Positions 1 through 64,000 of a DNA stretch of 64,000 bases are shown here, one piece after another (the first letter of the stretch is position 1; every line of letters starts with the position of its first letter). Below the pieces are notes generated by a model, which saw only the letters and a program-made list of their open reading frames with translations, had not been told where the DNA came from and ran no database searches. The stretch is taken from the NCBI GenBank assembly GCA_023957995.1, contig JAMLGK010000010.1, positions 62,001 through 126,000 of the forward strand. Direction: 5' to 3'. Position numbers and translations under genes: made by a program. The DNA is from Microthrixaceae bacterium. GTDB taxonomy: Bacteria > Actinomycetota > Acidimicrobiia > Acidimicrobiales > Microtrichaceae.

Positions 1-30
1 CGGCTGGCCGAAGGGCCACCTGTCCGGTCC

Positions 31-858
31 TCAGCGCTCGGGCGCGGTCGAGTTCAGTCGGAGACTGCTCACCTCGTCGAAGCTGGCGAAGCCGTCGAGG
101 TGGAACTCCCGTTCGAGCCGCACTGGCAACGCGGTGTCGATCTGGATCCACAGATGTTCGTCCCAGGTGCCCGAGACCGAGCCCTGGAAATCGAAGTGGA
201 TGTCGATCGGCAGTACCTCCACCTCCTCGGCGCCCACCAGCAGGGTCTCGGGGCCCGACGACCGTGCCGTACCGGAGAAGTCTGTGCTGACCTCCATCGG
301 GCCTCCATCGAGCACCAGGGTGCACTCCAGCGGCAGGGACACCTCCTCGGGCTCCGAGTACGTGCCGGGATCGCATGCGATGTTCACAGTGGGGTTGAAC
401 TGGGCCACGCTCTGGTGCTTGGCGTAGGACTCGAGCCGAAGTCCTCCGCCCGCCGTGCGGCAGAACACGGAGTCCTCGGTGTGCTGTTCGAGAAGGTTCA
501 GGGCGAACGAGAAGCACTCCGGTTCGCCGTCGGCCGAAGGGATGGTGGTCACCTCGGCAGTGGTCAGGTCGTGGTACGGACGTTCCTCCGCCGGTAGTGG
601 CCCTAGCTTGACCACCTCGTTGCCACTGGTGTCGTAGGAGTACACGCCCGGCGCCGGGACCGACGGGGAGCCGGTGTCCAAGCGGTCCGCACCGGCTTCA
701 GCATCCGGGACCGAGGTGGACTGCTTCTCGCGGAACGAGGCGAGGGCCTCGCTCTGCGAGATCGGATCTGCGCCTCGGGGGCGAGCGATCAGCGCCACCC
801 CCGCCGCCAGGACCAACGCCACGGCGAGGGCGACACCGACGGTCACCCGTTTGCTCAC
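31..858 (-). CDS. Membrane-anchored extracytoplasmic protein of unknown function
   Basis: 275-residue protein with one N-terminal hydrophobic segment (about residues 6-24) followed by a soluble, acidic exported part with four cysteines and repeated beta-strand-like stretches. The start is GTG at 858, preceded by GGGGAG; it overlaps the stop of the upstream methyltransferase gene by 4 bases (GTGA), so the two are probably translationally coupled. The part after the anchor (PGVYSYDTSG onward) looks like a secreted substrate- or lipid-binding barrel, but I recognise no family. Longer frames upstream lie inside the methyltransferase gene and lack coding character. Confidence 0.7.
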   Translation of the reverse strand: MSKRVTVGVALAVALVLAAGVALIARPRGADPISQSEALASFREKQSTSVPDAEAGADRLDTGSPSVPAPGVYSYDTSGNEVVKLGPLPAEERPYHDLTTAEVTTIPSADGEPECFSFALNLLEQHTEDSVFCRTAGGGLRLESYAKHQSVAQFNPTVNIACDPGTYSEPEEVSLPLECTLVLDGGPMEVSTDFSGTARSSGPETLLVGAEEVEVLPIDIHFDFQGSVSGTWDEHLWIQIDTALPVRLEREFHLDGFASFDEVSSLRLNSTAPER

Positions 859-1718
859 GAGCCACTCCCCACCCCGACCGGATCTGCTTCGGTCCGATCG
901 GATGGCCGAGGCTTCGTCGCGGTCAGCACGAAGGCGCTCAGCGAGCCGGAATGGCTTCTCATGGCGCTTCGCATGGCGAGGACCCGTCGACGCGCCATCC
1001 GGTCGCGCATCACCCGGCCGACGAAGCGGGCCGCACCGCGAACACCTTCGTCCGCGACCAGTCGGCGAGGCTCGAGCAGGTGGAGCGGCGCCGTGTGCAC
1101 CGCGTCCACGTGGAATCCGGCTGCCTGCACCATCGCGGTCCAACCTGCGAGCGTGGCGGGGCAGATCGGCACCATTATCGACGAACGCAGGTCACCACGT
1201 ACCGCCTCCGCGGTGTCCGAATCGATGTCGTCGGGCACCAGCAGCACTTCGTGCAACCCGACCCTTCCGCCCGGCTCCAGCACCCGGTAGAGCTCATCGA
1301 GGATCCTGGCCTTGATCCGATCCGGCTGCATCGTCAGGTAGGCCTCACCCAAGGCCACCGACACCGAGCCGTCCCCGAGACCGGTCTCCGCAGCGGTGCC
1401 CTGGATCACACGCGCATTGGCGGTGTTGGCGAGTGCACCGACGCGCGCTGCGGCGTCAGGATCGCGGTCGACTCCCGTGTAGCTCGCCGGAGCGCGCTCG
1501 AGCAGCAGCTCGGTGGTGGATCCCAGACCCGGCGCCAGTTCGAGCACGTCGTCGGACCCGGCCACATCCAACTCGGCGAGGAGGCTCTCGGTGAGCTGGC
1601 GACCTCCGGGACGCAGCACGGTCTTGCCGAGTCGGGCGAGGAGCCAATGGCCGGGTACCCGGTCTGCCTCCAGCGAGTGACCGGGAAGGTGGTCGGTCTC
1701 GACTGTCACGTTCGCCAT
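855..1718 (-). CDS. Class I SAM-dependent methyltransferase
   Basis: 287-residue methyltransferase of the UbiE/Methyltransf_11 type. Motif I (LELAPGLGS, about residues 59-67), an acidic residue closing strand 2 (VDRDP) and the post-motif region (LYRVLEPGGRVGLHE) are visible, which is the usual SAM-binding Rossmann fold. The substrate cannot be read from sequence. The ATG at 1718 is chosen because AGGAGA lies about 7 bases upstream; a GTG immediately before it is an alternative. It is the first gene of a two-gene unit with the anchored protein downstream (4-base overlap), so the methyltransferase may act on an envelope-related substrate (inference). Confidence 0.85.
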   Translation of the reverse strand: MANVTVETDHLPGHSLEADRVPGHWLLARLGKTVLRPGGRQLTESLLAELDVAGSDDVLELAPGLGSTTELLLERAPASYTGVDRDPDAAARVGALANTANARVIQGTAAETGLGDGSVSVALGEAYLTMQPDRIKARILDELYRVLEPGGRVGLHEVLLVPDDIDSDTAEAVRGDLRSSIMVPICPATLAGWTAMVQAAGFHVDAVHTAPLHLLEPRRLVADEGVRGAARFVGRVMRDRMARRRVLAMRSAMRSHSGSLSAFVLTATKPRPSDRTEADPVGVGSGS

Positions 1719-2084
1719 CACTCATCTCCTGAAGGTCGGTGTGGTTATAGTTTGATGTTAGGGGTGCTTCATATCCGAGGCAAGGCGCCGCACCCGAACA
1801 AAGCGATCGGACTCCACCACAACTTTGCGATACGGTCGCGTGGCGCAATTGCGTCGGCCGTTCCCCCGAGCGCGCTCCCGCGGTACATCTCCCCGCGGCG
1901 CACCCTCCGCAACAGGCCTCCCCGCTACAGGCCTTCCCACAAAGGCCGTCCGACAGACAGGTCCCGGCAGCACCCCCGGCACCCAACCGCCCCGAGCCAA
2001 CTGTCTCTGCCCAACCGCCCCGAGCCAACTACCCCCGAGCCAACTACCCCCGAGCCAACCGCCCCCGAGCCAGCTAGGAACAAG
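1719..2084. other. Divergent intergenic region, 366 bases
   Basis: Lies between the methyltransferase gene (minus) and the ABC exporter (plus) and must hold both promoters. On the minus side an AT-rich patch near 1743-1757 (ACTATAAC on the minus strand) is the best -10 candidate. The plus side is C-rich, full of short direct repeats (next entry) and contains no convincing gene. A frame running through it in phase with the exporter encodes a Pro/Glu/Thr-rich stretch but has no good start with a ribosome site. Confidence 0.5.
1982..2077 (+). repeat. Short direct repeats in the leader of the ABC exporter
   Basis: A 21-base direct repeat (CCCAACCGCCCCGAGCCAACT) occurs at 1982-2002 and 2010-2030. 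It runs into a 15-base tandem repeat, gagccaactaccccc, with copies at 2022-2036, 2037-2051 and 2052-2066 (the last slightly diverged) and a partial copy at 2067-2077. The array ends 7 bases before the ATG of the exporter gene, so it is transcribed leader or promoter-proximal DNA. Spacing and lack of unique spacers exclude a CRISPR array. Confidence 0.75.
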
Positions 2085-3068
2085 ATGCCCCCCATCATCG
2101 AGGTCGAGGACCTCCACAAGCACTTCGGCGACAACCATGCTGTCGACGGGGTGTCCTTCACCGTCGAACAGGGCTCCGTGCTCGGCCTGCTCGGGCCCAA
2201 CGGCGCCGGCAAGACGACCACGGTGAGGATGCTCGCCACCCTGCTCAGCCCCGATGGGGGCACAGCACGGGTGGCGGGCCACGACGTGGTGCGCGAGTCC
2301 AACGCCGTGCGTTCCACCATCGGGCTGACCGGGCAGTACGCGGCGGTGGACGAGAAGCTCACCGGCAAGGAGAACCTCTGGATGGTCGCCCGCCTGCTGG
2401 GTATGACCAAGGACGGTGCCAGCTACCGGGCCGAGGAACTCCTCGAACGATTCGAGTTGTCAGATGCCGCCGACCGCCCCGTCAGCACCTATTCCGGAGG
2501 CATGCGTCGTAGGGCAGACCTGGCGGTGAGCCTCGTCGGCCGACCCAAGGTGCTCTTCCTCGACGAGCCGACCACCGGACTCGATCCGTCGAGCCGGTTG
2601 AGCCTCTGGGAGATCACACGGGAGCTCGTGGGCGAGGGGACCACCGTCCTGCTCACGACCCAGTACCTCGAGGAGGCCGACGAACTGGCCGACCGGATCG
2701 TGGTGATCGATCACGGCGCTGTCATCGCCGAGGGCACCTCCGAGGAGCTCAAGAACGACATGGGCGGGCGCAGCCTGGTGGTGGAGGTCCACGACCTGGA
2801 CCAGCTCGAGTTGGCCACGGAACTGCTGACCCGCTGCGAGGACTGCGCGGTGCCGACCATGGACCGCCAGCGGCACACGGTCTCGCTCCCCGTGGAGGAC
2901 GACACCGGGATCGCTGCGAGGGCGATCTCGATCCTCGCAGAAGGTGAGGTGGACATCGCCGACTTCCACCTCGAACGACCGAGTCTCGACGATGTTTTCC
3001 TGTCTCTCACCAGCTCCGGGACGCTCCCCGCTGGGTCCGACACCAGCACCGCAACGGAGGACCGATGA
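2085..3068 (+). CDS. ABC exporter ATP-binding protein, DrrA type
   Basis: 327 residues, one ATP-binding cassette: Walker A GPNGAGKT (37-44), signature YSGGM (136-140), Walker B VLFLDEP (156-162) with TTGLD after it, and a C-terminal domain of the DrrA/daunorubicin-resistance type. It powers export through the ABC-2 permease encoded next to it; drug, lipid and antibiotic export are all known for this family and the substrate is not predictable here. Start ATG 2085 with AGGAA about 6 bases before; the much longer frame opening upstream is rejected. The stop overlaps the permease start by 4 bases (ATGA). Confidence 0.92.
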   Translation: MPPIIEVEDLHKHFGDNHAVDGVSFTVEQGSVLGLLGPNGAGKTTTVRMLATLLSPDGGTARVAGHDVVRESNAVRSTIGLTGQYAAVDEKLTGKENLWMVARLLGMTKDGASYRAEELLERFELSDAADRPVSTYSGGMRRRADLAVSLVGRPKVLFLDEPTTGLDPSSRLSLWEITRELVGEGTTVLLTTQYLEEADELADRIVVIDHGAVIAEGTSEELKNDMGGRSLVVEVHDLDQLELATELLTRCEDCAVPTMDRQRHTVSLPVEDDTGIAARAISILAEGEVDIADFHLERPSLDDVFLSLTSSGTLPAGSDTSTATEDR

Positions 3069-3904
3069 GCACCGAGACCACCACCGCAGCTCCAACGACT
3101 GGCCCCATCCCCGACCTGCGGATGAAACGACCCGGCGGACTCGCTGCGTTGTTCTACGACGGAGCCATCACCTCGTGGCGCAACCTCGTGGTGCTGCCCC
3201 GCACCCCCGAGCTGCTGTTCTTCACCCTCGTGCAGCCCGTCATGTTCGTGGTGCTGTTCAACTACGTCTTCGGCGGAGCAATCGAGGGGTCGCTGCCACC
3301 CGGCGTTCCCTATGCACAGTTCCTGATCCCCGGCATCCTCGTGCAGACGATCGTGTTCGGATCCGCGGCTACGTCGGTGGGACTGGCCGAGGATCTCTCC
3401 AAGGGGATCGTGGACCGGTTCCGGAGCCTGCCGATCACCCGATCAGCGGTGCTGGTGGGTCGCATCGTGGCTGACACCGTCCGCCTCACCCTCGTGGCCC
3501 TCGTCATGTTGGTCGTCGGTGTGCTCGTCGGGTTCCGGTTCGAGGGCGGATTGCTCGCCGGCGTGATGATGGTCGTGACCGCGGTGTCCTTCGGCTGGGC
3601 CATGAGCTGGATACTGGCCAACATCGGGCTTCGCGTGAAGGATCCCGAAACGGCCCAGACCGCCGGGTTCGTGTGGTTGTTCCCGCTCAGCTTCGTGTCA
3701 TCGGTGTTCACGCCCGTCGCGACGATGCCCGGCTGGCTCCAGCCGATAGCCCGCAACAACCCGGTCACCCTGGTGGCGAACCTCCTGAGGGGCCTCGCGG
3801 TGGGTCACGTCCAAGCTGCGATGGTGTGGCCCGTTCTGGCATGGATCGTCGGAATCACCGTGGTGTTCGCGCCGATGGCGGTGCGTCGCTACCGCACCGT
3901 CTGA
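3065..3904 (+). CDS. ABC-2 type exporter permease, DrrB type
   Basis: 279 residues with about six membrane segments: one near 55-75, one after the GVPYAQFLIPGIL motif, and a cluster from 145 to 275. The motif following 'PLSFVSSVF' and the region MPGWLQPIARNNPVT are typical of DrrB/ABC-2 permeases. It forms the membrane part of an exporter with the ATPase encoded immediately upstream (ATGA overlap, obligatory co-translation likely). No third subunit or dedicated regulator lies beside the pair. Confidence 0.92.
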   Translation: MSTETTTAAPTTGPIPDLRMKRPGGLAALFYDGAITSWRNLVVLPRTPELLFFTLVQPVMFVVLFNYVFGGAIEGSLPPGVPYAQFLIPGILVQTIVFGSAATSVGLAEDLSKGIVDRFRSLPITRSAVLVGRIVADTVRLTLVALVMLVVGVLVGFRFEGGLLAGVMMVVTAVSFGWAMSWILANIGLRVKDPETAQTAGFVWLFPLSFVSSVFTPVATMPGWLQPIARNNPVTLVANLLRGLAVGHVQAAMVWPVLAWIVGITVVFAPMAVRRYRTV

Positions 3905-3965
3905 CCAGCGGTGGAGTTCCTCACCCGTCACGGCGGGTCACGAGGTCCACACGGGTCCCAGTTTG

Positions 3966-3981
3966 TGTGACATCTGTCACG
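3966..3981 (+). promoter_or_regulatory. CRP-like palindrome TGTGA-N6-TCACG
   Basis: GTGACATCTGTCAC (3967-3980) is a perfect 14-base palindrome; extended by one base on each side it fits the CRP/Cmr consensus TGTGA-N6-TCACA at nine of ten positions. It lies 67 bases upstream of the lipoprotein start at 4048, a usual place for an activator or repressor site. No full-length CRP regulator is encoded in the window. Inference from pattern only. Confidence 0.4.
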
Positions 3982-4047
3982 TTGTCGTTTTCCGGAGATC
4001 CGACGATTGACTGGCTCTAGGTGATGTCCACGAAAGAGGAGCCACCT

Positions 4048-5190
4048 ATGTCCACGCTCGCACGATCGAACGTCACCCCAGCCGGTCACCGCCGCAGACT
4101 CCGGTCATGGGGGGTGCTGGCCGCACTTGCTGCGCTCTCGGTCCTCGCCTCAGCGTGCGCAGGGGATCCCGACGGGGAGCTGGGAGAGTCGGTTGCCAGC
4201 TCACCTGATCAGCCGGAGCTCGTTCTCGAGGCCGCTCTGTCCCCCGGCGACGATCCGTTCACCGCATCCGGCTCGGATCTCGACGCAGACGATGTGTCCG
4301 CGGCCGAATCGGTGGACCACCCAACCGTCGAGATCGATGGAGCAGTCGATCCGGCCGAGGCACTGGCCGCCGTGGAGGGCGGCGGTCCGGGACTGTACGG
4401 CGGTTCTGGTGACGAGAGCGCCTGCGACGTGGGTGCCATCAGCGCGGAGCTGGCTGCCGACCCCGACAAGGCACAGGCGTGGGCTGATGCACAGGGGATC
4501 GGCGTGCACGGAATCGACCCGTTCCTGGACACTCTCACCCCGGTGGTGCTGTTGCACGACACCCGAGTCACCAACCATGGATACCGCGACGGCGTCGCCA
4601 ACCCGTTCCAGAGCGTGCTCCAGGCCGGTACGGCCGTGCTGGTGGACCCGATGGGCGTTCCGCGCGTGCGCTGTGCGTGTGGAAACCCGTTGGCCGAACC
4701 CGACACATCCGTGGTCGGCGAACCCGTGGGAACCCCGTGGAGCTCCTACGGCGCCACGCCGGTGGTGACGGTGGTCCCGGCCGATCCCATCACGGTGTTC
4801 GTGGTCGTGAACATCCACACCGGCCAGACCGAGGAGATCCCTGCCGGCAACCCGACTCGCCCCCCGAGCCCAGAAACCCCCGGGACTCCCCCGGGGTCGT
4901 CGGGAGAGCCCGTCGACCCCACCATCCCGACCGACGACCTCGGTGAGGACCCGGGTGAGGGCCCGGTTCCCGAGCGCGACGCCACGACGTGTCTGTCCCG
5001 CTACGGAGAGCTGGTGGTGTTGATGACACCCCTCGGTCTCGATCCCCTGCAGGCCTCCCAGTGGGCACCGAGGGCACAGCAGGCCGCTGCGCTTGTCGAC
5101 GCCGGCCAGTACGACGAGGCCGGAGAGATCATCTGCACCCTGGTGGACGAGATGGAGACCGAGTACCAGAACCTGTTGGCGGGCGGGTGA
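4048..5190 (+). CDS. DUF6777-type lipoprotein
   Basis: 380 residues. Type II signal peptide: arginines at 15-19, hydrophobic core, lipobox LASAC with Cys37. The mature part carries the block I recall from actinobacterial DUF6777 proteins: GDDPFTAS, GGGPGLYGGS, TRVTNHGYRDG, PFQSVLQAGTAVLVD, PRVRCACGNPL. A Pro/Gly-rich linker (about 275-310) leads to a small C-terminal helical domain with two cysteines. Function unknown; located outside the cytoplasmic membrane. ATG 4048 is chosen (GAGGAG 6 bases before) over ATGs at 4021/4024. The stop overlaps the GTG of the sigma-factor gene by 4 bases (GTGA), so the two are made together. Confidence 0.88.
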   Translation: MSTLARSNVTPAGHRRRLRSWGVLAALAALSVLASACAGDPDGELGESVASSPDQPELVLEAALSPGDDPFTASGSDLDADDVSAAESVDHPTVEIDGAVDPAEALAAVEGGGPGLYGGSGDESACDVGAISAELAADPDKAQAWADAQGIGVHGIDPFLDTLTPVVLLHDTRVTNHGYRDGVANPFQSVLQAGTAVLVDPMGVPRVRCACGNPLAEPDTSVVGEPVGTPWSSYGATPVVTVVPADPITVFVVVNIHTGQTEEIPAGNPTRPPSPETPGTPPGSSGEPVDPTIPTDDLGEDPGEGPVPERDATTCLSRYGELVVLMTPLGLDPLQASQWAPRAQQAAALVDAGQYDEAGEIICTLVDEMETEYQNLLAGG

Positions 5191-6539
5191 GGACAGGCGG
5201 CACCCCGCTACCGGCAGCGCCGACCGACGTCGAGCTGGTAGCGGGGATGCGGGCCGGCGACCGGGCTGCGCTCGGCACCGCATATGACCGCTATGCCACC
5301 GAGCTGTTCGACCTCTGCGTGCGGACCGGCGGCCGCGACGACGCCGAGGACGCGGTACAGGACACCTTCCTGAGCGCCATGGCGTCCATCGACCAGCTCC
5401 GAGAGCCTTCCAAGCTCCGACCGTGGTTGTTCAGCATCGCGCGCAACCGGGTCCGCCGCCGTGGACGTTCCCATGAGATGGCCTCCGACTCCCTCGACGA
5501 CCTGGCCACCGAGACCGCCGAACCTGATTCGAGGTTGGTACGACAGGAGCAGGCCGAGGTGTTGGAGACGGCGCTCGGCGGACTCGAATCCCAGGACCGA
5601 GAGGTGGTGCTCCTGAGGGATCGTCACGGTCTCGACGGTTCCGAGGCGGCCTTCGTGCTCGGAACCGACCGGGCAACCGTCGACCGTCGCCTCCACGAGG
5701 CGCGCCAGCGACTCCGACGCTCGGTGGTGGCCTGCGCGGTCGGAGCGCACAACGCCAACGGTTGCGAAGAACTGGCTCGCCTGCGCGGTGGGGGCACCTT
5801 CTCCCCGACGGTACGCAAACGCGTTTCGCGTCACATCGAGCGGTGCGAGGCGTGCAGCCGCAGCGCCGAGCAGACGGCCACCCCGGCGAGCCTGCTCGGT
5901 ACCCTCCCGATGCTCGTTCCACCGATCGCGCTCCGCCGGAGGCTGCTCTCGGCATTTGCCCCGACAGGAGACGACGCGCCCGGCGACGCGGCGCAGACTC
6001 CGCCGATGGATCCGAGCCGTGCCGCTCCGGTGGGAACGGGATCGACCCGGGCGCTGACCCTTCTCGGCGGAGCGGCGGCGGTGACAGCACTGGTCGTGGC
6101 CGGCTGGTTCATGTTCCGCCTCGGTGTCGAGGACTCCGAGACGGCCGGAGCTGGGCAAGCGGCCGCGAGGGATGTGACGCCGGACTCGACCGAGCCGGAG
6201 CCCGACAACGTGCCACCGCTGCCCGAACCGGCCGATCCGTCTCCGAGCTTCTGTGACGTGGTGGACGAAGCCCGGGGTTGGTATGCCGAGAATCCGGGTC
6301 CGGCCTCCGCCGATCCCGCGGCCGTGCAGGCCTACTTCACCGGGAGCCTGAGCCGCCTGACCGAACTGACCGAGCTCGCCCCTGCAGATCTCCGCGACGA
6401 GCTCGGGCAGTACACCGACGCCATGGCGGCACTGGTGGCCTCCCTCGCGCCGACCTGGGATCTCACCTCCAGCGGGCCCGCCAGCGACCTGGTCGGCCTG
6501 CGCGACCTTCTCGAAACGGAGCTGGCGCAACGCTGCTGA
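5187..6539 (+). CDS. ECF sigma factor fused to anti-sigma-like zinc motif, membrane anchor and external domain
   Basis: 450 residues. Sigma region 2 spans about 13-92 (AEDAVQDTFLSA, then WLFSIARNRVRR) and region 4 about 125-180 (REVVLLRDRHGL ... ATVDRRLHEARQRLRR). After these comes a Cys/His segment with H216-x3-C220-x2-C223, the signature of zinc-binding anti-sigma domains, then a Pro-rich linker, one membrane segment (about 290-311) and an acidic external domain of about 130 residues. This is a sigma factor, its likely restraint and a sensor in one chain, probably membrane-tethered until released (inference). GTG at 5187 overlaps the stop of the DUF6777 lipoprotein gene, the natural partner or ligand. 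Confidence 0.85.
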   Translation: MRTGGTPLPAAPTDVELVAGMRAGDRAALGTAYDRYATELFDLCVRTGGRDDAEDAVQDTFLSAMASIDQLREPSKLRPWLFSIARNRVRRRGRSHEMASDSLDDLATETAEPDSRLVRQEQAEVLETALGGLESQDREVVLLRDRHGLDGSEAAFVLGTDRATVDRRLHEARQRLRRSVVACAVGAHNANGCEELARLRGGGTFSPTVRKRVSRHIERCEACSRSAEQTATPASLLGTLPMLVPPIALRRRLLSAFAPTGDDAPGDAAQTPPMDPSRAAPVGTGSTRALTLLGGAAAVTALVVAGWFMFRLGVEDSETAGAGQAAARDVTPDSTEPEPDNVPPLPEPADPSPSFCDVVDEARGWYAENPGPASADPAAVQAYFTGSLSRLTELTELAPADLRDELGQYTDAMAALVASLAPTWDLTSSGPASDLVGLRDLLETELAQRC

Positions 6540-6687
6540 ACGGCGGCACCGAGTGGTGGGGGTGGCGGACCGCACGCCCGTGCTCAGATTTCTCCAATCC
6601 CTCATATTCCTCCAATCCGAAGTCCCGGTCGCACCGAACCTCCTGTCGACAGGCGCACCGCGCACAGCCCAACAGGAGGTACCCCAC

Positions 6688-7353
6688 GTGGGACTCAAAC
6701 AGAAACTCACCGGCCTGGTGGCCGCAACAGGCCTGCTGGCCGGAGCTGCAGTTGCCGCTCCGCTCGCCGGAGCTGATGAGGCCACCGCAACCGAAGCTCC
6801 GACCTCGCTGGCGGAGGTGCTGCTCTCCGACGGTGACACCTTCGACCGCAACGCGTATGACTTCGACATCGCCACCCAGGCGGTGCTCGCGGTGCTCGAG
6901 GCGAAGCCCGACTCCCCTGTCGGGCTCCTGACAGACGGAAACGCCGCGCTGACAGCCTTCGTGCCGAACGACCGTGCCTTCTGGGCGCTCGCCGGGGACC
7001 TGACCGGCAAGTACCACGGGTTCTTCAACGTCAAGGAGGAGAAGGTGTTCAACGCCGTCGCCTCGCTCGGGATCGACACCGTCGAGACCGTGCTGCTCTA
7101 CCACGTGGTCCCCGGAGCCACCATCGACTCCGACACTGCCGCCAACGTACCGTTCAACACCCCGCTCACGACCGCACAGGGTGGCGAGATCCAGGTCAAG
7201 CCCTTCGCGCCGGCATGGAAGTGGGTGATCCTGGGAGACCAGGACCCCAACGACTGGGATCCGTTCCTCGTTCCCTCGAAGCTCGACATCAACAAGGGCA
7301 ATCCCCAGATCGCACATGGGATCGCCTTCGTGCTTCGACCTGCGGACCTCTGA
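6688..7353 (+). CDS. Secreted fasciclin-domain protein
   Basis: 221 residues. A Sec-type signal peptide (about 1-29, ending near the AGADEA stretch) is followed by one FAS1 domain: H1-like box (ALTAFVPNDRAFWAL) and H2-like YHVVPGATI are visible, and the domain ends in the usual HGIAFVL strand. FAS1 proteins mediate adhesion or ligand binding at cell surfaces. Start GTG 6688 with a perfect AGGAGG 8 bases upstream. It follows the fused sigma factor by 148 bases; in mycobacteria, FAS1 proteins MPT70/MPT83 are targets of SigK, so control by the neighbouring sigma factor is a reasonable guess. Confidence 0.88.
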   Translation: MGLKQKLTGLVAATGLLAGAAVAAPLAGADEATATEAPTSLAEVLLSDGDTFDRNAYDFDIATQAVLAVLEAKPDSPVGLLTDGNAALTAFVPNDRAFWALAGDLTGKYHGFFNVKEEKVFNAVASLGIDTVETVLLYHVVPGATIDSDTAANVPFNTPLTTAQGGEIQVKPFAPAWKWVILGDQDPNDWDPFLVPSKLDINKGNPQIAHGIAFVLRPADL

Positions 7354-7397
7354 GCCACAGCACCTGAGCGAAGCGGCATCCGCCCGCTTCGGTGGAG

Positions 7398-7435
7398 GGG
7401 TGGCGTCTGATCCGACCGGATCGGCGCCACCCTTT
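7398..7435 (+). terminator. Hairpin terminator after the fasciclin gene
   Basis: GGGTGGCG (7398-7405) pairs with CGCCACCC (7425-7432), with an inner GATCCG/CGGATC stem, followed by TTT. Lies 45 bases after the fasciclin stop. Confidence 0.65.
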
Positions 7436-7559
7436 CCGCGTGCGAGCAACGGTACCCACCGATGTGCCGCGCGTCACCTTGCTTGGAGCAAGGAGCGGCG
7501 CGATGTTCGAAGCAGGTGCCTGGCACCGGGTCGGGTGCTGACCGAACCGGGGGGTTCTC

Positions 7560-8198
7560 ATGTACCTGTTCTCACGCCATGCCCAACTGGACACGGGCGA
7601 CATAAGGGGTTCGATGGCCTGGGCCATCGAACAGACCGGGCGGGTCAACCGCCTGTGCGACCTCGAGGTGTCCCTGAGCACCCAGGTCTTCTCACCGGGT
7701 CTCGGAACGATCGTGTGGTCGGCCACCGCCGAGTCGCTCGCCGACCTCGCTCGTGCCAACGAGACCCTCATGGCCAGCGACGAGTACATCGCCGGCGTGG
7801 ACGAAGGGGCTCGATTCCTGCGACCGCCGACCGACGACGCGGTGCTCGAGCTGCTGCACGTACCCGAGGATGCCGGCGGCGAGTTCGAGTACGCATCGGG
7901 TGTTCGCGCCGTGCTCGCAGGCGGTGAGGCCGCTCGCGGAATCGCCATGGGTGTGGAGATCGCCCAGACCGCGCAGCGGATCACCGGACGGCCGACCGTG
8001 TTCGGTACCGCCGTCGCCGGCACCTACGGCGGGGTCGGATGGGTCACCACCTACTCCTCGATCGAGGAGTTGGAGGAGGCGAGGGCTGCACTCGCGGGGC
8101 ACGCGGACTGGCTCGAACTGCTCGACTCGAAAGCCGGTGGCCTCTACGCGGAGGTTCCGGAAGTGACGACCCAGAGGGTCTACAGGCGCATCGCCTGA
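7560..8198 (+). CDS. Conserved-looking protein of unknown function, possibly two alpha/beta-barrel halves
   Basis: 212 residues, no signal peptide or membrane segment. The N-terminal half (about 1-90) and the C-terminal half (about 140-212) share a similar layout: a strand, a glycine-rich turn, a 'W(S/V)...' strand (TIVWSATAES; VGWVTTYSSIEEL), then a helix rich in Ala/Glu. This resembles a tandem of ferredoxin-like alpha/beta barrels as in NIPSNAP/EthD-type proteins, but no catalytic motif is evident, so no function is assigned. ATG 7560 follows a G-run. Single-gene unit converging on the ATP synthase operon. Confidence 0.7.
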   Translation: MYLFSRHAQLDTGDIRGSMAWAIEQTGRVNRLCDLEVSLSTQVFSPGLGTIVWSATAESLADLARANETLMASDEYIAGVDEGARFLRPPTDDAVLELLHVPEDAGGEFEYASGVRAVLAGGEAARGIAMGVEIAQTAQRITGRPTVFGTAVAGTYGGVGWVTTYSSIEELEEARAALAGHADWLELLDSKAGGLYAEVPEVTTQRVYRRIA

Positions 8199-8199
8199 A

Positions 8200-8212
8200 C
8201 CGTCAGCGACGG
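8200..8212. terminator. Short hairpin between convergent genes
   Basis: CCGTC-AGC-GACGG, a 5-base stem in the 19-base gap between the unknown gene and atpC. No T-run, so only a weak candidate for a two-way terminator. Confidence 0.3.
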
Positions 8213-8217
8213 ATCGC

Positions 8218-8624
8218 TCAGGCTGCCTCGGCGACGCTGAGGCGAACCTCGGCACGCTGCAGGGCGGACAACGCCTCAGGGTCCTCCGAATCGGCCCGCA
8301 GGGCCTCTTCGGCGCGCTCCTTGGCTGCACTCGCCCGGTCCACATCGATGGAGTCGGCCAGCTCTGCCACGTCGGAGAGCACGGTGATGTGGGTGACGCC
8401 CTCGGCATCCGGGGGTGAGACCTCCACGAATCCCTGGTGCACCGCGATCAGCGTCTCGCCGTCTTCGCCGATGACCTTCACGGGGTGGGTCTGGAGCACT
8501 CCGATGAACGGGATGTGGCCGGCCTGGAACGCGATGTCGCCCGCAGTGGTGCGGCACACCACCATCTCGGCTCCGCCCGAGAAGGCCACCCTCTCGGGTG
8601 AGACGAGTTCGACCGACAGTGACA

Positions 8625-8625
<1 letters not shown>
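8218..8625 (-). CDS. atpC: ATP synthase epsilon subunit
   Basis: 135 residues. N-terminal beta-sandwich with the family pattern (VSPERVAFSG, GDIAFQAGHIPFIG) and a C-terminal pair of alanine/glutamate-rich helices (about 90-135). Part of the F1 central stalk, it couples rotation and can inhibit ATP hydrolysis. Last gene of the atp operon; its ATG shares one base with the atpD stop (TGATG), so translation is coupled. Confidence 0.95.
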
Positions 8626-10115
<1,490 letters not shown>

Positions 10116-10136
10116 TCAGCTGGTCGGTTCATCTGG

Positions 10137-11129
10137 TCAGTAGCTGTCGTGGCCGAGCACGTGGCGCACATGTGCGCCGGTGTGCTTGGGGAATGGATCT
10201 GAGAACAAGTGATCGAGCAACAGGTCCTCGGGATCACCCCGATCCTCCGACAACGCTTCTGCTCCGCCGATGATCTCCATGATCTCGGTGGTGATGGCGT
10301 CCTGGCGGACCTGGTTGATCTTCCGTGTGAGCGTCGTGATGAGCTCTTCGGCGTTGTCGGTGGCAGATTTCATGGCCCGCTGGCGCGAAGCGTGCTCCGA
10401 AGCTGCCGAATCGAGCATCGCTGCGAACAGTCGTGCTTCGACGTAGCGGGGCAGGAGCGCTTCGAGCACCTGGGCCGCACCCGGTTCGAACTCGAAGCCG
10501 GCGGTAGCCCCGGATTCACCCGCGGTGGCCATCGTCTCGGCGCTCTCCAGCGGCAGGAAGCGCCTGACCACGGGCTCCTGGGAGCCCATCGAGATGAAGC
10601 GCGTGTAGACCAGCAGGATCCGTTCGCAACCGCCGTTGGTGAAGAGGTCGCTGACCCGGGCCGCCACCGCTGCCGCGTCCTCGAAGGTCGGCTTGTCGGA
10701 GAACCCGGAGAACTCGGCCTCGATCGGATAGTTGCGGAACCTGAAGTAGTCCGCCGGTTTGCGTCCGACGGTGACCAGGGCGTAGTCGCGGTTCTCCGAG
10801 CGGGCCGCAGCCACTTCGCGCTCGGCGGCCTTGATGACCGCCGAGTTGAACGCACCGGCGAGACCGCGGTCGGCCGCGATCACGACCACAGCGATCTTGG
10901 CGGGGTCGTCTACCTGGGCCAGTAGCGGGTGGTTCACCTCGGCCCCACCGGCCGCGAGATCTGCGATCACTCCGGTGATGCGCTCGGCATAGGGACGGGC
11001 CTCAGCCGCGCGAGCCTGGGCCTTGGCCACACGTGTGGCGGCGATCAGCTCCATCGCGCGGGTGATCTTCTTCATGTTCTGCGTGCTGCCTATGCGGCGC
11101 CGCAGTACCCGTTCCTGTGCACCGGCCAT
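10137..11129 (-). CDS. atpG: ATP synthase gamma subunit with extended C-terminus
   Basis: 330 residues, longer than the usual 285-305. The N-terminal helix (RRIGSTQNMKKITRAMELIA) and the C-terminal helix ending in EIMEIIGGAEA match the rotary shaft. About 38 residues follow the GGAEA motif, where most gamma subunits stop; this acidic, then His-rich tail is unusual. There is also a Gly/Ala/Glu-rich insertion near 205-220. The gene starts 3 bases after the atpA stop. Rotates inside the alpha3beta3 ring; the tail would emerge near the crown of that ring (inference from known structures). Confidence 0.96.
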   Translation of the reverse strand: MAGAQERVLRRRIGSTQNMKKITRAMELIAATRVAKAQARAAEARPYAERITGVIADLAAGGAEVNHPLLAQVDDPAKIAVVVIAADRGLAGAFNSAVIKAAEREVAAARSENRDYALVTVGRKPADYFRFRNYPIEAEFSGFSDKPTFEDAAAVAARVSDLFTNGGCERILLVYTRFISMGSQEPVVRRFLPLESAETMATAGESGATAGFEFEPGAAQVLEALLPRYVEARLFAAMLDSAASEHASRQRAMKSATDNAEELITTLTRKINQVRQDAITTEIMEIIGGAEALSEDRGDPEDLLLDHLFSDPFPKHTGAHVRHVLGHDSY

Positions 11130-11132
11130 CGA

Positions 11133-12788
11133 TCAGGCCCCAGCCCCGGACCCCGAAGCCTCGGAGTCGGATTCGCCGCGCTCGATCTCCTCCTCGGGGA
11201 GGTGCCGGGCGCTGCTCTTGATGGTGCTGTCCGCTTCCGCCTGCGCCTCGGCCTCGGGCGTGTCACCACTCGGCGTGGAGGACACGAACTGCTCGGCGTA
11301 GTCCTTGATGATCTGCTCGAAGGCATCCTCGTCTTCGATCTTGCCCGAGTCCTTGATGGCATCGAGCACCACCCCGTGACGGGATGTGAACCACTCGAGC
11401 AGGCCATCGGCGAAGCGACCGACGTCCTCGGTGGCGATGTCGTCGAGATGACCGCGTGTTCCGGCGAAGATCACCACGCACTGCTGCTCCACCGGCATGG
11501 GCGAGTTGATGCCCTGCTTGAGGAGCTCGGTCAATCGGTAGCCACGTTCGAGCTGGGCCTTGGACACGGCATCCAGATCAGAACCGAACGCTGCGAAGGC
11601 CTCGAGCTCACGGAACTGCTGAAGATCGCTCTTGAGTGTGCCCACGGCGGTCTTCATGGCCTTGATCTGCGCTGCGGAACCCACGCGGGACACCGAGATG
11701 CCCACGTCGACCGCAGGGCGCACACCCGACTTGAACAGATCGTCCTGGAGGAAGATCTGACCGTCGGTGATCGAGATCACGTTGGTCGGGATGAAAGCCG
11801 AGACGTCACCGGCCTTGGTCTCGATGATCGGCAGTGCGGTGAGTGAACCCGCACCGTTCTCGTCGGAGAGCTTGGCGGCACGTTCGAGGAGGCGGCTGTG
11901 CAGGTAGAACACGTCGCCGGGGTAGGCCTCACGGCCCGGTGGGCGACGCAGCAACAGCGATACCTGACGGTAGGCCTCGGCCTGCTTGGAGAGGTCGTCG
12001 TAGACGATGAGAGCGTGCTCCCCGTTCTCCATCCAGTGCTGGCCCATTGCGCAGCCCGAGTACGGAGCCAGGTACTTGAACGGCGCCGCGTCGGATGCCG
12101 GAGCGGCTACCACCACGGTGTACTCGAGGGCACCCTTGTCGGCCAGCGTCGCGACCGTCTGGGCGACGGTGGAGGCCTTCTGGCCGATCGCCACGTAGAT
12201 GCACTTCACGCCCAGGCCGCGCTGGTTCAGGATCGTGTCGACCGCGACCGTGGTCTTGCCGGTCTTGCGGTCACCGATGATCAGCTCGCGCTGGCCACGA
12301 CCGACGGGGATCAGCGAGTCGATCGCCTTGATGCCGGTCTGCATCGGCTCGCCCACGGGTTGACGACCCATGATGCCGGGGGCCTGGATCTCCATGCGCC
12401 GCGGCTGGGTGTTGGTGAGCGCACCCTTGCCGTCGATGGGCTCTCCGAGGGTGTTGACGACACGCCCGAGCACACCGTCGCCGACGGGCACCGACAGGAT
12501 GTCGCCGGTGGCGCGGACGCTCTGGCCCTCCTCGATGGACTCGACCTCGCCGAGGACCACCGCACCGATCGACTCCTCGTCGAGGTTGAGTGCGAGTCCG
12601 ACGACGCCGGATTCGAACTCGAGCAGCTCGTTCACCGCCGCGTCGGGCAGACCCGACACACGAGCGATGCCGTCGCCCACCTCGACCACGCGGCCGACCT
12701 GGGTGAGGCTCGCATCGGGGGTGTAGCCCTCGAGATTCTTCTTGATGGCGGCGGTGATGTCGCCGGTGTTGATCGTCAGTTCAGCCAC
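11133..12788 (-). CDS. atpA: ATP synthase alpha subunit with C-terminal tail
   Basis: 551 residues against about 505-515 in most bacteria. Regulatory nucleotide-binding subunit of F1: P-loop GDRKTGKT (172-179) and the conserved [12 protein letters not shown] and [14 protein letters not shown] stretches are intact. After the conserved end ([10 protein letters not shown]) comes a tail of about 47 acidic and Ser/Ala-rich residues. Mycobacterial alpha subunits also carry a C-terminal extension, known to suppress ATP hydrolysis; similarity here is positional only. Followed 3 bases later by atpG. Confidence 0.98.
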
Positions 12789-12797
12789 TAGTTCTCC

Positions 12798-13325
12798 TCA
12801 GAAGGCTTCACGAAGCTGGTTGAGTCGTGTGCGCACGGTGCCGTCGATGACCTCGTCACCGATCTGGGTGACCACGCCGCCCACAACCGATGGGTCAACG
12901 ACATTGCGAACGGTGACCGTGCGGCCGAGCTTGGTGCTCAGCGCCTCGGCCAACCGGTTGATCTGTTCGTCGGTCAGTGCCACCGCGGAACGGGCTTCGG
13001 CCAGGACCGAATCCTGTTCGTCGGCCACGATGCGGCCGACCTCGCGCGAGATCTCGGGAATCGCCGCGCCCCGGCCGTTGAGCACGACCATCGATGCGAG
13101 CGCCACCGTCGTGGGTGAGGCCTTGCCCTCGAGCAGGTCCTCGACCACCTGTGCGCGGCGTTCCACGGGCAACTTGGGGTCCGAGAGCGTCGCACGCAGC
13201 TGGTCGTCGGCCTCCACGGCCGCGCCCAGGGCGTAGAACTCCTCGGTCACCGAGTCCAGAGCGCCCTCGGCCGCCGCTATGGCGATGAGTGATCCGGCGT
13301 ATGCGGTTGTACGGGTGTCGGCCAT
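12798..13325 (-). CDS. atpH: ATP synthase delta subunit
   Basis: 175 residues, ordinary length for a free-standing delta (OSCP-like) subunit that links F1 to the peripheral stalk. The helical N-terminal domain (AYAGSLIAIAAAEGALDSV) and the C-terminal strand region with DPSVVGGVVTQIGDEVIDGTVRTRL are typical. ATG 13325 is one base after the atpF stop; an upstream GTG at 13340 would overlap atpF and is less likely. In mycobacteria this protein is fused to a b-type segment; here it is separate. Confidence 0.94.
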   Translation of the reverse strand: MADTRTTAYAGSLIAIAAAEGALDSVTEEFYALGAAVEADDQLRATLSDPKLPVERRAQVVEDLLEGKASPTTVALASMVVLNGRGAAIPEISREVGRIVADEQDSVLAEARSAVALTDEQINRLAEALSTKLGRTVTVRNVVDPSVVGGVVTQIGDEVIDGTVRTRLNQLREAF

Positions 13326-13326
13326 G

Positions 13327-13875
13327 TCAGTTCCGCCCACCGATGTTGTTGATGTAGGTGTCGATCAGACGCTGCTGGCCCGAATCGTCGAGTTCCTCGT
13401 CGACCACTCGCTCGGCCGCGCCCAGTGCCAGGCGGGAGAGTTCGCCTGCGAGTTCGGCCTCGGTCTGCGAACGGGTCGCGATCATGTCCACCTCGGCGCG
13501 GTCCCGCACGGAGGTGACGTCACGTTCGGCCCTCGTGGCGATGTCTCCACGGAGAGCGTCGGCGGAGCGTCGAGCCTCCTCGACGATCCTCGCCGCTTCG
13601 GAGTCCGAGTCGGCCAGCGCCGCCTTGATCCGGTCGCGCTCGGCCTCGGCCTCGGCGCGTGCAGCGGCGGCCGCGTCGAGGCTCTCCGCGATCGTCGCGG
13701 TGCGCTTCGCGAAGAAGTCGCTGCCGGGCTTCTTGGCGAACTTCCAGAGCAGCCCCATGACGATCAGGAACGCCAGGGTGCCCCAGAAGACCTCTTTGAT
13801 GTCGTGTGGCAACCAGAAGGCGTTCTCGGCGATGTGCTCGCCCTCTTCTGCGGCCAGGAACATGAACGGGATCAT
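13327..13875 (-). CDS. atpF: ATP synthase b subunit
   Basis: 182 residues: one N-terminal membrane helix (about 29-46, FWGTLAFLIVMGLLWKF) and a long charged coiled coil with AAAARAEAEAERDRI-type heptads, ending in a conserved LIDTYI segment. Forms the peripheral stalk that holds F1 against rotation. It is the second of two adjacent b-type genes and directly precedes atpH (1-base gap); its start overlaps the b' gene by 4 bases (ATGA). Confidence 0.93.
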   Translation of the reverse strand: MIPFMFLAAEEGEHIAENAFWLPHDIKEVFWGTLAFLIVMGLLWKFAKKPGSDFFAKRTATIAESLDAAAAARAEAEAERDRIKAALADSDSEAARIVEEARRSADALRGDIATRAERDVTSVRDRAEVDMIATRSQTEAELAGELSRLALGAAERVVDEELDDSGQQRLIDTYINNIGGRN

Positions 13876-14407
13876 CGATTTCCCTCCACGTAGGTGTCCA
13901 CGGTCGAGCGGTGCGCGCTCGCGTCGATCGGTGCTTCGACCACCTTGGATGCCGCGGTGGTGGCCAGATCGGCGACGTCGTCACCCATTCCGGCTATAGC
14001 CCGTGCGCGAGCTGCTTCCAGTTCCGCCATGGCTTCTTGACGCCGTGCGGCGGCTTCGGTCTCTGCTGCGCTCACGGCGGCCTGCCGCTCGGCCTCGGCG
14101 GCAGAGCGTGCCTCCTCGAGCACTGCAGCGGCACGCTGGCGGGCTTCGGCCAGGGTGGCGTCATAGTCACGACGCACCTGGACCGCGGCCGTTCGGGCCT
14201 CCTCAGCTGCTTCCAGGTCTGCGATCTCCTTGGCGCGACGCTGCTCACGGATCCGCATCAGCGGCGGGAGCAGCCAGTAGCGCATCAGGATCCACAGCGA
14301 GAAGAACGCGACCGCGCCCCAGAAGATCTCCCCGATCTCGTCGGGGACCACCGGGTTGATGGCGGTCGGATCCTCCTCGGCCAGACGGACGAGGACTGCG
14401 GCGAGCA

Positions 14408-14408
<1 letters not shown>
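13872..14408 (-). CDS. ATP synthase b' subunit (second b-type stalk subunit)
   Basis: 178 residues with a membrane helix at about 30-48 (WGAVAFFSLWILMRYWLL) and a long Ala/Glu/Arg coiled coil (about 55-150). It differs clearly from the neighbouring b subunit, so this is not a recent duplication. The place between c and b matches b' of cyanobacteria, chloroplasts and some Proteobacteria, where b and b' form a heterodimeric stalk. Its ATG shares one base with the atpE stop (TGATG). Which of the two deserves the name atpF is a convention. Confidence 0.9.
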
Positions 14409-14809
<401 letters not shown>

Positions 14810-15622
14810 TCAGTGCGCCGGGTGCAGCGCACCGCCGATGTACACGGCGGTCAGCAGGCTGAAGATGAACGCCTGCAGGAACGCCACCATGAATTCGAAG
14901 CCGGTGAAGGCCACGAGCATTGCGAACGAGAGCCCGCCCACGATCACCAGCGGGCCGAGAACCATCAAGGTGATGGTGAGCACGCTGAAGGTCACGAGGA
15001 GGATGTGCCCGGCGAGCATGTTGGCGAAGAGTCGGACCGCCAGCGAGAAGGGCCGGATGAGGAAGGTCGAGAGGAACTCGATCGGCGTCACGAGCAGGTA
15101 GAGGGCCTTGGGCACGCCCGGGGGGAACAGCGCTTCCTTGAGATACCCCAGCTTGTGGTGCTTCAGCCCGACGCCGATGAACATCACCCAGGCGGTCAGC
15201 GCGAGCAGCAACGGGTTCGCCATGCGTGCGTTCGCCGGCATGTGCGAGGTGGGGATCACCTCGAACAGGTTGCCGATCCAGATGAAGAAGAACATCGAGA
15301 CCAGCATCGGCAGGTAGCGCATGCCGTCGGGGCCGATCGCCGGCAGGACGATCTGGTCCTCCACGAAGTCGATGGAGGTCTCCATCACGTTCTGGATTCC
15401 CTTGGGGACCAGGCTGGCCTTGCGACCGGCGAGCCAGAACAGGATCACCGGAACGAGCATTCCGATCATCGAGATCAGGGCGATCTTGTTGAACGCGTAC
15501 CACTGGCCGTCGCCGAAGGCGGCGGGCCACTTCACGATCAGGTTGATCGGCGGGAACTCGACGCCTCCCCCCTCACCTTCAGCGGCGAGTAGAAGAGCTG
15601 GGTTGCTGAGCACTGAGAGCAT
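14810..15622 (-). CDS. atpB: ATP synthase a subunit
   Basis: 270 residues, five to six membrane helices. The essential arginine is R197 in LAVRLFANM; the motif RPFSLAVRLFANMLAGH and the later GFEFMVAFLQAFIF helix are conserved. It supplies the two half-channels for protons next to the c ring. The ATG abuts the stop of the preceding atpI-like gene. Confidence 0.97.
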   Translation of the reverse strand: MLSVLSNPALLLAAEGEGGGVEFPPINLIVKWPAAFGDGQWYAFNKIALISMIGMLVPVILFWLAGRKASLVPKGIQNVMETSIDFVEDQIVLPAIGPDGMRYLPMLVSMFFFIWIGNLFEVIPTSHMPANARMANPLLLALTAWVMFIGVGLKHHKLGYLKEALFPPGVPKALYLLVTPIEFLSTFLIRPFSLAVRLFANMLAGHILLVTFSVLTITLMVLGPLVIVGGLSFAMLVAFTGFEFMVAFLQAFIFSLLTAVYIGGALHPAH

Positions 15623-16102
15623 CTACGCGGGCTCCTGATTCTCGGGCAGATAGGGATTCGGAGTCTCGCCGGGCTTGAGACCCGGGAACGCCAACGATGA
15701 AGAGATGTGGCGCAGCTCCCAGAAGAGCAGCACCAGGTGGGTGGCGATGAGGGTGATCCCGAAGGGGACCAGCTCGAGCCAACCGGCGTCCTTCACGAGA
15801 AGAACCGCCAGGAAGATGAGACCGAGTCGCAGCAGGAATCCGAACATCGCGCCTGCGCCCATGGCGGCAGCGGAGATCCGGCCGGTCACCTGCAACAACC
15901 AACCTGCGAGAAGGAAGTTCACCACCACGATGCCGATCGCGTACAGCGTCGACAGAACTCCGTCGATACCCCAGCCTGCTGCGCTGAGAAGGATCGCCAC
16001 CGGAGCGAGCCAGACACTGCGCTTCGCTATGTCGAGCGCAACTGCCATCGCCGGAGACGGGCCTTCGAGCCGCACGGTTGCGGGATCGGTCGTGACGCTC
16101 AT
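15623..16102 (-). CDS. ATP synthase protein I-like membrane protein
   Basis: 159 residues with about four membrane helices (about 30-48, 52-75, 80-100, 110-130) and a Pro-rich C-terminus. Place and layout fit AtpI, a poorly conserved assembly factor for the c ring or Mg/Ca handling that opens many atp operons; sequence alone is weak evidence. Start ATG 16102 overlaps the stop of the preceding small gene by 4 bases (ATGA); the longer in-phase frame upstream lies inside that gene. Confidence 0.82.
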   Translation of the reverse strand: MSVTTDPATVRLEGPSPAMAVALDIAKRSVWLAPVAILLSAAGWGIDGVLSTLYAIGIVVVNFLLAGWLLQVTGRISAAAMGAGAMFGFLLRLGLIFLAVLLVKDAGWLELVPFGITLIATHLVLLFWELRHISSSLAFPGLKPGETPNPYLPENQEPA

Positions 16103-16368
16103 GGTCGCCGGCCCATCGGAGCAGAGCCGCCGTCCCGCGCCGTGCTCACCGTGGCCACCTGGTGGCGGTAGCGGTAGTAGATCGCCACTGTCGCCCCCAG
16201 GGCGCCCCAGACGGTGAACACGATCGTGAGCACCGGCTTCGTACCGAACACCCCGTCCAGCAGCAACCCCAGCAACGCCATCATCACGGGACCCAGCACG
16301 AGCTCGAACGAACCGCTGCTGCGGTGCGCCGCGTCCGTGAGCGTTGTCGGAGAGTTTTCCGTGGTCAT
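16099..16368 (-). CDS. AtpZ-like small membrane protein (ATPase gene 1 family)
   Basis: 89 residues, two membrane helices (about 22-40 and 46-65), with the short glycine-rich link and GxxLDxxFGTKPxLTI-like pattern of the AtpZ/'ATPase gene 1' family that is encoded ahead of atpI in many operons. First gene of the operon. Start ATG 16368. Confidence 0.82.
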   Translation of the reverse strand: MTTENSPTTLTDAAHRSSGSFELVLGPVMMALLGLLLDGVFGTKPVLTIVFTVWGALGATVAIYYRYRHQVATVSTARDGGSAPMGRRP

Positions 16369-16428
16369 GCCAACCGTCGGGGGTAGGGGTGCGGCCAGCT
16401 CCTGCCAACCGCTTGTGAAACTATTCGC

Positions 16429-16457
16429 AATCTACGATGGCCCTCATGCCGGGGCAA
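16429..16457 (-). promoter_or_regulatory. Candidate sigma-70-type promoter of the atp operon
   Basis: On the minus strand TTGCCC (16457-16452) and TAGATT (16434-16429) are separated by 17 bases, 61 bases before the first atp start. Four of six consensus bases in each box. It overlaps no gene. Confidence 0.45.
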
Positions 16458-16479
16458 ATCCGTGAGACGGCGGAGCGAC

Positions 16480-16938
16480 TCAGCCGAGTGGATTCTGCGC
16501 CCGTCCCGCCGCGGCGTCGGCGGAGCCGGTACCTGGATCGTCCTTGAGGCCCGAGCCGCGCTCGATCGCGTCGACGATGCGATCGGTCTCCACCCGGTTC
16601 TCGTAGACCAGGCGGATCAACCAGAAGCGGAGGTACCGGGCCAAGGAGTAGCGCAGGAACAGCGCTGCACCGGCGACGGTGAGGACGATGCCCAGCAACA
16701 CGCCTGACGCCGTGAACGCCCGTTGATCAGCAGGTGAGTCACCGGCGTTGATCGTCTGTATGGCGCCCATGATCCCCAGTGCCACACCACCCACGACCAG
16801 CACGATCCCGACCACGAGCATCCAACGCTCCGAGGACGCACCAGCTCCCTTCAGTCGGAGCTGGCCGATCTCGTCGCGGAACTCCGCCACTCGCGGTGGC
16901 TCCGCCGTCGGCTGAGTTGTTGGCTGGTTGTCACTCAC
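16480..16938 (-). CDS. Small membrane protein of unknown function at the end of the liv operon
   Basis: 152 residues. Cytoplasmic N-terminus with a short helix (RVAEFRDEIGQLRLKG), then two membrane helices (about 38-58 and 75-95) and a charged cytoplasmic C-terminus (LVYENRVETDRIVDAIER). No family recognised. GTG 16938 is chosen: it follows the livF stop by 4 bases and has GGGAG upstream, so the gene is the last of the liv transcription unit; a longer frame would run into livF. Confidence 0.72.
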   Translation of the reverse strand: MSDNQPTTQPTAEPPRVAEFRDEIGQLRLKGAGASSERWMLVVGIVLVVGGVALGIMGAIQTINAGDSPADQRAFTASGVLLGIVLTVAGAALFLRYSLARYLRFWLIRLVYENRVETDRIVDAIERGSGLKDDPGTGSADAAAGRAQNPLG

Positions 16939-16942
16939 GTGT

Positions 16943-17674
16943 TCACACTCCCAGATAGGCAGCTGACAGGTCACTCTCGATTTCATCTGGCCGTCCCACG
17001 GCCCGTATCCGACCGTTGACCATCACCGCGGCCAGGTCGGCAACGCCCAGAACGGTTCGTGCGAACTGTTCGACCACGAGAATGGAGGTTCCGGTGCGCG
17101 CGATCTGGGCAACGATGCCATACAGCTCCTCGACCACCAACGGGGCGAGGCCCATCGACAACTCGTCGAGTAGGAGCACGGCGGGGTCGACAGCCAACCC
17201 GCGCGCCATGGCCAACATCTGTTGCTCGCCACCCGAGAGGGTGCCGGCGACCTGCGAACGCCTCTCACCGAGTCGCGTGAAGCGGCTGTAGGCGACCTCT
17301 TCGACGTGGGCCATGTCGACCCCGCCATAGGTGGCCATCAGGAGGTTCTCCTTGACCGTGAGGTTGGGGAAGATCCCCTTGCCCTCGGGGATGGTGACGA
17401 CCCCTCGCCGGGCGAGCTCCTCGGCGCGGACCCCGGTCACGTCCGCGTCGGCCATGAACACCTTGCCCGCGGTCGGAGACATCAACCCACAGGCCACCGA
17501 AAGGGTGGTGGTCTTGCCGGCCCCGTTCGGCCCGAGCAGTGCCACCACAGAACCTTGGGGAACCGCCAGGTCCACCCCGTGGAGAACCTCGATCCCGCCG
17601 TATGCAGCGGTGACCCCGCGCAGTTCCAGCAAAGGACGGGTCACCGCGCCCGGACCACCCTGCGGCGACGTCAC
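16943..17674 (-). CDS. livF: Branched-chain amino-acid/amide ABC importer ATPase LivF
   Basis: 243 residues, one ABC domain: Walker A GPNGAGKT, signature LSGGEQQML, Walker B LLLDELSMGLAP (the SMGLAP tail is a LivF hallmark). Works with LivG at the inner face of the membrane. 4-base overlap with livG. Confidence 0.95.
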   Translation of the reverse strand: MTSPQGGPGAVTRPLLELRGVTAAYGGIEVLHGVDLAVPQGSVVALLGPNGAGKTTTLSVACGLMSPTAGKVFMADADVTGVRAEELARRGVVTIPEGKGIFPNLTVKENLLMATYGGVDMAHVEEVAYSRFTRLGERRSQVAGTLSGGEQQMLAMARGLAVDPAVLLLDELSMGLAPLVVEELYGIVAQIARTGTSILVVEQFARTVLGVADLAAVMVNGRIRAVGRPDEIESDLSAAYLGV

Positions 17675-18432
17675 GTGCCCGCACCCAGGTAGGCGGCAAC
17701 GACCGCTTCGTTGGAACGCACGGTGTCGGGATCACCCGAGGCGATCACCGAGCCGAAGTCGAGCACGTAGATCTGCTCGCACACGCTCATGACCAGACCC
17801 ACGTCGTGCTCGACCAACAGGATGCCGAGCCCGGCACCGGCGAGTTCGATCAGCAGCTTTCCGAAATCAGCGGTCTCGTTGTCGTCCAGTCCGGATGCCG
17901 GCTCGTCCAGCAACAGCACCGAGGGGCGGGCGCCGAGGGCGCGACCGAGCTCGACCAACCGCGCCTGGCCGGTGGGCAGCGCACCGACGGAGACGTCGGC
18001 CAACTCCGACAGCCCCAGCCGGTCGAGTATCACCTGCACCTCGGCCTCGGTCGGCAGATCCTCACCGGATGCGAGGTACTGGCGCGCCGTGGAGCCCCTA
18101 CGTTCCCAGGTCCGCCGGATCTCGATCCCGGCGCGGACGTTGTCGGCCACCGAGAGCGAAGCGAATACCTCAAGGCGTTGGAAGGTTCGCCCGAGGCCGA
18201 GCCGAGCCCGCTTGTGGGTGGGAATCCCACTCACGTCCCTGCCCATGAGCCGCACGGATCCGCTCGTCGGTGTCACCACGCCACAGACCGCGTTGAACAG
18301 GGTCGTCTTGCCGGCACCGTTGGGACCGATCAGCCCGACCACCTTGCCCTGGTCCACTGCGAGGGAGACCTCGCTGAGGGCCTGGTGCCCACCGAAGCGG
18401 ACCGTCATGGAACTCACCTCGAGCGCGCTCAT
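17671..18432 (-). CDS. livG: Branched-chain amino-acid/amide ABC importer ATPase LivG
   Basis: 253 residues. Walker A GPNGAGKT, the LivG-type GLGRTFQ motif after Walker A and Walker B LLLDEPASGL; the signature is degenerate (LPTGQARLVELGRAL in place of LSGGQ...), still functional in shape. Overlaps the fused permease gene by 4 bases and livF by 4 bases. Confidence 0.95.
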   Translation of the reverse strand: MSALEVSSMTVRFGGHQALSEVSLAVDQGKVVGLIGPNGAGKTTLFNAVCGVVTPTSGSVRLMGRDVSGIPTHKRARLGLGRTFQRLEVFASLSVADNVRAGIEIRRTWERRGSTARQYLASGEDLPTEAEVQVILDRLGLSELADVSVGALPTGQARLVELGRALGARPSVLLLDEPASGLDDNETADFGKLLIELAGAGLGILLVEHDVGLVMSVCEQIYVLDFGSVIASGDPDTVRSNEAVVAAYLGAGT

Positions 18433-20813
18433 GACGGGTCACCCGCCCGGAGCCCGACGAGCATCTCCGATGTGGGCAGTGACATGACGTCCTCATCGAG
18501 TCCCAGCAGGGTTCCTGCCGCCACAGCGTCCGCCTTACCCAGGTCGGACCCCAGTCCGAGTTCGTCGGGTGACGGCTCCGGTTCCCGATCGGTGGCGGCC
18601 GGATTCACCCCGAGGATCCCGATGCTCATGATCGCAGCCAGGCCGGTCCATCCGAGGATCGCCAGCAGCCGGAACCCGGTGGAACCGATGGTGGTCTCCC
18701 ACGGGATCAAGGCCGACAGCACCAGCACCACCAGCAGCCACAACGCCGTCGGAGCGCTCCTGCCCACCCGGGCCATGCCGCTGGGCGGCAGGAGGGCGGG
18801 GAGCACGGGGATCACGGCGAAGGTCAGGACCACCAGGGCGGCGAAGAGACCCCAGTTCTCGATCAGTTCGGTGCGCGCTGCGAACCAGAGCCCGCCCGCG
18901 GCCACGATCGCGGTGGCGACCGCCGGACCGGACCGGCTGAAGTCGCGGTAGGCCTCGCCGATCTCCGCGGCGGCTCCGTCAGGGCTGCGCCCGAGGCTCA
19001 CACCCATGAACCCGGGCATCACCGACATCACCTGAGGCACCGAAGCGCTGAAGAACCCGAACACGCCGATGGCGTTCGCGGCCAGGGCGGTCACGGCGAT
19101 CGGCTGCACTCCCAGCAGCAACCCTCCGAGCAGCGCACCACCCACAGAACCGATACCGCCGACCACGGCGAGCATGGTGATGGGCAATGACTGGTCGAGG
19201 CTGAAGTCGTCCACGACGAAGGTGCGACCCGCGAGCGCTCCGCCGGCCCCGGCGATCGCCGCCGAGAGCGCGAACACTCCGACCTTGGTCGACATCAGGT
19301 TGAGACCGAGCGTGGCGCAGGCCACCGGCGAATCGCGCATGGCGGTGAGACGGCGACCCCAGGAGCTCCTCCGCAGCACCACCAGGATGTTGCCGATCAC
19401 GGCGAACGCCAGGGCCAGGACCACGAGTTGGCCGTAGTCGGAACCGACCTCGATCGGACCGACCCGCAGGTATGGCACCGAGGCCGTGCTGCCCGGCATG
19501 AGGTCCTGCTGCTGGAAGACCATCCAGTAGCAGAAGATGCCGAACGCGGCCGTTGCGAGGGCCAGGTAGATGCCCTGGAGCCTCATCGCAGGCAGCGCCA
19601 CCAGCGCTCCGACGATTCCACAGACGACGATCGCCACGAGCACCCACATGAAGTTGCCGCTGGCACCCCAGTTGGCCATCACGACCGCGCCGATACCCGT
19701 GAAGGTGAGCTGCGACAACGAGATCTGTCCGGAGTAGCCCGTGAGGGGCACCAACGACAGGGTGGCGATGGCGAAGCCGAAGCCCCTCAGCAGCGTGTTC
19801 TGATCCGGACCCGACATGAGCGACCCGACCGCGATCACCGTGGCCACCAGGACCAGCCCGCCGATGATCGCAAGGCGCTGTGTGGGCAGGGGCATCGGGG
19901 CACGCACGCGTTGGAGGCTGTGTGCCCGCAGGCTCACCTGGGGCTGGGCCAGGATCACCACGAACAACATGATCGCCGGTACGGCACGTTGCAGGTTGTC
20001 CAGCGCTATGGGTCCCCAAGCGGCATCGGCGGGCATGTAGGCACCGACGTAGGAGATCGAGAGTCCGAGGATGATCGATCCCAGAAAGGCCCCGGGGATG
20101 CTGCGCAGGCGTCCCACCACGGCGGCCGCGTAGGCGTTCACCACCAGAAGGGTCAGCGGAATCACCGACGGGGGCTGCTCGGAGGCGAGCAGCACTCCCG
20201 ACACTGCGGCGAGCGCTGCACCCAACGCCCACGAGAGCATCGAGGTGCGACTGGGACGACCACCGTTGAGCTGCAACAGGGAGCGATCGTCCACCACGGC
20301 CCGCATCGCCACGCCGAGTCGGGTGCCCCGCAGGATGAACCGAAGCGCGATCGCCACTATCACCGCCACACCGATGGTCAGAAGCCGCTGGCCGGTGAGG
20401 GTGACGCCGGCGACCTTGATCTCACCGGTGTCGACCAGAGAGCCGAGTGGGCGCGCACGGTCCTCCGGCCAGATCCAGAGCGCGATGAAGATGAGCGCGA
20501 CCATCAGCGAGACGGTCACGACGATCTTCACCACCTCCTGCGCACCCTCGATCCCGCGCATGATGAACCGCTCGATGCCGGCGCCGAAGAGCGGGGCGAT
20601 CACCAGCACCACTAGGAAGAACGCGGGCCAGGTGGGAACGCCCCATGCCACGTGCAACTGCCAGTAGGTGAACGCAGCCATCATCCCGAACGCCCCGTGG
20701 GCGAAGTTGAAGATGCCTGAGGTGGTGTAGGTGACCACGAGCCCCGACGAAGCGATCGCGAAGATCGCGGCCTGGGACAACCCGAGCACGGTGAATGTCA
20801 GGAACTTGTCCAC
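18429..20813 (-). CDS. Fused branched-chain importer permease LivH-LivM
   Basis: 794 residues. Residues 1 to about 300 are LivH-like (GLVVTYTTSGIFNFAHGAFG, typical TSG..NFAHG motif); about 325-640 are LivM-like (LVPLTGYSGQISLSQLTF with the TGYxGQxSLxQ motif, and GGIGSVGGALLGG). A further 150 residues add about four membrane helices and an acidic cytoplasmic tail. Usually LivH and LivM are separate genes. The two halves thus make one obligate heterodimer-like channel. Start GTG 20813 after a GGGGGG ribosome site; 4-base overlap with livG. Confidence 0.93.
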   Translation of the reverse strand: MDKFLTFTVLGLSQAAIFAIASSGLVVTYTTSGIFNFAHGAFGMMAAFTYWQLHVAWGVPTWPAFFLVVLVIAPLFGAGIERFIMRGIEGAQEVVKIVVTVSLMVALIFIALWIWPEDRARPLGSLVDTGEIKVAGVTLTGQRLLTIGVAVIVAIALRFILRGTRLGVAMRAVVDDRSLLQLNGGRPSRTSMLSWALGAALAAVSGVLLASEQPPSVIPLTLLVVNAYAAAVVGRLRSIPGAFLGSIILGLSISYVGAYMPADAAWGPIALDNLQRAVPAIMLFVVILAQPQVSLRAHSLQRVRAPMPLPTQRLAIIGGLVLVATVIAVGSLMSGPDQNTLLRGFGFAIATLSLVPLTGYSGQISLSQLTFTGIGAVVMANWGASGNFMWVLVAIVVCGIVGALVALPAMRLQGIYLALATAAFGIFCYWMVFQQQDLMPGSTASVPYLRVGPIEVGSDYGQLVVLALAFAVIGNILVVLRRSSWGRRLTAMRDSPVACATLGLNLMSTKVGVFALSAAIAGAGGALAGRTFVVDDFSLDQSLPITMLAVVGGIGSVGGALLGGLLLGVQPIAVTALAANAIGVFGFFSASVPQVMSVMPGFMGVSLGRSPDGAAAEIGEAYRDFSRSGPAVATAIVAAGGLWFAARTELIENWGLFAALVVLTFAVIPVLPALLPPSGMARVGRSAPTALWLLVVLVLSALIPWETTIGSTGFRLLAILGWTGLAAIMSIGILGVNPAATDREPEPSPDELGLGSDLGKADAVAAGTLLGLDEDVMSLPTSEMLVGLRAGDPS

Positions 20814-20816
20814 TTT

Positions 20817-20887
20817 GCCCCCCTGATCGTCGCCCCCCTGATCATCTTCCCCCGGTCGCTCCGGAGCCGGATTCCGCGGCCCCGGGG
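20817..20887 (-). other. Structured spacer between binding-protein and permease genes
   Basis: Holds a 12-base direct repeat GCCCCCCTGATC (20817-20828 and 20832-20843) covering the permease ribosome site, and a stem CCCCGG/CCGGGG (20850-20855, 20882-20887) that encloses the palindrome GCTCCGGAGC (20858-20867). Such stems after binding-protein genes often protect the upstream mRNA and lower permease expression; that role is inferred. Confidence 0.4.
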
Positions 20888-20927
20888 TAGCGCAGCATAT
20901 TCGTCACGACGAGCACGGGTCGTCGTT

Positions 20928-22412
20928 TCAGATCGGTTGGTCCTCGCCGAGGACCCCCTTGCCTTCGTTGGCGGGTACCTCGGCAACTGCATCCTCGGCA
21001 CACACGAAGCCGTCGAGGGAATCCTCCTCGGAGCCGAGTTCGGGGTAGAGCCGTTCGAAGGTGCCCTCGTCGGTCACCTCCAGCAACATGTCGCAGGTCG
21101 GCGACGGCCCACCTTCGGGGCCGGGATCGGTCGGCGAATGAAGGCCCCCGGCGGTCCAGTCGTCCACCCCATCGGCTGCTTCGAGCACGCAGGCACGCGT
21201 GAGAACCCCGTCGTTGGCATCACCACATGCGTTGGCCGCGGTGGCGAAGAGCAACCAGGCGGAGAAACTCTGCATGCCGAGCAACGCGATCTTGCCGTCG
21301 GGAACGTACTGGTCCACGAGTTCCTGGTACTGCTGGACCGCTGGCCAGTCCGCTGCCTCCTCGAACGGATGGAAGAAGGTGCGGATCACCGATCCGGCCG
21401 CGTTGGGAGTGCCGTCCGACGCGTTCTGCGCAGAATCCACATAGGTCGGGTCGTACATGTTCGTCTCGAGCATCGGGATCCCCTCCCAGCCCTGTTCCCG
21501 CAGCGTCTTGATCAGGGTTCCCATGTTCGTCGGCTCACCCACGTAGTGCATCGACCCGGCACCGCTGCCGATCACCTGCTGTGCCAGGGGCGTCCAGTCG
21601 GTCATGCCGAATACCGGGTAGTCGAACACCCCGGCGACCTCGGAGCCCTCGCCCTCGATCACTGCGATGTCCTGGTTCCTGATCGTCTCCATCGCGGGAA
21701 GATCCCCCCAGACCTCCGCCATCGACTCGGCCTGCTCGGGATAGAGATCTGCGAACATCCGCATCCACACCGCCGTCGCTTCCGATGCGGGGTGTGGCAC
21801 CGGTTGTATCTGGCCGTTGGACTCCGACTTCTGGGGTGAGGTGGTGAATGCAGGGATCTCGGCCAGACCACACAGGTGGAAGTCGGACCCGTCCTTGCCG
21901 GTGAACTGGAGGTCGTCCTGAACCCAGCCACCACCCACCATCATGAAGGTGGAGCTGCAGGCCGTCGTCATGGCATTGCCGACGTCGGTCAGCTTTCCGT
22001 CGAGGTCGACCAGCTCGATCTGCAGTCCGCCGATGCCACCCTGCGCGTTGCACCACTCCGAGAACGCCACCGACGCATCCCACATCTCCTTGTTGAGACC
22101 GTTGCGGACCTGTGAGGTCCGGTCGTTGGGAACTCCGATGCGCAGCACATCGGAGGATCCTGCCGCCTCGGACGGGTCGACTGTCAGGTCGCCCTCGCCA
22201 CATGGCGACTCCATCTCGCCGAAGGCCTCTCCGGCCGACGGCTGGGACACCTCGGGTGCAGCCGTACCACCGGGGGTCTCCTCCTGGGCGGCTCCCTCCA
22301 CCTTGTTGCGCGCTGCACAGGAGCACGCCACCAGCAGAACCGCGGCAACGAGCGCTCCCCAGCGGAGCAAGCCGCGCTCCGGGTGGTGGGTACCTGCGTT
22401 GCTCTCCGCCAT
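20928..22412 (-). CDS. Periplasmic-binding-type lipoprotein of the liv importer
   Basis: 494 residues. Lipobox LVAC with Cys30 after a short hydrophobic core; then a type-I ligand-binding fold (Peripla_BP_6). Shares long blocks with the protein at 30231-31706 (ESPCGEGD, RIGVPNDRTSQ, GLNKEMWDAS, GGIGGL, LGMQSFSAWLLFATA), so the two are paralogues. First gene of the liv unit and so the probable substrate receptor for LivHMGF. ATG 22412 is chosen for the AGGAGT about 6 bases before; the frame extends 33 codons further without a ribosome site. Confidence 0.93.
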   Translation of the reverse strand: MAESNAGTHHPERGLLRWGALVAAVLLVACSCAARNKVEGAAQEETPGGTAAPEVSQPSAGEAFGEMESPCGEGDLTVDPSEAAGSSDVLRIGVPNDRTSQVRNGLNKEMWDASVAFSEWCNAQGGIGGLQIELVDLDGKLTDVGNAMTTACSSTFMMVGGGWVQDDLQFTGKDGSDFHLCGLAEIPAFTTSPQKSESNGQIQPVPHPASEATAVWMRMFADLYPEQAESMAEVWGDLPAMETIRNQDIAVIEGEGSEVAGVFDYPVFGMTDWTPLAQQVIGSGAGSMHYVGEPTNMGTLIKTLREQGWEGIPMLETNMYDPTYVDSAQNASDGTPNAAGSVIRTFFHPFEEAADWPAVQQYQELVDQYVPDGKIALLGMQSFSAWLLFATAANACGDANDGVLTRACVLEAADGVDDWTAGGLHSPTDPGPEGGPSPTCDMLLEVTDEGTFERLYPELGSEEDSLDGFVCAEDAVAEVPANEGKGVLGEDQPI

Positions 22413-22521
22413 GCATCGACTCCTGTCCGGAGCGGATTGACACCTCGCAACCCGTGCGGATCGGTCCGCTCCCCGACTCCGCACGTTGCCCGTCGCCCTC
22501 GGGTCTGACACGATGGCGACA

Positions 22522-22542
22522 AATCTGACAGACCGTCAGATT
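22522..22542. promoter_or_regulatory. Perfect inverted repeat AATCTGAC-N5-GTCAGATT
   Basis: Arms of eight bases at 22522-22529 and 22535-22542 with a five-base centre, 33 bases before the amidohydrolase start and in the divergent region shared with the binding-protein gene. An extra TCTGAC lies at 22504-22509. Size and symmetry suit a TetR- or GntR-type operator. No regulator gene is adjacent. Confidence 0.5.
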
Positions 22543-22575
22543 CTCCGCAAAACGGCCACCAACCGGGGAGAAACA

Positions 22576-24306
22576 GTGGACCTGATCATTCGAAATGCCA
22601 CGATCGTCGACGGGACCGGCGCAGCGGCACGCGCCGGGGACCTCGGGGTGAGCGACGGTCGGATCACCGATGTCGCCGGTCCCGGTTCACTCGATGCGAC
22701 CGGCGCCACGCGTGTCATCGACGCCGAGGGACTCGTCGTCTGCCCGGGGTTCGTCGACCCTCACACCCACTACGACGCGCAGCTGTTCTGGGACCCGAGC
22801 GCATCTCCGTCGAACGTCCACGGCGTCACCTCGGTGATCGCCGGCAACTGCGGTTTCACCCTGGCTCCGGTGTGTGACGGCGATGGCGCCTACACCGCGG
22901 CGATGCTCGCCAGGGTGGAAGGCATGCCCCTGCCCGCACTCGAACTGGGTCTCGACTGGCAGTGGAACAGCATGGCCGAGTACCTCGACCGCCTCGACGG
23001 CAACCTCGGGGTCAACGCGGGGTTCCTGGTGGGTCACTGCGCCATCAGACGCACCGTGATGGGTGCGGATGCGGTCGGGCAGGAGGCCACACCCGACCAG
23101 GTGGCCCGCATGAAGGAGCTGCTCGCAGAGAGCCTCTCCGCTGGGGGCCTCGGATTCTCGACAACCAGGGCTCGGACACACAGCGACGGCGACGACGAGC
23201 CCGTGGCTTCACGCTGGGCCACCGAGGACGAGGTGATCGCCCTGGCCGAGGTGGTCGCGCAGCACGAGGGCACCACCCTCGAGTTCGCATCGGACGGCTG
23301 CCTCGATGGCTTCGAGGACGCGGAGGTCGACTTCATGATCCGCTTCTCACGGGCCGGCCAGCGTCCGCTCAACTGGAACGTGCTCACCGTCGACAGCCAC
23401 GCACCCGAGCGCTACCGCAATCAGCTGGCCGCCATGGACCGCTGCAGCGCGGAGGGTGCCCGGGTCGTGGCGCTCACGATGCCGGTGATCGTGCCCATGA
23501 ACATGAGCTTCCTCAACTTCTGCGCACTGAACCTGATGCCCGACTGGGGCGACATCCTCAGCCTGCCGCTCCCCGAACGGATGGAACGACTCCGTGACCC
23601 CGGGACCCGTCGCTTCATGCAGGAGCGCGCCGCGAGCCCCGACGCCGGTGTCTTCGCCCGACTCACGGGGTGGGCCACCTACGTGATCGGCGACACCTTC
23701 TCTGCGGAGAACGAAGGACTATCCGGTCGCAAGGTGGAGGACATCGCAGCCGAGCGCGGCGACGCCAACCCCTTCGACACGCTCGTCGACATCGTGCTGG
23801 CCGACGAGCTCCGAACCATCCTGTGGCCCGGTGCCACCGACAACGATTCCGAGTCGTGGGAACTGCGCCGCCAGGCATGGGACCACCCATCGGTGATGCT
23901 CGGCGGATCCGACGCGGGTGCGCACCTGGACCGCATGCAGGGCGCCGGGTATCCCACCCGCTTCCTCGGGGACTGCATCCGGGGCCGCAAGCTGGTTCCC
24001 ATGGAACGGGCCGTGCAGCTGATGACCCAGGTGCCCGCGGAGTTGTTCGGGTTGACCGACCGTGGTGTGATCGCCGAGGGCGCCCATGCGGATCTGGTGC
24101 TGTTCGATCCCGAACAGATCGACAGCGAGATGCTCACCCTGGTGGAAGACCTGCCCGGCGGATGCAAACGGCTGCACGCCGGATCCGTCGGCGTGAAGCA
24201 CGTCTTCGTCTCGGGCACCGAAACCGTCACCGACGGCGAACCCACCGGCGAGCTGCCCGGCTCGGTCATCCGATCCGGCCGCGACACCTCGACGGTGACC
24301 ATCTGA
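22576..24306 (+). CDS. Amidohydrolase of the N-acyl-D-amino-acid deacylase family
   Basis: 576 residues. Metal-dependent hydrolase with the early HxH motif (FVDPHTHYDAQ), VIAGNCGFTLAP, and the late GGSDAGAHLD aspartate motif, followed by the small beta domain (GVIAEGAHADLVLFDP). Members remove acyl groups from D-amino acids or hydrolyse related amides; exact substrate unknown. GTG 22576 with GGGGAG 6 bases upstream is chosen over earlier starts. Divergent from the liv importer, which suggests scavenging of amides or modified amino acids. Confidence 0.88.
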   Translation: MDLIIRNATIVDGTGAAARAGDLGVSDGRITDVAGPGSLDATGATRVIDAEGLVVCPGFVDPHTHYDAQLFWDPSASPSNVHGVTSVIAGNCGFTLAPVCDGDGAYTAAMLARVEGMPLPALELGLDWQWNSMAEYLDRLDGNLGVNAGFLVGHCAIRRTVMGADAVGQEATPDQVARMKELLAESLSAGGLGFSTTRARTHSDGDDEPVASRWATEDEVIALAEVVAQHEGTTLEFASDGCLDGFEDAEVDFMIRFSRAGQRPLNWNVLTVDSHAPERYRNQLAAMDRCSAEGARVVALTMPVIVPMNMSFLNFCALNLMPDWGDILSLPLPERMERLRDPGTRRFMQERAASPDAGVFARLTGWATYVIGDTFSAENEGLSGRKVEDIAAERGDANPFDTLVDIVLADELRTILWPGATDNDSESWELRRQAWDHPSVMLGGSDAGAHLDRMQGAGYPTRFLGDCIRGRKLVPMERAVQLMTQVPAELFGLTDRGVIAEGAHADLVLFDPEQIDSEMLTLVEDLPGGCKRLHAGSVGVKHVFVSGTETVTDGEPTGELPGSVIRSGRDTSTVTI

Positions 24307-24333
24307 CCCGGCCGGGCCGGCGCTGTGGCCGGG
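24307..24333. terminator. GC hairpin between convergent genes
   Basis: CCCGGCC (24307-24313) pairs with GGCCGGG (24327-24333), filling the 28-base gap between the amidohydrolase and wecA stops. No T-run. Confidence 0.4.
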
Positions 24334-24334
24334 A

Positions 24335-25438
24335 TCAGCTCCGGGCGGTGGCCCGACGGATGATCGTGGGTGCGAACAACGTGAACAGCAGCAGCGCCAG
24401 CGCTGCCAGTCCGATCGGCACGATCGCGTCACCACGGCCGGTGTAGACCGGAATCAGGACGAACCCCGACAGCACCGCCGTCCAGGCCCACATGATGAAC
24501 ACCGCACGCCGGTGTCCGTGCCCGAGGTCCATCAGGCGGTGGTGCAGGTGCGCCTTGTCCGCAGTGGCGACGCCCTGACGCTTGGTGGCACGCCGCAGGA
24601 TGGCGAACACCGTGTCGATCAGGGGCACCGCCAGGATCACCAGCGGGAGGATCAGCGGGGCGAAGAAGAACCATGCCTGGCCAGAGAACGGGTCGTCGGA
24701 CTGCCCACCCACGGCGATCGTGGAAGACGCCAGGAGTACCCCGAGCATGAGCGCTCCGCTGTCCCCCATGAAGATGCTGGCCGGGTTGAAATTGAACGGA
24801 AGGAACCCGATGCACGCGCCGGCGGTGACGATCGCGACCAACGGTCCCACGTTGGCGGGATCGAGGACCCCTTCGTCCAGGAGCGCCCACCCGTAGAGGA
24901 AGAACGCACCCGACGCGATCGCCACGATGCCCGCGGCCAGCCCGTCGAGGCCGTCGATGAGGTTCACGACGTTGGCCATGCCCACGACCCAGACCACGGT
25001 CACCAGCGACGAGAGATCGGGTGGGAGCACCGTGAATCCCAGGAACGGCACACGGAAGTAGATGATCGTGAGGCCCACGAGGGTCAGTAGGGACCCCGAC
25101 AGCACCATCCCGGCCACCTTGGCCGGGGGTGAGATGTCGCGCAGGTCGTCCACCAGCCCGATCAGCCACATGACCACCGCGGCAGCGATCACCCCGATCA
25201 CGTTCCCGGGGGTGGCGAACACCTCTGAGAGGTCGCCGAAGAACCACGCCGAACCGAGCCCGGCCAGCACCCCGATCAACAGTGCGGTGCCACCGAGAAG
25301 CGGCGTCGGTTCGGCATGCACGCTGCGATCGCTCGGATGCGCCATCGCATCGGCCCGACGCGACAGCACCCGCAGTGGGGGAACCGCCAGGGCGGTCACC
25401 ACCGACGCGATCAACATCACCGCCAGGTAGCTGCCCAC
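24335..25438 (-). CDS. wecA: Undecaprenyl-phosphate sugar-1-phosphate transferase (WecA/TagO/MraY family)
   Basis: 367 residues, about eleven membrane helices. Motifs: IGLVDDLRD (Mg-binding aspartates), NVVNLIDGLDGLAAG, FMGDSGALMLG and HLHHRL. Transfers a GlcNAc-1-phosphate-like sugar to undecaprenyl or decaprenyl phosphate at the inner face, starting cell-wall polymer or linkage-unit synthesis (with LCP ligases such as the one at 48363). In Actinobacteria wecA (rfe) sits between prmC/glyA and atpI, as here, though the liv block is inserted between it and atp. GTG start at 25438. Confidence 0.92.
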   Translation of the reverse strand: MGSYLAVMLIASVVTALAVPPLRVLSRRADAMAHPSDRSVHAEPTPLLGGTALLIGVLAGLGSAWFFGDLSEVFATPGNVIGVIAAAVVMWLIGLVDDLRDISPPAKVAGMVLSGSLLTLVGLTIIYFRVPFLGFTVLPPDLSSLVTVVWVVGMANVVNLIDGLDGLAAGIVAIASGAFFLYGWALLDEGVLDPANVGPLVAIVTAGACIGFLPFNFNPASIFMGDSGALMLGVLLASSTIAVGGQSDDPFSGQAWFFFAPLILPLVILAVPLIDTVFAILRRATKRQGVATADKAHLHHRLMDLGHGHRRAVFIMWAWTAVLSGFVLIPVYTGRGDAIVPIGLAALALLLFTLFAPTIIRRATARS

Positions 25439-25516
25439 GCCCTCAACCTATCGGCGCCCGGGGGCGCCGTCGGGATCCGGCTGCGATGCGGGCGCCACAC
25501 CGTGCGCTGGCACGTC

Positions 25517-26758
25517 TCAGGGATACGGCTGGTAGCGGCCGCAGAGATCGCCCACCTCGCCGCGTACCGAATCGATCACCGAATCGTCCTCTGGAGCCCG
25601 CAGCACCCGCGCCATGAGGTCGGCGATGGTCGACATGTCGTCGACCCCCATCCCCTGGGTGGTCACCGACGGCGTTCCGATCCGCAGTCCCGAGGTGACG
25701 AACGGACTGCGCGGATCGTCGGGAACGGTGTTCTTGTTGAGCGTGATTCCCGCGCGGTCGAGAGCGATCTGGGCTTCCTTGCCGGTGAGTTCCGAATCGA
25801 ACGAGCGCAGATCGATCAGCATCAGGTGGTTGTCGGTTCCGCCCGAGACCAGCCTGAATCCCTGTCGACCGAGAGCGTCGGCCAGCGCACGTGCATTGGC
25901 CACGATCTGGTGTGCGTAGTCGGAGAAACTGGGGTGGGCCGCCTCGCGGAAAGCCACCGCCTTGCCCGCGATGACGTGCTCCAACGGGCCACCCTGCAGA
26001 CCCGGGAAGATGGCCTTGTCGATCGACGGGCCGAGCTCGGAGGTACTGAGGATGCAGCCGCCGCGCGGGCCGCGGAGCGTTTTGTGGGTCGTGAAGGTGA
26101 CCACGTCGGCAATACCGACCGGGTTGGGGTGTGCCCCACCCGCGATCAGTCCGGCGATGTGGGCCGCGTCGAACATGAACAGCGCACCCACCTCGTCACA
26201 GATCTCACGGATCGGGGCCGGGTCGATCTCCCGTGAGTACGCGGTGGCACCCGCCACGATCATCTTCGGACGGTGCTCCAGAGCCAGGTCGCGCAACTGG
26301 TCGAGATCCATCCGTTCATCCGAAGCGGTGAGCCCGTAGCTGACGAAGTTGTAGAAGCGGCCCGAGAGGTTCACGGGGGAACCGTGGGTGAGGTGGCCGC
26401 CGTGGTCGAGACTCAGGCCCAGAACGGTGTCTCCCTGATCCAGCAGGGCCAGGTACACCGCCACGTTGGCGTTGGCACCGGAGTGTGGTTGCACGTTGGC
26501 GTGCTCCGCGCCGAACAGCGAGCAGACCCGGCGACGCGCCAGGTCCTCTGCCTCGTCGATGAACTCGTTGCCGCCGTAGTAGCGCTTGCCCGGGTAGCCC
26601 TCTGAGTACTTGTTGGTGAGGACCGAACCGACGGCCTCCATCACCGCCGGAGAGGTGAAGTTCTCCGACGCGATGAGTTGCAGGCCCGTATTCTGGCGCT
26701 CGCGTTCGCGCTCGATCACCGCGAACAACTCTGAATCTCTCTCGGTCGGCCAGGGCAT
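25517..26758 (-). CDS. glyA: Serine hydroxymethyltransferase
   Basis: 413 residues, the family length. Converts serine plus tetrahydrofolate to glycine plus methylene-tetrahydrofolate. PLP lysine K226 in [25 protein letters not shown] and DAAHIAGL motifs are intact. ATG 26758, AGGAG 9 bases upstream; the frame continues 57 codons further with no coding character. Probably co-transcribed with rpiB (109-base gap) and upstream of wecA. Confidence 0.96.
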
Positions 26759-26867
26759 CTCTACTCGCTCCTCATGGGTTCGGACGGCCAACCTTAGGAC
26801 CTGCGCGAGGGGGGAACCGGAGCCGGAGCGCCATTTCGTTCGCCACCCAGCCGGGAGCTCGAGCCGC

Positions 26868-27311
26868 TCAGGGCATCTCGTCGAGCTTGTCGGTGCGTCG
26901 ACTGTGGCGGCCGCCCTCGAAGGACGCATCCAGCCATGCGTCGACCGCTGCCAGCGCCACGGACTCGCCGGTAAGACGCGCTCCCAGGCAGATCACGTTG
27001 GCGTTGTTGTGCTGACGTGCGAGTCGGGCCGAGGTCTCGTCGTGCACCGTGCCGGCGCGCACCCCGTGCACCTTGTCGGCTGCCATACAGATACCGATGC
27101 CGGACCCACACACGGCCACGCCGAGATCAGCATCACCACCGGCGACGGCGCGACCCACCGCTGCGCCGTAGTCGGGGTAGTCGACGCTCTCATCTGAGTT
27201 GGTCCCGAGGTCGAGGACCTGCACACCCCGGTCTGCGAGGTGTTGCGCGATCACATCCTTGAGCCTGAATCCCGCATGGTCGGCTCCAAGTGCAATGGTG
27301 GTGTCGGTCAC
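26868..27311 (-). CDS. rpiB: Ribose-5-phosphate isomerase B
   Basis: 147 residues, whole RpiB/LacAB fold. GADHAGF at the N-terminus, CGSGIGI phosphate loop with the catalytic cysteine and [17 protein letters not shown] are diagnostic. Interconverts ribose 5-phosphate and ribulose 5-phosphate in the cytoplasm. GTG start overlaps the stop of the dioxygenase gene by 4 bases (GTGA). Confidence 0.94.
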
Positions 27312-28000
27312 CCCGACAGGCTACGCCAGCGGCGCGCCTCGAAAAACCCTCCGGGTCGGTGGACCGTGGCGGTTGCCCCCGGGCTCCAGCGCCAGGAGGC
27401 GGAGACCCTCGGGCCCATCGGACGGCTGCTCTTGGGAACCGCGTGTTCGAAATCGGCCTGGCACCGGCCACCCATGACCACCACGTCACCGGAGGCGGGA
27501 GAGAGGTCGAGGGAGGTACCCCCGCCGCGAGGACGCACGAGGAACGGACGCTGCTGACCCAACACCAGTATCGCCACGACCGATTCCTCCACCGAGGTGA
27601 GCTCGCGGTCCGAGTGGAACGCAACCGAATCCTGACCGTCCCGGTAGTAGTTCAACCCGACGCCGCCTAGTGCGCCCCCTCGCAGCCGACCCCGGTAGCG
27701 CCTATCGAGGTTCTGCCGAACCGCTGCCAACAGCGGATGTGGATCGCCCCGGTCGAACCCGTACCAACGCGACAGTCGCGGATCGTCGACCTCACGGTCG
27801 TACATCCAGCGCCGGCCGACCCTCCAGTCGGTGCGTGAGACCAACTCCTCCAACAGGTCGTCCGCACCGCCCAGCACGCCCCGACCGACCTCCAGCCAGG
27901 AGCCGGGAGCGATGTCGATCCGCTCGAAGGCCACGGAACGAACCTCGGCTGGACCGGCGGTCAGAAGGTTCCCCTGCAGTGCCTCAGCAGCTGGCGACAT
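27308..28000 (-). CDS. AlkB-type 2-oxoglutarate/Fe(II) dioxygenase
   Basis: 230 residues. Iron ligands in the AHSD-like HSD motif (SVAFHSDREL) and in HAVPKSSR, and the 2-oxoglutarate arginine in RVSASWRW; NYYRDGQDS precedes, as in AlkB. Such enzymes reverse alkyl damage on DNA or RNA. ATG 28000 is chosen; a longer frame reaches into the operator and divergent gene. Stop overlaps the rpiB start by 4 bases, an odd pairing of repair and sugar metabolism. Confidence 0.88.
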   Translation of the reverse strand: MSPAAEALQGNLLTAGPAEVRSVAFERIDIAPGSWLEVGRGVLGGADDLLEELVSRTDWRVGRRWMYDREVDDPRLSRWYGFDRGDPHPLLAAVRQNLDRRYRGRLRGGALGGVGLNYYRDGQDSVAFHSDRELTSVEESVVAILVLGQQRPFLVRPRGGGTSLDLSPASGDVVVMGGRCQADFEHAVPKSSRPMGPRVSASWRWSPGATATVHRPGGFFEARRWRSLSG

Positions 28001-28076
28001 CCCGACGATCGTAGTCGAACACCTGTTCGTGATGGTGCACGGCCCGTGCGCCGGACTCCGGCGCCGTCTGTGTGAC

Positions 28077-28092
28077 TTGACCACCTGGTCAA
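28077..28092. promoter_or_regulatory. Perfect palindrome TTGACC-ACCT-GGTCAA
   Basis: 16-base palindrome in the 106-base region between the dioxygenase (minus) and thiolase-like (plus) starts, 14 bases before the GTG at 28107. Identical in its half-sites to the palindrome before the acyl-CoA dehydrogenase gene (52287-52302). TetR-type operators have this size and symmetry. Confidence 0.6.
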
Positions 28093-28106
28093 TTACGGTC
28101 GATGAG

Positions 28107-29606
28107 GTGAATATCGATCCCAGGACTCCCGTCATCGTCGGCGCCGGCCAATTCCTCAACCGGGTCGACCGCGGAGCCGACCCGCTGTCGCCGGTCGGAC
28201 TGATCCTCGAAGCGCTCCGGGCCGCCGAGAAAGACGCCGGTGTAGCCGGGCTCGCCTCGAGCGCCGAGGTGTTCGGCACGACCCACATGCTCTCGTGGCG
28301 CTACCGGGACCCCGGCCGGCTCGTGGCCGACGCGGTCGGGGCCGACCGGGCGAAGACCTGGTATCCCTCCAACGGCGGCAACACACCCCAGATGCAACTC
28401 AACCGGATGGCTCGGCTGATCAGCGAGGGCGAGCTGGACACAGCGGTGCTGAGCGGTGCGGAGGCATGGAACACACGAACCAGCGCCAAACGGGCCGGCA
28501 CCCGTGCCGAGTGGGAGGAACAGCCGGATTCCGTGGTCGCCGACTGGGGCAGCGAGGACACCTTCACGATGGGACACCCTGCCGAACATGCGAAGGGAAT
28601 CGTCGCTCCGGTGCAGGCCTACCCACTCTTCGAGACCGCTCTGATCCACCGTGCGCTCGTCGAGAACCCCGGCCGGACCCTGGCCGAACAGATCGCTCTG
28701 ATCGGCGAGATGTGGGCTGGATTCTCCCGGGTGGCGGCGGACAACCCCTATGCATGGAACCGCGAAGCCCTCACTGCCGAGGAGATCACGACCGCCACGC
28801 CCGGGAACCGCTTCGTGGGTTGGCCCTATACGAAGCGAATGGTGTCGTATCCGTCGGTCGACATGGGTTCAGCCCTGATCGTCACCAGTGCGGAGGCCGC
28901 ACGGGCAGCTGGGATCCCGACCGACCGGTGGGTGTTCCTGTGGAGCGGCACCGACGGGGTCGACCTCGTGATGTCCGAGCGGGAGAGCTTCACCCGCTCA
29001 CCATCGATCGGAGTGGGAGGCCGACGAGCGCTGGAGCTGGCCGGGGCCGACCTCGACGAGGTGGACCACCTCGACGTGTACTCGTGCTTCCCGTCCGCGG
29101 TCGAGCTGTTCTGCCGGGAGTTCGAACTCGATCCGTTGAGCCGACCGCTGACCGTCTACGGAGGTCTGGCGTTCGCCGGCGGCCCGTGGAACAACCCCGT
29201 GGGCCACGCACTGGCCTCGATGGTGCACGTCCTGCGGGGCGGTTCCGGCGAGTTGGGTCTGGTGACCGCCAACGGAGGGCACGTGGACAAGCACGCCTTC
29301 GGAGTGCTCGGTAGCGATCCACCACCCAACGGGTTCCGCTACGACCGCCCACAGGCGGAGATCAGTGCTTCAGCTCAGCGACGGGATGTCCTGACCGAGT
29401 TCGAGGGCCCCGCCGAGGTCGAGAGCTGGACCGTGATGCACGACCGCGACAACCAGCCCGAGAAGTACCTCGGCAGTTGCCTCACCTCCAACGGAGAGCG
29501 CGTCTGGGCCACCAGCACCGAGCCTGATGTGATCTCCGCGGCCACCTCGAGCGATCTGGGCGGAGCGCAGGTGCGGTTGGACCGCGACGGCACGCTGCAC
29601 ATCTGA
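28107..29606 (+). CDS. Thiolase-like protein (TLP1/acetyl-CoA acetyltransferase family)
   Basis: 499 residues. Thiolase-fold (RTPVIVGAGQF at the N-terminus, PVGHALASMVH, GLVTANGG near residue 390) plus a C-terminal OB-like domain of about 100 residues (from about 400), the layout of mycobacterial thiolase-like protein type 1. The nucleophilic cysteine expected in the first half is replaced by the SNGGNTPQ segment and the second catalytic cysteine (CxGGG) by TANGG, so ordinary thiolase chemistry is doubtful. Start GTG 28107 is 14 bases after a TetR-like operator. Confidence 0.85.
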   Translation: MNIDPRTPVIVGAGQFLNRVDRGADPLSPVGLILEALRAAEKDAGVAGLASSAEVFGTTHMLSWRYRDPGRLVADAVGADRAKTWYPSNGGNTPQMQLNRMARLISEGELDTAVLSGAEAWNTRTSAKRAGTRAEWEEQPDSVVADWGSEDTFTMGHPAEHAKGIVAPVQAYPLFETALIHRALVENPGRTLAEQIALIGEMWAGFSRVAADNPYAWNREALTAEEITTATPGNRFVGWPYTKRMVSYPSVDMGSALIVTSAEAARAAGIPTDRWVFLWSGTDGVDLVMSERESFTRSPSIGVGGRRALELAGADLDEVDHLDVYSCFPSAVELFCREFELDPLSRPLTVYGGLAFAGGPWNNPVGHALASMVHVLRGGSGELGLVTANGGHVDKHAFGVLGSDPPPNGFRYDRPQAEISASAQRRDVLTEFEGPAEVESWTVMHDRDNQPEKYLGSCLTSNGERVWATSTEPDVISAATSSDLGGAQVRLDRDGTLHI

Positions 29607-29682
29607 GCACCACCCCTGTGGTCGGGGGCATGCTGCCCGAAGAGCCGTTCAAGCTGGAGAGCCGTTCAACCTGCAGGACAGC

Positions 29683-30093
29683 TCAGCGCAGCCGCGAGGC
29701 GAGGATCGCGTGGATTCGCTCGGCCGCCTTGGGCATTCCCTCCAGCAGTTCCTTGAACGACCTGGTGTCGAAACGCAACAACACCATGTCGTCGTTGGCC
29801 ACGACCGTCGCGGTGCGGGGTCGGTGGTCGACCAACGCCATCTCGCCGATGGTCGAGCCCGGACCCACCGTCGCCAGGTGTTCTCCGTTGGCGAACACGC
29901 CGGCGGTTCCCGAAGCGATCGCATAGCAGTACGTCCCGGGATCGCCCTGGTCGACCAACACCTCTCCGGGCGGCACCTCGACGCGTGAGCCGAGGCGGAC
30001 CAACCGCCCCAGGTCCGCCTCTGACATTCCCTCGAACAGAGGAATCGTCGCCAACCATGCCGTCTGTGACCCAACGTCACGATCACCTGCCAT
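29683..30093 (-). CDS. Stand-alone cyclic-nucleotide-binding-domain protein
   Basis: 136 residues, one cNMP-binding beta-roll: GEVLVDQGDPG, a GEMALVD phosphate-binding cassette followed by RPRTATVVA. There is no helix-turn-helix, so this is not a CRP transcription factor, and no membrane channel. Start ATG 30093 is uncertain; the frame continues 52 codons upstream. Possible role: cAMP sensor acting through a partner protein (inference). Confidence 0.82.
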   Translation of the reverse strand: MAGDRDVGSQTAWLATIPLFEGMSEADLGRLVRLGSRVEVPPGEVLVDQGDPGTYCYAIASGTAGVFANGEHLATVGPGSTIGEMALVDHRPRTATVVANDDMVLLRFDTRSFKELLEGMPKAAERIHAILASRLR

Positions 30094-30230
30094 GTGGCGA
30101 AGGGTACCGTGCGCGCCACTTCGAGGTCGCTGATCCTCGACCACCGGCCGGAGCGCAACCCCTGCCCGTCGGGGCTCGGCTACGGTGACCCCTGCCACAG
30201 TCGTAACGGGCAGACCAGGGGGAAAGTGCC

Positions 30231-31706
30231 GTGCCAGAGATTCGACCATTGCCGCGCCAGATCCGGACCGGCCGGAGCAGAACGCTCCACCTCACCGCCG
30301 CGCTGGTGATGCTCCTGGCCCTCATAGGAGCATCCTGCGCCGCCAAGGGCGATGACAACGCCGCCACGGAGACCACCGAGGGTGGTGAGGGCACAGAGAC
30401 GACCGCCGAGGTCGCCGGCGACAGCTTCGGTGACCTCGAGTCACCCTGCGGTGAGGGTGACTACACCGTCGACCCCGACGAGGCCGGCGGCAGCCCCGAC
30501 ACCCTGCGTATCGGAGTGGCCAACGACCGCACCTCACAGATCCGCAACGGTCTCAACAAGGAGATGTGGGACGCATCCAACGCGTTCGCCGCCTGGTGCA
30601 ACGACCAGGGTGGCATCGGAGGCCTGCCGATCGAGATCGTCGACATCGACGCCAAGCTGCTCGAGGTCGAGTCCGCGATGACCCTGGCCTGCAACAGCGT
30701 GTTCATGCTGGTGGGCGGCGGTCAGGTTCAGGACAACCTTCAGTTCTCCGGCAAGCCGGACTCCGACTTCCACGAGTGCGGACTCGCAGACATCCCCGGG
30801 TTCACGGTGTCACCCGAGAAGTCCGACTCGAACGGACAGGTGCAGCCGGTTCCGCACCCCTCGACAGAGATCGGCAACAGCTGGCTCCAGAACTTCAAGA
30901 CCGCGGAACCAGACGCAGCCGAGTCATTCGCCGTCGTCTGGGGTGACCTCCCGTCGATGCTGACGATCCGCAACCAGACCACTGCGGTCATCGAGGACCA
31001 GGGCTCCGAGGTCGCAGGGATCTTCGACTATCCCGTCACGGGCCTCTCGGACTGGACCCCGATGGCGCAGAACGTGATCAACAGCGGGGCCACCGCGGTG
31101 GCGTTCGTGGGCGAACCCACCAACCTCGGCTCCTTCGTGAAGAGCCTGCGCGAGCAGGGCTGGGAAGGCACTCCGATGGTCGAGACCAACATGTACGACC
31201 AGATCTTCATCGACTCCGCCGGAGCAGAGAACGCCTCCGGGACGGTCATCCGCACCGTCTACCACCCCTTCGAAGAGGCCGACCAATGGCCCGCTACCCA
31301 GCAGTACGTCGACATCGTCACCGAGAACGTTCCCGATGCGAAGCTCGCCGTGCTGGGCATGCAGAGCTTCTCGGCCTGGCTCCTGTTCGCCACCGCCTCC
31401 AACAACTGCGCGGAGAGCAATGACGGTCTGCTCACGCGAGCATGTGTGCTCGAAGCGGCTGCCGACATCGACGGCTGGACCGGTGGCGGCCTGCACGCAC
31501 CCACCGATCCCGGAGAGCTCGGCGGTGTTCCCTCGGAGTGCGAGATGCTCATCACCGTGAACGACGAGGGCGCCTTCGAGCGTCTGTACCCCGAGATCGA
31601 CAGCGACGACGACGATGGTGACGGGTTCAAGTGCTATCCCGACTCGCTGGTGGAGGTTCCCGACAACGAGGGCCTGGGCAAGATCGGACCTGACCAACCG
31701 CTGTAG
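30231..31706 (+). CDS. Second branched-chain-type binding lipoprotein, orphan
   Basis: 491 residues, lipobox IGASC with Cys36, acidic Thr/Glu-rich linker, then the same type-I ligand-binding fold as the protein at 20928-22412, with which it shares most conserved blocks. No permease or ATPase lies beside it, so it may feed the LivHMGF importer with another ligand. GTG 30231 with GGGGGAAA upstream. An 8-base inverted repeat CTGCCCGT/ACGGGCAG (30162-30169, 30206-30213) lies in its promoter region. Confidence 0.92.
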   Translation: MPEIRPLPRQIRTGRSRTLHLTAALVMLLALIGASCAAKGDDNAATETTEGGEGTETTAEVAGDSFGDLESPCGEGDYTVDPDEAGGSPDTLRIGVANDRTSQIRNGLNKEMWDASNAFAAWCNDQGGIGGLPIEIVDIDAKLLEVESAMTLACNSVFMLVGGGQVQDNLQFSGKPDSDFHECGLADIPGFTVSPEKSDSNGQVQPVPHPSTEIGNSWLQNFKTAEPDAAESFAVVWGDLPSMLTIRNQTTAVIEDQGSEVAGIFDYPVTGLSDWTPMAQNVINSGATAVAFVGEPTNLGSFVKSLREQGWEGTPMVETNMYDQIFIDSAGAENASGTVIRTVYHPFEEADQWPATQQYVDIVTENVPDAKLAVLGMQSFSAWLLFATASNNCAESNDGLLTRACVLEAAADIDGWTGGGLHAPTDPGELGGVPSECEMLITVNDEGAFERLYPEIDSDDDDGDGFKCYPDSLVEVPDNEGLGKIGPDQPL

Positions 31707-31710
31707 GGGT

Positions 31711-31741
31711 TTCGGGGCGCAGCCTCAGGTTGCGCCCCGAA
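31711..31741 (+). terminator. Strong hairpin after the orphan binding-protein gene
   Basis: TTCGGGGCGCA (31711-31721) and TGCGCCCCGAA (31731-31741) form a perfect 11-base stem with a 9-base loop, 4 bases after the stop. No T-run; works in both directions in principle and also faces prmC. Confidence 0.7.
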
Positions 31742-31802
31742 GATCGGTTTCGAGCCGATCGGCTGGTCCCGCCCACTGCCGCGGAACGACTCGACGGTCC
31801 GA

Positions 31803-32726
31803 CTACCCCGCAGCTCTGGGGCCTCGGGCGATCAGAGCCCTTGCGCGTCCGGTGAGATCGTCGGCGATCTGCACCTCCGCGAAGCGCGTTTCGGCGAGGT
31901 CTGACACCGCTCCGGCCTGCTCGGGTGAGATCTCACAGACCAGAACGCCTCCGGGCTCGAGCCAGTCCGGTGCGTCGGCGACGATCCTACGGAGGTCATC
32001 GAGGCCGTCGCCTCCGGCCAACAACGCAGCGGTTGGTTCCCAGTCGAGGACCTCGGCGGGCAGGTCGGCACCCGTGGCGACATAGGGCGGATTGCTGATG
32101 ACCATCTGCAGTGTGCCCCGCAACTCATCGGGGAGGGCGTCGAACCAGTCCCCCTCCAACAACCTCACCCGCGTCGCAGCACGGCCGGTGCCGGCGAGGT
32201 TGGCGCCTGCCAACGCCAGGGCGTCGCTGCTGGCGTCGGTGGCCCAGACCCGGGTGCGCACGCGCTCGGTCGCGATCGACAGTGCAATCGCGCCCGATCC
32301 GGTACCCAGGTCAACCACACGGGTGTCGACCTCTCGTGCACCGAGATGATCGAGCTCATCCAGGGCGTGCTGCACGACAGTCTCGGTCTCGGGTCTCGGG
32401 ATCAACACCCGAGGGTCGACCGCCAGGTCCAGCTGGCGGAATCCCCAGTGGCCCAGCACGTACTGGAGCGGTTCACCCGCCGACCGACGGGTCACCATCG
32501 AGTCGAACCGCGCCACTCCCCCCTCGGTGGCGGGTTCTCCGAGCACCAGGGCCAGTTCAGCCGGCTCGACCCCGCACGCCTCTTCCACGATGCGCCTGGA
32601 ATCGGACTCAGCGCCGATCCGTCGCAGCCGATCGGTGGCCTCCGACAGCAGTTCGCGCCACGTGACCGTCCCGGAACGCTCGGCACCGACCGAGGTGTCG
32701 GACTCGTCGACCGGAGACACGCTCAA
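31803..32726 (-). CDS. prmC: Release-factor glutamine methyltransferase
   Basis: 307 residues. Methylates the glutamine of the GGQ motif in release factors. SAM motif DLGTGSGAIALS (139-150) and active-site NPPY (212-215) are intact; an N-terminal helical domain binds the factor (PLQYVLGHWGF). The best start is TTG at 32726, overlapping the prfA stop by 4 bases (TTGA); the GTG two codons later is an alternative. Its substrate gene prfA is directly upstream. Confidence 0.94.
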   Translation of the reverse strand: MSVSPVDESDTSVGAERSGTVTWRELLSEATDRLRRIGAESDSRRIVEEACGVEPAELALVLGEPATEGGVARFDSMVTRRSAGEPLQYVLGHWGFRQLDLAVDPRVLIPRPETETVVQHALDELDHLGAREVDTRVVDLGTGSGAIALSIATERVRTRVWATDASSDALALAGANLAGTGRAATRVRLLEGDWFDALPDELRGTLQMVISNPPYVATGADLPAEVLDWEPTAALLAGGDGLDDLRRIVADAPDWLEPGGVLVCEISPEQAGAVSDLAETRFAEVQIADDLTGRARALIARGPRAAG

Positions 32727-33838
32727 TCCCGGGAAGTGCCGTCGGTGTCGGCCAACAGGCGCGTGCGTTCATCGGTCAGCAGCGCATCGCTCAGGTCATC
32801 GAGTTCGCCTGCGAGGACCCGGTCCAGGTTGTGGCTGGTGAAACCGATCCGGTGATCGGTCACGCGACTGTCCTTGTAGTTGTAGGTCCGGATCTTCTCA
32901 CCCCGGCCCCCACCGCCGATCTGGGCCCGCTTGGCCTCCCCGGCCTCCGCTGCGGTGCGTTCCTGTTCGGCCGCCAGGAGTCGGGAACGGAGTACGGCCA
33001 TCGCCTTGGCCTTGTTCTGCAACTGGGATTTCTGGTCCTGCATCGAAACAACCACTCCGGTTGGCCTGTGGGTTATGCGCACCGCCGAATCGGTGGTGTT
33101 GACCGACTGCCCTCCCGGGCCCGAGGAGCGGTACACGTCTATCTGCAGGTCGCCATCGTCGATCACGAGGTCGACCTCCTCTGCCTCGGGCAGCACCGCA
33201 ACGGTCGCCGACGATGTGTGTACGCGACCCTGGGACTCGGTCACAGGCACGCGCTGCACCCGATGTGGGCCCGCCTCGAACTTGAGTCGGGACCACGCTC
33301 CTTCACCGGCGACGCGCAGCGTCGCTTCGGTGACCCCGCCGAGATCCGATGCACTGCTGGACATGACCTCGGCCGACCAGCCCATCCGCTGGGCGAACGC
33401 CAGGTACATGGCGAGGAGGTCCCCCGCCCAGATGTTCGCCTCCTCACCACCCTCGGCGCCCCTGATCTCCAGAATCACGGCCCGTTGATCATTCGGATCC
33501 TTGGGCAGCAACAGCAGGCGCAGTTCCTCGGTGAGCCGCTCGAGGGACTCACGGGCCCGCTCCACCTCCTCGACCAGCTCCTCACCCTCATCGCCTGCGG
33601 CGCCCTCGAGCAGCTCGGTGGCGGCATCGAGGTCTTCCGCTGTCGCCCGAAGCCGGCGGTAGGTCTCCACAACGGGTTCGAGTTCCTTGTAGCGGCGGCT
33701 GACCGCCACGAACCGGTCGCGATCGGCGACCACGGCAGGGTCGACCAGTTGGGACTCACAGTTCTCGTACTCCCGCGCCAGGTGTTCCAACCTCTCGCGC
33801 ATCACATCGCCGGATCCGCCAGCGCCGCTCATGGCCAT
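32723..33838 (-). CDS. prfA: Peptide chain release factor 1
   Basis: 371 residues. Reads UAA/UAG. GGQ motif at 242-244 in RSSGPGGQSVN; RGAEGGEEA and HRVQRVP motifs, and the decoding-domain tripeptide-like region. N-terminal helical domain of about 100 residues as usual. ATG 33838 (an in-frame ATG follows two codons later). 4-base overlap with prmC; 45-base gap to the unknown gene upstream. Confidence 0.96.
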   Translation of the reverse strand: MAMSGAGGSGDVMRERLEHLAREYENCESQLVDPAVVADRDRFVAVSRRYKELEPVVETYRRLRATAEDLDAATELLEGAAGDEGEELVEEVERARESLERLTEELRLLLLPKDPNDQRAVILEIRGAEGGEEANIWAGDLLAMYLAFAQRMGWSAEVMSSSASDLGGVTEATLRVAGEGAWSRLKFEAGPHRVQRVPVTESQGRVHTSSATVAVLPEAEEVDLVIDDGDLQIDVYRSSGPGGQSVNTTDSAVRITHRPTGVVVSMQDQKSQLQNKAKAMAVLRSRLLAAEQERTAAEAGEAKRAQIGGGGRGEKIRTYNYKDSRVTDHRIGFTSHNLDRVLAGELDDLSDALLTDERTRLLADTDGTSRD

Positions 33839-33883
33839 CGCCTCGTTTCGGCTGTTCCACCTGGTTCGGTCACCACGACGACC

Positions 33884-34873
33884 TCACGAGGCCCACGGTG
33901 GATCGAGATCCACCAGTTCGACCTCGCCCAGCGCGGGTTCTGCTGCCCGCGCCAGCTGCTCGGTCACCGTCAGTTGGTCGCGTGGGGGAACCACCAGACG
34001 CAGTAGCGCCCCCGGTGCGTGGAGTTCACGCACGTCGAGTCCGATCGGAACGAGTTCGAGCGGCACGCCGGCACCGAACACCGTGACCACGGCCTCTCCA
34101 TCGGTGGTCGTCCCGAGAGCCGCGGCAGGCCGCTCCTCGCGCACGCTGTCGGCGACGAAGGTCGATTCGATCGGCGACAGGGAGTCGGCCCCAACCGATC
34201 CCGGATGGACCATCGCACTGGAGCGCAGCCACCTGGAGCGCGCCAGCCTGCACAACGGATGCCCAGCCGCACCCTCGTACCTCTGGGCCGAGACGACGCT
34301 GAGCACCCGATCGAGCGCCTCGGCTGCCGATTCACCACCGTGCATCGCGGCGGTTGCGTCACGATCGAACCGACCCACGCCGGCTTCGATGTGGAGTTCG
34401 CCGTCTCCACCGGTCTCCTCGGGCCAACGCACGATGCGCGCCACCTCGAGACCCAGTAGTTCCGCTCGCCAGACCCCCTCCTCGAGCAGCACCTCGAGCC
34501 CCCTGTCGGCGAGTTCACCGATCAGCGGAGCCGCTGCGTCGGGACCGGGTAGGACCACCGGCGGGGGTTCACGCTGCGCCGGTGCCGATGATGCGCCGAC
34601 GACACTGCGGATCTCGATCGCGGGCTCGGCCGAGAAGAAGCCTGCGAGCCTTGCCGCGACGGGCCCACCCTCATCGACGAACAGAACGAGTCTGCGGCAC
34701 CCCGAGCGCAGCGTGTGCAGCATCGCTGCGCCGAGTGACGCCGGAGACACCTGCTCCTGGAGCATGTAGTTGGTGTCATCGGCCAGGGCCGTAGAGGTGA
34801 CCCCGAGAGGTCGCGGTTGCACCTCGACATCGTCGAGGTCTCGGGCCAGAGCCGCCAACTTGGCGCCGAGCAA
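33884..34873 (-). CDS. Unknown protein encoded between rpmE and prfA
   Basis: About 329 residues, soluble, Ala/Leu/Glu-rich. It has strand-helix alternation (RRLVLFVDEGGPVAARLAGFF near residues 60-80; GLEVLLEEGVWRAELLGLEVARIVRW near 124-149) that suggests an alpha/beta fold, and 'LHIEAGVGRFDRDATAAM' in the middle. I recognise no family. No ATG lies near the 5' end: TTG at 34873 is listed, CTG at 34897 and an internal ATG at 34765 are alternatives. Clear open frame, no stop, same strand and tight spacing as neighbours, so it is probably a true gene of the rpmE-prfA unit. Confidence 0.65.
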   Translation of the reverse strand: MLGAKLAALARDLDDVEVQPRPLGVTSTALADDTNYMLQEQVSPASLGAAMLHTLRSGCRRLVLFVDEGGPVAARLAGFFSAEPAIEIRSVVGASSAPAQREPPPVVLPGPDAAAPLIGELADRGLEVLLEEGVWRAELLGLEVARIVRWPEETGGDGELHIEAGVGRFDRDATAAMHGGESAAEALDRVLSVVSAQRYEGAAGHPLCRLARSRWLRSSAMVHPGSVGADSLSPIESTFVADSVREERPAAALGTTTDGEAVVTVFGAGVPLELVPIGLDVRELHAPGALLRLVVPPRDQLTVTEQLARAAEPALGEVELVDLDPPWAS

Positions 34874-34893
34874 CTCGGCCCGGCGGTCGGAGG

Positions 34894-35175
34894 TCAGCTG
34901 TCGGCCTCGTCGGTGGCCGCGGCCTTCTTCTTGCGTGAGCCGTAACGACGCTCGAAGCGCTCCACCCGGCCGGCGGTATCGACGATCTTCATCTGACCGG
35001 TGAAGAACGGATGCGTGAACGCCGAGATCTCAACCTTGGCGAGGGGGTACTCGGTGCCATCTTCCCAGGTGATCGTCTCATCGGTCTCGATGGTCGATCG
35101 GGTGATGAACTTGTCACCCGAGGACGTGTCCTGGAACACGACGTACCTGTAATCGGGGTGGATTCCGGCCTGCAT
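34894..35175 (-). CDS. rpmE: Ribosomal protein L31, zinc-free form
   Basis: 93 residues. [16 protein letters not shown], then [10 protein letters not shown] and HPFFTGQ, the L31 signatures. The CxxC zinc motif of type-A L31 is absent (QDTSSGDKF instead), so this is a type-B, zinc-independent form with a basic C-terminal tail ([13 protein letters not shown]). ATG 35175; CATAAT at 35238-35233 could be a -10 element. Between rho and the unknown gene, as in other Actinobacteria. Confidence 0.95.
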
Positions 35176-35279
35176 TGGATCTCTCTTCCATCTGGCGACC
35201 CCGATTTCCGAACGGGATCCATGGGACAGACGATTATGGCAGCTCCCGCACCCCGGCACCCAGCCGGGACGGTGCCACC

Positions 35280-37295
35280 TCAGCCGGCGCCGGGAGCCTT
35301 GGCGATCTCGGCGAGGAACTGGTCGTTGTCGGGGAAGGTCCTCATCCGGTCGATCAGCAGCTCGAGGCCTGCGCCGGAACCGCTCTCGGCAGCCAGAGCC
35401 GACAGGACCCTGCGGAGCTTCCACACCTGCTGCAGCTGGGTGCGCTCGAAGAGGAGTTCCTCGTGACGGGTCGAGGACGCATCTACGTCGATCGCGGGGT
35501 AGATCCGCTTCTCAGCGGCCTTGCGGTCGAGGCGGAGCTCCATGTTGCCGGTGCCCTTGAACTCCTCGAAGATCACTTCGTCCATCTTCGAGCCGGTCTC
35601 GACCAGTGCGGTGGCGAGAATCGTGAGCGAACCGCCCTCTTCGACGTTTCTGGCCGCGCCGAAGAACCGCTTCGGTGGATAGAGCGCACCGGTGTCGATG
35701 CCGCCGGACATGATGCGCCCGGTCGCCGGTGCTGCGAGGTTGTAGGCACGGGAGAGCCTGGTGATTCCGTCGAGGATGACCACCACGTCCTTGCCGGCCT
35801 CGACGAGGCGCTTCGCTCGTTCGATGGACAGCTCGGCGACCTGGGTGTGCTCATCGGAAGGACGGTCGAACGTCGATGCGATCACCTCACCCTTGACCGA
35901 GCGCCGCATGTCGGTGACCTCTTCGGGACGCTCGTCCACCAGCAGCACCATCAGGTGCACCTCGGGGCTGTTGGCCTCGATCGACTTGGCGATGGTCTTC
36001 ATCACCGTGGTCTTGCCAGCCTTGGGAGGCGACACGATCAGGCCGCGCTGGCCCTTGCCGATGGGCGAGATCAGGTCGATGATCCGAGAGGTCATGTCGA
36101 GCGGCTGGTCGGCGCGTTCGAGGGGAAGCCTCTCGTCGGGGAACAGCGGCGTCAGGTCCTCGAAACGGGGACGGTTGCGTTGGCTCTCCGGGTCCTCACC
36201 GTTGACCTTGTCGATGCGCAGGATCGCGGGGTTCTTCTCCTGGCGATTCGCCGGCCGCGCCGCTCCCTCGAGGATGTCGCCCTTGCGGAGGCCCAACTGA
36301 CGGACCTGCTTGACCGACACGTAGGCGTCCTCGTTGCTGGGGAGGTATCCCTTCACCCGCAGGAAGCCGTAGCCATCGTCTCGCAGGTCGAGCATGCCCG
36401 AGACCGGCACCGGTTCGCCGTCCCACTGCTGCTCCGGAGCGTCATCTCCCTGGCCACGATTGCGGCCACGGCGGCGGCGGCCACGGCGGTTGCCCGGTTC
36501 GGGTTCGTTGCCCCCACCCTGGTTCTGACCGCCCTGATTCTGGCCGCCCTGGTTCTGGCCCTGGTTCTGGCCACCCTGGTTCTTGTTGCGGTTCTGGTTG
36601 CGACCGCCCTGGTTCTGGCCACCCTGGTTCTTGTTGCGGTTCTGGTTGCGACCGCCCTGGTTCTGGCCACCGCGATTCTGGCCGGACCGGTTCTGACCTC
36701 CGTCGTCCTCACCGCGGTCTTCGTCGCCGTTCGAGTCGTTGTCGTCGGCTCCGTTGTCATCGGCTCCGTTGTCGTCGGCCCGGTTGCCATCGACATTGCG
36801 CCGGTTGTCGTCACGGCCTCTGCCGGAACGCCCGTTGTCGTCATCCGCGCTGTCGCCAGTGTCGTTCCCGGCACCGTCGGTGCGGGACCCGCGGTTGGAT
36901 TGATCGCCGCCACGGCCACGGCCGCTCTGCCTGCGCGCTCCGCGAACACCGGCGGTCTCGCCATCGCCGCTCTGCGCGCCGTCGCCCGGGGCGGAGCCCT
37001 GCTCGGTCCCGGCGCCGGAATCGCTGCGATCCGACCCGGAGTCGCGGTCGCCGTTGGACCCGTTCCGGGCACTTCGGCCACGACCCTGGCCTTCGCCGTT
37101 GGAGGAGCCGGATGAAGATCCGGCGGAGGCGCCACCGTCGCTGCCCGATCCTTCCGATACCCCCGACAGCTCGAGAATCATCTTCACCATGTCGGCCTTC
37201 TTGGTCCGACTGGTGGTCTTGCCACCCAGTGCCTGGGCAATTGTGGCGAGCTCGGCGCGGTCTTTGCGCTCGAGCCCCTGCAGGTCAACACTCAC
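35280..37295 (-). CDS. rho: Transcription termination factor Rho with long disordered insert
   Basis: 671 residues against about 420 in E. coli. N-terminal SAP-like domain ([19 protein letters not shown]), then about 270 low-complexity residues (Gly/Ser/Asp/Arg, then Asn/Gln/Gly-rich), then the primary RNA-binding domain ([14 protein letters not shown]) and the RecA-like ATPase with PPKAGKTT (about 420-428), [11 protein letters not shown] and [14 protein letters not shown] 37295 with GGAG 8 bases before. Ring-shaped helicase that ends transcription; the insert probably binds RNA, as known for actinobacterial Rho. Confidence 0.96.
36571..36666 (-). repeat. Perfect 48-base tandem duplication inside rho
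   Basis: Copies at 36571-36618 and 36619-36666 are identical, with a partial third copy beginning at 36667. Each codes for 16 residues of the Asn/Gln/Gly/Arg-rich insert (units like [10 protein letters not shown]). Length divisible by three keeps the frame. Confidence 0.9.
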
Positions 37296-37605
37296 GATTG
37301 TTGCTCCGTTTCTTCGGAGTTGCCGGTCCGGTTTGATTTCTCGTCGGACTGGGTCGTCGGGGGACCCGGTGGGCACCATCACGGTTTTCGTGGTGGTGGA
37401 GCCGGTTGCGATCGGAGAACCGGTTCGCATGGCTCAGGTGGGCCGGGAGCGAGTCCCGCCTCGCAGGAGGACCATCGGCAGCACCGACCAGACACAAAGG
37501 AATGGGATGGCACAGATGGACCGCTACGCCAGCCGAAATGGCTGGAAACGGTTGGACCGCCGCCATGGCCCCCGCCGGTGACGACAGCCCCCAATGTACC
37601 GGCGT
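37296..37605 (-). other. rho leader region, 310 bases without a gene
   Basis: Between the thrC stop and the rho GTG. It must hold the rho promoter and leader, where Rho often controls itself. A 6-base stem CCAGCC-GAAAT-GGCTGG lies at 37529-37545, 61 bases after thrC, and could end thrC transcription. No coding character or tRNA seen. Confidence 0.5.
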
Positions 37606-39033
37606 TCAGTCGCGAACTGCAAGCACCCGACGCACGAGCTCTTCCACGCGGTCCAGGTCATCGGGCACGTGATCGAAGTGCTCCGGCAACTCGAGAAGAT
37701 CACCGAGCTTCGCCGGAAGGGTCGGGCGGACACCGCTCGCGGCGAACACCGCGTCGGGGAACTTCGCCGGATGAGCGGTCGCGAGGCACACCATCGGCGT
37801 CGCTCCGTCCGGTGTGCGGGCAAGGATTCGTTCCGCCACGCCCACTCCCACAGCCGAGTGCGGATCGAGCAGCACACCGTGATCCTCGTGCATGCGCTCG
37901 ATCACATCTGCGGCGCCGTCGTCGGAGAGCCTCCCCGCATCGAAGTCAGCGCGGATGCGGTCGAGTATCTCCGAGGGCACCGTGACGCTTCCGTCGCCGC
38001 GGAACTCCCCCAGCATGGCGCTCACCGCTGAACCGTCGCGCCCCAGGACCTCGAACAGCAGACGTTCGAAGTTCGACGACACCTGTATGTCCATCGAGGG
38101 TGAGGTTGTGGGGACCACCTCGTTGGTGGACATGTCTCCGTCGTTGATGGTCCGGGTGAGGATGTCGTTGCGGTTGGACGCGACCACGAGTCGACGGATC
38201 GGCAGGCCCATCCGCTTGGCCACCCATCCGGCCAGCACGTTGCCGAAGTTGCCCGTGGGCACGCAGAAGTCCACCTCGGTGCCCTCGGGCGAGACCTCCA
38301 GGTGAGCCGACACGTAGTACACGACCTGGGCCATGACCCGGCCCCAGTTGATCGAGTTGACCGCGCTCAGACCCACCTCGGTGCGGAACTCCTCGTCGCC
38401 GAAGGCCGCCTTCACCAGGTCCTGACAGTCGTCGAAGGTGCCGTCCACCGCGACCGCGTGGCAGTTGGGCGCCGCGATGGTGGTCATCTGTCGTCGTTGG
38501 ATGTCCGAGGTGCGGCCGTCGGGGAACAGGATCACGCACTGCGCACGCGACAACCCGCTGAAAGCGTCCATCGCTGCGGAGCCGGTGTCACCCGAGGTGG
38601 CACCGAGGATCGTCACGCTCGAACCGCGCGCTGTCAGCACGTGGTCGAAAAGACGCCCCACCAGCTGCAGTGCCACGTCCTTGAACGCCAACGTCGGGCC
38701 GTGGAACAACTCCAGCAGCCACAGGTCCCCCAGTGGCCTCACAGGGCAGATCGCGGGCGAATCGAAGTCGGTGTAGGAGTCGTGGACCATGCGGGAGAAG
38801 TCCTCCCGGGTGATCTCCGGCTCACCCGTTGAGCCGACATCGGGAGCCTCCACGAAGGGCCACATCACCTCGACGGCGAGCTCCGGATAGCTGAGCCCGC
38901 GGAGTTCATCGAGGGGGGCCAGCTCCGGCCACGTCTCGGGTACGAACAGACCCCCGTCTGGGGCGAGTCCGGTCAACAACACATCCGCGAAACCGAGGGA
39001 GGCGGCCTCACCCCGCGTCGACACATACCGCAT
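37606..39033 (-). CDS. thrC: Threonine synthase
   Basis: 475 residues, PLP-dependent. K118 in HGPTLAFKDVALQ is the cofactor lysine; GATSGDTGSAA and PTGNFGN(V) bind substrate phosphate and cofactor. Length and N-terminus (MRYVSTRG) match the long form of ThrC found in many Proteobacteria rather than the short Mycobacterium form. Converts O-phosphohomoserine to threonine. Starts 3 bases after the hom stop. Confidence 0.95.
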   Translation of the reverse strand: MRYVSTRGEAASLGFADVLLTGLAPDGGLFVPETWPELAPLDELRGLSYPELAVEVMWPFVEAPDVGSTGEPEITREDFSRMVHDSYTDFDSPAICPVRPLGDLWLLELFHGPTLAFKDVALQLVGRLFDHVLTARGSSVTILGATSGDTGSAAMDAFSGLSRAQCVILFPDGRTSDIQRRQMTTIAAPNCHAVAVDGTFDDCQDLVKAAFGDEEFRTEVGLSAVNSINWGRVMAQVVYYVSAHLEVSPEGTEVDFCVPTGNFGNVLAGWVAKRMGLPIRRLVVASNRNDILTRTINDGDMSTNEVVPTTSPSMDIQVSSNFERLLFEVLGRDGSAVSAMLGEFRGDGSVTVPSEILDRIRADFDAGRLSDDGAADVIERMHEDHGVLLDPHSAVGVGVAERILARTPDGATPMVCLATAHPAKFPDAVFAASGVRPTLPAKLGDLLELPEHFDHVPDDLDRVEELVRRVLAVRD

Positions 39034-39036
39034 CGT

Positions 39037-40371
39037 TCAGTCCGAACCGACCACGCGCAGCACCGAGCCGACGTCGAGGACCGCGTCCAGATCCCGGAAT
39101 TCGTGGAGGGTCGCCCGCACGTCTGCCTCCTTGGCGTCATGGGTGATGAATATGAGCCTGGCCAGCCCGCCGCTACCGGCGACGACGGGGGTCGAGCCAT
39201 CGGAGGTCTCGAGCGACTGCTGCTCCATCGAGCGGATCGACACACCGTGCTTGCCGAACAGTCCGGCGACCGCGGCGAGGACTCCGGGACGATCGGCCAC
39301 TTCCAGGTTCAGGTAGTAGCGGTAGTGCAGGTCGTCGATCGGGCGGACCTTCGCCTTGGCGAAGCTCCCGAGCGACCCATGGGTGGCCTTGGCCAGGTTC
39401 GCGGCGGCATCGACAACGTCGCCCAGGACCGCTGATGCGGTCGGGTACCCGCCCGCGCCCCGCCCGAAGAACATGAGGTCACCGACGGCGTCGCCTTCGA
39501 CGAACACGGCATTGAAGCTGTCGCGGACCGAAGCGAGCGGGTGGTGGTCGGGAACCATCGTGGGATGCACGCGCACCGCAATCGACCCGTCCTCGAGGCG
39601 ATCACAGAGCGCGAGCAGCTTGATCTGGTAGCCGAGCCGGCGGGCGAAGTCGATGTCGGTCGCGGTTATCGACGAGATGCCCTCGTGGCTCACATCACCG
39701 GCGACGACCTTCTGGCCGAAGGCGATGGTGGCGATGATCGCTGCTTTGGCCCCCGCGTCGAAGCCCTCCACATCCGCAGTCGGATCGCGTTCTGCGTAGC
39801 CGAGACTCTGAGCCTCGGCCAGGGCCTCGGCGTAGGTCCAACCCTCTTCGGTCATCTTGGTGAGGATGTAGTTGGTGGTGCCGTTGACGATCCCCATCAC
39901 CCGCGAGACGTCCTCGCCCACCAGCGACTCGCGCAGCGGTCGCACGATCGGGATCCCGCCGGCGACCGCGGCCTCGAAGAGGAGGTCCACCCCGGCGTCA
40001 TCCGACGCGCCGAACAGCTCGACGCCGTGGTTGGCCAACAGTTCCTTGTTGGCGGTGACAACGGCCTTGCCATCGCCCAGGGCCCGCAGGATCAGTTCCC
40101 GGGCCGGTTCGATCCCACCGATCACCTCGACCACGAGGTCCACCTCGGGGTCGTCCACCACTTCGTCTGCGTCGGTGGTGAACACCTTGGCCGGAAGCGC
40201 AACATCGCGTTCCTTGGAGAGCGACCTGACGGCCACGCGGGTCACCTCGAGGCGGATCCCGGTGCGCGACTCGATGTCATCCGCACGATCCTCGACCAGA
40301 TTGATGAGTGCTGCACCCACGTTGCCGCACCCGAGGACTCCGATGTTCACCGATCGCTTCACGCCAGCCAC
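39037..40371 (-). CDS. hom: Homoserine dehydrogenase
   Basis: 444 residues. NAD(P)-binding GVLGCGNVG at the N-terminus, catalytic core with EAAVAGGIPI and NGTTNYIL, and a C-terminal ACT domain (about 355-440; RPGVLAAVAGLFGKHGVSI) that usually mediates threonine feedback. Makes homoserine for threonine and methionine. GTG 40371; 3-base gap to thrC. No thrB (homoserine kinase) lies in the unit. Confidence 0.96.
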   Translation of the reverse strand: MAGVKRSVNIGVLGCGNVGAALINLVEDRADDIESRTGIRLEVTRVAVRSLSKERDVALPAKVFTTDADEVVDDPEVDLVVEVIGGIEPARELILRALGDGKAVVTANKELLANHGVELFGASDDAGVDLLFEAAVAGGIPIVRPLRESLVGEDVSRVMGIVNGTTNYILTKMTEEGWTYAEALAEAQSLGYAERDPTADVEGFDAGAKAAIIATIAFGQKVVAGDVSHEGISSITATDIDFARRLGYQIKLLALCDRLEDGSIAVRVHPTMVPDHHPLASVRDSFNAVFVEGDAVGDLMFFGRGAGGYPTASAVLGDVVDAAANLAKATHGSLGSFAKAKVRPIDDLHYRYYLNLEVADRPGVLAAVAGLFGKHGVSIRSMEQQSLETSDGSTPVVAGSGGLARLIFITHDAKEADVRATLHEFRDLDAVLDVGSVLRVVGSD

Positions 40372-40470
40372 GGTACCGGTCGCCCCCGCGTTCCCACGAG
40401 CCGATAGCGAACAGTTCCATCGGGTCCGGCCGGGAAGGCGGTGGTGATTCGCCGAGTGGGGCCGGATGCC

Positions 40471-41538
40471 TCAGTCGGCGACGTGCACCTGGACTTCCCC
40501 GGGCCCAGACACGCTGCTCCAGTCGTTCGGTTGTGGCTGTCGCGCCCGGGACGGAAGGTCGTCGGCCGCATCCAGGTACCCGATCTGGCTGACCAGTCGC
40601 TGTTCGTGGACTGCCCGCAACTGCTGCGCACATTGCTGGGGGTGTTCCACGAGTTGCTCCCATCCATAGCGAACCGTCTGCCAGCCCTCTGCCGCGGCAG
40701 CCGCATCGCGCCGCTCGTCCGCACGGGCAGTGCGGATGCGATCGTGCCGGTGGCGCCCGTCGCACTCGACTATCAGTCGGGGCTGCAGCCAGGCCCGATC
40801 ACAGAACTCCGCCGGGCTGTCGACTCCCGGCGGGCCGAACTGGGCGATGCCCCGTGGCAGGCCCGCCAGCCGGAGCACGTGATCCAGGGCACCCTCGAGG
40901 TGACCCTGCTGCACCCCGTCGTCGGGAAGGTACCCGGCGAGGACATCCTCGAGCGCGCGCATCGAGGGTCTCGAGCGAGCAGACCGCGCCTGCACCACGC
41001 GCAGCATCTCGTCGGGAGTCACCAACCGCTGCGCGGTGGCGTGATCGAGCCATGCCTCGAGCCGCGAACGCGATGCCCCCGGGGCGAGATCGACGATCGT
41101 CCGGGCCACCGACGTGGTCGGAAGCAGACCGATCCGCACCACCTGGCCCGGAGGCAGGTCCCCTCCCCTGAAGAGCTGCCCCTCGCCATACCGCCGGTTG
41201 CCGTGGGCGGGCAGGATCAGACACGGGCTGCCCTCCTCGACCTCCGGCAGCGAGTGGATCCGGGCAGCCGAGCGGTGACTCACCACGGTGTCGGCGCCGA
41301 CGTGGAGATGGGCGGTCCACACATCTGCGAGCCACCCGGTCGGTGCCCCCGGAAGGCAGAGAACCCTCGGGGTCAGGCGATGCCAACGCCCCGAGCGCAC
41401 CCGTGAACCGAGGATCCGAACTCCCCCGTCGCACAGCGACCGGACCTGGGCCCGGGTGAACCGTTGCATCTGGCGCGCTGCTATCGCCTCGATCTGCTCG
41501 TCAGCTCCCGTGATCGTCATGCCCGTACGATCGGTCAT
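40471..41538 (-). CDS. AbiEi-like/DUF559 endonuclease-like protein
   Basis: 355 residues. N-terminal winged-helix-like part (FTRAQVRSLCDGGVRILGSR, LTPRVLCLPGAP) as in AbiEi-type proteins, and a C-terminal DUF559-type domain of the Vsr/PD-(D/E)xK fold (LIVECDGRHRH, then DERRDAAAAAEGW). Actinobacteria carry many such genes singly; a role in phage defence is suggested for relatives, not proven. It interrupts the lysA-hom order. ATG at 41520 is an alternative start. Confidence 0.72.
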   Translation of the reverse strand: MTDRTGMTITGADEQIEAIAARQMQRFTRAQVRSLCDGGVRILGSRVRSGRWHRLTPRVLCLPGAPTGWLADVWTAHLHVGADTVVSHRSAARIHSLPEVEEGSPCLILPAHGNRRYGEGQLFRGGDLPPGQVVRIGLLPTTSVARTIVDLAPGASRSRLEAWLDHATAQRLVTPDEMLRVVQARSARSRPSMRALEDVLAGYLPDDGVQQGHLEGALDHVLRLAGLPRGIAQFGPPGVDSPAEFCDRAWLQPRLIVECDGRHRHDRIRTARADERRDAAAAAEGWQTVRYGWEQLVEHPQQCAQQLRAVHEQRLVSQIGYLDAADDLPSRARQPQPNDWSSVSGPGEVQVHVAD

Positions 41539-41603
41539 GACGGGCCCCCGCGAAACGGGTCGGCCGACCCTCTCCCCCAGGAACGATCACTCCCCCGGAA
41601 CGA

Positions 41604-41619
41604 CCCTCTCGGCAGAGGG
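41604..41619 (-). terminator. Hairpin downstream of lysA
   Basis: CCCTCT-CGGC-AGAGGG, a perfect 6-base stem 31 bases after the lysA stop in a 111-base gap; no T-run. Confidence 0.4.
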
Positions 41620-41649
41620 GGTGAGAATCGGATCGGTCGGGTTCCGGAC

Positions 41650-42924
41650 TCAGCCCATGTCGGTGGCCAGCAGATCGGCGACGGTCTCCCGACGTACGAC
41701 CTCGCGGGCCTCGCCCTCCGACACGAAGACCACCGGTGGGCGGAGCACCTTGTTGTAGTTGCTGCCCATCGAGTGGCCGTAGGCGCCCGTCACCGGTGTG
41801 GCGACGATGTCTCCGACCGCCAGGTCCCCGGGAAGGGTCCCCTCTCTCACGATCAGGTCACCCGACTCGCAGTGCTTCCCGACCAGGCGGACCGGCAACT
41901 CACGCTCCGCTGCGACGGCTCGCGGCAGGAAAGTCTCGTAGCCCGACCCGTAGAGGACCGGCCGGGGGTTGTCGCTCATTCCGCCGTCCACCGCCACATA
42001 GGTGCGGACCCCGGGGATGAACTTGATCGTGCCCACCTCGTAAAGGGTCACAGCTGCCTGGGCGACGATCGACCGACCCGGTTCGGCCGCGATCGAAGCC
42101 GTGATCCCGGCCTCCCGGCAGGTCCTGATGATCGCTCCGGCCCAGGAGGTGAGCGTCGGGGCCTCCTCACCCTCGACGTAGGCCACACCGAGCCCACCGC
42201 CCACGATCAGTTCCGGCAGGCCCTCGTCGACCACGAAGGGCGCCACGGTCCGGAGGCCCTCGAGGAAGTTCTCCACGCTGAAGACCTGCGACCCGATGTG
42301 CATGTGCAGTCCTACGAGGTCGAACGCGCTCGAGGCTGCTGCCCGTTGCGTGGCGGAGTGGGCCTGACCGGTGGGCAGCGGAAACCCGAACTTCGAATCG
42401 AGGTTCCCGGTGCGCACGTGCTCGTGGGTGTGCACTTCGATACCCGGATTGATCCTCAACAGGATCTTCGGTCGCGGCAACCCGTCCGCCACCAGGGATT
42501 CGAGACGGTCCAGTTCCACCTCTGAATCCACCACGATTCGACCCACACCGGCATCGAGCGCTGCCCTGAGTTCCCAGACGGCCTTGTTGTTGCCGTGCAG
42601 GACCAGCCGGTCGGGTGGCACTCCCGCAGCCAGGGCAACGGCCAACTCGCCTCCCGTGGCGACGTCGAGGCGCATCCCCTCCTCGTGGGCGAGGCGGGCC
42701 ATCGCCCGACACAGGAATGCCTTGGTGGCGTATATCGCTCCATCGGGCCCGAGCGCCTCGACCGCTTCGCCGGCCCGTGCGCGCAGGTGCGCCTCGTCAT
42801 ATACGAACAGGGGGGTCCCGAAGTCCGCGGCCAGGTCGAGAAGGTCCACGCCACCGATCCGGAGGTGTCCTGCATCGTCGGCCGAAGAGGTCGACGGCAG
42901 CAGTCCCACCGGCAGCGCACTCAT
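41650..42924 (-). CDS. lysA: Diaminopimelate decarboxylase
   Basis: 424 residues, fold-III PLP enzyme. K68 in YATKAF binds PLP; HMHIGSQ, the glycine-rich loop GGGLG and the CESGD active-site motif are intact. Makes lysine from meso-diaminopimelate. Located between argS (37-base gap) and hom as in other Actinobacteria. Confidence 0.96.
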   Translation of the reverse strand: MSALPVGLLPSTSSADDAGHLRIGGVDLLDLAADFGTPLFVYDEAHLRARAGEAVEALGPDGAIYATKAFLCRAMARLAHEEGMRLDVATGGELAVALAAGVPPDRLVLHGNNKAVWELRAALDAGVGRIVVDSEVELDRLESLVADGLPRPKILLRINPGIEVHTHEHVRTGNLDSKFGFPLPTGQAHSATQRAAASSAFDLVGLHMHIGSQVFSVENFLEGLRTVAPFVVDEGLPELIVGGGLGVAYVEGEEAPTLTSWAGAIIRTCREAGITASIAAEPGRSIVAQAAVTLYEVGTIKFIPGVRTYVAVDGGMSDNPRPVLYGSGYETFLPRAVAAERELPVRLVGKHCESGDLIVREGTLPGDLAVGDIVATPVTGAYGHSMGSNYNKVLRPPVVFVSEGEAREVVRRETVADLLATDMG

Positions 42925-42961
42925 GGCGCGTGGACCGTCGGGGGCGTATCCGTCGGTGGCA

Positions 42962-44587
42962 TCACATCGCCTCCGGTGCGCTCACACCGAGCAGGTCCAG
43001 ACCCACCCGGAGCCCGATCCGTGCCGACTCCGCCAACCACCAGCGAGCCTGACGCAGCTCTTCGGGCGTGTCCGGGGAGAGGATCGGGCAGTCGTGGTAG
43101 AAGCCGTGCACCGCACCGGCGAGCTCCCGGACCCAGGTGGTCACCTTGTGTGGTGCGCGTTCCCGGGCGGCCAGCTCGACCACGGCCGGCAACTCGTGGA
43201 GAACACGCATGACCGCCAACTCCCGCTCATGGGTGAGTACCGACAGATCGACCCCGGCGAGCGGTAGACGTTCGAATCCGCGCTCGGTTGCCACGCGGTC
43301 AATCGAGTTGAGCCGGGCGTTGGCCATCTGCACGTAGAACACGGGGTTCTCGTTGGACTGGGCAACGATCAGATCGAGATCGACGGTCTGGGGTGAGTCC
43401 ACCGACTGCAGCAGATACGTGAGCCGTACCGCGTCCGCCCCCACCTCATCGATCAACTCCTCGAGGGTCACCAGGTCGCCCGAGCGCTTGGAGATCTTCA
43501 CCTCCGAGCCCTCTCGCTCGAGACGTACGAGCTGTGTGATCACGACCTCGAGATCGTCGGGATCGTGACCCAGCGACTGGACCGCCGCCTTCATCCGCGG
43601 CACATAGCCGTGATGGTCTGCACCCCACACGTTGACCAGGAGCTGCCAGCCCCGCGAGAACTTGTCGCGGTGGTACGCGATGTCCGGCAACAGGTAGGTG
43701 AACTCACCATCGCTCTTGACCAGTACGCGGTCCTTGTCGTCTCCGTAGTCGGTCGATCGGAGCCACACCGCACCGTCCCGGTCCTCCACGACCCCCCTGT
43801 CTCGCAGGTCCTCCAGGGTGGTCTCGATCGCTCCGGTCGCGACCATGTCGCGTTCGGAGAACCATCGATCGAACTCGACGTTGAGAGCACCGAGGACCCT
43901 GCGCTGTTCGGCCAGCGCGAACTCGTAGCCCCACTCGAGCGGATCGGCACCTTCGGGCATCTCCGAGGCCCACTCAGAGATGTAGGCGCCCATGTAGCCA
44001 CCCTCGGGAGGGTCCTCACCCGCCGCTCGGGCGGCGAGGCTGTCGGCGTAGGTCTTCATCTGCACGCCGCGATCGTTGATGTAGAACTCACGGCCCACCT
44101 CGAAGCCTGCGAATTCCAGAACCCTCGCCAGCGCATCCCCGTAGGTGGCACCGCGAGCGTGGCCGGCATGAACCGGCCCGGTCGGGTTGGCGGAGACGAA
44201 CTCCACCAACACCCTGCGACCCCCACCCATCCCGGAGCGCCCATAGCCGGACCCCTCGGCCACCACCAGACCGATCCGTTCGTGCAGCCAGGTGGGAGCG
44301 AGGCGGAAGTTGACGAATCCCGGCCCGGCGATCTCGATTCCCTCCACATGGGCCAGATCAGCGGCCTCGAGCAACCCGACCAGCTCGGCGGCCAGTTCGC
44401 GCGGGTTGCGACCGTTGCGTTTGGCGAGTGCAAGAGCGACGTTGGTGGAGAAGTCACCGTGGTCGGGGTTGGCCGGACGCTCCAGGTGGACCTCGGCGGG
44501 CCGAGAGGGAAGGCCCTCGAGGCCGACCTCGCCCAACGCTGTGGCGACGGCGGTGCGGATTGTGTTCTCAACGCTGTCGACGGGCAT
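42962..44587 (-). CDS. argS: Arginyl-tRNA synthetase
   Basis: 541 residues, class I. HIGH-type motif PVHAGHARG, KMSKS-type VKISKRSG, N-terminal additional domain (HGDFSTNVALALAK) and C-terminal DALR helical domain (MANARLNSIDRV). First gene of the minus-strand aspartate-family block and divergent from a tRNA-Arg gene 145 bases away. Confidence 0.97.
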   Translation of the reverse strand: MPVDSVENTIRTAVATALGEVGLEGLPSRPAEVHLERPANPDHGDFSTNVALALAKRNGRNPRELAAELVGLLEAADLAHVEGIEIAGPGFVNFRLAPTWLHERIGLVVAEGSGYGRSGMGGGRRVLVEFVSANPTGPVHAGHARGATYGDALARVLEFAGFEVGREFYINDRGVQMKTYADSLAARAAGEDPPEGGYMGAYISEWASEMPEGADPLEWGYEFALAEQRRVLGALNVEFDRWFSERDMVATGAIETTLEDLRDRGVVEDRDGAVWLRSTDYGDDKDRVLVKSDGEFTYLLPDIAYHRDKFSRGWQLLVNVWGADHHGYVPRMKAAVQSLGHDPDDLEVVITQLVRLEREGSEVKISKRSGDLVTLEELIDEVGADAVRLTYLLQSVDSPQTVDLDLIVAQSNENPVFYVQMANARLNSIDRVATERGFERLPLAGVDLSVLTHERELAVMRVLHELPAVVELAARERAPHKVTTWVRELAGAVHGFYHDCPILSPDTPEELRQARWWLAESARIGLRVGLDLLGVSAPEAM

Positions 44588-44732
44588 GGACGGGTGATGC
44601 TACCGGCGTTGGGAGATCGCCCCGAAGCCGAAAGCCGGTCGCGATCGCTGCCGGCGCGCTTGCGAGCTCCGTCATGGGCACGGGGCGCCTTCCACCACCC
44701 GGCGCGCCAGCCGCTACGATTCGCCTTCCCGA

Positions 44733-44804
44733 GCCCCCGTAGCTCAGGGGATAGAGCAGTGGCTTCCGGAGCCATGTGCGCAGGTTCGAATCCTGCCGGG
44801 GGCA
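44733..44804 (+). tRNA. tRNA-Arg (anticodon CCG)
   Basis: Full cloverleaf: acceptor GCCCCCG (44733-44739) with CGGGGGC (44797-44803), D stem GCTC/GAGC, anticodon stem GTGGC/GCCAT with loop TTCCGGA (anticodon CCG at 44766-44768, reads CGG), T stem GCAGG/CCTGC with loop TTCGAAT, discriminator A44804. The CCA end is not encoded. TACGAT at 44715-44720 is a likely -10 box. Confidence 0.97.
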
Positions 44805-44874
44805 CGTTCTCGCGAGTTGGCCAGCAGGTCTCGGGCGAGGGGGTTTGCGTCAGGGCGCCGATACCATTTTCGGG

Positions 44875-46458
44875 ATGCTCACCGAGCCAGAGACCGGTGC
44901 TCCATCGACCACCCGCCGTCGTTCGAGCGACCACCCGAGCCCCGACCTCGCGGACGCTGCGTCCGGCGCTCCGAGTGGGCGCAAGCTCTCCCTGGCGGTC
45001 GTCGCCGCACTGGCAGCGGGCCAGTTCCTCGTCGGGTTGGACGCAAGTGTCGCCACCGTCGCCCTGCCCCGGATCCAGCGGGAGCTCGGTGCATCGGCAC
45101 CGCAGCTGCAATGGGTGCTCATGGCCTACGTGGTCGCGGGTGCAGCGCTCGCACTACCCGTGGGTGCCCTCGGCGACCGGCTGGGTCGCAAGCGGCTCTA
45201 CCTCGGCGGCGCCGGGCTCTTCGCCGTGGGCTCACTCGCGAGCGCCCTCGCTCCGTCGATGTCGGTCCTCATCGGGGCCAGGGCGCTGCAGGGAGTCGGG
45301 GCGGCCGCACTGGGATCACTCGCCCTGGCCATGCTCACCACCTCGGTCGACAAGGATCGCATCGGTTCGGTCGTCGGCATCTGGACCGCGGTGTCGACAG
45401 CCGCCATGGCACTGGGTCCGCTCATCGGGGGACTGCTGGTGCAGAGCGTCGGTTGGCGTTGGGTCTTCGGAATCAATGTCCCGCTCGCCCTGGCGGTGCT
45501 GGTCGTCGCTGCGGCCAAGCTGCCGAGCAGGCCGGTGCGCGACGCCGCACCACTCGAGTGGATCGGCTCGGCTCTGGTCACAATCGCCCTCATCTCGCTC
45601 TCGTTGGGCCTGAACGCAGCCGAGAAGACCGGATTCGCATCGGTACGTGCCCTCCTGCCGATAGCGATCGGACTCGGGGTCGTGGCCGTGGCGGCCCTCC
45701 AGCAACGACGTGCGAAGGTCCAGATGCTCGACTGGTCCCAGTTGTCCCGGCGACCCGTCCCCGCCGCCCTGGTGCTCTCGGTGCTGCTCGGCCTCGCACT
45801 GTCGGGATCACTGTTCCAGCTGACACTGCTGTTGCAGAACGCCCTCGGGTTCTCACCTGCCGAGTGCGGGCTCGTGACCCTCGGAGCAACCGCATCGTTC
45901 ATCATCCTCTCCCCCCTGTCGGGCAAGCTGGCCAAACGGTTCGGACTCGCCCCGCTCACCTGCACCGGCCTGGCGCTCGCAGCGGTCGGGATGTTCCTGT
46001 TGTCGCGTGTCGGCGACTCCACCGCGGCCTGGGTGATCTCCGCCGACCTGGCCGTCCTCGGTGCCGGACTGGGGATCGCGATGCCTGCGGTATCGGCGGC
46101 CACGATGTCGGCGGTGGACCCCGAAGCGGCCGGCAGCGCATCAGGTGCGCTCAACCTGGCCTCGCAGGTCGCATCGGTGCTCGGGATCGCCATCATCGGA
46201 TCGATCGCCATGTCGCGCACCGGATCATCCTGGGATTCGCTGGCGGGATCGAGCCACCATCTGCTCGAGCTCCGCCCGGAGGTGGTGGCGGGAGACTTCG
46301 AGGCGGTCCGCAAGGCGGTCGGATCGAGCGACGCAACCAGGGCTGCACAGGTCTTCACCAGTGGCGTCGGCGAGGCATTCAGGATCGGAGCGCTCGGCCT
46401 CGCGGTAGCCGCGGCGGCAGCGCCGTTCCTGCTGCGCGGTGCCCGCAGCGCCGATTGA
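44875..46458 (+). CDS. MFS exporter, 14-helix DHA2 (EmrB/QacA) type
   Basis: 527 residues, about fourteen membrane helices. Early motif D (LDASVATVALPRIQRELG) and motif A (GALGDRLGRKRLYL) and the long helix pair LQGVGAAALGSLALAM are typical of drug:proton antiporters. Substrate unknown. ATG 44875 is preferred to the frame start inside the tRNA. Stop converges on the antiporter gene. Confidence 0.9.
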   Translation: MLTEPETGAPSTTRRRSSDHPSPDLADAASGAPSGRKLSLAVVAALAAGQFLVGLDASVATVALPRIQRELGASAPQLQWVLMAYVVAGAALALPVGALGDRLGRKRLYLGGAGLFAVGSLASALAPSMSVLIGARALQGVGAAALGSLALAMLTTSVDKDRIGSVVGIWTAVSTAAMALGPLIGGLLVQSVGWRWVFGINVPLALAVLVVAAAKLPSRPVRDAAPLEWIGSALVTIALISLSLGLNAAEKTGFASVRALLPIAIGLGVVAVAALQQRRAKVQMLDWSQLSRRPVPAALVLSVLLGLALSGSLFQLTLLLQNALGFSPAECGLVTLGATASFIILSPLSGKLAKRFGLAPLTCTGLALAAVGMFLLSRVGDSTAAWVISADLAVLGAGLGIAMPAVSAATMSAVDPEAAGSASGALNLASQVASVLGIAIIGSIAMSRTGSSWDSLAGSSHHLLELRPEVVAGDFEAVRKAVGSSDATRAAQVFTSGVGEAFRIGALGLAVAAAAAPFLLRGARSAD

Positions 46459-46464
46459 GATACG

Positions 46465-46480
46465 CCGGTCCACCGACCGG
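46465..46480. terminator. Hairpin between convergent transporter genes
   Basis: CCGGTC-CACC-GACCGG, a perfect 6-base stem in the 23-base gap between the two stops, usable in both directions. Confidence 0.45.
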
Positions 46481-46481
46481 A

Positions 46482-48269
46482 TCAGCCCGAGCCCTCCACC
46501 AGGAACACCGTGGTCGATCCGGAACCGGATTCGGGGGTGCCAGGTTTGGGAGAGAGGTCCACCCGACCCTTTGAATCCACGACCGCAACCGCTGTCGCGC
46601 GGCCAGGAGAGTCCGGTCCGCCCTCGTGCGCGGCGGCGACAGGGGGTTCACCCAACGCGGTGAACCTCGCCCCTTCCGATGCCATGGACGCAATCTCCTC
46701 GGTGCTGAGACGACCGCCGAAGGCGACCTCTGTGGAAGCGGTGGCAACTGTGCGTTCGAGAGCGGAGACCGCAGCGCTGGCGACCCGGTAGACGTTGCGA
46801 CGGCCGAGCACCTCGACCAGCGCGGCGGTCAGCAGTTCGCCCGTGAGGGCGTCATTGATGTCGACCACCGCCTTGCCGATGCCGTGCTGCGCCACCCTGT
46901 CGCGGAGCTCCGACTCGCCCGCGGGGATCGACTCCCTCGGAAGCGGTCCGGAACCATCCGAGATCGGTTCCGAACCCTCGTCCGCTCCCACCAACACGAC
47001 CTTCGCACCCGCCCGGCGCAGCTCCGAAGCGAAGCCGTGGAACCATTCGGCTTCCCCGACGAGGGCGACCCCCTCGGGCGGATCCGAGCGGACTCCCAAC
47101 ATCGACCCCACCGCGGAGCCGCTCAGCCCGTAGATGAGACCGGTGCCGAGGATCACACCGAACACCACCGGCAACAGGAAGTCGGCTTCGATCCCCGCCG
47201 TGGCGAGAGTGCCGGTGAAGGCCGCCGCGGTCGATGCGGCCACCACACCACGGGGATCCAACCAGGCGATCATCAGCCTTCCCCTGGTCGGAACCTTCGT
47301 ACCGAACAGCGACAGGCCGACCGCCACTGGCCGCACCACCAACACCAGCACCGCCACCAGCGCGAGGATCCCCCAGATGCGGTCGATCATCTCGTCGATC
47401 TCGACCAACGCACCCAACACCACGAACAACGATCCGATGATGAGCACCTCGAGGGTCTCCCCGAATCCCGATATCCGCGCCACCGGAACTATCCGTTGGT
47501 TGGCCACCACCAGGCCCAGGGTCACGGTGGCGAACAGGCCTGCCTCCGACAGGAACACCTCTGCTGCGCTGAACGCCGCCACTGCGAACAGGAGTGCCAC
47601 AGCGGCTTCCATCTGATCGGTCACCAGGAAGCGCGACATCACGAACACCAGGAGAGCGCCGGCCACCACTCCGACCAGCACCCCGAGACCCAACCGGGCA
47701 GCCATCTGCAACATCGGGTGGACCCCGCCGCGCTCGTTCGCCAGGACCACGTTGAGGGCTATCACACCCATGGTGGCGCCGATCGGGTCGAGCATCGTGC
47801 CTTCCCATCGGAGTATCGACCCGACGGGTTCGCGTGGCCGCACGATGTCGAGGAGAGGTCCGACCACCGTCGGCCCCGACACCACGAGGATCGCACCCGC
47901 CAGGGCCGCGAGGTCATTGCCGGGGGCGAAGATGAACCGCACGGCGACCCCAGCGCCGATGAGGGTGAGCATGGCCGCCACGGTGTTGAGCCGTACGACC
48001 GGGTGCCTCGCCTCCGACGGCAGGTCGCGCACGCGCAACTGGAGTCCGCTCTGGAACAACAGGAGCCCGACCAGCATCGTGACCCCGGGGAACAGGGTGT
48101 CGCCGAACAGCTTCTCGGGGTCGACCAGGGGTCCGACGTTGCCTGCGAGCAGACCTGCCGGCAACAGCAGGAGCAGCGAAGGGAAGTCGCGGCGTTTCGC
48201 TATCCACTGGGCACCGACGCCCAGGAACACGATCGCAGCGAGGCCGATGATTATCTGTGTGTCACTCAC
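46482..48269 (-). CDS. Cation:proton antiporter (CPA family) with cytoplasmic domain
   Basis: 595 residues. About 12 membrane helices up to residue 400 with ILVVSGPTVVGPLL, WEGTMLDPIGA and the LDPRGVVAAS motif of sodium/proton antiporters. The C-terminal 190 residues look like a degenerate RCK/TrkA-N fold (VALVGEAEWFHGFASELRRAG ... VVLVGAD) and a second small domain, which may gate transport. Exchanges Na+ or K+ for protons. Confidence 0.88.
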   Translation of the reverse strand: MSDTQIIIGLAAIVFLGVGAQWIAKRRDFPSLLLLLPAGLLAGNVGPLVDPEKLFGDTLFPGVTMLVGLLLFQSGLQLRVRDLPSEARHPVVRLNTVAAMLTLIGAGVAVRFIFAPGNDLAALAGAILVVSGPTVVGPLLDIVRPREPVGSILRWEGTMLDPIGATMGVIALNVVLANERGGVHPMLQMAARLGLGVLVGVVAGALLVFVMSRFLVTDQMEAAVALLFAVAAFSAAEVFLSEAGLFATVTLGLVVANQRIVPVARISGFGETLEVLIIGSLFVVLGALVEIDEMIDRIWGILALVAVLVLVVRPVAVGLSLFGTKVPTRGRLMIAWLDPRGVVAASTAAAFTGTLATAGIEADFLLPVVFGVILGTGLIYGLSGSAVGSMLGVRSDPPEGVALVGEAEWFHGFASELRRAGAKVVLVGADEGSEPISDGSGPLPRESIPAGESELRDRVAQHGIGKAVVDINDALTGELLTAALVEVLGRRNVYRVASAAVSALERTVATASTEVAFGGRLSTEEIASMASEGARFTALGEPPVAAAHEGGPDSPGRATAVAVVDSKGRVDLSPKPGTPESGSGSTTVFLVEGSG

Positions 48270-48362
48270 AGGTGCTCAGTCTGGCCGACCGCGCCACCGG
48301 CGACGGCCACCGTCACCAGAGACCCTCCACGGCCGGTGCGCACCGGGGAACCGAGGTCGGAC

Positions 48363-50051
48363 TCAGGTGCAGTCGACGCCTTCGGGGGCCACACCCGGGG
48401 TCCATCCCGGTGTGGTTGTCGTGGTCGTGGTGGAGCTGGAGGACGATGTCTGGCCACCGCTGCCACCAGCGAGTTCCGATCCTCCGGTGCCGTCCACCCC
48501 GGTTGTGTCGCTGTCGTCGGAACCGGGTGCGTCACCGGAGTCCGAATCATCGGGGGTCGACGGCTCGGCCACGTGCTCGAAATCGGCTCCGAGGGTGACC
48601 ACGACCTGACCCGGATCGAGCGAGTCGTCCTCTTCCATCTTCGGCGACGGGCCGAGCCACGAGGCCACGAGTTCACCCATCGACTCACCTCCGCTCGGAT
48701 AGCGCACGACCGAGCGCTCCAGGTTCTCGGGGGCGGTGTCCACGAACCCGATTCGGAAACCACCGTCCGTGAGCGCGTAGCTGACGCGCCGTGCTTCTCC
48801 GGCCACGCCGCCGCCGTTGTAGATGCTCACGTTCACGTCGGACGGGCTGGCCGGAGGTGTCGTCGTGGTGGTGACCGGCGCCGCAGGTTCGACACCCTGG
48901 AAGAACGCCAGGGTGAGGTATGACGCCCCTTCGTCCAGGGTCAGGACCGAAGCGCCACCCGAGGTCCGATCCCCCTCCACCGCCAGCGAATGGGTCTGGA
49001 GGCGCTGGGGATCGAAATCGGAGAATCGACGACCGAGTCCCAGGATGTCTCCGAAACCCAGACCCGAGTCGACCGTGGTCGACTCGAGACCTGCGTCGAT
49101 CAGGCCCTTGAGCCGTCCGATGTCGTCGAGGCCGAGCGACCGTGCCTTGCCGAGCGCCGCGCGCATCAGGAGCTGCTGGCGGGTCATGCGCCCGAGGTCA
49201 CCGGTGCCGTCGGTGTGCCATCCGTCGGAATCCTCGTACTCGAGGTGACGTGACCGGGCGAAGGCCAAGCCCTGCGGACCGTCCAACACCGCGCAACCCG
49301 CACCGGATATCGACAACCCCGAGTTCTTGTCGCGCACCGCTGAGTCGAAATACATGGGGACTCCACCGAGCGCATCGATGAGCCTCTGGAAGCCGACGAA
49401 GTCGACCTCGGCGAAGTGGTGAATCGGTATTCCGAGGTTCTTGTCGATCGTGTCGATCAGCGTCTGGGTCGACTGCGCGTAGGCGGCGTTGATCCGCTGT
49501 TCGGAACCGTCGGGCAACTCGACCCAGAGGTCCCGGGGGATCGACAGGACGTCGATCCGTTCCCCGTCGGGATCCACCCGCAGGATCGAGATGCTGTCGG
49601 AGCGCTGGCCCCCCGGTGCATCATCGCCGAGGAACAACGCCGCGTTGGGATCATCCTCGTCGACCGACTCGCGGCTGTCCGACCCCACGATGAGGTAGTT
49701 GCGGGGTTCGCCGTGTGCCACGTCGGCGAGGTCCACATCGACGCGGTCCACCTTCTGGTAGGTCCACCACCCGTATCCAGCCACGAGCAGCGCCGCCACC
49801 ACGACGAACGCGAGGCCCCCCAGGGCCAGCCGACGCCCTCGGGTACCGGACGGACGCCGTCCGCTCGGTCGACGACGCACGACACGGTCCGCGGCGTCAT
49901 CCGGGCGGTGCGCTGCAGAACGGCCGGGGTTCGAGCGACCGGGGCTCGGGGATGGCTGATTCCGACCTGTGGGGGCGCGCCGAGCGGATCCGTTGCGCGC
50001 TGAATCCGGGCGCGGGGGCCTTCGGGGAAGATCGTCGGGGGACACTGACAC
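48363..50051 (-). CDS. LytR-CpsA-Psr family cell-wall ligase
   Basis: 562 residues. Basic cytoplasmic N-terminus, one membrane helix (about 74-96), LCP catalytic domain with RSDSISILRVDP, SIPRDLWV and an arginine-rich lipid-binding face (GLAFARSRHLEY, GRMTRQQ), then a LytR_C domain (VNVSIYNGGGVAG) and a Ser/Thr/Asp-rich tail. LCP enzymes attach undecaprenyl-linked polymers to peptidoglycan; WecA in this window could start such a polymer. Start GTG 50051 or GTG 50045; neither has a strong ribosome site. Confidence 0.9.
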   Translation of the reverse strand: MSVSPDDLPRRPPRPDSARNGSARRAPTGRNQPSPSPGRSNPGRSAAHRPDDAADRVVRRRPSGRRPSGTRGRRLALGGLAFVVVAALLVAGYGWWTYQKVDRVDVDLADVAHGEPRNYLIVGSDSRESVDEDDPNAALFLGDDAPGGQRSDSISILRVDPDGERIDVLSIPRDLWVELPDGSEQRINAAYAQSTQTLIDTIDKNLGIPIHHFAEVDFVGFQRLIDALGGVPMYFDSAVRDKNSGLSISGAGCAVLDGPQGLAFARSRHLEYEDSDGWHTDGTGDLGRMTRQQLLMRAALGKARSLGLDDIGRLKGLIDAGLESTTVDSGLGFGDILGLGRRFSDFDPQRLQTHSLAVEGDRTSGGASVLTLDEGASYLTLAFFQGVEPAAPVTTTTTPPASPSDVNVSIYNGGGVAGEARRVSYALTDGGFRIGFVDTAPENLERSVVRYPSGGESMGELVASWLGPSPKMEEDDSLDPGQVVVTLGADFEHVAEPSTPDDSDSGDAPGSDDSDTTGVDGTGGSELAGGSGGQTSSSSSTTTTTTTPGWTPGVAPEGVDCT

Positions 50052-50145
50052 CGAATCGTAACGGAGGACCGCTGGGAGGTTGCAGACACCCCCCTGGGCA
50101 GAAACCCATTTCCCTGACGCCTCCCACAGGCTGTGTACTTCACAC

Positions 50146-50943
50146 ATGTCGGACCGCTACACCCACGGCCACCACCAGTCCGTGCTCCGGAGCCACCTGC
50201 GCCGAAGTGCGCAGAACTCCGCTGCATACCTGCTCGAACACCTACGCGAGGGTGACGACATCATCGACATCGGTTGTGGTCCCGGCAACATCACCGTCGA
50301 CCTCGCACGGTTGGTGGCCCCGGGCCGGGCGCTGGGGATCGACGCATCCGCGGACGTGATCGACCGCGCCCGGGCGGACGCACCGACCGAGTTGGCCAAT
50401 CTCGCGTTCGAGACCGGAGACACCTACTCGCTCGGCTTTCCCGACGACTCCTTCGACGTGGTCCACGCCCACCAGGTGCTGCAGCACCTGACCGACCCCG
50501 TGCGTGCGTTGCGCGAGATGCGACGGGTGCTCCGGCCGGGAGGGCTCCTGGCCGTCCGCGACGCCGACTACAAGGCGTTCATGTGGTCACCGTCGGATCC
50601 ACTTCTGGACCGCTGGCTGGAGATCTACCACCGGGTCACCGATGCCAACGATGCCGAGGCCGACGCCGGGAGGCAGCTGCTCGGGTGGGTGGCGGCGGCC
50701 GGGTTCCTCGAGCCGAGGTACACGACGTCCAACTGGACCTGGTGCACCGACGAGGACCGTGCGTGGTGGGGTGGCCTCTGGGCGCAACGGGTGCTGGAGT
50801 CGGATTTCGCCCACCAGACCAGCGATCTCGGGTTCACCGACCGCTCCGAACAGGAACAGATCGCCGAGGCGTTCCTGAGGTGGGCCGAGAGCCCGGTTGG
50901 CATCTGGGTGGTGCCCAACGGCGAGGTTCTGGCGAGGGCCTGA
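50146..50943 (+). CDS. SAM-dependent methyltransferase (UbiE/Methyltransf_11 type)
   Basis: 265 residues. Motif I IIDIGCGPGNITVDLA, an LGID acidic strand, VVHAHQVLQHL and LRPGGLLAVRD are intact. Begins MSDRYTHGHH, common in a large family of actinobacterial methyltransferases of unknown substrate. ATG 50146 preferred over 50080. Divergent from the LCP gene. Confidence 0.9.
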   Translation: MSDRYTHGHHQSVLRSHLRRSAQNSAAYLLEHLREGDDIIDIGCGPGNITVDLARLVAPGRALGIDASADVIDRARADAPTELANLAFETGDTYSLGFPDDSFDVVHAHQVLQHLTDPVRALREMRRVLRPGGLLAVRDADYKAFMWSPSDPLLDRWLEIYHRVTDANDAEADAGRQLLGWVAAAGFLEPRYTTSNWTWCTDEDRAWWGGLWAQRVLESDFAHQTSDLGFTDRSEQEQIAEAFLRWAESPVGIWVVPNGEVLARA

Positions 50944-50945
50944 CA

Positions 50946-51082
50946 TACTTCTTCTGCTCGACCTTCGGCTCGCGGGGTAGGCCGAGGACCCACGTCCTCC
51001 GACCCCACCCGACCACCCTCCTGGTCGACCTCGGCCTACTTCTTCTGCTCGACCTTCGGCTCGCGGGGTAGGCCGAGGACCC
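50946..51082. repeat. 46-base direct repeat: 3' end of the acyl-CoA dehydrogenase gene duplicated
   Basis: Bases 50946-50991 repeat exactly at 51037-51082. The second copy is the last 15 codons of the dehydrogenase (VLGLPREPKVEQKK plus stop); the first lies 91 bases away, just past the gene, without an in-frame stop. The 45 bases between are not repeated. Confidence 0.95.
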
Positions 51083-52277
51083 TCTCTCCGACGATGTTCC
51101 GCTGGATCTCCGCGGTGCCGCCCCAGATCGTCTCGGAACGCGAGAAGAAGAACGCCGACATCATCTGGCTCACGGGATAGGTGTCACGGCCCTCGGCGCG
51201 CATCGTGGCCGGCCAGGACACCTCCTCACCGGCGGTGGAGAGGAACGACTCGGTACCCCAGATGTGCAGCGCCAGTTCCATTGCGTCGCGGTGCATCTCC
51301 GACCAGAACATCTTGTTGGTGACACCGAGCACGGTCACAGCCGGGTCCTTGCGCTTCTGGACCGTGGCCGTCAGGGAACGCAGGCCGTTGATGCGCAGGA
51401 TCTGCACCTTCGTGAAGTACCGCATCAGACCCTGGCGCACGAGCGGGTCCTCGATGGCACCGTTCTCGGTGGCCTTGGCCACCATCTGGGTGTACTCCTC
51501 CTCGAAGCGCCGGTATCCGGTGGTGGCCGACATCCCACGCTCGAAACCGAGCGTGTCGTTCGCGACCTTCCAGCCGTTGTTGACCCCACCCACGACGTTG
51601 TCGATCGGACAACGGGCATCGGAGAAGAACACCTCGTTGAACTCAGCCGTGCCGTCGGGCTGGGTGATTCCGCGCACCTCGATCCCGTCCTGCTTCATCG
51701 GAACCAGCAGGTAGGAGATGCCGGCCTGCTTCTTCACATCAGGATCGGTGCGGGCGAGCACGAAGCAGTAGTCGGCGAACTGGGCCTGGGTGGTCCAGAC
51801 CTTCTGGCCGTTGATGACCCACTCATCGCCATCGCGCACGGCAGTGGTCTTGAGCGAGGCGAGATCGGATCCCGAGTCGGGTTCGGAGAAACCCTGGCAC
51901 CAACGCATCGACCCGTCGAGGATCTTGGGCAGGAAGAACTTCTTCTGCTCCTCGGTGCCGTTCATGAGAATCGTGGGTCCCACCAAGGTGTCGCCGAAGA
52001 AGTCGGCCCGCATGGGCGCCTTCGCCTTCGCGAACTCCTCTGCGAGTACCACCCCCTGCATCGTCGAGAGCCCCTTGCCCCCGTATTCCTCGGGCCAGGT
52101 GGCACAGATCCAGCCACCCTCGTGGAGCTTGTGCGTCCAGTCCTCGATGAACGCCTTCTTCTCCTCGGGCGACATCTCGAAATCCTCATCGCCCCAGCCA
52201 TCCGGGAGGTTCTGATCCAGCCATGCACGGATCTCGGTACGAAACTCTTCAGCTTCAGGGGGGTAGCTCAGGTCCAT
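51036..52277 (-). CDS. Acyl-CoA dehydrogenase
   Basis: 413 residues, FadE type. FAD-dependent alpha,beta-oxidation of an acyl-CoA; electrons go to EtfAB (encoded at 62022-63796). CQGFSEPDSGSDLA, WTTQAQFADYC (FAD loop) and SRSETIWGGTAEIQRNIVGERVLGL (final catalytic-loop helix) are all seen. ATG 52277 lies 8 bases after a TetR-type operator. 3' end duplicated downstream (see repeat). Confidence 0.94.
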   Translation of the reverse strand: MDLSYPPEAEEFRTEIRAWLDQNLPDGWGDEDFEMSPEEKKAFIEDWTHKLHEGGWICATWPEEYGGKGLSTMQGVVLAEEFAKAKAPMRADFFGDTLVGPTILMNGTEEQKKFFLPKILDGSMRWCQGFSEPDSGSDLASLKTTAVRDGDEWVINGQKVWTTQAQFADYCFVLARTDPDVKKQAGISYLLVPMKQDGIEVRGITQPDGTAEFNEVFFSDARCPIDNVVGGVNNGWKVANDTLGFERGMSATTGYRRFEEEYTQMVAKATENGAIEDPLVRQGLMRYFTKVQILRINGLRSLTATVQKRKDPAVTVLGVTNKMFWSEMHRDAMELALHIWGTESFLSTAGEEVSWPATMRAEGRDTYPVSQMMSAFFFSRSETIWGGTAEIQRNIVGERVLGLPREPKVEQKK

Positions 52278-52285
52278 GTCCCAAT

Positions 52286-52303
52286 CTTGACCGTTCGGTC
52301 AAG
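52286..52303. promoter_or_regulatory. Perfect palindrome CTTGACCG-TT-CGGTCAAG
   Basis: 18-base palindrome, 8 bases upstream of the acyl-CoA dehydrogenase ATG. The core TTGACC-N4-GGTCAA (52287-52302) is the same as at 28077-28092. It would lie across a possible TTGTCC (-35) and CAAGAT (-10) spacer on the minus strand. Confidence 0.65.
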
Positions 52304-52330
52304 TGAGGACAAGAACGGCTCGCAGCGCTG

Positions 52331-52410
52331 CTGTGCCGCTGCTCAAGGCTCGAGCAGCGGCACAGGGCACCCAGGGGAGATGGGCCGCTGCCCGACCGTC
52401 GAGCAGCGGC
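52331..52410 (-). terminator. Two tandem hairpins after the sigma/anti-sigma unit
   Basis: CTGTGCCGCTGCTC/GAGCAGCGGCACAG (52331-52344, 52352-52365) is a perfect 14-base stem; GCCGCTGC/GCAGCGGC (52384-52391, 52403-52410) a second of 8 bases. They share CGAGCAGCGGCA. Likely end the unit upstream and insulate the acyl-CoA dehydrogenase promoter. Confidence 0.65.
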
Positions 52411-52426
52411 ATGTCGCAGTCCGGGA

Positions 52427-53563
52427 TCAGCCCTCGGTGACGAAACCGATGCTGACAGTGTCGGAGGTGCAGCCGTCAGAGGTGGTGGTGCTCACGTCGA
52501 GCACCCCGGGAATGGCCCGGATCGCCCGCATGAGTGCGGCTCCGTCCTCGTTGCCGAGATCCGCTTCGAGCGATCGGACCCGGGCCTCGATCGAGTCGGT
52601 GTCCGCAGCCGATCCGACGCTGAGGGTGACCTCGCACAGAACCGTCGGTCGGAGTGGGCCCTCGACGATGTCTGCCGGAGCGGGCTCGTCGACCTCGGGG
52701 GCGCTCCCGAAGTCCGCATAGGAATACCGCCTCGACCCGTCCGGGTTGCCAGGAATGCTGAGCGAGACGATGTACCCGTCGCGCACCTCGACCGTGGCCG
52801 TGCAGTTCACGTCACACGGGGCGAGGGCGGAGAGGGTCACCTCGAACTCACCCGCGGTTTCCGTCGCCGTCGCACTGGCAGGGTCGATGTTCGCAATGAG
52901 CGTCAGCGAGGCCTCCATCAGCTGGCGGTACTCGTCCTCGGTCACCCCGAAGTCCTCGGCGTTCCAGACGTCGTCCTCGACCCAGGCCCCCGGCCGGCAC
53001 GGTGGCGCGTCCGACTCGGCGCAGGCCTCGACCAGGCCGGGGCCGGAACCCAGAGCCATCTGCGCGCTGCCGAGGGTAGCCATGAGTACCGTTGCGTACG
53101 GTCGGCCCTGCGTTGGATCGGCCGGGTTGTAGGTGACGATCGACAACTCAGCGGAGCCATCGTCGTTGCCAACCTCGGCATCGGCAACCCACGACGTCGA
53201 CATCGTGCGTTGCAGCGCATTGCCCACCACTTCGGCCGGCGGGCCGTCCGGGACCGAAGCCACGACCGTGCCGGAACCCGCGGGATCAGTGCTGTCCACC
53301 GCTGTCGAGCCATCGCGCGTCACTATCCACGCACCGATGGCCACGAGAACGACCACCGCCGCAGCAACAGCCAGGAGCGGAGCACTCCGGGCCCTGTGCA
53401 CGTCGTCGAGGTGGACCACCGTGCCACCGGGTTCGGTCGACACGTCCGCACCGACGGTGCCCGGTGCGTCCTCGGTGGACACAGAGCTCGGGTCGTCCAG
53501 GGAGACATCGCCGACCGCCCGCGCGGCGCCGTCCTGAAGTCTCTGATCGAGCCAATCGTTCAT
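52427..53563 (-). CDS. Membrane protein, probable anti-sigma partner
   Basis: 378 residues: cytoplasmic N-terminus of about 60 residues, one membrane helix (about 63-81), and a large acidic external part with several Cys (ACAESDAPPC, CDVNC, CEVTL, DGC). No zinc HxxxCxxC motif is present. Encoded directly after the sigma factor with a 4-base overlap (ATGA), which is why an anti-sigma or signal-receiving role is inferred. External domain family not recognised. Confidence 0.78.
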   Translation of the reverse strand: MNDWLDQRLQDGAARAVGDVSLDDPSSVSTEDAPGTVGADVSTEPGGTVVHLDDVHRARSAPLLAVAAAVVVLVAIGAWIVTRDGSTAVDSTDPAGSGTVVASVPDGPPAEVVGNALQRTMSTSWVADAEVGNDDGSAELSIVTYNPADPTQGRPYATVLMATLGSAQMALGSGPGLVEACAESDAPPCRPGAWVEDDVWNAEDFGVTEDEYRQLMEASLTLIANIDPASATATETAGEFEVTLSALAPCDVNCTATVEVRDGYIVSLSIPGNPDGSRRYSYADFGSAPEVDEPAPADIVEGPLRPTVLCEVTLSVGSAADTDSIEARVRSLEADLGNEDGAALMRAIRAIPGVLDVSTTTSDGCTSDTVSIGFVTEG

Positions 53564-54210
53564 CGCGGCACCTCCGTGCTGTTTCCATCGGCGGGTTCGC
53601 CGGACTCAGGGTGGACTCGCAGTGACGTCGCCAGAGCGGCACGTCCCCTGCTCAGGTGGACCTTGACGGTCGATTCGGACACTCCCATCGCTGCGGCACA
53701 GTCGGTGACCGCAAGATCGACGAGGTGGTGCAGCACCACGGCTTCACGTTGACGTTGGGGCAGGCCCGCCAGGGCCCGCTCGAGGTCGACGTCGACCCCC
53801 TCGGCGCGGGGGTCATTGCGCCGGTGCTCCCCCGCCTGCATGCGGGCCAGGCCTGCCTCGGCCACCTTGGAGCGCCTCCAACCTCCCCGCACCAGGTTGA
53901 GGGCGACCGTCCGCGTCCAGGCCACCGGGTTGGAACCCTCAGCGGAGATCTGATCCCAGTCGCGCCAGGCTCTCACCATGGCCTCCTGCGCCACATCGCG
54001 GGCATCCTCGCGATCGGTTGTCAGACCCCAGCAGAATCGCACCAGGGCGTTCTGTTCCGAGGCGAAGAACTCGCCGTAGTCAGCGGCACCGGAGGATTTC
54101 CCGACACCACCAGATTGTTGGTGCTGTTGCACTTCGCTGCTCTCCCCCGCCCGTCCGCCGGCGCACAGCTGCGCCGCGGAAGGGACCTGTTCAAGTGTTG
54201 TCCGTGGCAT
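53560..54210 (-). CDS. ECF sigma factor (SigE-like, SACE group)
   Basis: 216 residues. Region 2 (EQNALVRFCWGLTTDREDARDVAQEAMVRAWRDWDQI) starts near residue 55 and region 4 (LPQRQREAVVLHHLVDLAVTDCAAAMGVSESTVKVHLSRGRAAL) ends it. The N-terminal 45 residues are poor; ATG 54210 is the listed start, later ones are possible. Transcribed with the membrane partner downstream; divergent from the FrhB-like gene. Confidence 0.88.
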   Translation of the reverse strand: MPRTTLEQVPSAAQLCAGGRAGESSEVQQHQQSGGVGKSSGAADYGEFFASEQNALVRFCWGLTTDREDARDVAQEAMVRAWRDWDQISAEGSNPVAWTRTVALNLVRGGWRRSKVAEAGLARMQAGEHRRNDPRAEGVDVDLERALAGLPQRQREAVVLHHLVDLAVTDCAAAMGVSESTVKVHLSRGRAALATSLRVHPESGEPADGNSTEVPR

Positions 54211-54350
54211 CACACATGGACCAACGCGGCACATCCGCTGCCGGACGACACGATGCCGACAATTTCTCTCCGGATCATCGACGAGGCTCCACCACACCGC
54301 TCGTGCAACCCACGTTTGGCTCGGCGGCCCGCTCGCCTAGGGTGCGGGCC

Positions 54351-55523
54351 ATGACGGTCGACCCGGCACGACTCGAGGAAGTTCAGTCCACCCGCTGGCG
54401 CAACCAGTGGAAGGAGTTGAAGGGCCAGGTGATCGACACCGACCTGTGCACCGGCTGCGCCGGTTGTGTGATCGCATGCCCCCATGACGTCATCGGATAC
54501 AACCACGAACAGGGCGGCTACCGGCCGTTCCACCTCGAGGACGAGTTGGGTCCCGACGACTGCACCCACGGCCAGAAGGGCTGCACCAGCTGCACCCGTG
54601 CATGCCCCCGTTTCGGGATCTGGGAGGCCCAGGCCGACGACCACCTCTTCGGGCGCACCCGCGAGGACGACGAGGTAGCCGGGATCTACCACGACATCCT
54701 GCTCACCCGTGCCACCGAGCAGACCGTGCTCGAGCTGGGCCAGGACGGCGGACTCGTGTCCGCGATCCTCATCTGGGCGATGGAGAACGACTACATCGAC
54801 GCCTCGCTGGTCAGCTACCTCGAAGGCGACAAGGACTCATGGAAGGCCAAGCCCGGCGTGGCCGCCAACCGCGAGGAGGTGCTCGACGCTGCCGGTAGTC
54901 GCTACACCTACTCGGCCAACACCCTCGCGCTCGACGAGGCACTCGAAGCCGGGCACAAGCGCCTGGCGCTGGTCGGCATGAGCTGCCAGTCCTCGGTGCC
55001 GCCGGTCATGTGGAGCCGCAAGATCGGAAAGGTCAGCAAACCGATCGTGTTCAACCTCGGTCTGTTGTGCTCCAAGACCTTCGACGACGCCATCTTCGAG
55101 GAACTGTTCTGGACCAAGTACGGACTGGCGCGCTCCGACATCGTGAAGATGAACATCAAGGGCGTGTTCCAGATCTGGACCGCAGACGGTCGCTACCGCG
55201 AGGTGAACCTAAAGGAATGCCACGCCTGGACCCGCGACGGCTGCAACCACTGCCCCGACTTCGCGGCCGAGCACGCCGACATCTCCTGCGGAGGGATCGG
55301 AGAGAACGCTGACTGGACCCTCACCATCGTGCGCACCGACCTCGGCCGGGAGATCATCAGCCGGATGATCGACCAGGGGGTCATCGAGTCGCGACCCGGT
55401 GATTCGGACCCCGGGGCGATCGCGCTGATGAGGAAGCTGGCCGAACGTTCACGCAGTCGTTGGCCCACGAGCGCCGAGGTCAGCGTGAGGCTGGGTGTAC
55501 CCGAGGGTGTCAAGGCCCACTGA
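54351..55523 (+). CDS. FrhB-like F420-associated iron-sulfur protein
   Basis: 390 residues. Two 4Fe-4S motifs: CTGCAGCVIACP (C33, C36, C39, C43) and CTSCTRACP (C78, C81, C85). The core matches the coenzyme F420 hydrogenase/dehydrogenase beta family (LGQDGGLVSAILIWAMEN, ALVGMSCQ, GLLCSKTF, CNHCPDFAAEHADISCGGIG). Probably moves electrons between F420H2 and a ferredoxin/redox partner; no alpha or delta hydrogenase subunit is adjacent. Suggests the organism makes F420. ATG 54351. Confidence 0.88.
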   Translation: MTVDPARLEEVQSTRWRNQWKELKGQVIDTDLCTGCAGCVIACPHDVIGYNHEQGGYRPFHLEDELGPDDCTHGQKGCTSCTRACPRFGIWEAQADDHLFGRTREDDEVAGIYHDILLTRATEQTVLELGQDGGLVSAILIWAMENDYIDASLVSYLEGDKDSWKAKPGVAANREEVLDAAGSRYTYSANTLALDEALEAGHKRLALVGMSCQSSVPPVMWSRKIGKVSKPIVFNLGLLCSKTFDDAIFEELFWTKYGLARSDIVKMNIKGVFQIWTADGRYREVNLKECHAWTRDGCNHCPDFAAEHADISCGGIGENADWTLTIVRTDLGREIISRMIDQGVIESRPGDSDPGAIALMRKLAERSRSRWPTSAEVSVRLGVPEGVKAH

Positions 55524-55558
55524 CTCTGCGGCCGCTGGCTCTGCGCCGGCCGGGATCC

Positions 55559-55780
55559 TCAGACGGAGGGGCGGGGAACGTCGGTGACGGCCACGGCAGT
55601 GTCGGGGTCGTAGTCGAACATGGAGCGCACGGGCGTCAGTTCGGTGAGCTCCACCGTCGGAAGCGAGGCGGGGTCGCAGATATGGCTCACCAGTAGCGGC
55701 ATGAGCCCCATCGGCCGGCGCGGGACCGTCGCGTGCTCGGGAACCACCAGGGTCGATATCAGGGCCGATGCCATGGACAT
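55559..55780 (-). CDS. Small hypothetical protein
   Basis: 73 residues, mixed composition, no motif recognised. ATG 55780 has no clear ribosome site and an internal ATG follows at codon 3. Its sequence looks more protein-like than the surrounding shadow frames (for example MPLLVSHICDPASLPTV), but it is supported only by that and by fit in a free gap. Confidence 0.35.
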   Translation of the reverse strand: MSMASALISTLVVPEHATVPRRPMGLMPLLVSHICDPASLPTVELTELTPVRSMFDYDPDTAVAVTDVPRPSV

Positions 55781-55816
55781 AGGTTCGTCCAGGAAGGTGG
55801 ATTACTGAAGAGTCGT

Positions 55817-55860
55817 ACGGCCCATTGCGGGTTCAATGATCCGTTGGGCCCAAGGGCCGT
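55817..55860 (-). terminator. Inverted repeat after the small lipoprotein gene
   Basis: ACGGCCC (55817-55823) with GGGCCGT (55854-55860), enclosing CATTG/CAATG. 18 bases past the lipoprotein stop. Confidence 0.4.
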
Positions 55861-55877
55861 CCCGGGTCCCCGGACGC

Positions 55878-56255
55878 TCAGCTGTCGCCCGAAGAACTCG
55901 TGCAGTCGTCGATGATGGCGGCGATGTTGTCGGGAATCTCGATGTCCTGGCCCGACTCGGCCTCGGCCTGCTGTTCCTCGAATTCCTTGGCCTCGTCGAA
56001 GGGAACCTTCTCCTCGAGGTTGTCGTAGATGCACACGCAGTCGTCCTCGGGGGCCAGAACCTCACCGCCGTTGGGCACCTCCCCGGTGTCGGGGTCGATC
56101 CCGGTGCAGCCGAGCATGAAGTTCTCCTCGTACTGATCGCCGTAGCCGGTCGGCTGTGGGTTGACACCACAGCCCGACACGACGATTCCGGCCACGACGA
56201 GGGCCATGCCGGCGATCCCGAGGCGGAAGCTGCTGGTACTGGTGGAACTGGTCAC
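55878..56255 (-). CDS. Small lipoprotein
   Basis: 125 residues. Signal peptide with hydrophobic core (about 12-26) and lipobox VSGC (Cys29). The mature part has four further cysteines (C50, C72, C74 and C118) and an acidic helix (PFDEAKEFEEQQAEAE). Function unknown; surface-exposed. First codon ATG 56255. Confidence 0.75.
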   Translation of the reverse strand: MTSSTSTSSFRLGIAGMALVVAGIVVSGCGVNPQPTGYGDQYEENFMLGCTGIDPDTGEVPNGGEVLAPEDDCVCIYDNLEEKVPFDEAKEFEEQQAEAESGQDIEIPDNIAAIIDDCTSSSGDS

Positions 56256-56346
56256 TTCGCGGGCTCCTGAGGATTCATGGGAACCCAGAACGCTAGCGGG
56301 CCGCTGCAGGACCCACCACGTCGGGTGCGTCGATGCACGGCGAGGT

Positions 56347-57615
56347 TCAGGCCACCGCCGCAGTCGTCGAGTCGTCCCGGCTGCGGCGGCCCCGGCTGTG
56401 GGCCTGCTTGCGCCAGATCAGGAAGGTGACGATCCCCAGCACGACCTGCGGGATGAACGACGCCGCCCTCCACAGCAGTGAGGCAGCCAGTGCGGTGTCG
56501 CGGTCGGCGCCCATGGAGGCCATCATCGCCACCATTGCGGCATCGACCGTTCCGAGCCCACCGGGGGTGATCGGTATGAACCCTGCGAGACGGGCGATGG
56601 CGAACGCAGCGAAGAGTTGCACGATGTTGATTCCGCCGTCGGTGCCGGTGAGCCCGTAGAAGGCCACCGCGAGGATCAGGAACTGGCAGAGCTGTTGGAG
56701 GGTGCTGGTCACGGTCAGACGACCCCAGCGCTCCTCCACGACTCCCCTGAGGTTGTCGCGGAACTTCAGCACCGCGAGGGTGACCGCTCCGGCCTCGTCC
56801 CCTGCCCCGGTCCCGGTGCTGCCGGCCCCGGCGGAGGAGGACACGATCGCATCGTCAGAAGCGGTAGCCGGACCGGAGGAGGTACCCGGACCGGAGGAGG
56901 TGGCTGGGTCGGAGGAGGTGGCTGGGTCGGATGGGGTGCCCGGTGCTCCGCCCTTGCGCTTGTTGACCCGCCTGATCACCGGGGCGGCGAGACGGTCACC
57001 GACCCGTCCGACGCGTCGGGCTGTCTGCTCGCTCCGCAGGACCAGCATCAGCAGCCCGACCAGGAGCCCGACGGCGATGATCCCGACCACGGCACCGATC
57101 ACCTCGGAACTGGTGGCGCCTCCCTGGAAGACGATCGCGAGCACACCCACGGCCGGTAGAGCGAGGGTGACCAGGAGGTTCCACACACTGGTGGCGGCGA
57201 TCGCCGAGCTCGTCGCGGCGGGACCGAACCCGTAGCCGCTGAGCATGGTGTACTGGACACCCAGCCCGAAGGCGCCGCCGGCGGGGATGGCGTTGGAGAT
57301 CATGAACGAGGTCTGGCGGACCACGAAACCCTGACCGTAGGGAAGGCCCGGAAGCGCTGCCTGGTACGGGAAGACGTAGACAATGATGTTGAGGATCGCC
57401 GCTGCCAGAAGTGCCACCACCGCGGCCAGGGACATGGTCTGGATCGAGTTCCAGGCATCGCTGTAGTTGGCGAACTTCGGGAACACCCCGAAGAACACGA
57501 AGACCAGCACCGCTGCGGTCAACAGCCCCGCAACGATCTGCTTGCGTTTGTCGAGCTTCGCCTCCGGAGGCGCCACGGATGTGGACTCCTCGGAGGTGGC
57601 TACCGGCGAACTCAC
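56347..57615 (-). CDS. LPG-synthase-type integral membrane protein (UPF0104)
   Basis: 422 residues, eight or more membrane helices, of the lysylphosphatidylglycerol-synthase TM family (flippase-like): SFMISNAIPAGGAFGLGVQY and GFIPITPGGLGTVDAA are the conserved patches. There is no aminoacyl-transferase domain, so it may flip or transport a lipid. Between helix blocks lies a Pro/Ser/Thr-rich insertion made of six-residue repeats (see repeat). Confidence 0.86.
   Translation of the reverse strand: MSSPVATSEESTSVAPPEAKLDKRKQIVAGLLTAAVLVFVFFGVFPKFANYSDAWNSIQTMSLAAVVALLAAAILNIIVYVFPYQAALPGLPYGQGFVVRQTSFMISNAIPAGGAFGLGVQYTMLSGYGFGPAATSSAIAATSVWNLLVTLALPAVGVLAIVFQGGATSSEVIGAVVGIIAVGLLVGLLMLVLRSEQTARRVGRVGDRLAAPVIRRVNKRKGGAPGTPSDPATSSDPATSSGPGTSSGPATASDDAIVSSSAGAGSTGTGAGDEAGAVTLAVLKFRDNLRGVVEERWGRLTVTSTLQQLCQFLILAVAFYGLTGTDGGINIVQLFAAFAIARLAGFIPITPGGLGTVDAAMVAMMASMGADRDTALAASLLWRAASFIPQVVLGIVTFLIWRKQAHSRGRRSRDDSTTAAVA
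56864..56935 (-). repeat. Four 18-base repeats coding a Ser/Pro/Thr-rich loop
   Basis: Units at 56864-56881, 56882-56899, 56900-56917 and 56918-56935, with pairs nearly identical. Each gives six residues such as SSDPAT or SSGPAT in a cytoplasmic or external loop. Confidence 0.85.
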
Positions 57616-57672
57616 CCGGACAACGCTACGGCCTCGCGCGGCAAATCGGGCGCATCATCACGAGCCCACCGG

Positions 57673-58425
57673 TCACGCCTCGGACAACCCAGCCCGTGCG
57701 CCGGGACGCGACAGCTCCACAGCACGGGCGAACACGGCATCGAGCATGTCCTCGGTGAGCCTTCCGGTGAACGTGTTCTGCTGGCTCACGTGGTAGCAGC
57801 CGAGCAGGACCCGACCGTCGGGAGCGGTGGCCTCCGAACCGTGCCCGAACCGTGGACGAGGGCTGATCTCCATGATCCGCGCCATCTCGGCATGACCGAA
57901 GCCGCCGAGCGCAACAACCACTGCGACGTCGGCCAGGAGCTGGAGCTCCTCGCGCAGGAACGGTGCACAGGTGTTGCGTTCCTGCGCTGTCGGTTTGTTG
58001 GCCGGTGGCGCACACTTGACCGGCGAAGTGACCCAGGCGCCGTTCAGCGCCAGACCATCGTCGGCCGAGACCGACTCGGCCTGGTTCGCCAGACCTGCCC
58101 GGTGCATGGCCCGGTAGAGCCAATCACCGGAGCGATCACCGGTGAACATCCGTCCGGTTCGGTTGGCTCCGTGGGCCGCAGGCGCCAACCCGACCACTGC
58201 GATGCGGGCTCCGGGGTCACCGAAACCCGGCACCGGTCGGCCCCAGTACTCCTGGTCGCTGTAGGCGGCCCGCTTTTCTGCCGCCACCTGTTCCCGCCAG
58301 GTCACGAGGCGGGGACAGCGGCGGCAGCTCGTGATCCGTGCCTCGAGTGCTGCCAGATCCCCGGCGCGCACCTCGGGTCGGGCATCCGTCGGCAGGTCGG
58401 GATCAGGCGCCACGACCACGAGCAT
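57673..58425 (-). CDS. Uracil-DNA glycosylase, type 5 (iron-sulfur)
   Basis: 250 residues. Motif GLAPAAHGANRTGRMF (79-94) replaces the catalytic Asp/Asn of family 4 and matches UdgB (family 5). Four Cys for a 4Fe-4S cluster: C34 and C37 (CRRCPRLV), then two later (VKCAPP and NTCAPF). Removes uracil and other deaminated bases, important at high GC. ATG 58425 chosen; the longer frame upstream is doubtful. Confidence 0.9.
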   Translation of the reverse strand: MLVVVAPDPDLPTDARPEVRAGDLAALEARITSCRRCPRLVTWREQVAAEKRAAYSDQEYWGRPVPGFGDPGARIAVVGLAPAAHGANRTGRMFTGDRSGDWLYRAMHRAGLANQAESVSADDGLALNGAWVTSPVKCAPPANKPTAQERNTCAPFLREELQLLADVAVVVALGGFGHAEMARIMEISPRPRFGHGSEATAPDGRVLLGCYHVSQQNTFTGRLTEDMLDAVFARAVELSRPGARAGLSEA

Positions 58426-58615
58426 CGCACAACCCCGCAGGAGGCGATCAGACGAGCTCCTCCCCCATCTGATCGGCGGTGCCGATTCGGGCAGGTCCTC
58501 CTCCCTCCGTAGGATCGTGCGTGTGGGATCAGCTTCGCAGCGCAGCACCAGGGGAAGAAGGTCCGGGGGAAGAGCCCCTGGAAAGCGCGCCGGCCGCGTC
58601 GGGGCACCCTGCCTG

Positions 58616-59224
58616 GTGATGCTGGTTCGTCACGGCAAGACATCCACGACGGGGTCAGTGCTGCCCGGACGGGCTCCCGGGCTGCACCTGTCCGATCAGG
58701 GCGTTGCCCAGGCAGAGGCGGTCGCCGCTCGGATCGCACCCACCGAACCCGCAGCGATCTATGCCTCACCGATGGAACGCACCAGGGAGACCGCTGCACC
58801 GATCGCCCGCGCGACCAAGCTGCGTACCCGCACCGCCGACGGGCTCCTCGAGTGCGACTTCGGGGACTGGACCGGCCAGAAACTCTCGGTCCTGCGGCGA
58901 CGCAAGGAGTGGGCTGCGGTGCAGAACACGCCCAGCGTGTTCCGGTTCCCCGGTGGCGAGTCCTTCCCGGAGATGAACCAACGGATCTGGCAACAGCTAC
59001 AGGACCTGGCCTCCCGGCATCCCGGAGAGCGCATAGTCGCAGTCAGCCACGCCGATCCGATCAAGGCCGCGGTCGCCACGGCGTCCGGCACCCATCTGGA
59101 CAACTTCCAGCGCACGGTGATCTCCCCGTGCTCGGTCTCGGCGATCCTGATCGGGGCCGGTACCCCCATCGTGTTGTGCGTCAACAACACCGGCGACGAC
59201 CTCACCACGCTGGCGGTGTCCTGA
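58616..59224 (+). CDS. Histidine phosphatase-superfamily protein, MSMEG_4193 type
   Basis: About 202 residues. Phosphohistidine motif VRHGKTS at the N-terminus and second histidine in VAVSHADPIK. Matches the actinobacterial 'probable phosphomutase' family that accompanies the next two genes. Start uncertain: GTG 58616/ATG 58619 lie just before the RHG strand; GTG 58523, with AGGA upstream, would add a basic extension. The stop shares a base with the next start (TGATG). Confidence 0.88.
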   Translation: MMLVRHGKTSTTGSVLPGRAPGLHLSDQGVAQAEAVAARIAPTEPAAIYASPMERTRETAAPIARATKLRTRTADGLLECDFGDWTGQKLSVLRRRKEWAAVQNTPSVFRFPGGESFPEMNQRIWQQLQDLASRHPGERIVAVSHADPIKAAVATASGTHLDNFQRTVISPCSVSAILIGAGTPIVLCVNNTGDDLTTLAVS

Positions 59225-59784
59225 TGGGCACGGGCGACTCATTCGAGCTGGACCGGGTGGATGCCTTCGTCCCCGGCGCTGTCGGCGAGCCCGGAGACCG
59301 CACCTTCTACCTCCAGGCACGCGCCGGTGAGCAGGTGATATCCCTGCGCTGCGAGAAACAACAGGTCGGGATGCTCGGCCGCTACCTGACCCAACTGGCC
59401 GAGGCGATCGGTCCTGTCGAGGTCGAACGCGACGTCGTCGGGCTCGTGGAACCGGTTCAGGAACACTGGACCGTGGGCCAGCTCTCGGTGGGAGTGGACG
59501 AGGCCAACGGTCGGATCCTCGTGACCGCCGAGGAGCTGGTGGCCGAAGAGCTCGAGGTGGGTGACGACACCGAGGACCTGGATCCGGAGTTGCTGGCCAC
59601 GCTGATGCAGGCTGCCGACGAGCTCCTCGGCGAACCGGCCGAGGCCAGGTTCGTGCTCAGTCCCGGACAGGCCCTGGCTTTCGGCGAGCGTGCCGAGGAG
59701 CTGTTGTCCGCCGGTCGGCCCGCCTGCCGCCTGTGCGGCGCGCCGATGGACCCCGAAGGTCACGCATGTCCGCGCTGGAACTAG
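59224..59784 (+). CDS. DUF3090 protein of the actinobacterial trio
   Basis: 186 residues. GDRTFYLQARAGEQVISLRCEKQQV near the N-terminus and a C-terminal zinc-ribbon-like end (CRLCGAPMDPEGHACPR, C-x2-C-x8-H-x-C). Function unknown. Tightly coupled to the phosphatase upstream (TGATG) and 18 bases before the kinase-like gene. Confidence 0.9.
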   Translation: MGTGDSFELDRVDAFVPGAVGEPGDRTFYLQARAGEQVISLRCEKQQVGMLGRYLTQLAEAIGPVEVERDVVGLVEPVQEHWTVGQLSVGVDEANGRILVTAEELVAEELEVGDDTEDLDPELLATLMQAADELLGEPAEARFVLSPGQALAFGERAEELLSAGRPACRLCGAPMDPEGHACPRWN

Positions 59785-59802
59785 GCGCCCGCGTCGTGAT
59801 CC

Positions 59803-60564
59803 ATGGCTGAGGCCGAGGAGTTCGTATACCGCGCCACCGTCGCGCCTGCTGAGACCGACCCGATGCTTCAGCTGCTCATCGAGGGCGACATCGAGGTGCT
59901 CGGTCTGATGCCCTGGTCGTCGAACGGCACCTTCCTCACCAACGTCTCCCGGGGCGACGACCACGCTCCGGCCATCTACAAACCCCACAGCGGTGAACGG
60001 CCGTTGTGGGACTTCCCCGGTGGCCTCTGGAAGCGTGAGGTCGCCACCTGGGAACTCTCCGACGAACTCGGCTTCGGACTCGTGCCTCCGACGGTCGCCC
60101 GCACCGACGACCGCGCCCCCATGGGTCCTGGTTCACTCCAGGCCTTCGTGCCGGCTCTGTTCGAGGAGCACTACTTCACGCTGCGGGAGCGTTCCGACGA
60201 GGACCTCGTCGACCAGCTCCGCAAGCTCTGTGTCCTCGACCTGGTGGCGAACGCCACCGACCGCAAGGGTGGGCACTGCCTCGTCGACAGCGAGCACCGC
60301 GTGTGGGCGATCGACAACGGTCTCAGCTTCCACCGCGAGTTCAAACTCCGGACCGTGATCTGGGACTTCGCCGGCGAGGCGATACCCGGAGCCATGCTCG
60401 ATCCGCTCCGGGCGCTCGTGGATGAGGGTGTGCCACACCGGTTGGCGCGCTGGCTCGACGACGCAGAGGTGGATGCGGTCGCCAGTCGCGCCGCCGGTGT
60501 GCTCGGATCGGGCCACTTCCCACACGACCCCACGGGAAGCCGCTATCCGTGGCCCCTCGTGTGA
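59803..60564 (+). CDS. SCO1664-family kinase-like protein
   Basis: 253 residues of the family described from Streptomyces SCO1664, with a fold related to PI3/4-kinases and HipA. IYKPHSGERPLWDFPGG, LDLVANATDRKGGHCL (catalytic loop) and WAIDNGLSFH (metal site) are the key blocks. The reaction is unknown. Third gene of the trio. Confidence 0.88.
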   Translation: MAEAEEFVYRATVAPAETDPMLQLLIEGDIEVLGLMPWSSNGTFLTNVSRGDDHAPAIYKPHSGERPLWDFPGGLWKREVATWELSDELGFGLVPPTVARTDDRAPMGPGSLQAFVPALFEEHYFTLRERSDEDLVDQLRKLCVLDLVANATDRKGGHCLVDSEHRVWAIDNGLSFHREFKLRTVIWDFAGEAIPGAMLDPLRALVDEGVPHRLARWLDDAEVDAVASRAAGVLGSGHFPHDPTGSRYPWPLV

Positions 60565-60573
60565 GCCCCCCAG

Positions 60574-60624
60574 CGTTCTGTGATTCCTGACTAGCCCTGT
60601 GAGCGCGTGTGGAAACACAGAACG
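60574..60624. terminator. Large hairpin between convergent genes
   Basis: CGTTCTGTG (60574-60582) and CACAGAACG (60616-60624), 9-base perfect arms with a 33-base loop that holds GTGT/ACAC. Between the kinase-like gene and the oxidase gene. Confidence 0.5.
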
Positions 60625-60658
60625 ACATTGATGATCGCGCGGGTCTGCGGACCGCTGG

Positions 60659-61903
60659 TCAGGTGCCGGGGTGGACCGGGCCGAGACAGCGGCGCGTGTA
60701 GGAGTTCTCGAACACCCCGGCCGGGTCGATGCGTGAGCGAACGGCCTGGAACAGGTCCCACTCGGGATACAGGGGAGCCAGGGCGGCCGCACCCATGTGG
60801 TGCACCTTGCCCCAGTGGGGGCGTCCGCCGTGGGCGGACATGATGGCGTCGACCGCACGCAGGTACCCCTCGTGGGGAGCCCTCCGTCGGCAGCGCACCG
60901 AGATGTAGCCCGTCGGACGTCCCTGTGAAGGCGACAGCGCGATGTCGTCGCCGGCTGCCACGCGCACCCCCATCGAAAGTACTTCTGCACCGTTGGATTC
61001 GATCCAGCGGCGCACTTCTCCCGCGGCCGCCGTCGTCGCTTCGATCGGAACTGCATGCTCCGACTCGATGAAGCGTGGCCCCCGAGGGTTCCGCCACACC
61101 CGATGCGCCGGCTCGTTGTAGCGCAGAGGTCCGTCAGGGAGTGCCTGAGGGTTCCGGGCCGAAGACCCTCCGGCGCGCCAGTGGTCCCAGCGGCCGCGTG
61201 ACTCGATCGGTTCGGTGTTCCGTCGGCCGGTCCTGGTGAGCACCCGTTCGGTGTGGGGCACCCAGGAGAACTCGAAGTGATCGTGCGCTGCCAGCAGGTC
61301 GTCGAAGGACTCCACCACGGCACCGAAGAGCCGTGCTTCCTCGAGCAGGCGCAGGTTGAACGCGGGCACGACCCGCAGGGTGATCGCGGAGACCACTCCG
61401 AGCGCTCCCAGACCCGCCCGCGCAGCACGGAACAGCTCGGGATCGGAGTCCATCGTGCAGTCGTGCACCGCACCGGCACCATCGATGATGCGCAGGCCCA
61501 CGATTCCCGCCGAGATCCCACGAAACCTGGCTCCCGTGCCGTGCGATGCCGTGGCGGCGGTACCGCCGATCGTCTGGTCATCGAAGTCGCCGAGGTTGTC
61601 CAACGCCAGCCCCCTGGTCCAGAGGAACTCCGAGAGCTCGCGGACCGGTGCGCCGGCCTGAACCGAGACCAGCCCCGCAGAGGTGTCCAGGGAGAGGATC
61701 CGCCCGTAGTCGCACAGCTCGACCGCCAGGCCGTCGGTGATGGCGACGTCACTGAACGAGCGACCGGCGCCCACCACCTTCACCCGGGTTCCCGTCTCCG
61801 CCGCCCGCGCCACGATCGAACACAGTTCGTGTTCGGTGGTCGGCCGCGACAGCTCCACCAGAGCACGCTGGTTGCCCGCCCAGTTCTTCCAGAGCACACT
61901 CAC
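60659..61903 (-). CDS. FAD-linked lactone-oxidase-type oxidoreductase
   Basis: 414 residues. N-terminal PCMH FAD domain (VKVVGAGRSFSD, GGTAATASHGTG, LGALGVVSAITLRV) and a C-terminal D-arabinono-1,4-lactone/gulonolactone oxidase domain ending in HWGKVHHMGAAAL and the FENSYTRRCLG strand. Oxidises a sugar lactone or alcohol, electron acceptor not predictable. GTG 61903 with GGAGGGGAG before. Confidence 0.87.
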   Translation of the reverse strand: MSVLWKNWAGNQRALVELSRPTTEHELCSIVARAAETGTRVKVVGAGRSFSDVAITDGLAVELCDYGRILSLDTSAGLVSVQAGAPVRELSEFLWTRGLALDNLGDFDDQTIGGTAATASHGTGARFRGISAGIVGLRIIDGAGAVHDCTMDSDPELFRAARAGLGALGVVSAITLRVVPAFNLRLLEEARLFGAVVESFDDLLAAHDHFEFSWVPHTERVLTRTGRRNTEPIESRGRWDHWRAGGSSARNPQALPDGPLRYNEPAHRVWRNPRGPRFIESEHAVPIEATTAAAGEVRRWIESNGAEVLSMGVRVAAGDDIALSPSQGRPTGYISVRCRRRAPHEGYLRAVDAIMSAHGGRPHWGKVHHMGAAALAPLYPEWDLFQAVRSRIDPAGVFENSYTRRCLGPVHPGT

Positions 61904-61948
61904 CGCTCCCCTCCGAGGGCCCGGGGTGCAACTCCGCGCACCGACCCG

Positions 61949-61990
61949 AAAACGATGATGGCCCCCCACCTGGGCGGGGGGCCATCATCG
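61949..61990 (-). terminator. Intrinsic terminator of the etfBA operon
   Basis: CGATGATGGCCCCCC (61953-61967) pairs perfectly over 15 bases with GGGGGGCCATCATCG (61976-61990); on the minus strand it is followed by TTTTC. 31 bases past the etfA stop. Confidence 0.92.
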
Positions 61991-62021
61991 ATCTTCACGA
62001 GCGCTGACGCCCGGGTTGCGA

Positions 62022-62987
62022 TCACCGGTTCTGGAGAGCCTCCAGCAGAGCTGGGAGAACCTTGTGCACGTCACCCACGATTCCGAGATCCGCCACCGAG
62101 AAGATCGGAGCGGCATCGTCCTTGTTGATCGCGATGATGTTCTTCGAACCCTTCATCCCGACCAGGTGCTGGGTGGCACCGGAGATCCCCGCAGCGATGT
62201 AGACCGTGGGCTTCACGACCTTGCCGGTCTGGCCCACCTGGTACGAATAGGGCACCCAACCGGCGTCGACTATGGCGCGAGAGGCGCCCGGGGCGGCACC
62301 GAGGGCCTTGGCGAGATCCTCGATCAGCTGGTACTTGTCCTGCTCGCCGAGTCCACGGCCACCGGATACGACGATCGCCGCGTCGTCCAGCGACGGGCCG
62401 GACTTCTCCTCGACGAAGCGGTTCGTCACCGTGGCTGCGTTGGTGTTGCCCAGGTCGCCGGGAGCAATCTCCTCGGTGGCCGCAGCGGCGCCGGAGGGAT
62501 CCTCCGCCGGCACGAACGACTTCGGGCGAACCAGGAAGATACCGACCTTGTCGCCGGTGAAACCGGTCACGACGTCGGTGGTACCACCGAAGACCGGCTC
62601 GGTTCCGACGAGCGCACCGTCGCGCTCCGCGATGTCGACCACGTTGGTGATGACCGGGGCATCGAGTTTCACCGAGAGGCGCCCTGCCACATCACGACCG
62701 CCGTAGCTGGTCGCGATGAAGATGGCGTCGGGCGCATTGCCGCCCTCGACAGCCGCCGCGATGGCACCGGCGACGGTCGGACCGACGAGCTTCCCGTCGG
62801 TTCCCCCGACCGTGTACACCTTCGTGGCGCCGTGGGCGCCGAGTTCGGTGGCCACATCGGCTCCGGCCGCGGTCACGCACTCGACCGTGTCGGCGAGCTC
62901 ATTGGCCTTTGCGAGTAGTTCGAGGGTGGTAGTGGCGACGTTTCCGTCGGTGGCCTCCGCGTACACCCAGATCCTTGAAACAGTCAT
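62022..62987 (-). CDS. etfA: Electron transfer flavoprotein alpha subunit
   Basis: 321 residues. C-terminal FAD-binding [20 protein letters not shown] and [10 protein letters not shown] motifs, then [18 protein letters not shown]. Accepts electrons from acyl-CoA dehydrogenases. ATG 62987 with AGGAGA upstream; 26 bases after etfB. Confidence 0.97.
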
Positions 62988-63013
62988 GATGATCTCCTAA
63001 TCGTTCCGGGTGC

Positions 63014-63796
63014 TCAGATGACCTTGAGTTCGGCCAGGTAGTCGACGATCTTCTGGAAGCCCTCGCCGTCGTCCTCGACGATCGTTCCGGCTTCGCGCTC
63101 CTCGGCCGCAGCGATCTCGAGGATCTCCTGGCCGGCTCCGGCCCAGCCGACCTGCGAGGCGTCGATGCCGAGATCGGCGACGGTCACCTCGTCGACCGGC
63201 TTGGACTTGGCGGCCATGATCCCCTTGAACGAGGGATAGCGGGGCTCCACCACACCGGCGGTCACCGAGACCACTGCAGGTGTGGGCGCCTCGACATCGT
63301 CGTAGCCCGCCTCGGTCTGGCGCTGCACCTTCACGGTGCCGCCCTCGACGGCGATCGACTTGGCGAAGGTGATCGACGGCAGACCCATGAGTTCGGCGAT
63401 CTGCTCGGGGACCGTTCCGGTGTAGCCATCGGAGGACTCGGTGGCAGTGATGATCAGGTCGGCCTCACCCGCACGCTCGATCGCCTTGGCGAGCACCTTC
63501 GAGGTGCCCAGGGCATCGGAGCCGGCGAGAGCCTCGTCGGAGACGAGCACGGCCTTGGCGGCACCCATGGCGAGAGCGGTACGGAGTCCGCCCACCTCGC
63601 TGTTGGGGGCCATCGAGACCAGAGTGACCTCACCGCCGCCCGCGGTGTCCACGAGCTGCAGGGCCATCTCGACGCCATAGGAGTCGGACTCATCGAGGAT
63701 GAGCTTGACGTCCCTCTTGAGGGTCTTGGTGTTGGGATCCAACGCACCCGGGTCCGCCGGGTCCGGGATCTGCTTCACGCATACGACGACGTTCAT
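63014..63796 (-). CDS. etfB: Electron transfer flavoprotein beta subunit
   Basis: 260 residues. VCVKQIPDP at the N-terminus and ATESSDGYTGTVPEQIAELMG (AMP/FAD-binding loop), KGIMAAKSKPVDE near the C-terminus. Forms the EtfAB dimer; first gene of the operon. A near-palindrome lies 20 bases upstream. Confidence 0.97.
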   Translation of the reverse strand: MNVVVCVKQIPDPADPGALDPNTKTLKRDVKLILDESDSYGVEMALQLVDTAGGGEVTLVSMAPNSEVGGLRTALAMGAAKAVLVSDEALAGSDALGTSKVLAKAIERAGEADLIITATESSDGYTGTVPEQIAELMGLPSITFAKSIAVEGGTVKVQRQTEAGYDDVEAPTPAVVSVTAGVVEPRYPSFKGIMAAKSKPVDEVTVADLGIDASQVGWAGAGQEILEIAAAEEREAGTIVEDDGEGFQKIVDYLAELKVI

Positions 63797-63815
63797 GTCC
63801 CGGAGTCTGCCGCAG

Positions 63816-63831
63816 GCTACCCGCCGGTAAC
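63816..63831. promoter_or_regulatory. Near-palindrome GCTACC-CGCC-GGTAAC before etfB
   Basis: Arms match five of six. Lies 20 bases before the etfB ATG. Possible operator; weak. Confidence 0.3.
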
Positions 63832-63861
63832 AAAATCGGAATGGGTGCGATTCCGCCCGGA

Positions 63862-64000
63862 TCAGTGCGCGGCGCGCCTCGCGACCGCGGGAGCGTTGGT
63901 GACGACCCCATCCACTCCCATCGCGGCGAGCTCTGCGATGCGGTCGGGTTCATCCACGGTCCAGGTGTTGACACCGATTCCCAACCGATGGGCCTCGGCC
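63862..64000 (-). CDS. Glycerophosphodiester phosphodiesterase, C-terminal part
   Basis: Only the last 45 residues lie in the window; the 5' end is outside. They read GIGVNTWTVDEPDRIAEL then GVDGVVTNAP, the conserved end of GDPD barrels (VxxWTVN...G.DGIxTDxP). Hydrolyses glycerophosphodiesters. Stop at 63864-63862. Confidence 0.8.
   Translation of the reverse strand, partial: AEAHRLGIGVNTWTVDEPDRIAELAAMGVDGVVTNAPAVARRAAH

Follow-up and report, generated by a model that had tools for sequence, protein, structure and literature searches.

A palindrome upstream of lipid-catabolic genes in Acidimicrobiia as the putative operator of a FadR-like TetR regulator

Two identical palindromes in a 64-kb window

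The stretch of DNA analyzed here (the window) comprises 64,000 nt (C2:62001-126000) from a genome of 3.54 Mb that is spread over 36 contigs. A pattern scan of the window yields exactly two perfect TTGACC-N4-GGTCAA palindromes, one in front of an acyl-CoA dehydrogenase gene and one in front of a thiolase-like gene, which is divergent from an AlkB-like gene.

27308-28000 (-): AlkB-like 2OG-Fe(II) oxygenase (PF13532), divergent from the thiolase-like gene
28077-28092 (no strand): putative operator palindrome TTGACC-ACCT-GGTCAA, TTGACCACCTGGTCAA, 14 bp upstream of the GTG (28107) of the thiolase-like gene
28107-29606 (+): thiolase-like acetyl-CoA acetyltransferase of the TLP1 / PRK08257 group (PF18313), putative target
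51036-52277 (-): acyl-CoA dehydrogenase, FadE-type (Pfam Acyl-CoA_dh_N/M/1), putative target
52287-52302 (no strand): putative operator palindrome TTGACC-GTTC-GGTCAA, TTGACCGTTCGGTCAA, 9 bp upstream of the acyl-CoA dehydrogenase ATG

The sequence-only reading of this DNA had described two palindromes with identical half-sites lying 8-14 bases before start codons, which is exact, as the measured distances of 9 bp and 14 bp show. An outer C/G pair extends the palindrome at 52287-52302 to 18 bp (52286-52303), and the ACCT center of the palindrome at 28077-28092 deviates from the preferred G..C. Three more copies with two mismatches occur in the window, which is the level of chance. For the acyl-CoA dehydrogenase, we took the ORF start at 52277, because the start given by the gene caller is too short; its top NCBIfam model is pimC_large, with a score well under the cut-off of that model. 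The thiolase-like gene likewise falls below the cut-off of NF006103 (PRK08257.1-1; 484.5 bits versus 757). Directly upstream of the acyl-CoA dehydrogenase, the interval 52427-54297 (-) encodes an ECF-type sigma factor (53560-54297) and, after it, a protein with no Pfam match; the two are possibly a sigma/anti-sigma pair.

The ATG of the AlkB-like gene is 76 bp from the palindrome at 28077-28092, and this gene had been proposed as a possible further member of the regulon. That proposal found no support: the protein is of the DNA-repair type (PF13532) rather than the alkane hydroxylase, and no palindrome precedes its homologues among the relatives examined.

Genome-wide distribution and conservation of the sites

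The exact palindrome occurs ten times in the genome, versus 0.42 copies expected under a base-composition model (P(≥10) ~3e-11), and a control pattern, the palindrome read backwards, has no exact copy in the genome. Whether the motif might be just as common inside genes had been raised as a check; all ten copies lie outside called genes, none more than about 140 bp away from a gene start, with strong enrichment before lipid genes. The genome holds 15 one-mismatch copies and 15 control copies with up to one mismatch; given this lack of excess, an individual copy is trustworthy only if it is exact or, with one mismatch, stands before a lipid gene. Across 61 relatives, there are 211 exact sites versus 18 control sites. 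It is very probable that the palindrome is a genuine DNA switch, and we treat it as a putative operator.

We compiled the regulon from the genes behind the ten exact sites of this genome. The palindrome stands before some ten genes or operons, many with roles in fat breakdown, and three one-mismatch sites mark probable further members.

L016, exact site: SCP2-like protein and divergent alpha/beta hydrolase
L017:2665-5864, exact site: glycosyltransferase operon
L018:6038-8463, exact site: MoxR-type ATPase and CoxE-like VWA protein
L019, exact site: MpaB-like oxygenase
L020, exact site: SDR (hydroxyacyl-CoA-dehydrogenase-like)
L021, exact site: second acyl-CoA dehydrogenase
L022, exact site: alpha/beta hydrolase, then a CoA-transferase-like gene (the latter named from sequence only)
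L023, exact site (palindrome at 6001-6016): TetR gene P0001, divergent from another gene
Window, remaining two exact sites: acyl-CoA dehydrogenase and thiolase-like gene
L024, one-mismatch site: enoyl-CoA hydratase (named from sequence), probable member
L027, one-mismatch site: divergent acyl-CoA ligase/thiolase pair (FadD/FadA), probable member
L030, one-mismatch site: third acyl-CoA dehydrogenase, probable member

In relatives, exact sites precede the orthologues of the FadD/FadA pair at L027 and of the acyl-CoA dehydrogenase at L030. We fetched 103 exact sites from 18 relatives, 67 of which precede an orthologue of a target in our genome. Sites accompany the orthologues of the SDR gene in nine genomes, always 1 bp before the aligned start, and those of the window acyl-CoA dehydrogenase in seven other genomes, always 9-11 bp before the gene; they are also found at orthologues of the alpha/beta hydrolase of L022 (nine genomes), the dehydrogenase of L021 (six) and the glycosyltransferase (five). 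The site of the thiolase-like gene is kept in one distant relative only (G037, 44% identity). Eight aligned promoters of the window acyl-CoA dehydrogenase and its orthologues share all 12 half-site bases, with variation at the four central positions and in the flanks; the consensus of the sites reads CTTGACC-GNNC-GGTCAAG. Acyl-CoA dehydrogenases make up 26 of 124 site-adjoining genes (putative targets) versus no more than 1 among the 121 remaining genes of these loci.

No target, beta-oxidation genes included, is conserved as widely as the MoxR-type ATPase, whose orthologues carry the site in 13 genomes (L208, L214, L224, L225, L234, L238, L244, L252, L258, L262, L267, L281 and L290). The glycosyltransferase operon, unusual in a fatty-acid regulon, is a conserved target up to the order level. 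That a MoxR/CoxE-type gene recurs so constantly among the targets raises a question that lends itself to testing. We tentatively raise the idea, which we think unlikely, of a lipid master switch specific to Acidimicrobiia whose most conserved target is the MoxR ATPase / CoxE-like VWA pair, outside beta-oxidation. If this were true, fatty-acid catabolism would need a MoxR/CoxE-dependent maturation step that lies outside the FadR regulons compared.

A TetR gene that carries the palindrome

One regulator gene is itself preceded by an exact site, 14 bp before its start (L023:6001-6016).

G000:C34:9360-10019 including stop (-), outside the window: TetR-family regulator P0001, 219 aa

P0001 has an N-terminal TetR_N helix-turn-helix (PF00440, E = 4.8e-15, above the cut-off). 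The genome encodes 38 TetR-type genes, and among the best-scoring 30 of these 38, which we inspected, no gene but P0001 has an exact site within 1.5 kb, and none but P0001 encodes the helix GKGVFYWYF. The nearest paralogue of P0001 in this genome lacks that helix. Another candidate reader of the palindrome, a paralogue in this genome at C32:2446-3003, was rejected, as it has the helix VTKPVLYQHF and no palindrome nearby.

Matches to P0001 at E ≤ 1e-20 occur in 46 of the 61 relatives, the weakest being paralogues, and 80 named loci match, with titles mostly from Acidimicrobiales, Microthrixaceae and unplaced Actinomycetota MAGs. An orthologue is present in Aquihabitans sp. G128 (L189), a relative with an isolate genome. 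The helix reads VGKGVFYWYF in every one of 77 orthologue sequences. We examined 110 orthologue loci, some of them representing one genome twice; the palindrome near the start is exact at 55 and has one mismatch at 18 (73 of 110), and a control half-site, CCAGTT, is never found there with under three mismatches. A site of the autoregulation type, a palindrome at the regulator's own gene, is thus present in our genome and at most orthologue loci, which ties a TetR gene to the motif as the sequence-only reading had proposed to check.

Presence of an orthologue and presence of the motif go together among the 61 relatives (38/40 versus 6/21, Fisher p = 8e-8), as do an orthologue and at least two sites among 197 members of the class (25/31 versus 9/166, Fisher p = 9e-19); both p-values assume independent genomes, an assumption that does not hold, and they overstate the strength of the association. 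These computations establish the regulon, the conservation of its sites and the link between motif and TetR gene. They also support the earlier proposal that one unseen TetR regulator governs a lipid-catabolic regulon reaching both loci, as P0001 is a TetR gene outside the window that bears the palindrome. The palindromes at its own gene and across the regulon are consistent with binding of a P0001 dimer to a palindromic operator.

Proposed mechanism, alternatives and known systems

By sequence profile, the best solved relative of P0001 is the FadR of Sulfolobus acidocaldarius, SaFadR (6EL2/6EN8, 2.3e-24; next match, 1e-19). An AlphaFold model of a P0001 orthologue (pLDDT 92.7) is all-helical with nine helices, and its closest matches by fold are the DNA complexes of SaFadR and, second, FasR. 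A lipase and beta-oxidation cluster is under repression by SaFadR, which also binds the control region of its own gene and which long acyl-CoA releases from DNA (PMC6449355). The DNA-essential Gly48 and the CoA-contacting Arg73 of SaFadR align with Gly65 and Arg90 of P0001, both of which are invariant in the orthologues. Overall identity to SaFadR in the structural alignment is low, at about 24%, so the ligand could differ.

Taken together, we consider it probable, at roughly 85%, that the palindrome is the operator of P0001 and that P0001 is an acyl-CoA-responsive TetR repressor of fatty-acid catabolism. We infer direct binding by P0001, repression and acyl-CoA as the ligand. A P0001 dimer would occupy both half-sites just before the start codon and, when acyl-CoA is scarce, block transcription of genes for fatty-acid breakdown. 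Its targets would include several acyl-CoA dehydrogenases, the thiolase and acyl-CoA ligase pair, the enoyl-CoA hydratase, the SDR, alpha/beta hydrolases, SCP2 and the thiolase-like protein, together with the MoxR/CoxE pair, the glycosyltransferase operon and its own gene. Accumulating long-chain acyl-CoA would then release P0001 from DNA, as it does Sulfolobus FadR; the one feature of P0001 that bears on such release is the conserved Arg90, aligned with the CoA-contacting Arg73.

P0001 might instead bind the palindromes as an activator or dual regulator resembling FasR, or respond to another ligand, such as a branched, dicarboxylic or steroid acyl-CoA. We regard this as the less likely alternative, one that still carries some weight: the second-best match by fold, FasR, is an activator (PMC7382501), the window acyl-CoA dehydrogenase is nearer to a pimeloyl-CoA dehydrogenase model than to the classical FadE models, and the MpaB-like oxygenase, MoxR/CoxE and glycosyltransferase targets are unusual for a plain fatty-acid regulon. 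However, most sites are found a short way ahead of start codons, where a bound protein would be well placed to block transcription; repression is the mode of most TetR proteins (PMC7382501); and it is SaFadR that gives the best sequence-profile match.

The palindromes could also be operators of a lipid regulon that are read by another regulator, with P0001 merely one of the targets. Some of the exceptions to the main reading would fit this explanation, namely orthologues in genomes without the motif and the motif in genomes without a detected orthologue. In genus g8 (relatives of IMCC26207; L074-L079, L130-L134), the TetR gene is kept and the palindrome at this gene is lost, with four to six palindromes elsewhere in most genomes; G030, G032 and G222 have the TetR gene and no motif enrichment, even with one mismatch. 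Conversely, the motif is present and no orthologue is detected in G018 and G033, two fragmented, incomplete genomes. Four other genomes (G036, G038, G051 and G231) were rejected as exceptions of this kind, that is, motif without a close orthologue, as their motif counts are near the control level. The best exception, G240, with 11 sites, has a sister TetR with the nearly identical helix AKGLFYWYF and a palindrome of its own upstream, which speaks against another kind of reader. So do the tight co-occurrence of orthologue and motif over 197 genomes, the frequency of the palindrome at the orthologue's own promoter and the invariance of the recognition helix, and we consider a different binder improbable.

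The sister subfamily with helix AKGLFYWYF (G034, G045, G240 and others, in other families of Acidimicrobiales) has the same half-sites, often with another center, and five of its loci have an exact or one-mismatch TTGACC-N4-GGTCAA upstream (L272, L289, L319, L320 and L323). Because the half-sites are shared, the bare pattern can mix two regulons in those genomes. Among phylum-wide relatives, in family f63, we found no palindrome.

The substrates of KstR are sterols, and a steroid regulon had been suggested for the window. Assignment of its palindromes to a steroid-catabolic KstR/KstR2 regulon is very improbable: the distant matches of P0001 include KstR2 and further TetR structures, and the SCP2 and SDR targets could serve sterols, but SaFadR and FasR match P0001 better, the targets are general beta-oxidation genes, and the operator is unlike the KstR motif TnnAACnnGTTnnA (PMC1995591), which has zero matches in the window. 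Chance recurrence of a 12-base pattern in a GC-rich genome, to which the mere two copies in the window and the control-level number of one-mismatch copies might point, is rejected on the counts in relatives, the expectation model (ten exact copies versus 0.42, none in called genes) and the conservation data, with sites kept before orthologous genes at fixed distances and a footprint visible in the alignment.

Knowledge of the class Acidimicrobiia comes mostly from uncultured genomes; for lipid catabolism in this class, the operator reading of P0001 provides a concrete putative regulator-operator pair and a list of targets. Among the relatives is Candidatus Microthrix, the filament that stores lipid in bulking activated sludge, and Microthrix-titled loci are among the P0001 orthologues, one with a one-mismatch site (L137). 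Our literature search, with most subscription papers outside its reach, found no description of a TTGACC-N4-GGTCAA operator. The regulon is well supported, new and of a known kind, putatively FadR-like TetR control of fatty-acid catabolism.

Among known systems, KstR of mycobacteria is likewise an actinobacterial TetR repressor with a large, scattered lipid regulon, autoregulated via a palindrome found by comparative alignment, although its operator is different (PMC1995591). The title of the FdmR paper cited in PMC8728441 names a repressor of fatty-acid catabolism in mycobacteria, and FdmR is set beside P0001 on that title only. FasR of Mycobacterium tuberculosis is an acyl-CoA-sensing TetR protein (PMC7382501); unlike the repressor proposed here, it activates fatty-acid synthesis genes, and P0001 scores 52.7 bits versus the NF053731 cut-off of 330. 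The FadR proteins of Thermus thermophilus and Bacillus are TetR repressors of fatty-acid degradation that answer to acyl-CoA. The Thermus consensus, TTRNACYNRGTNYAA (PMC5597230), differs from TTGACC-N4-GGTCAA, with TTGACC not fitting TTRNAC, whereas the Bacillus type is set apart by score (33.1 bits versus the NF053878 cut-off of 200), below the match to SaFadR. SaFadR itself (PDB 6EL2/6EN8) is a TetR protein with a 16-bp dyad-symmetric site, compared here by length and symmetry rather than by letters, and it has one site at its own gene and controls beta-oxidation and lipase genes (PMC6449355); its key DNA-contacting Gly and CoA-contacting Arg align with P0001. It is archaeal, with four genomic sites centered on one 30-kb cluster, whereas the putative sites of P0001 are spread over ten or more scattered operons. 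P0001 shares two features of the FadR-type functional group, a putative operator before several beta-oxidation genes and an autoregulation-type site at its own gene.
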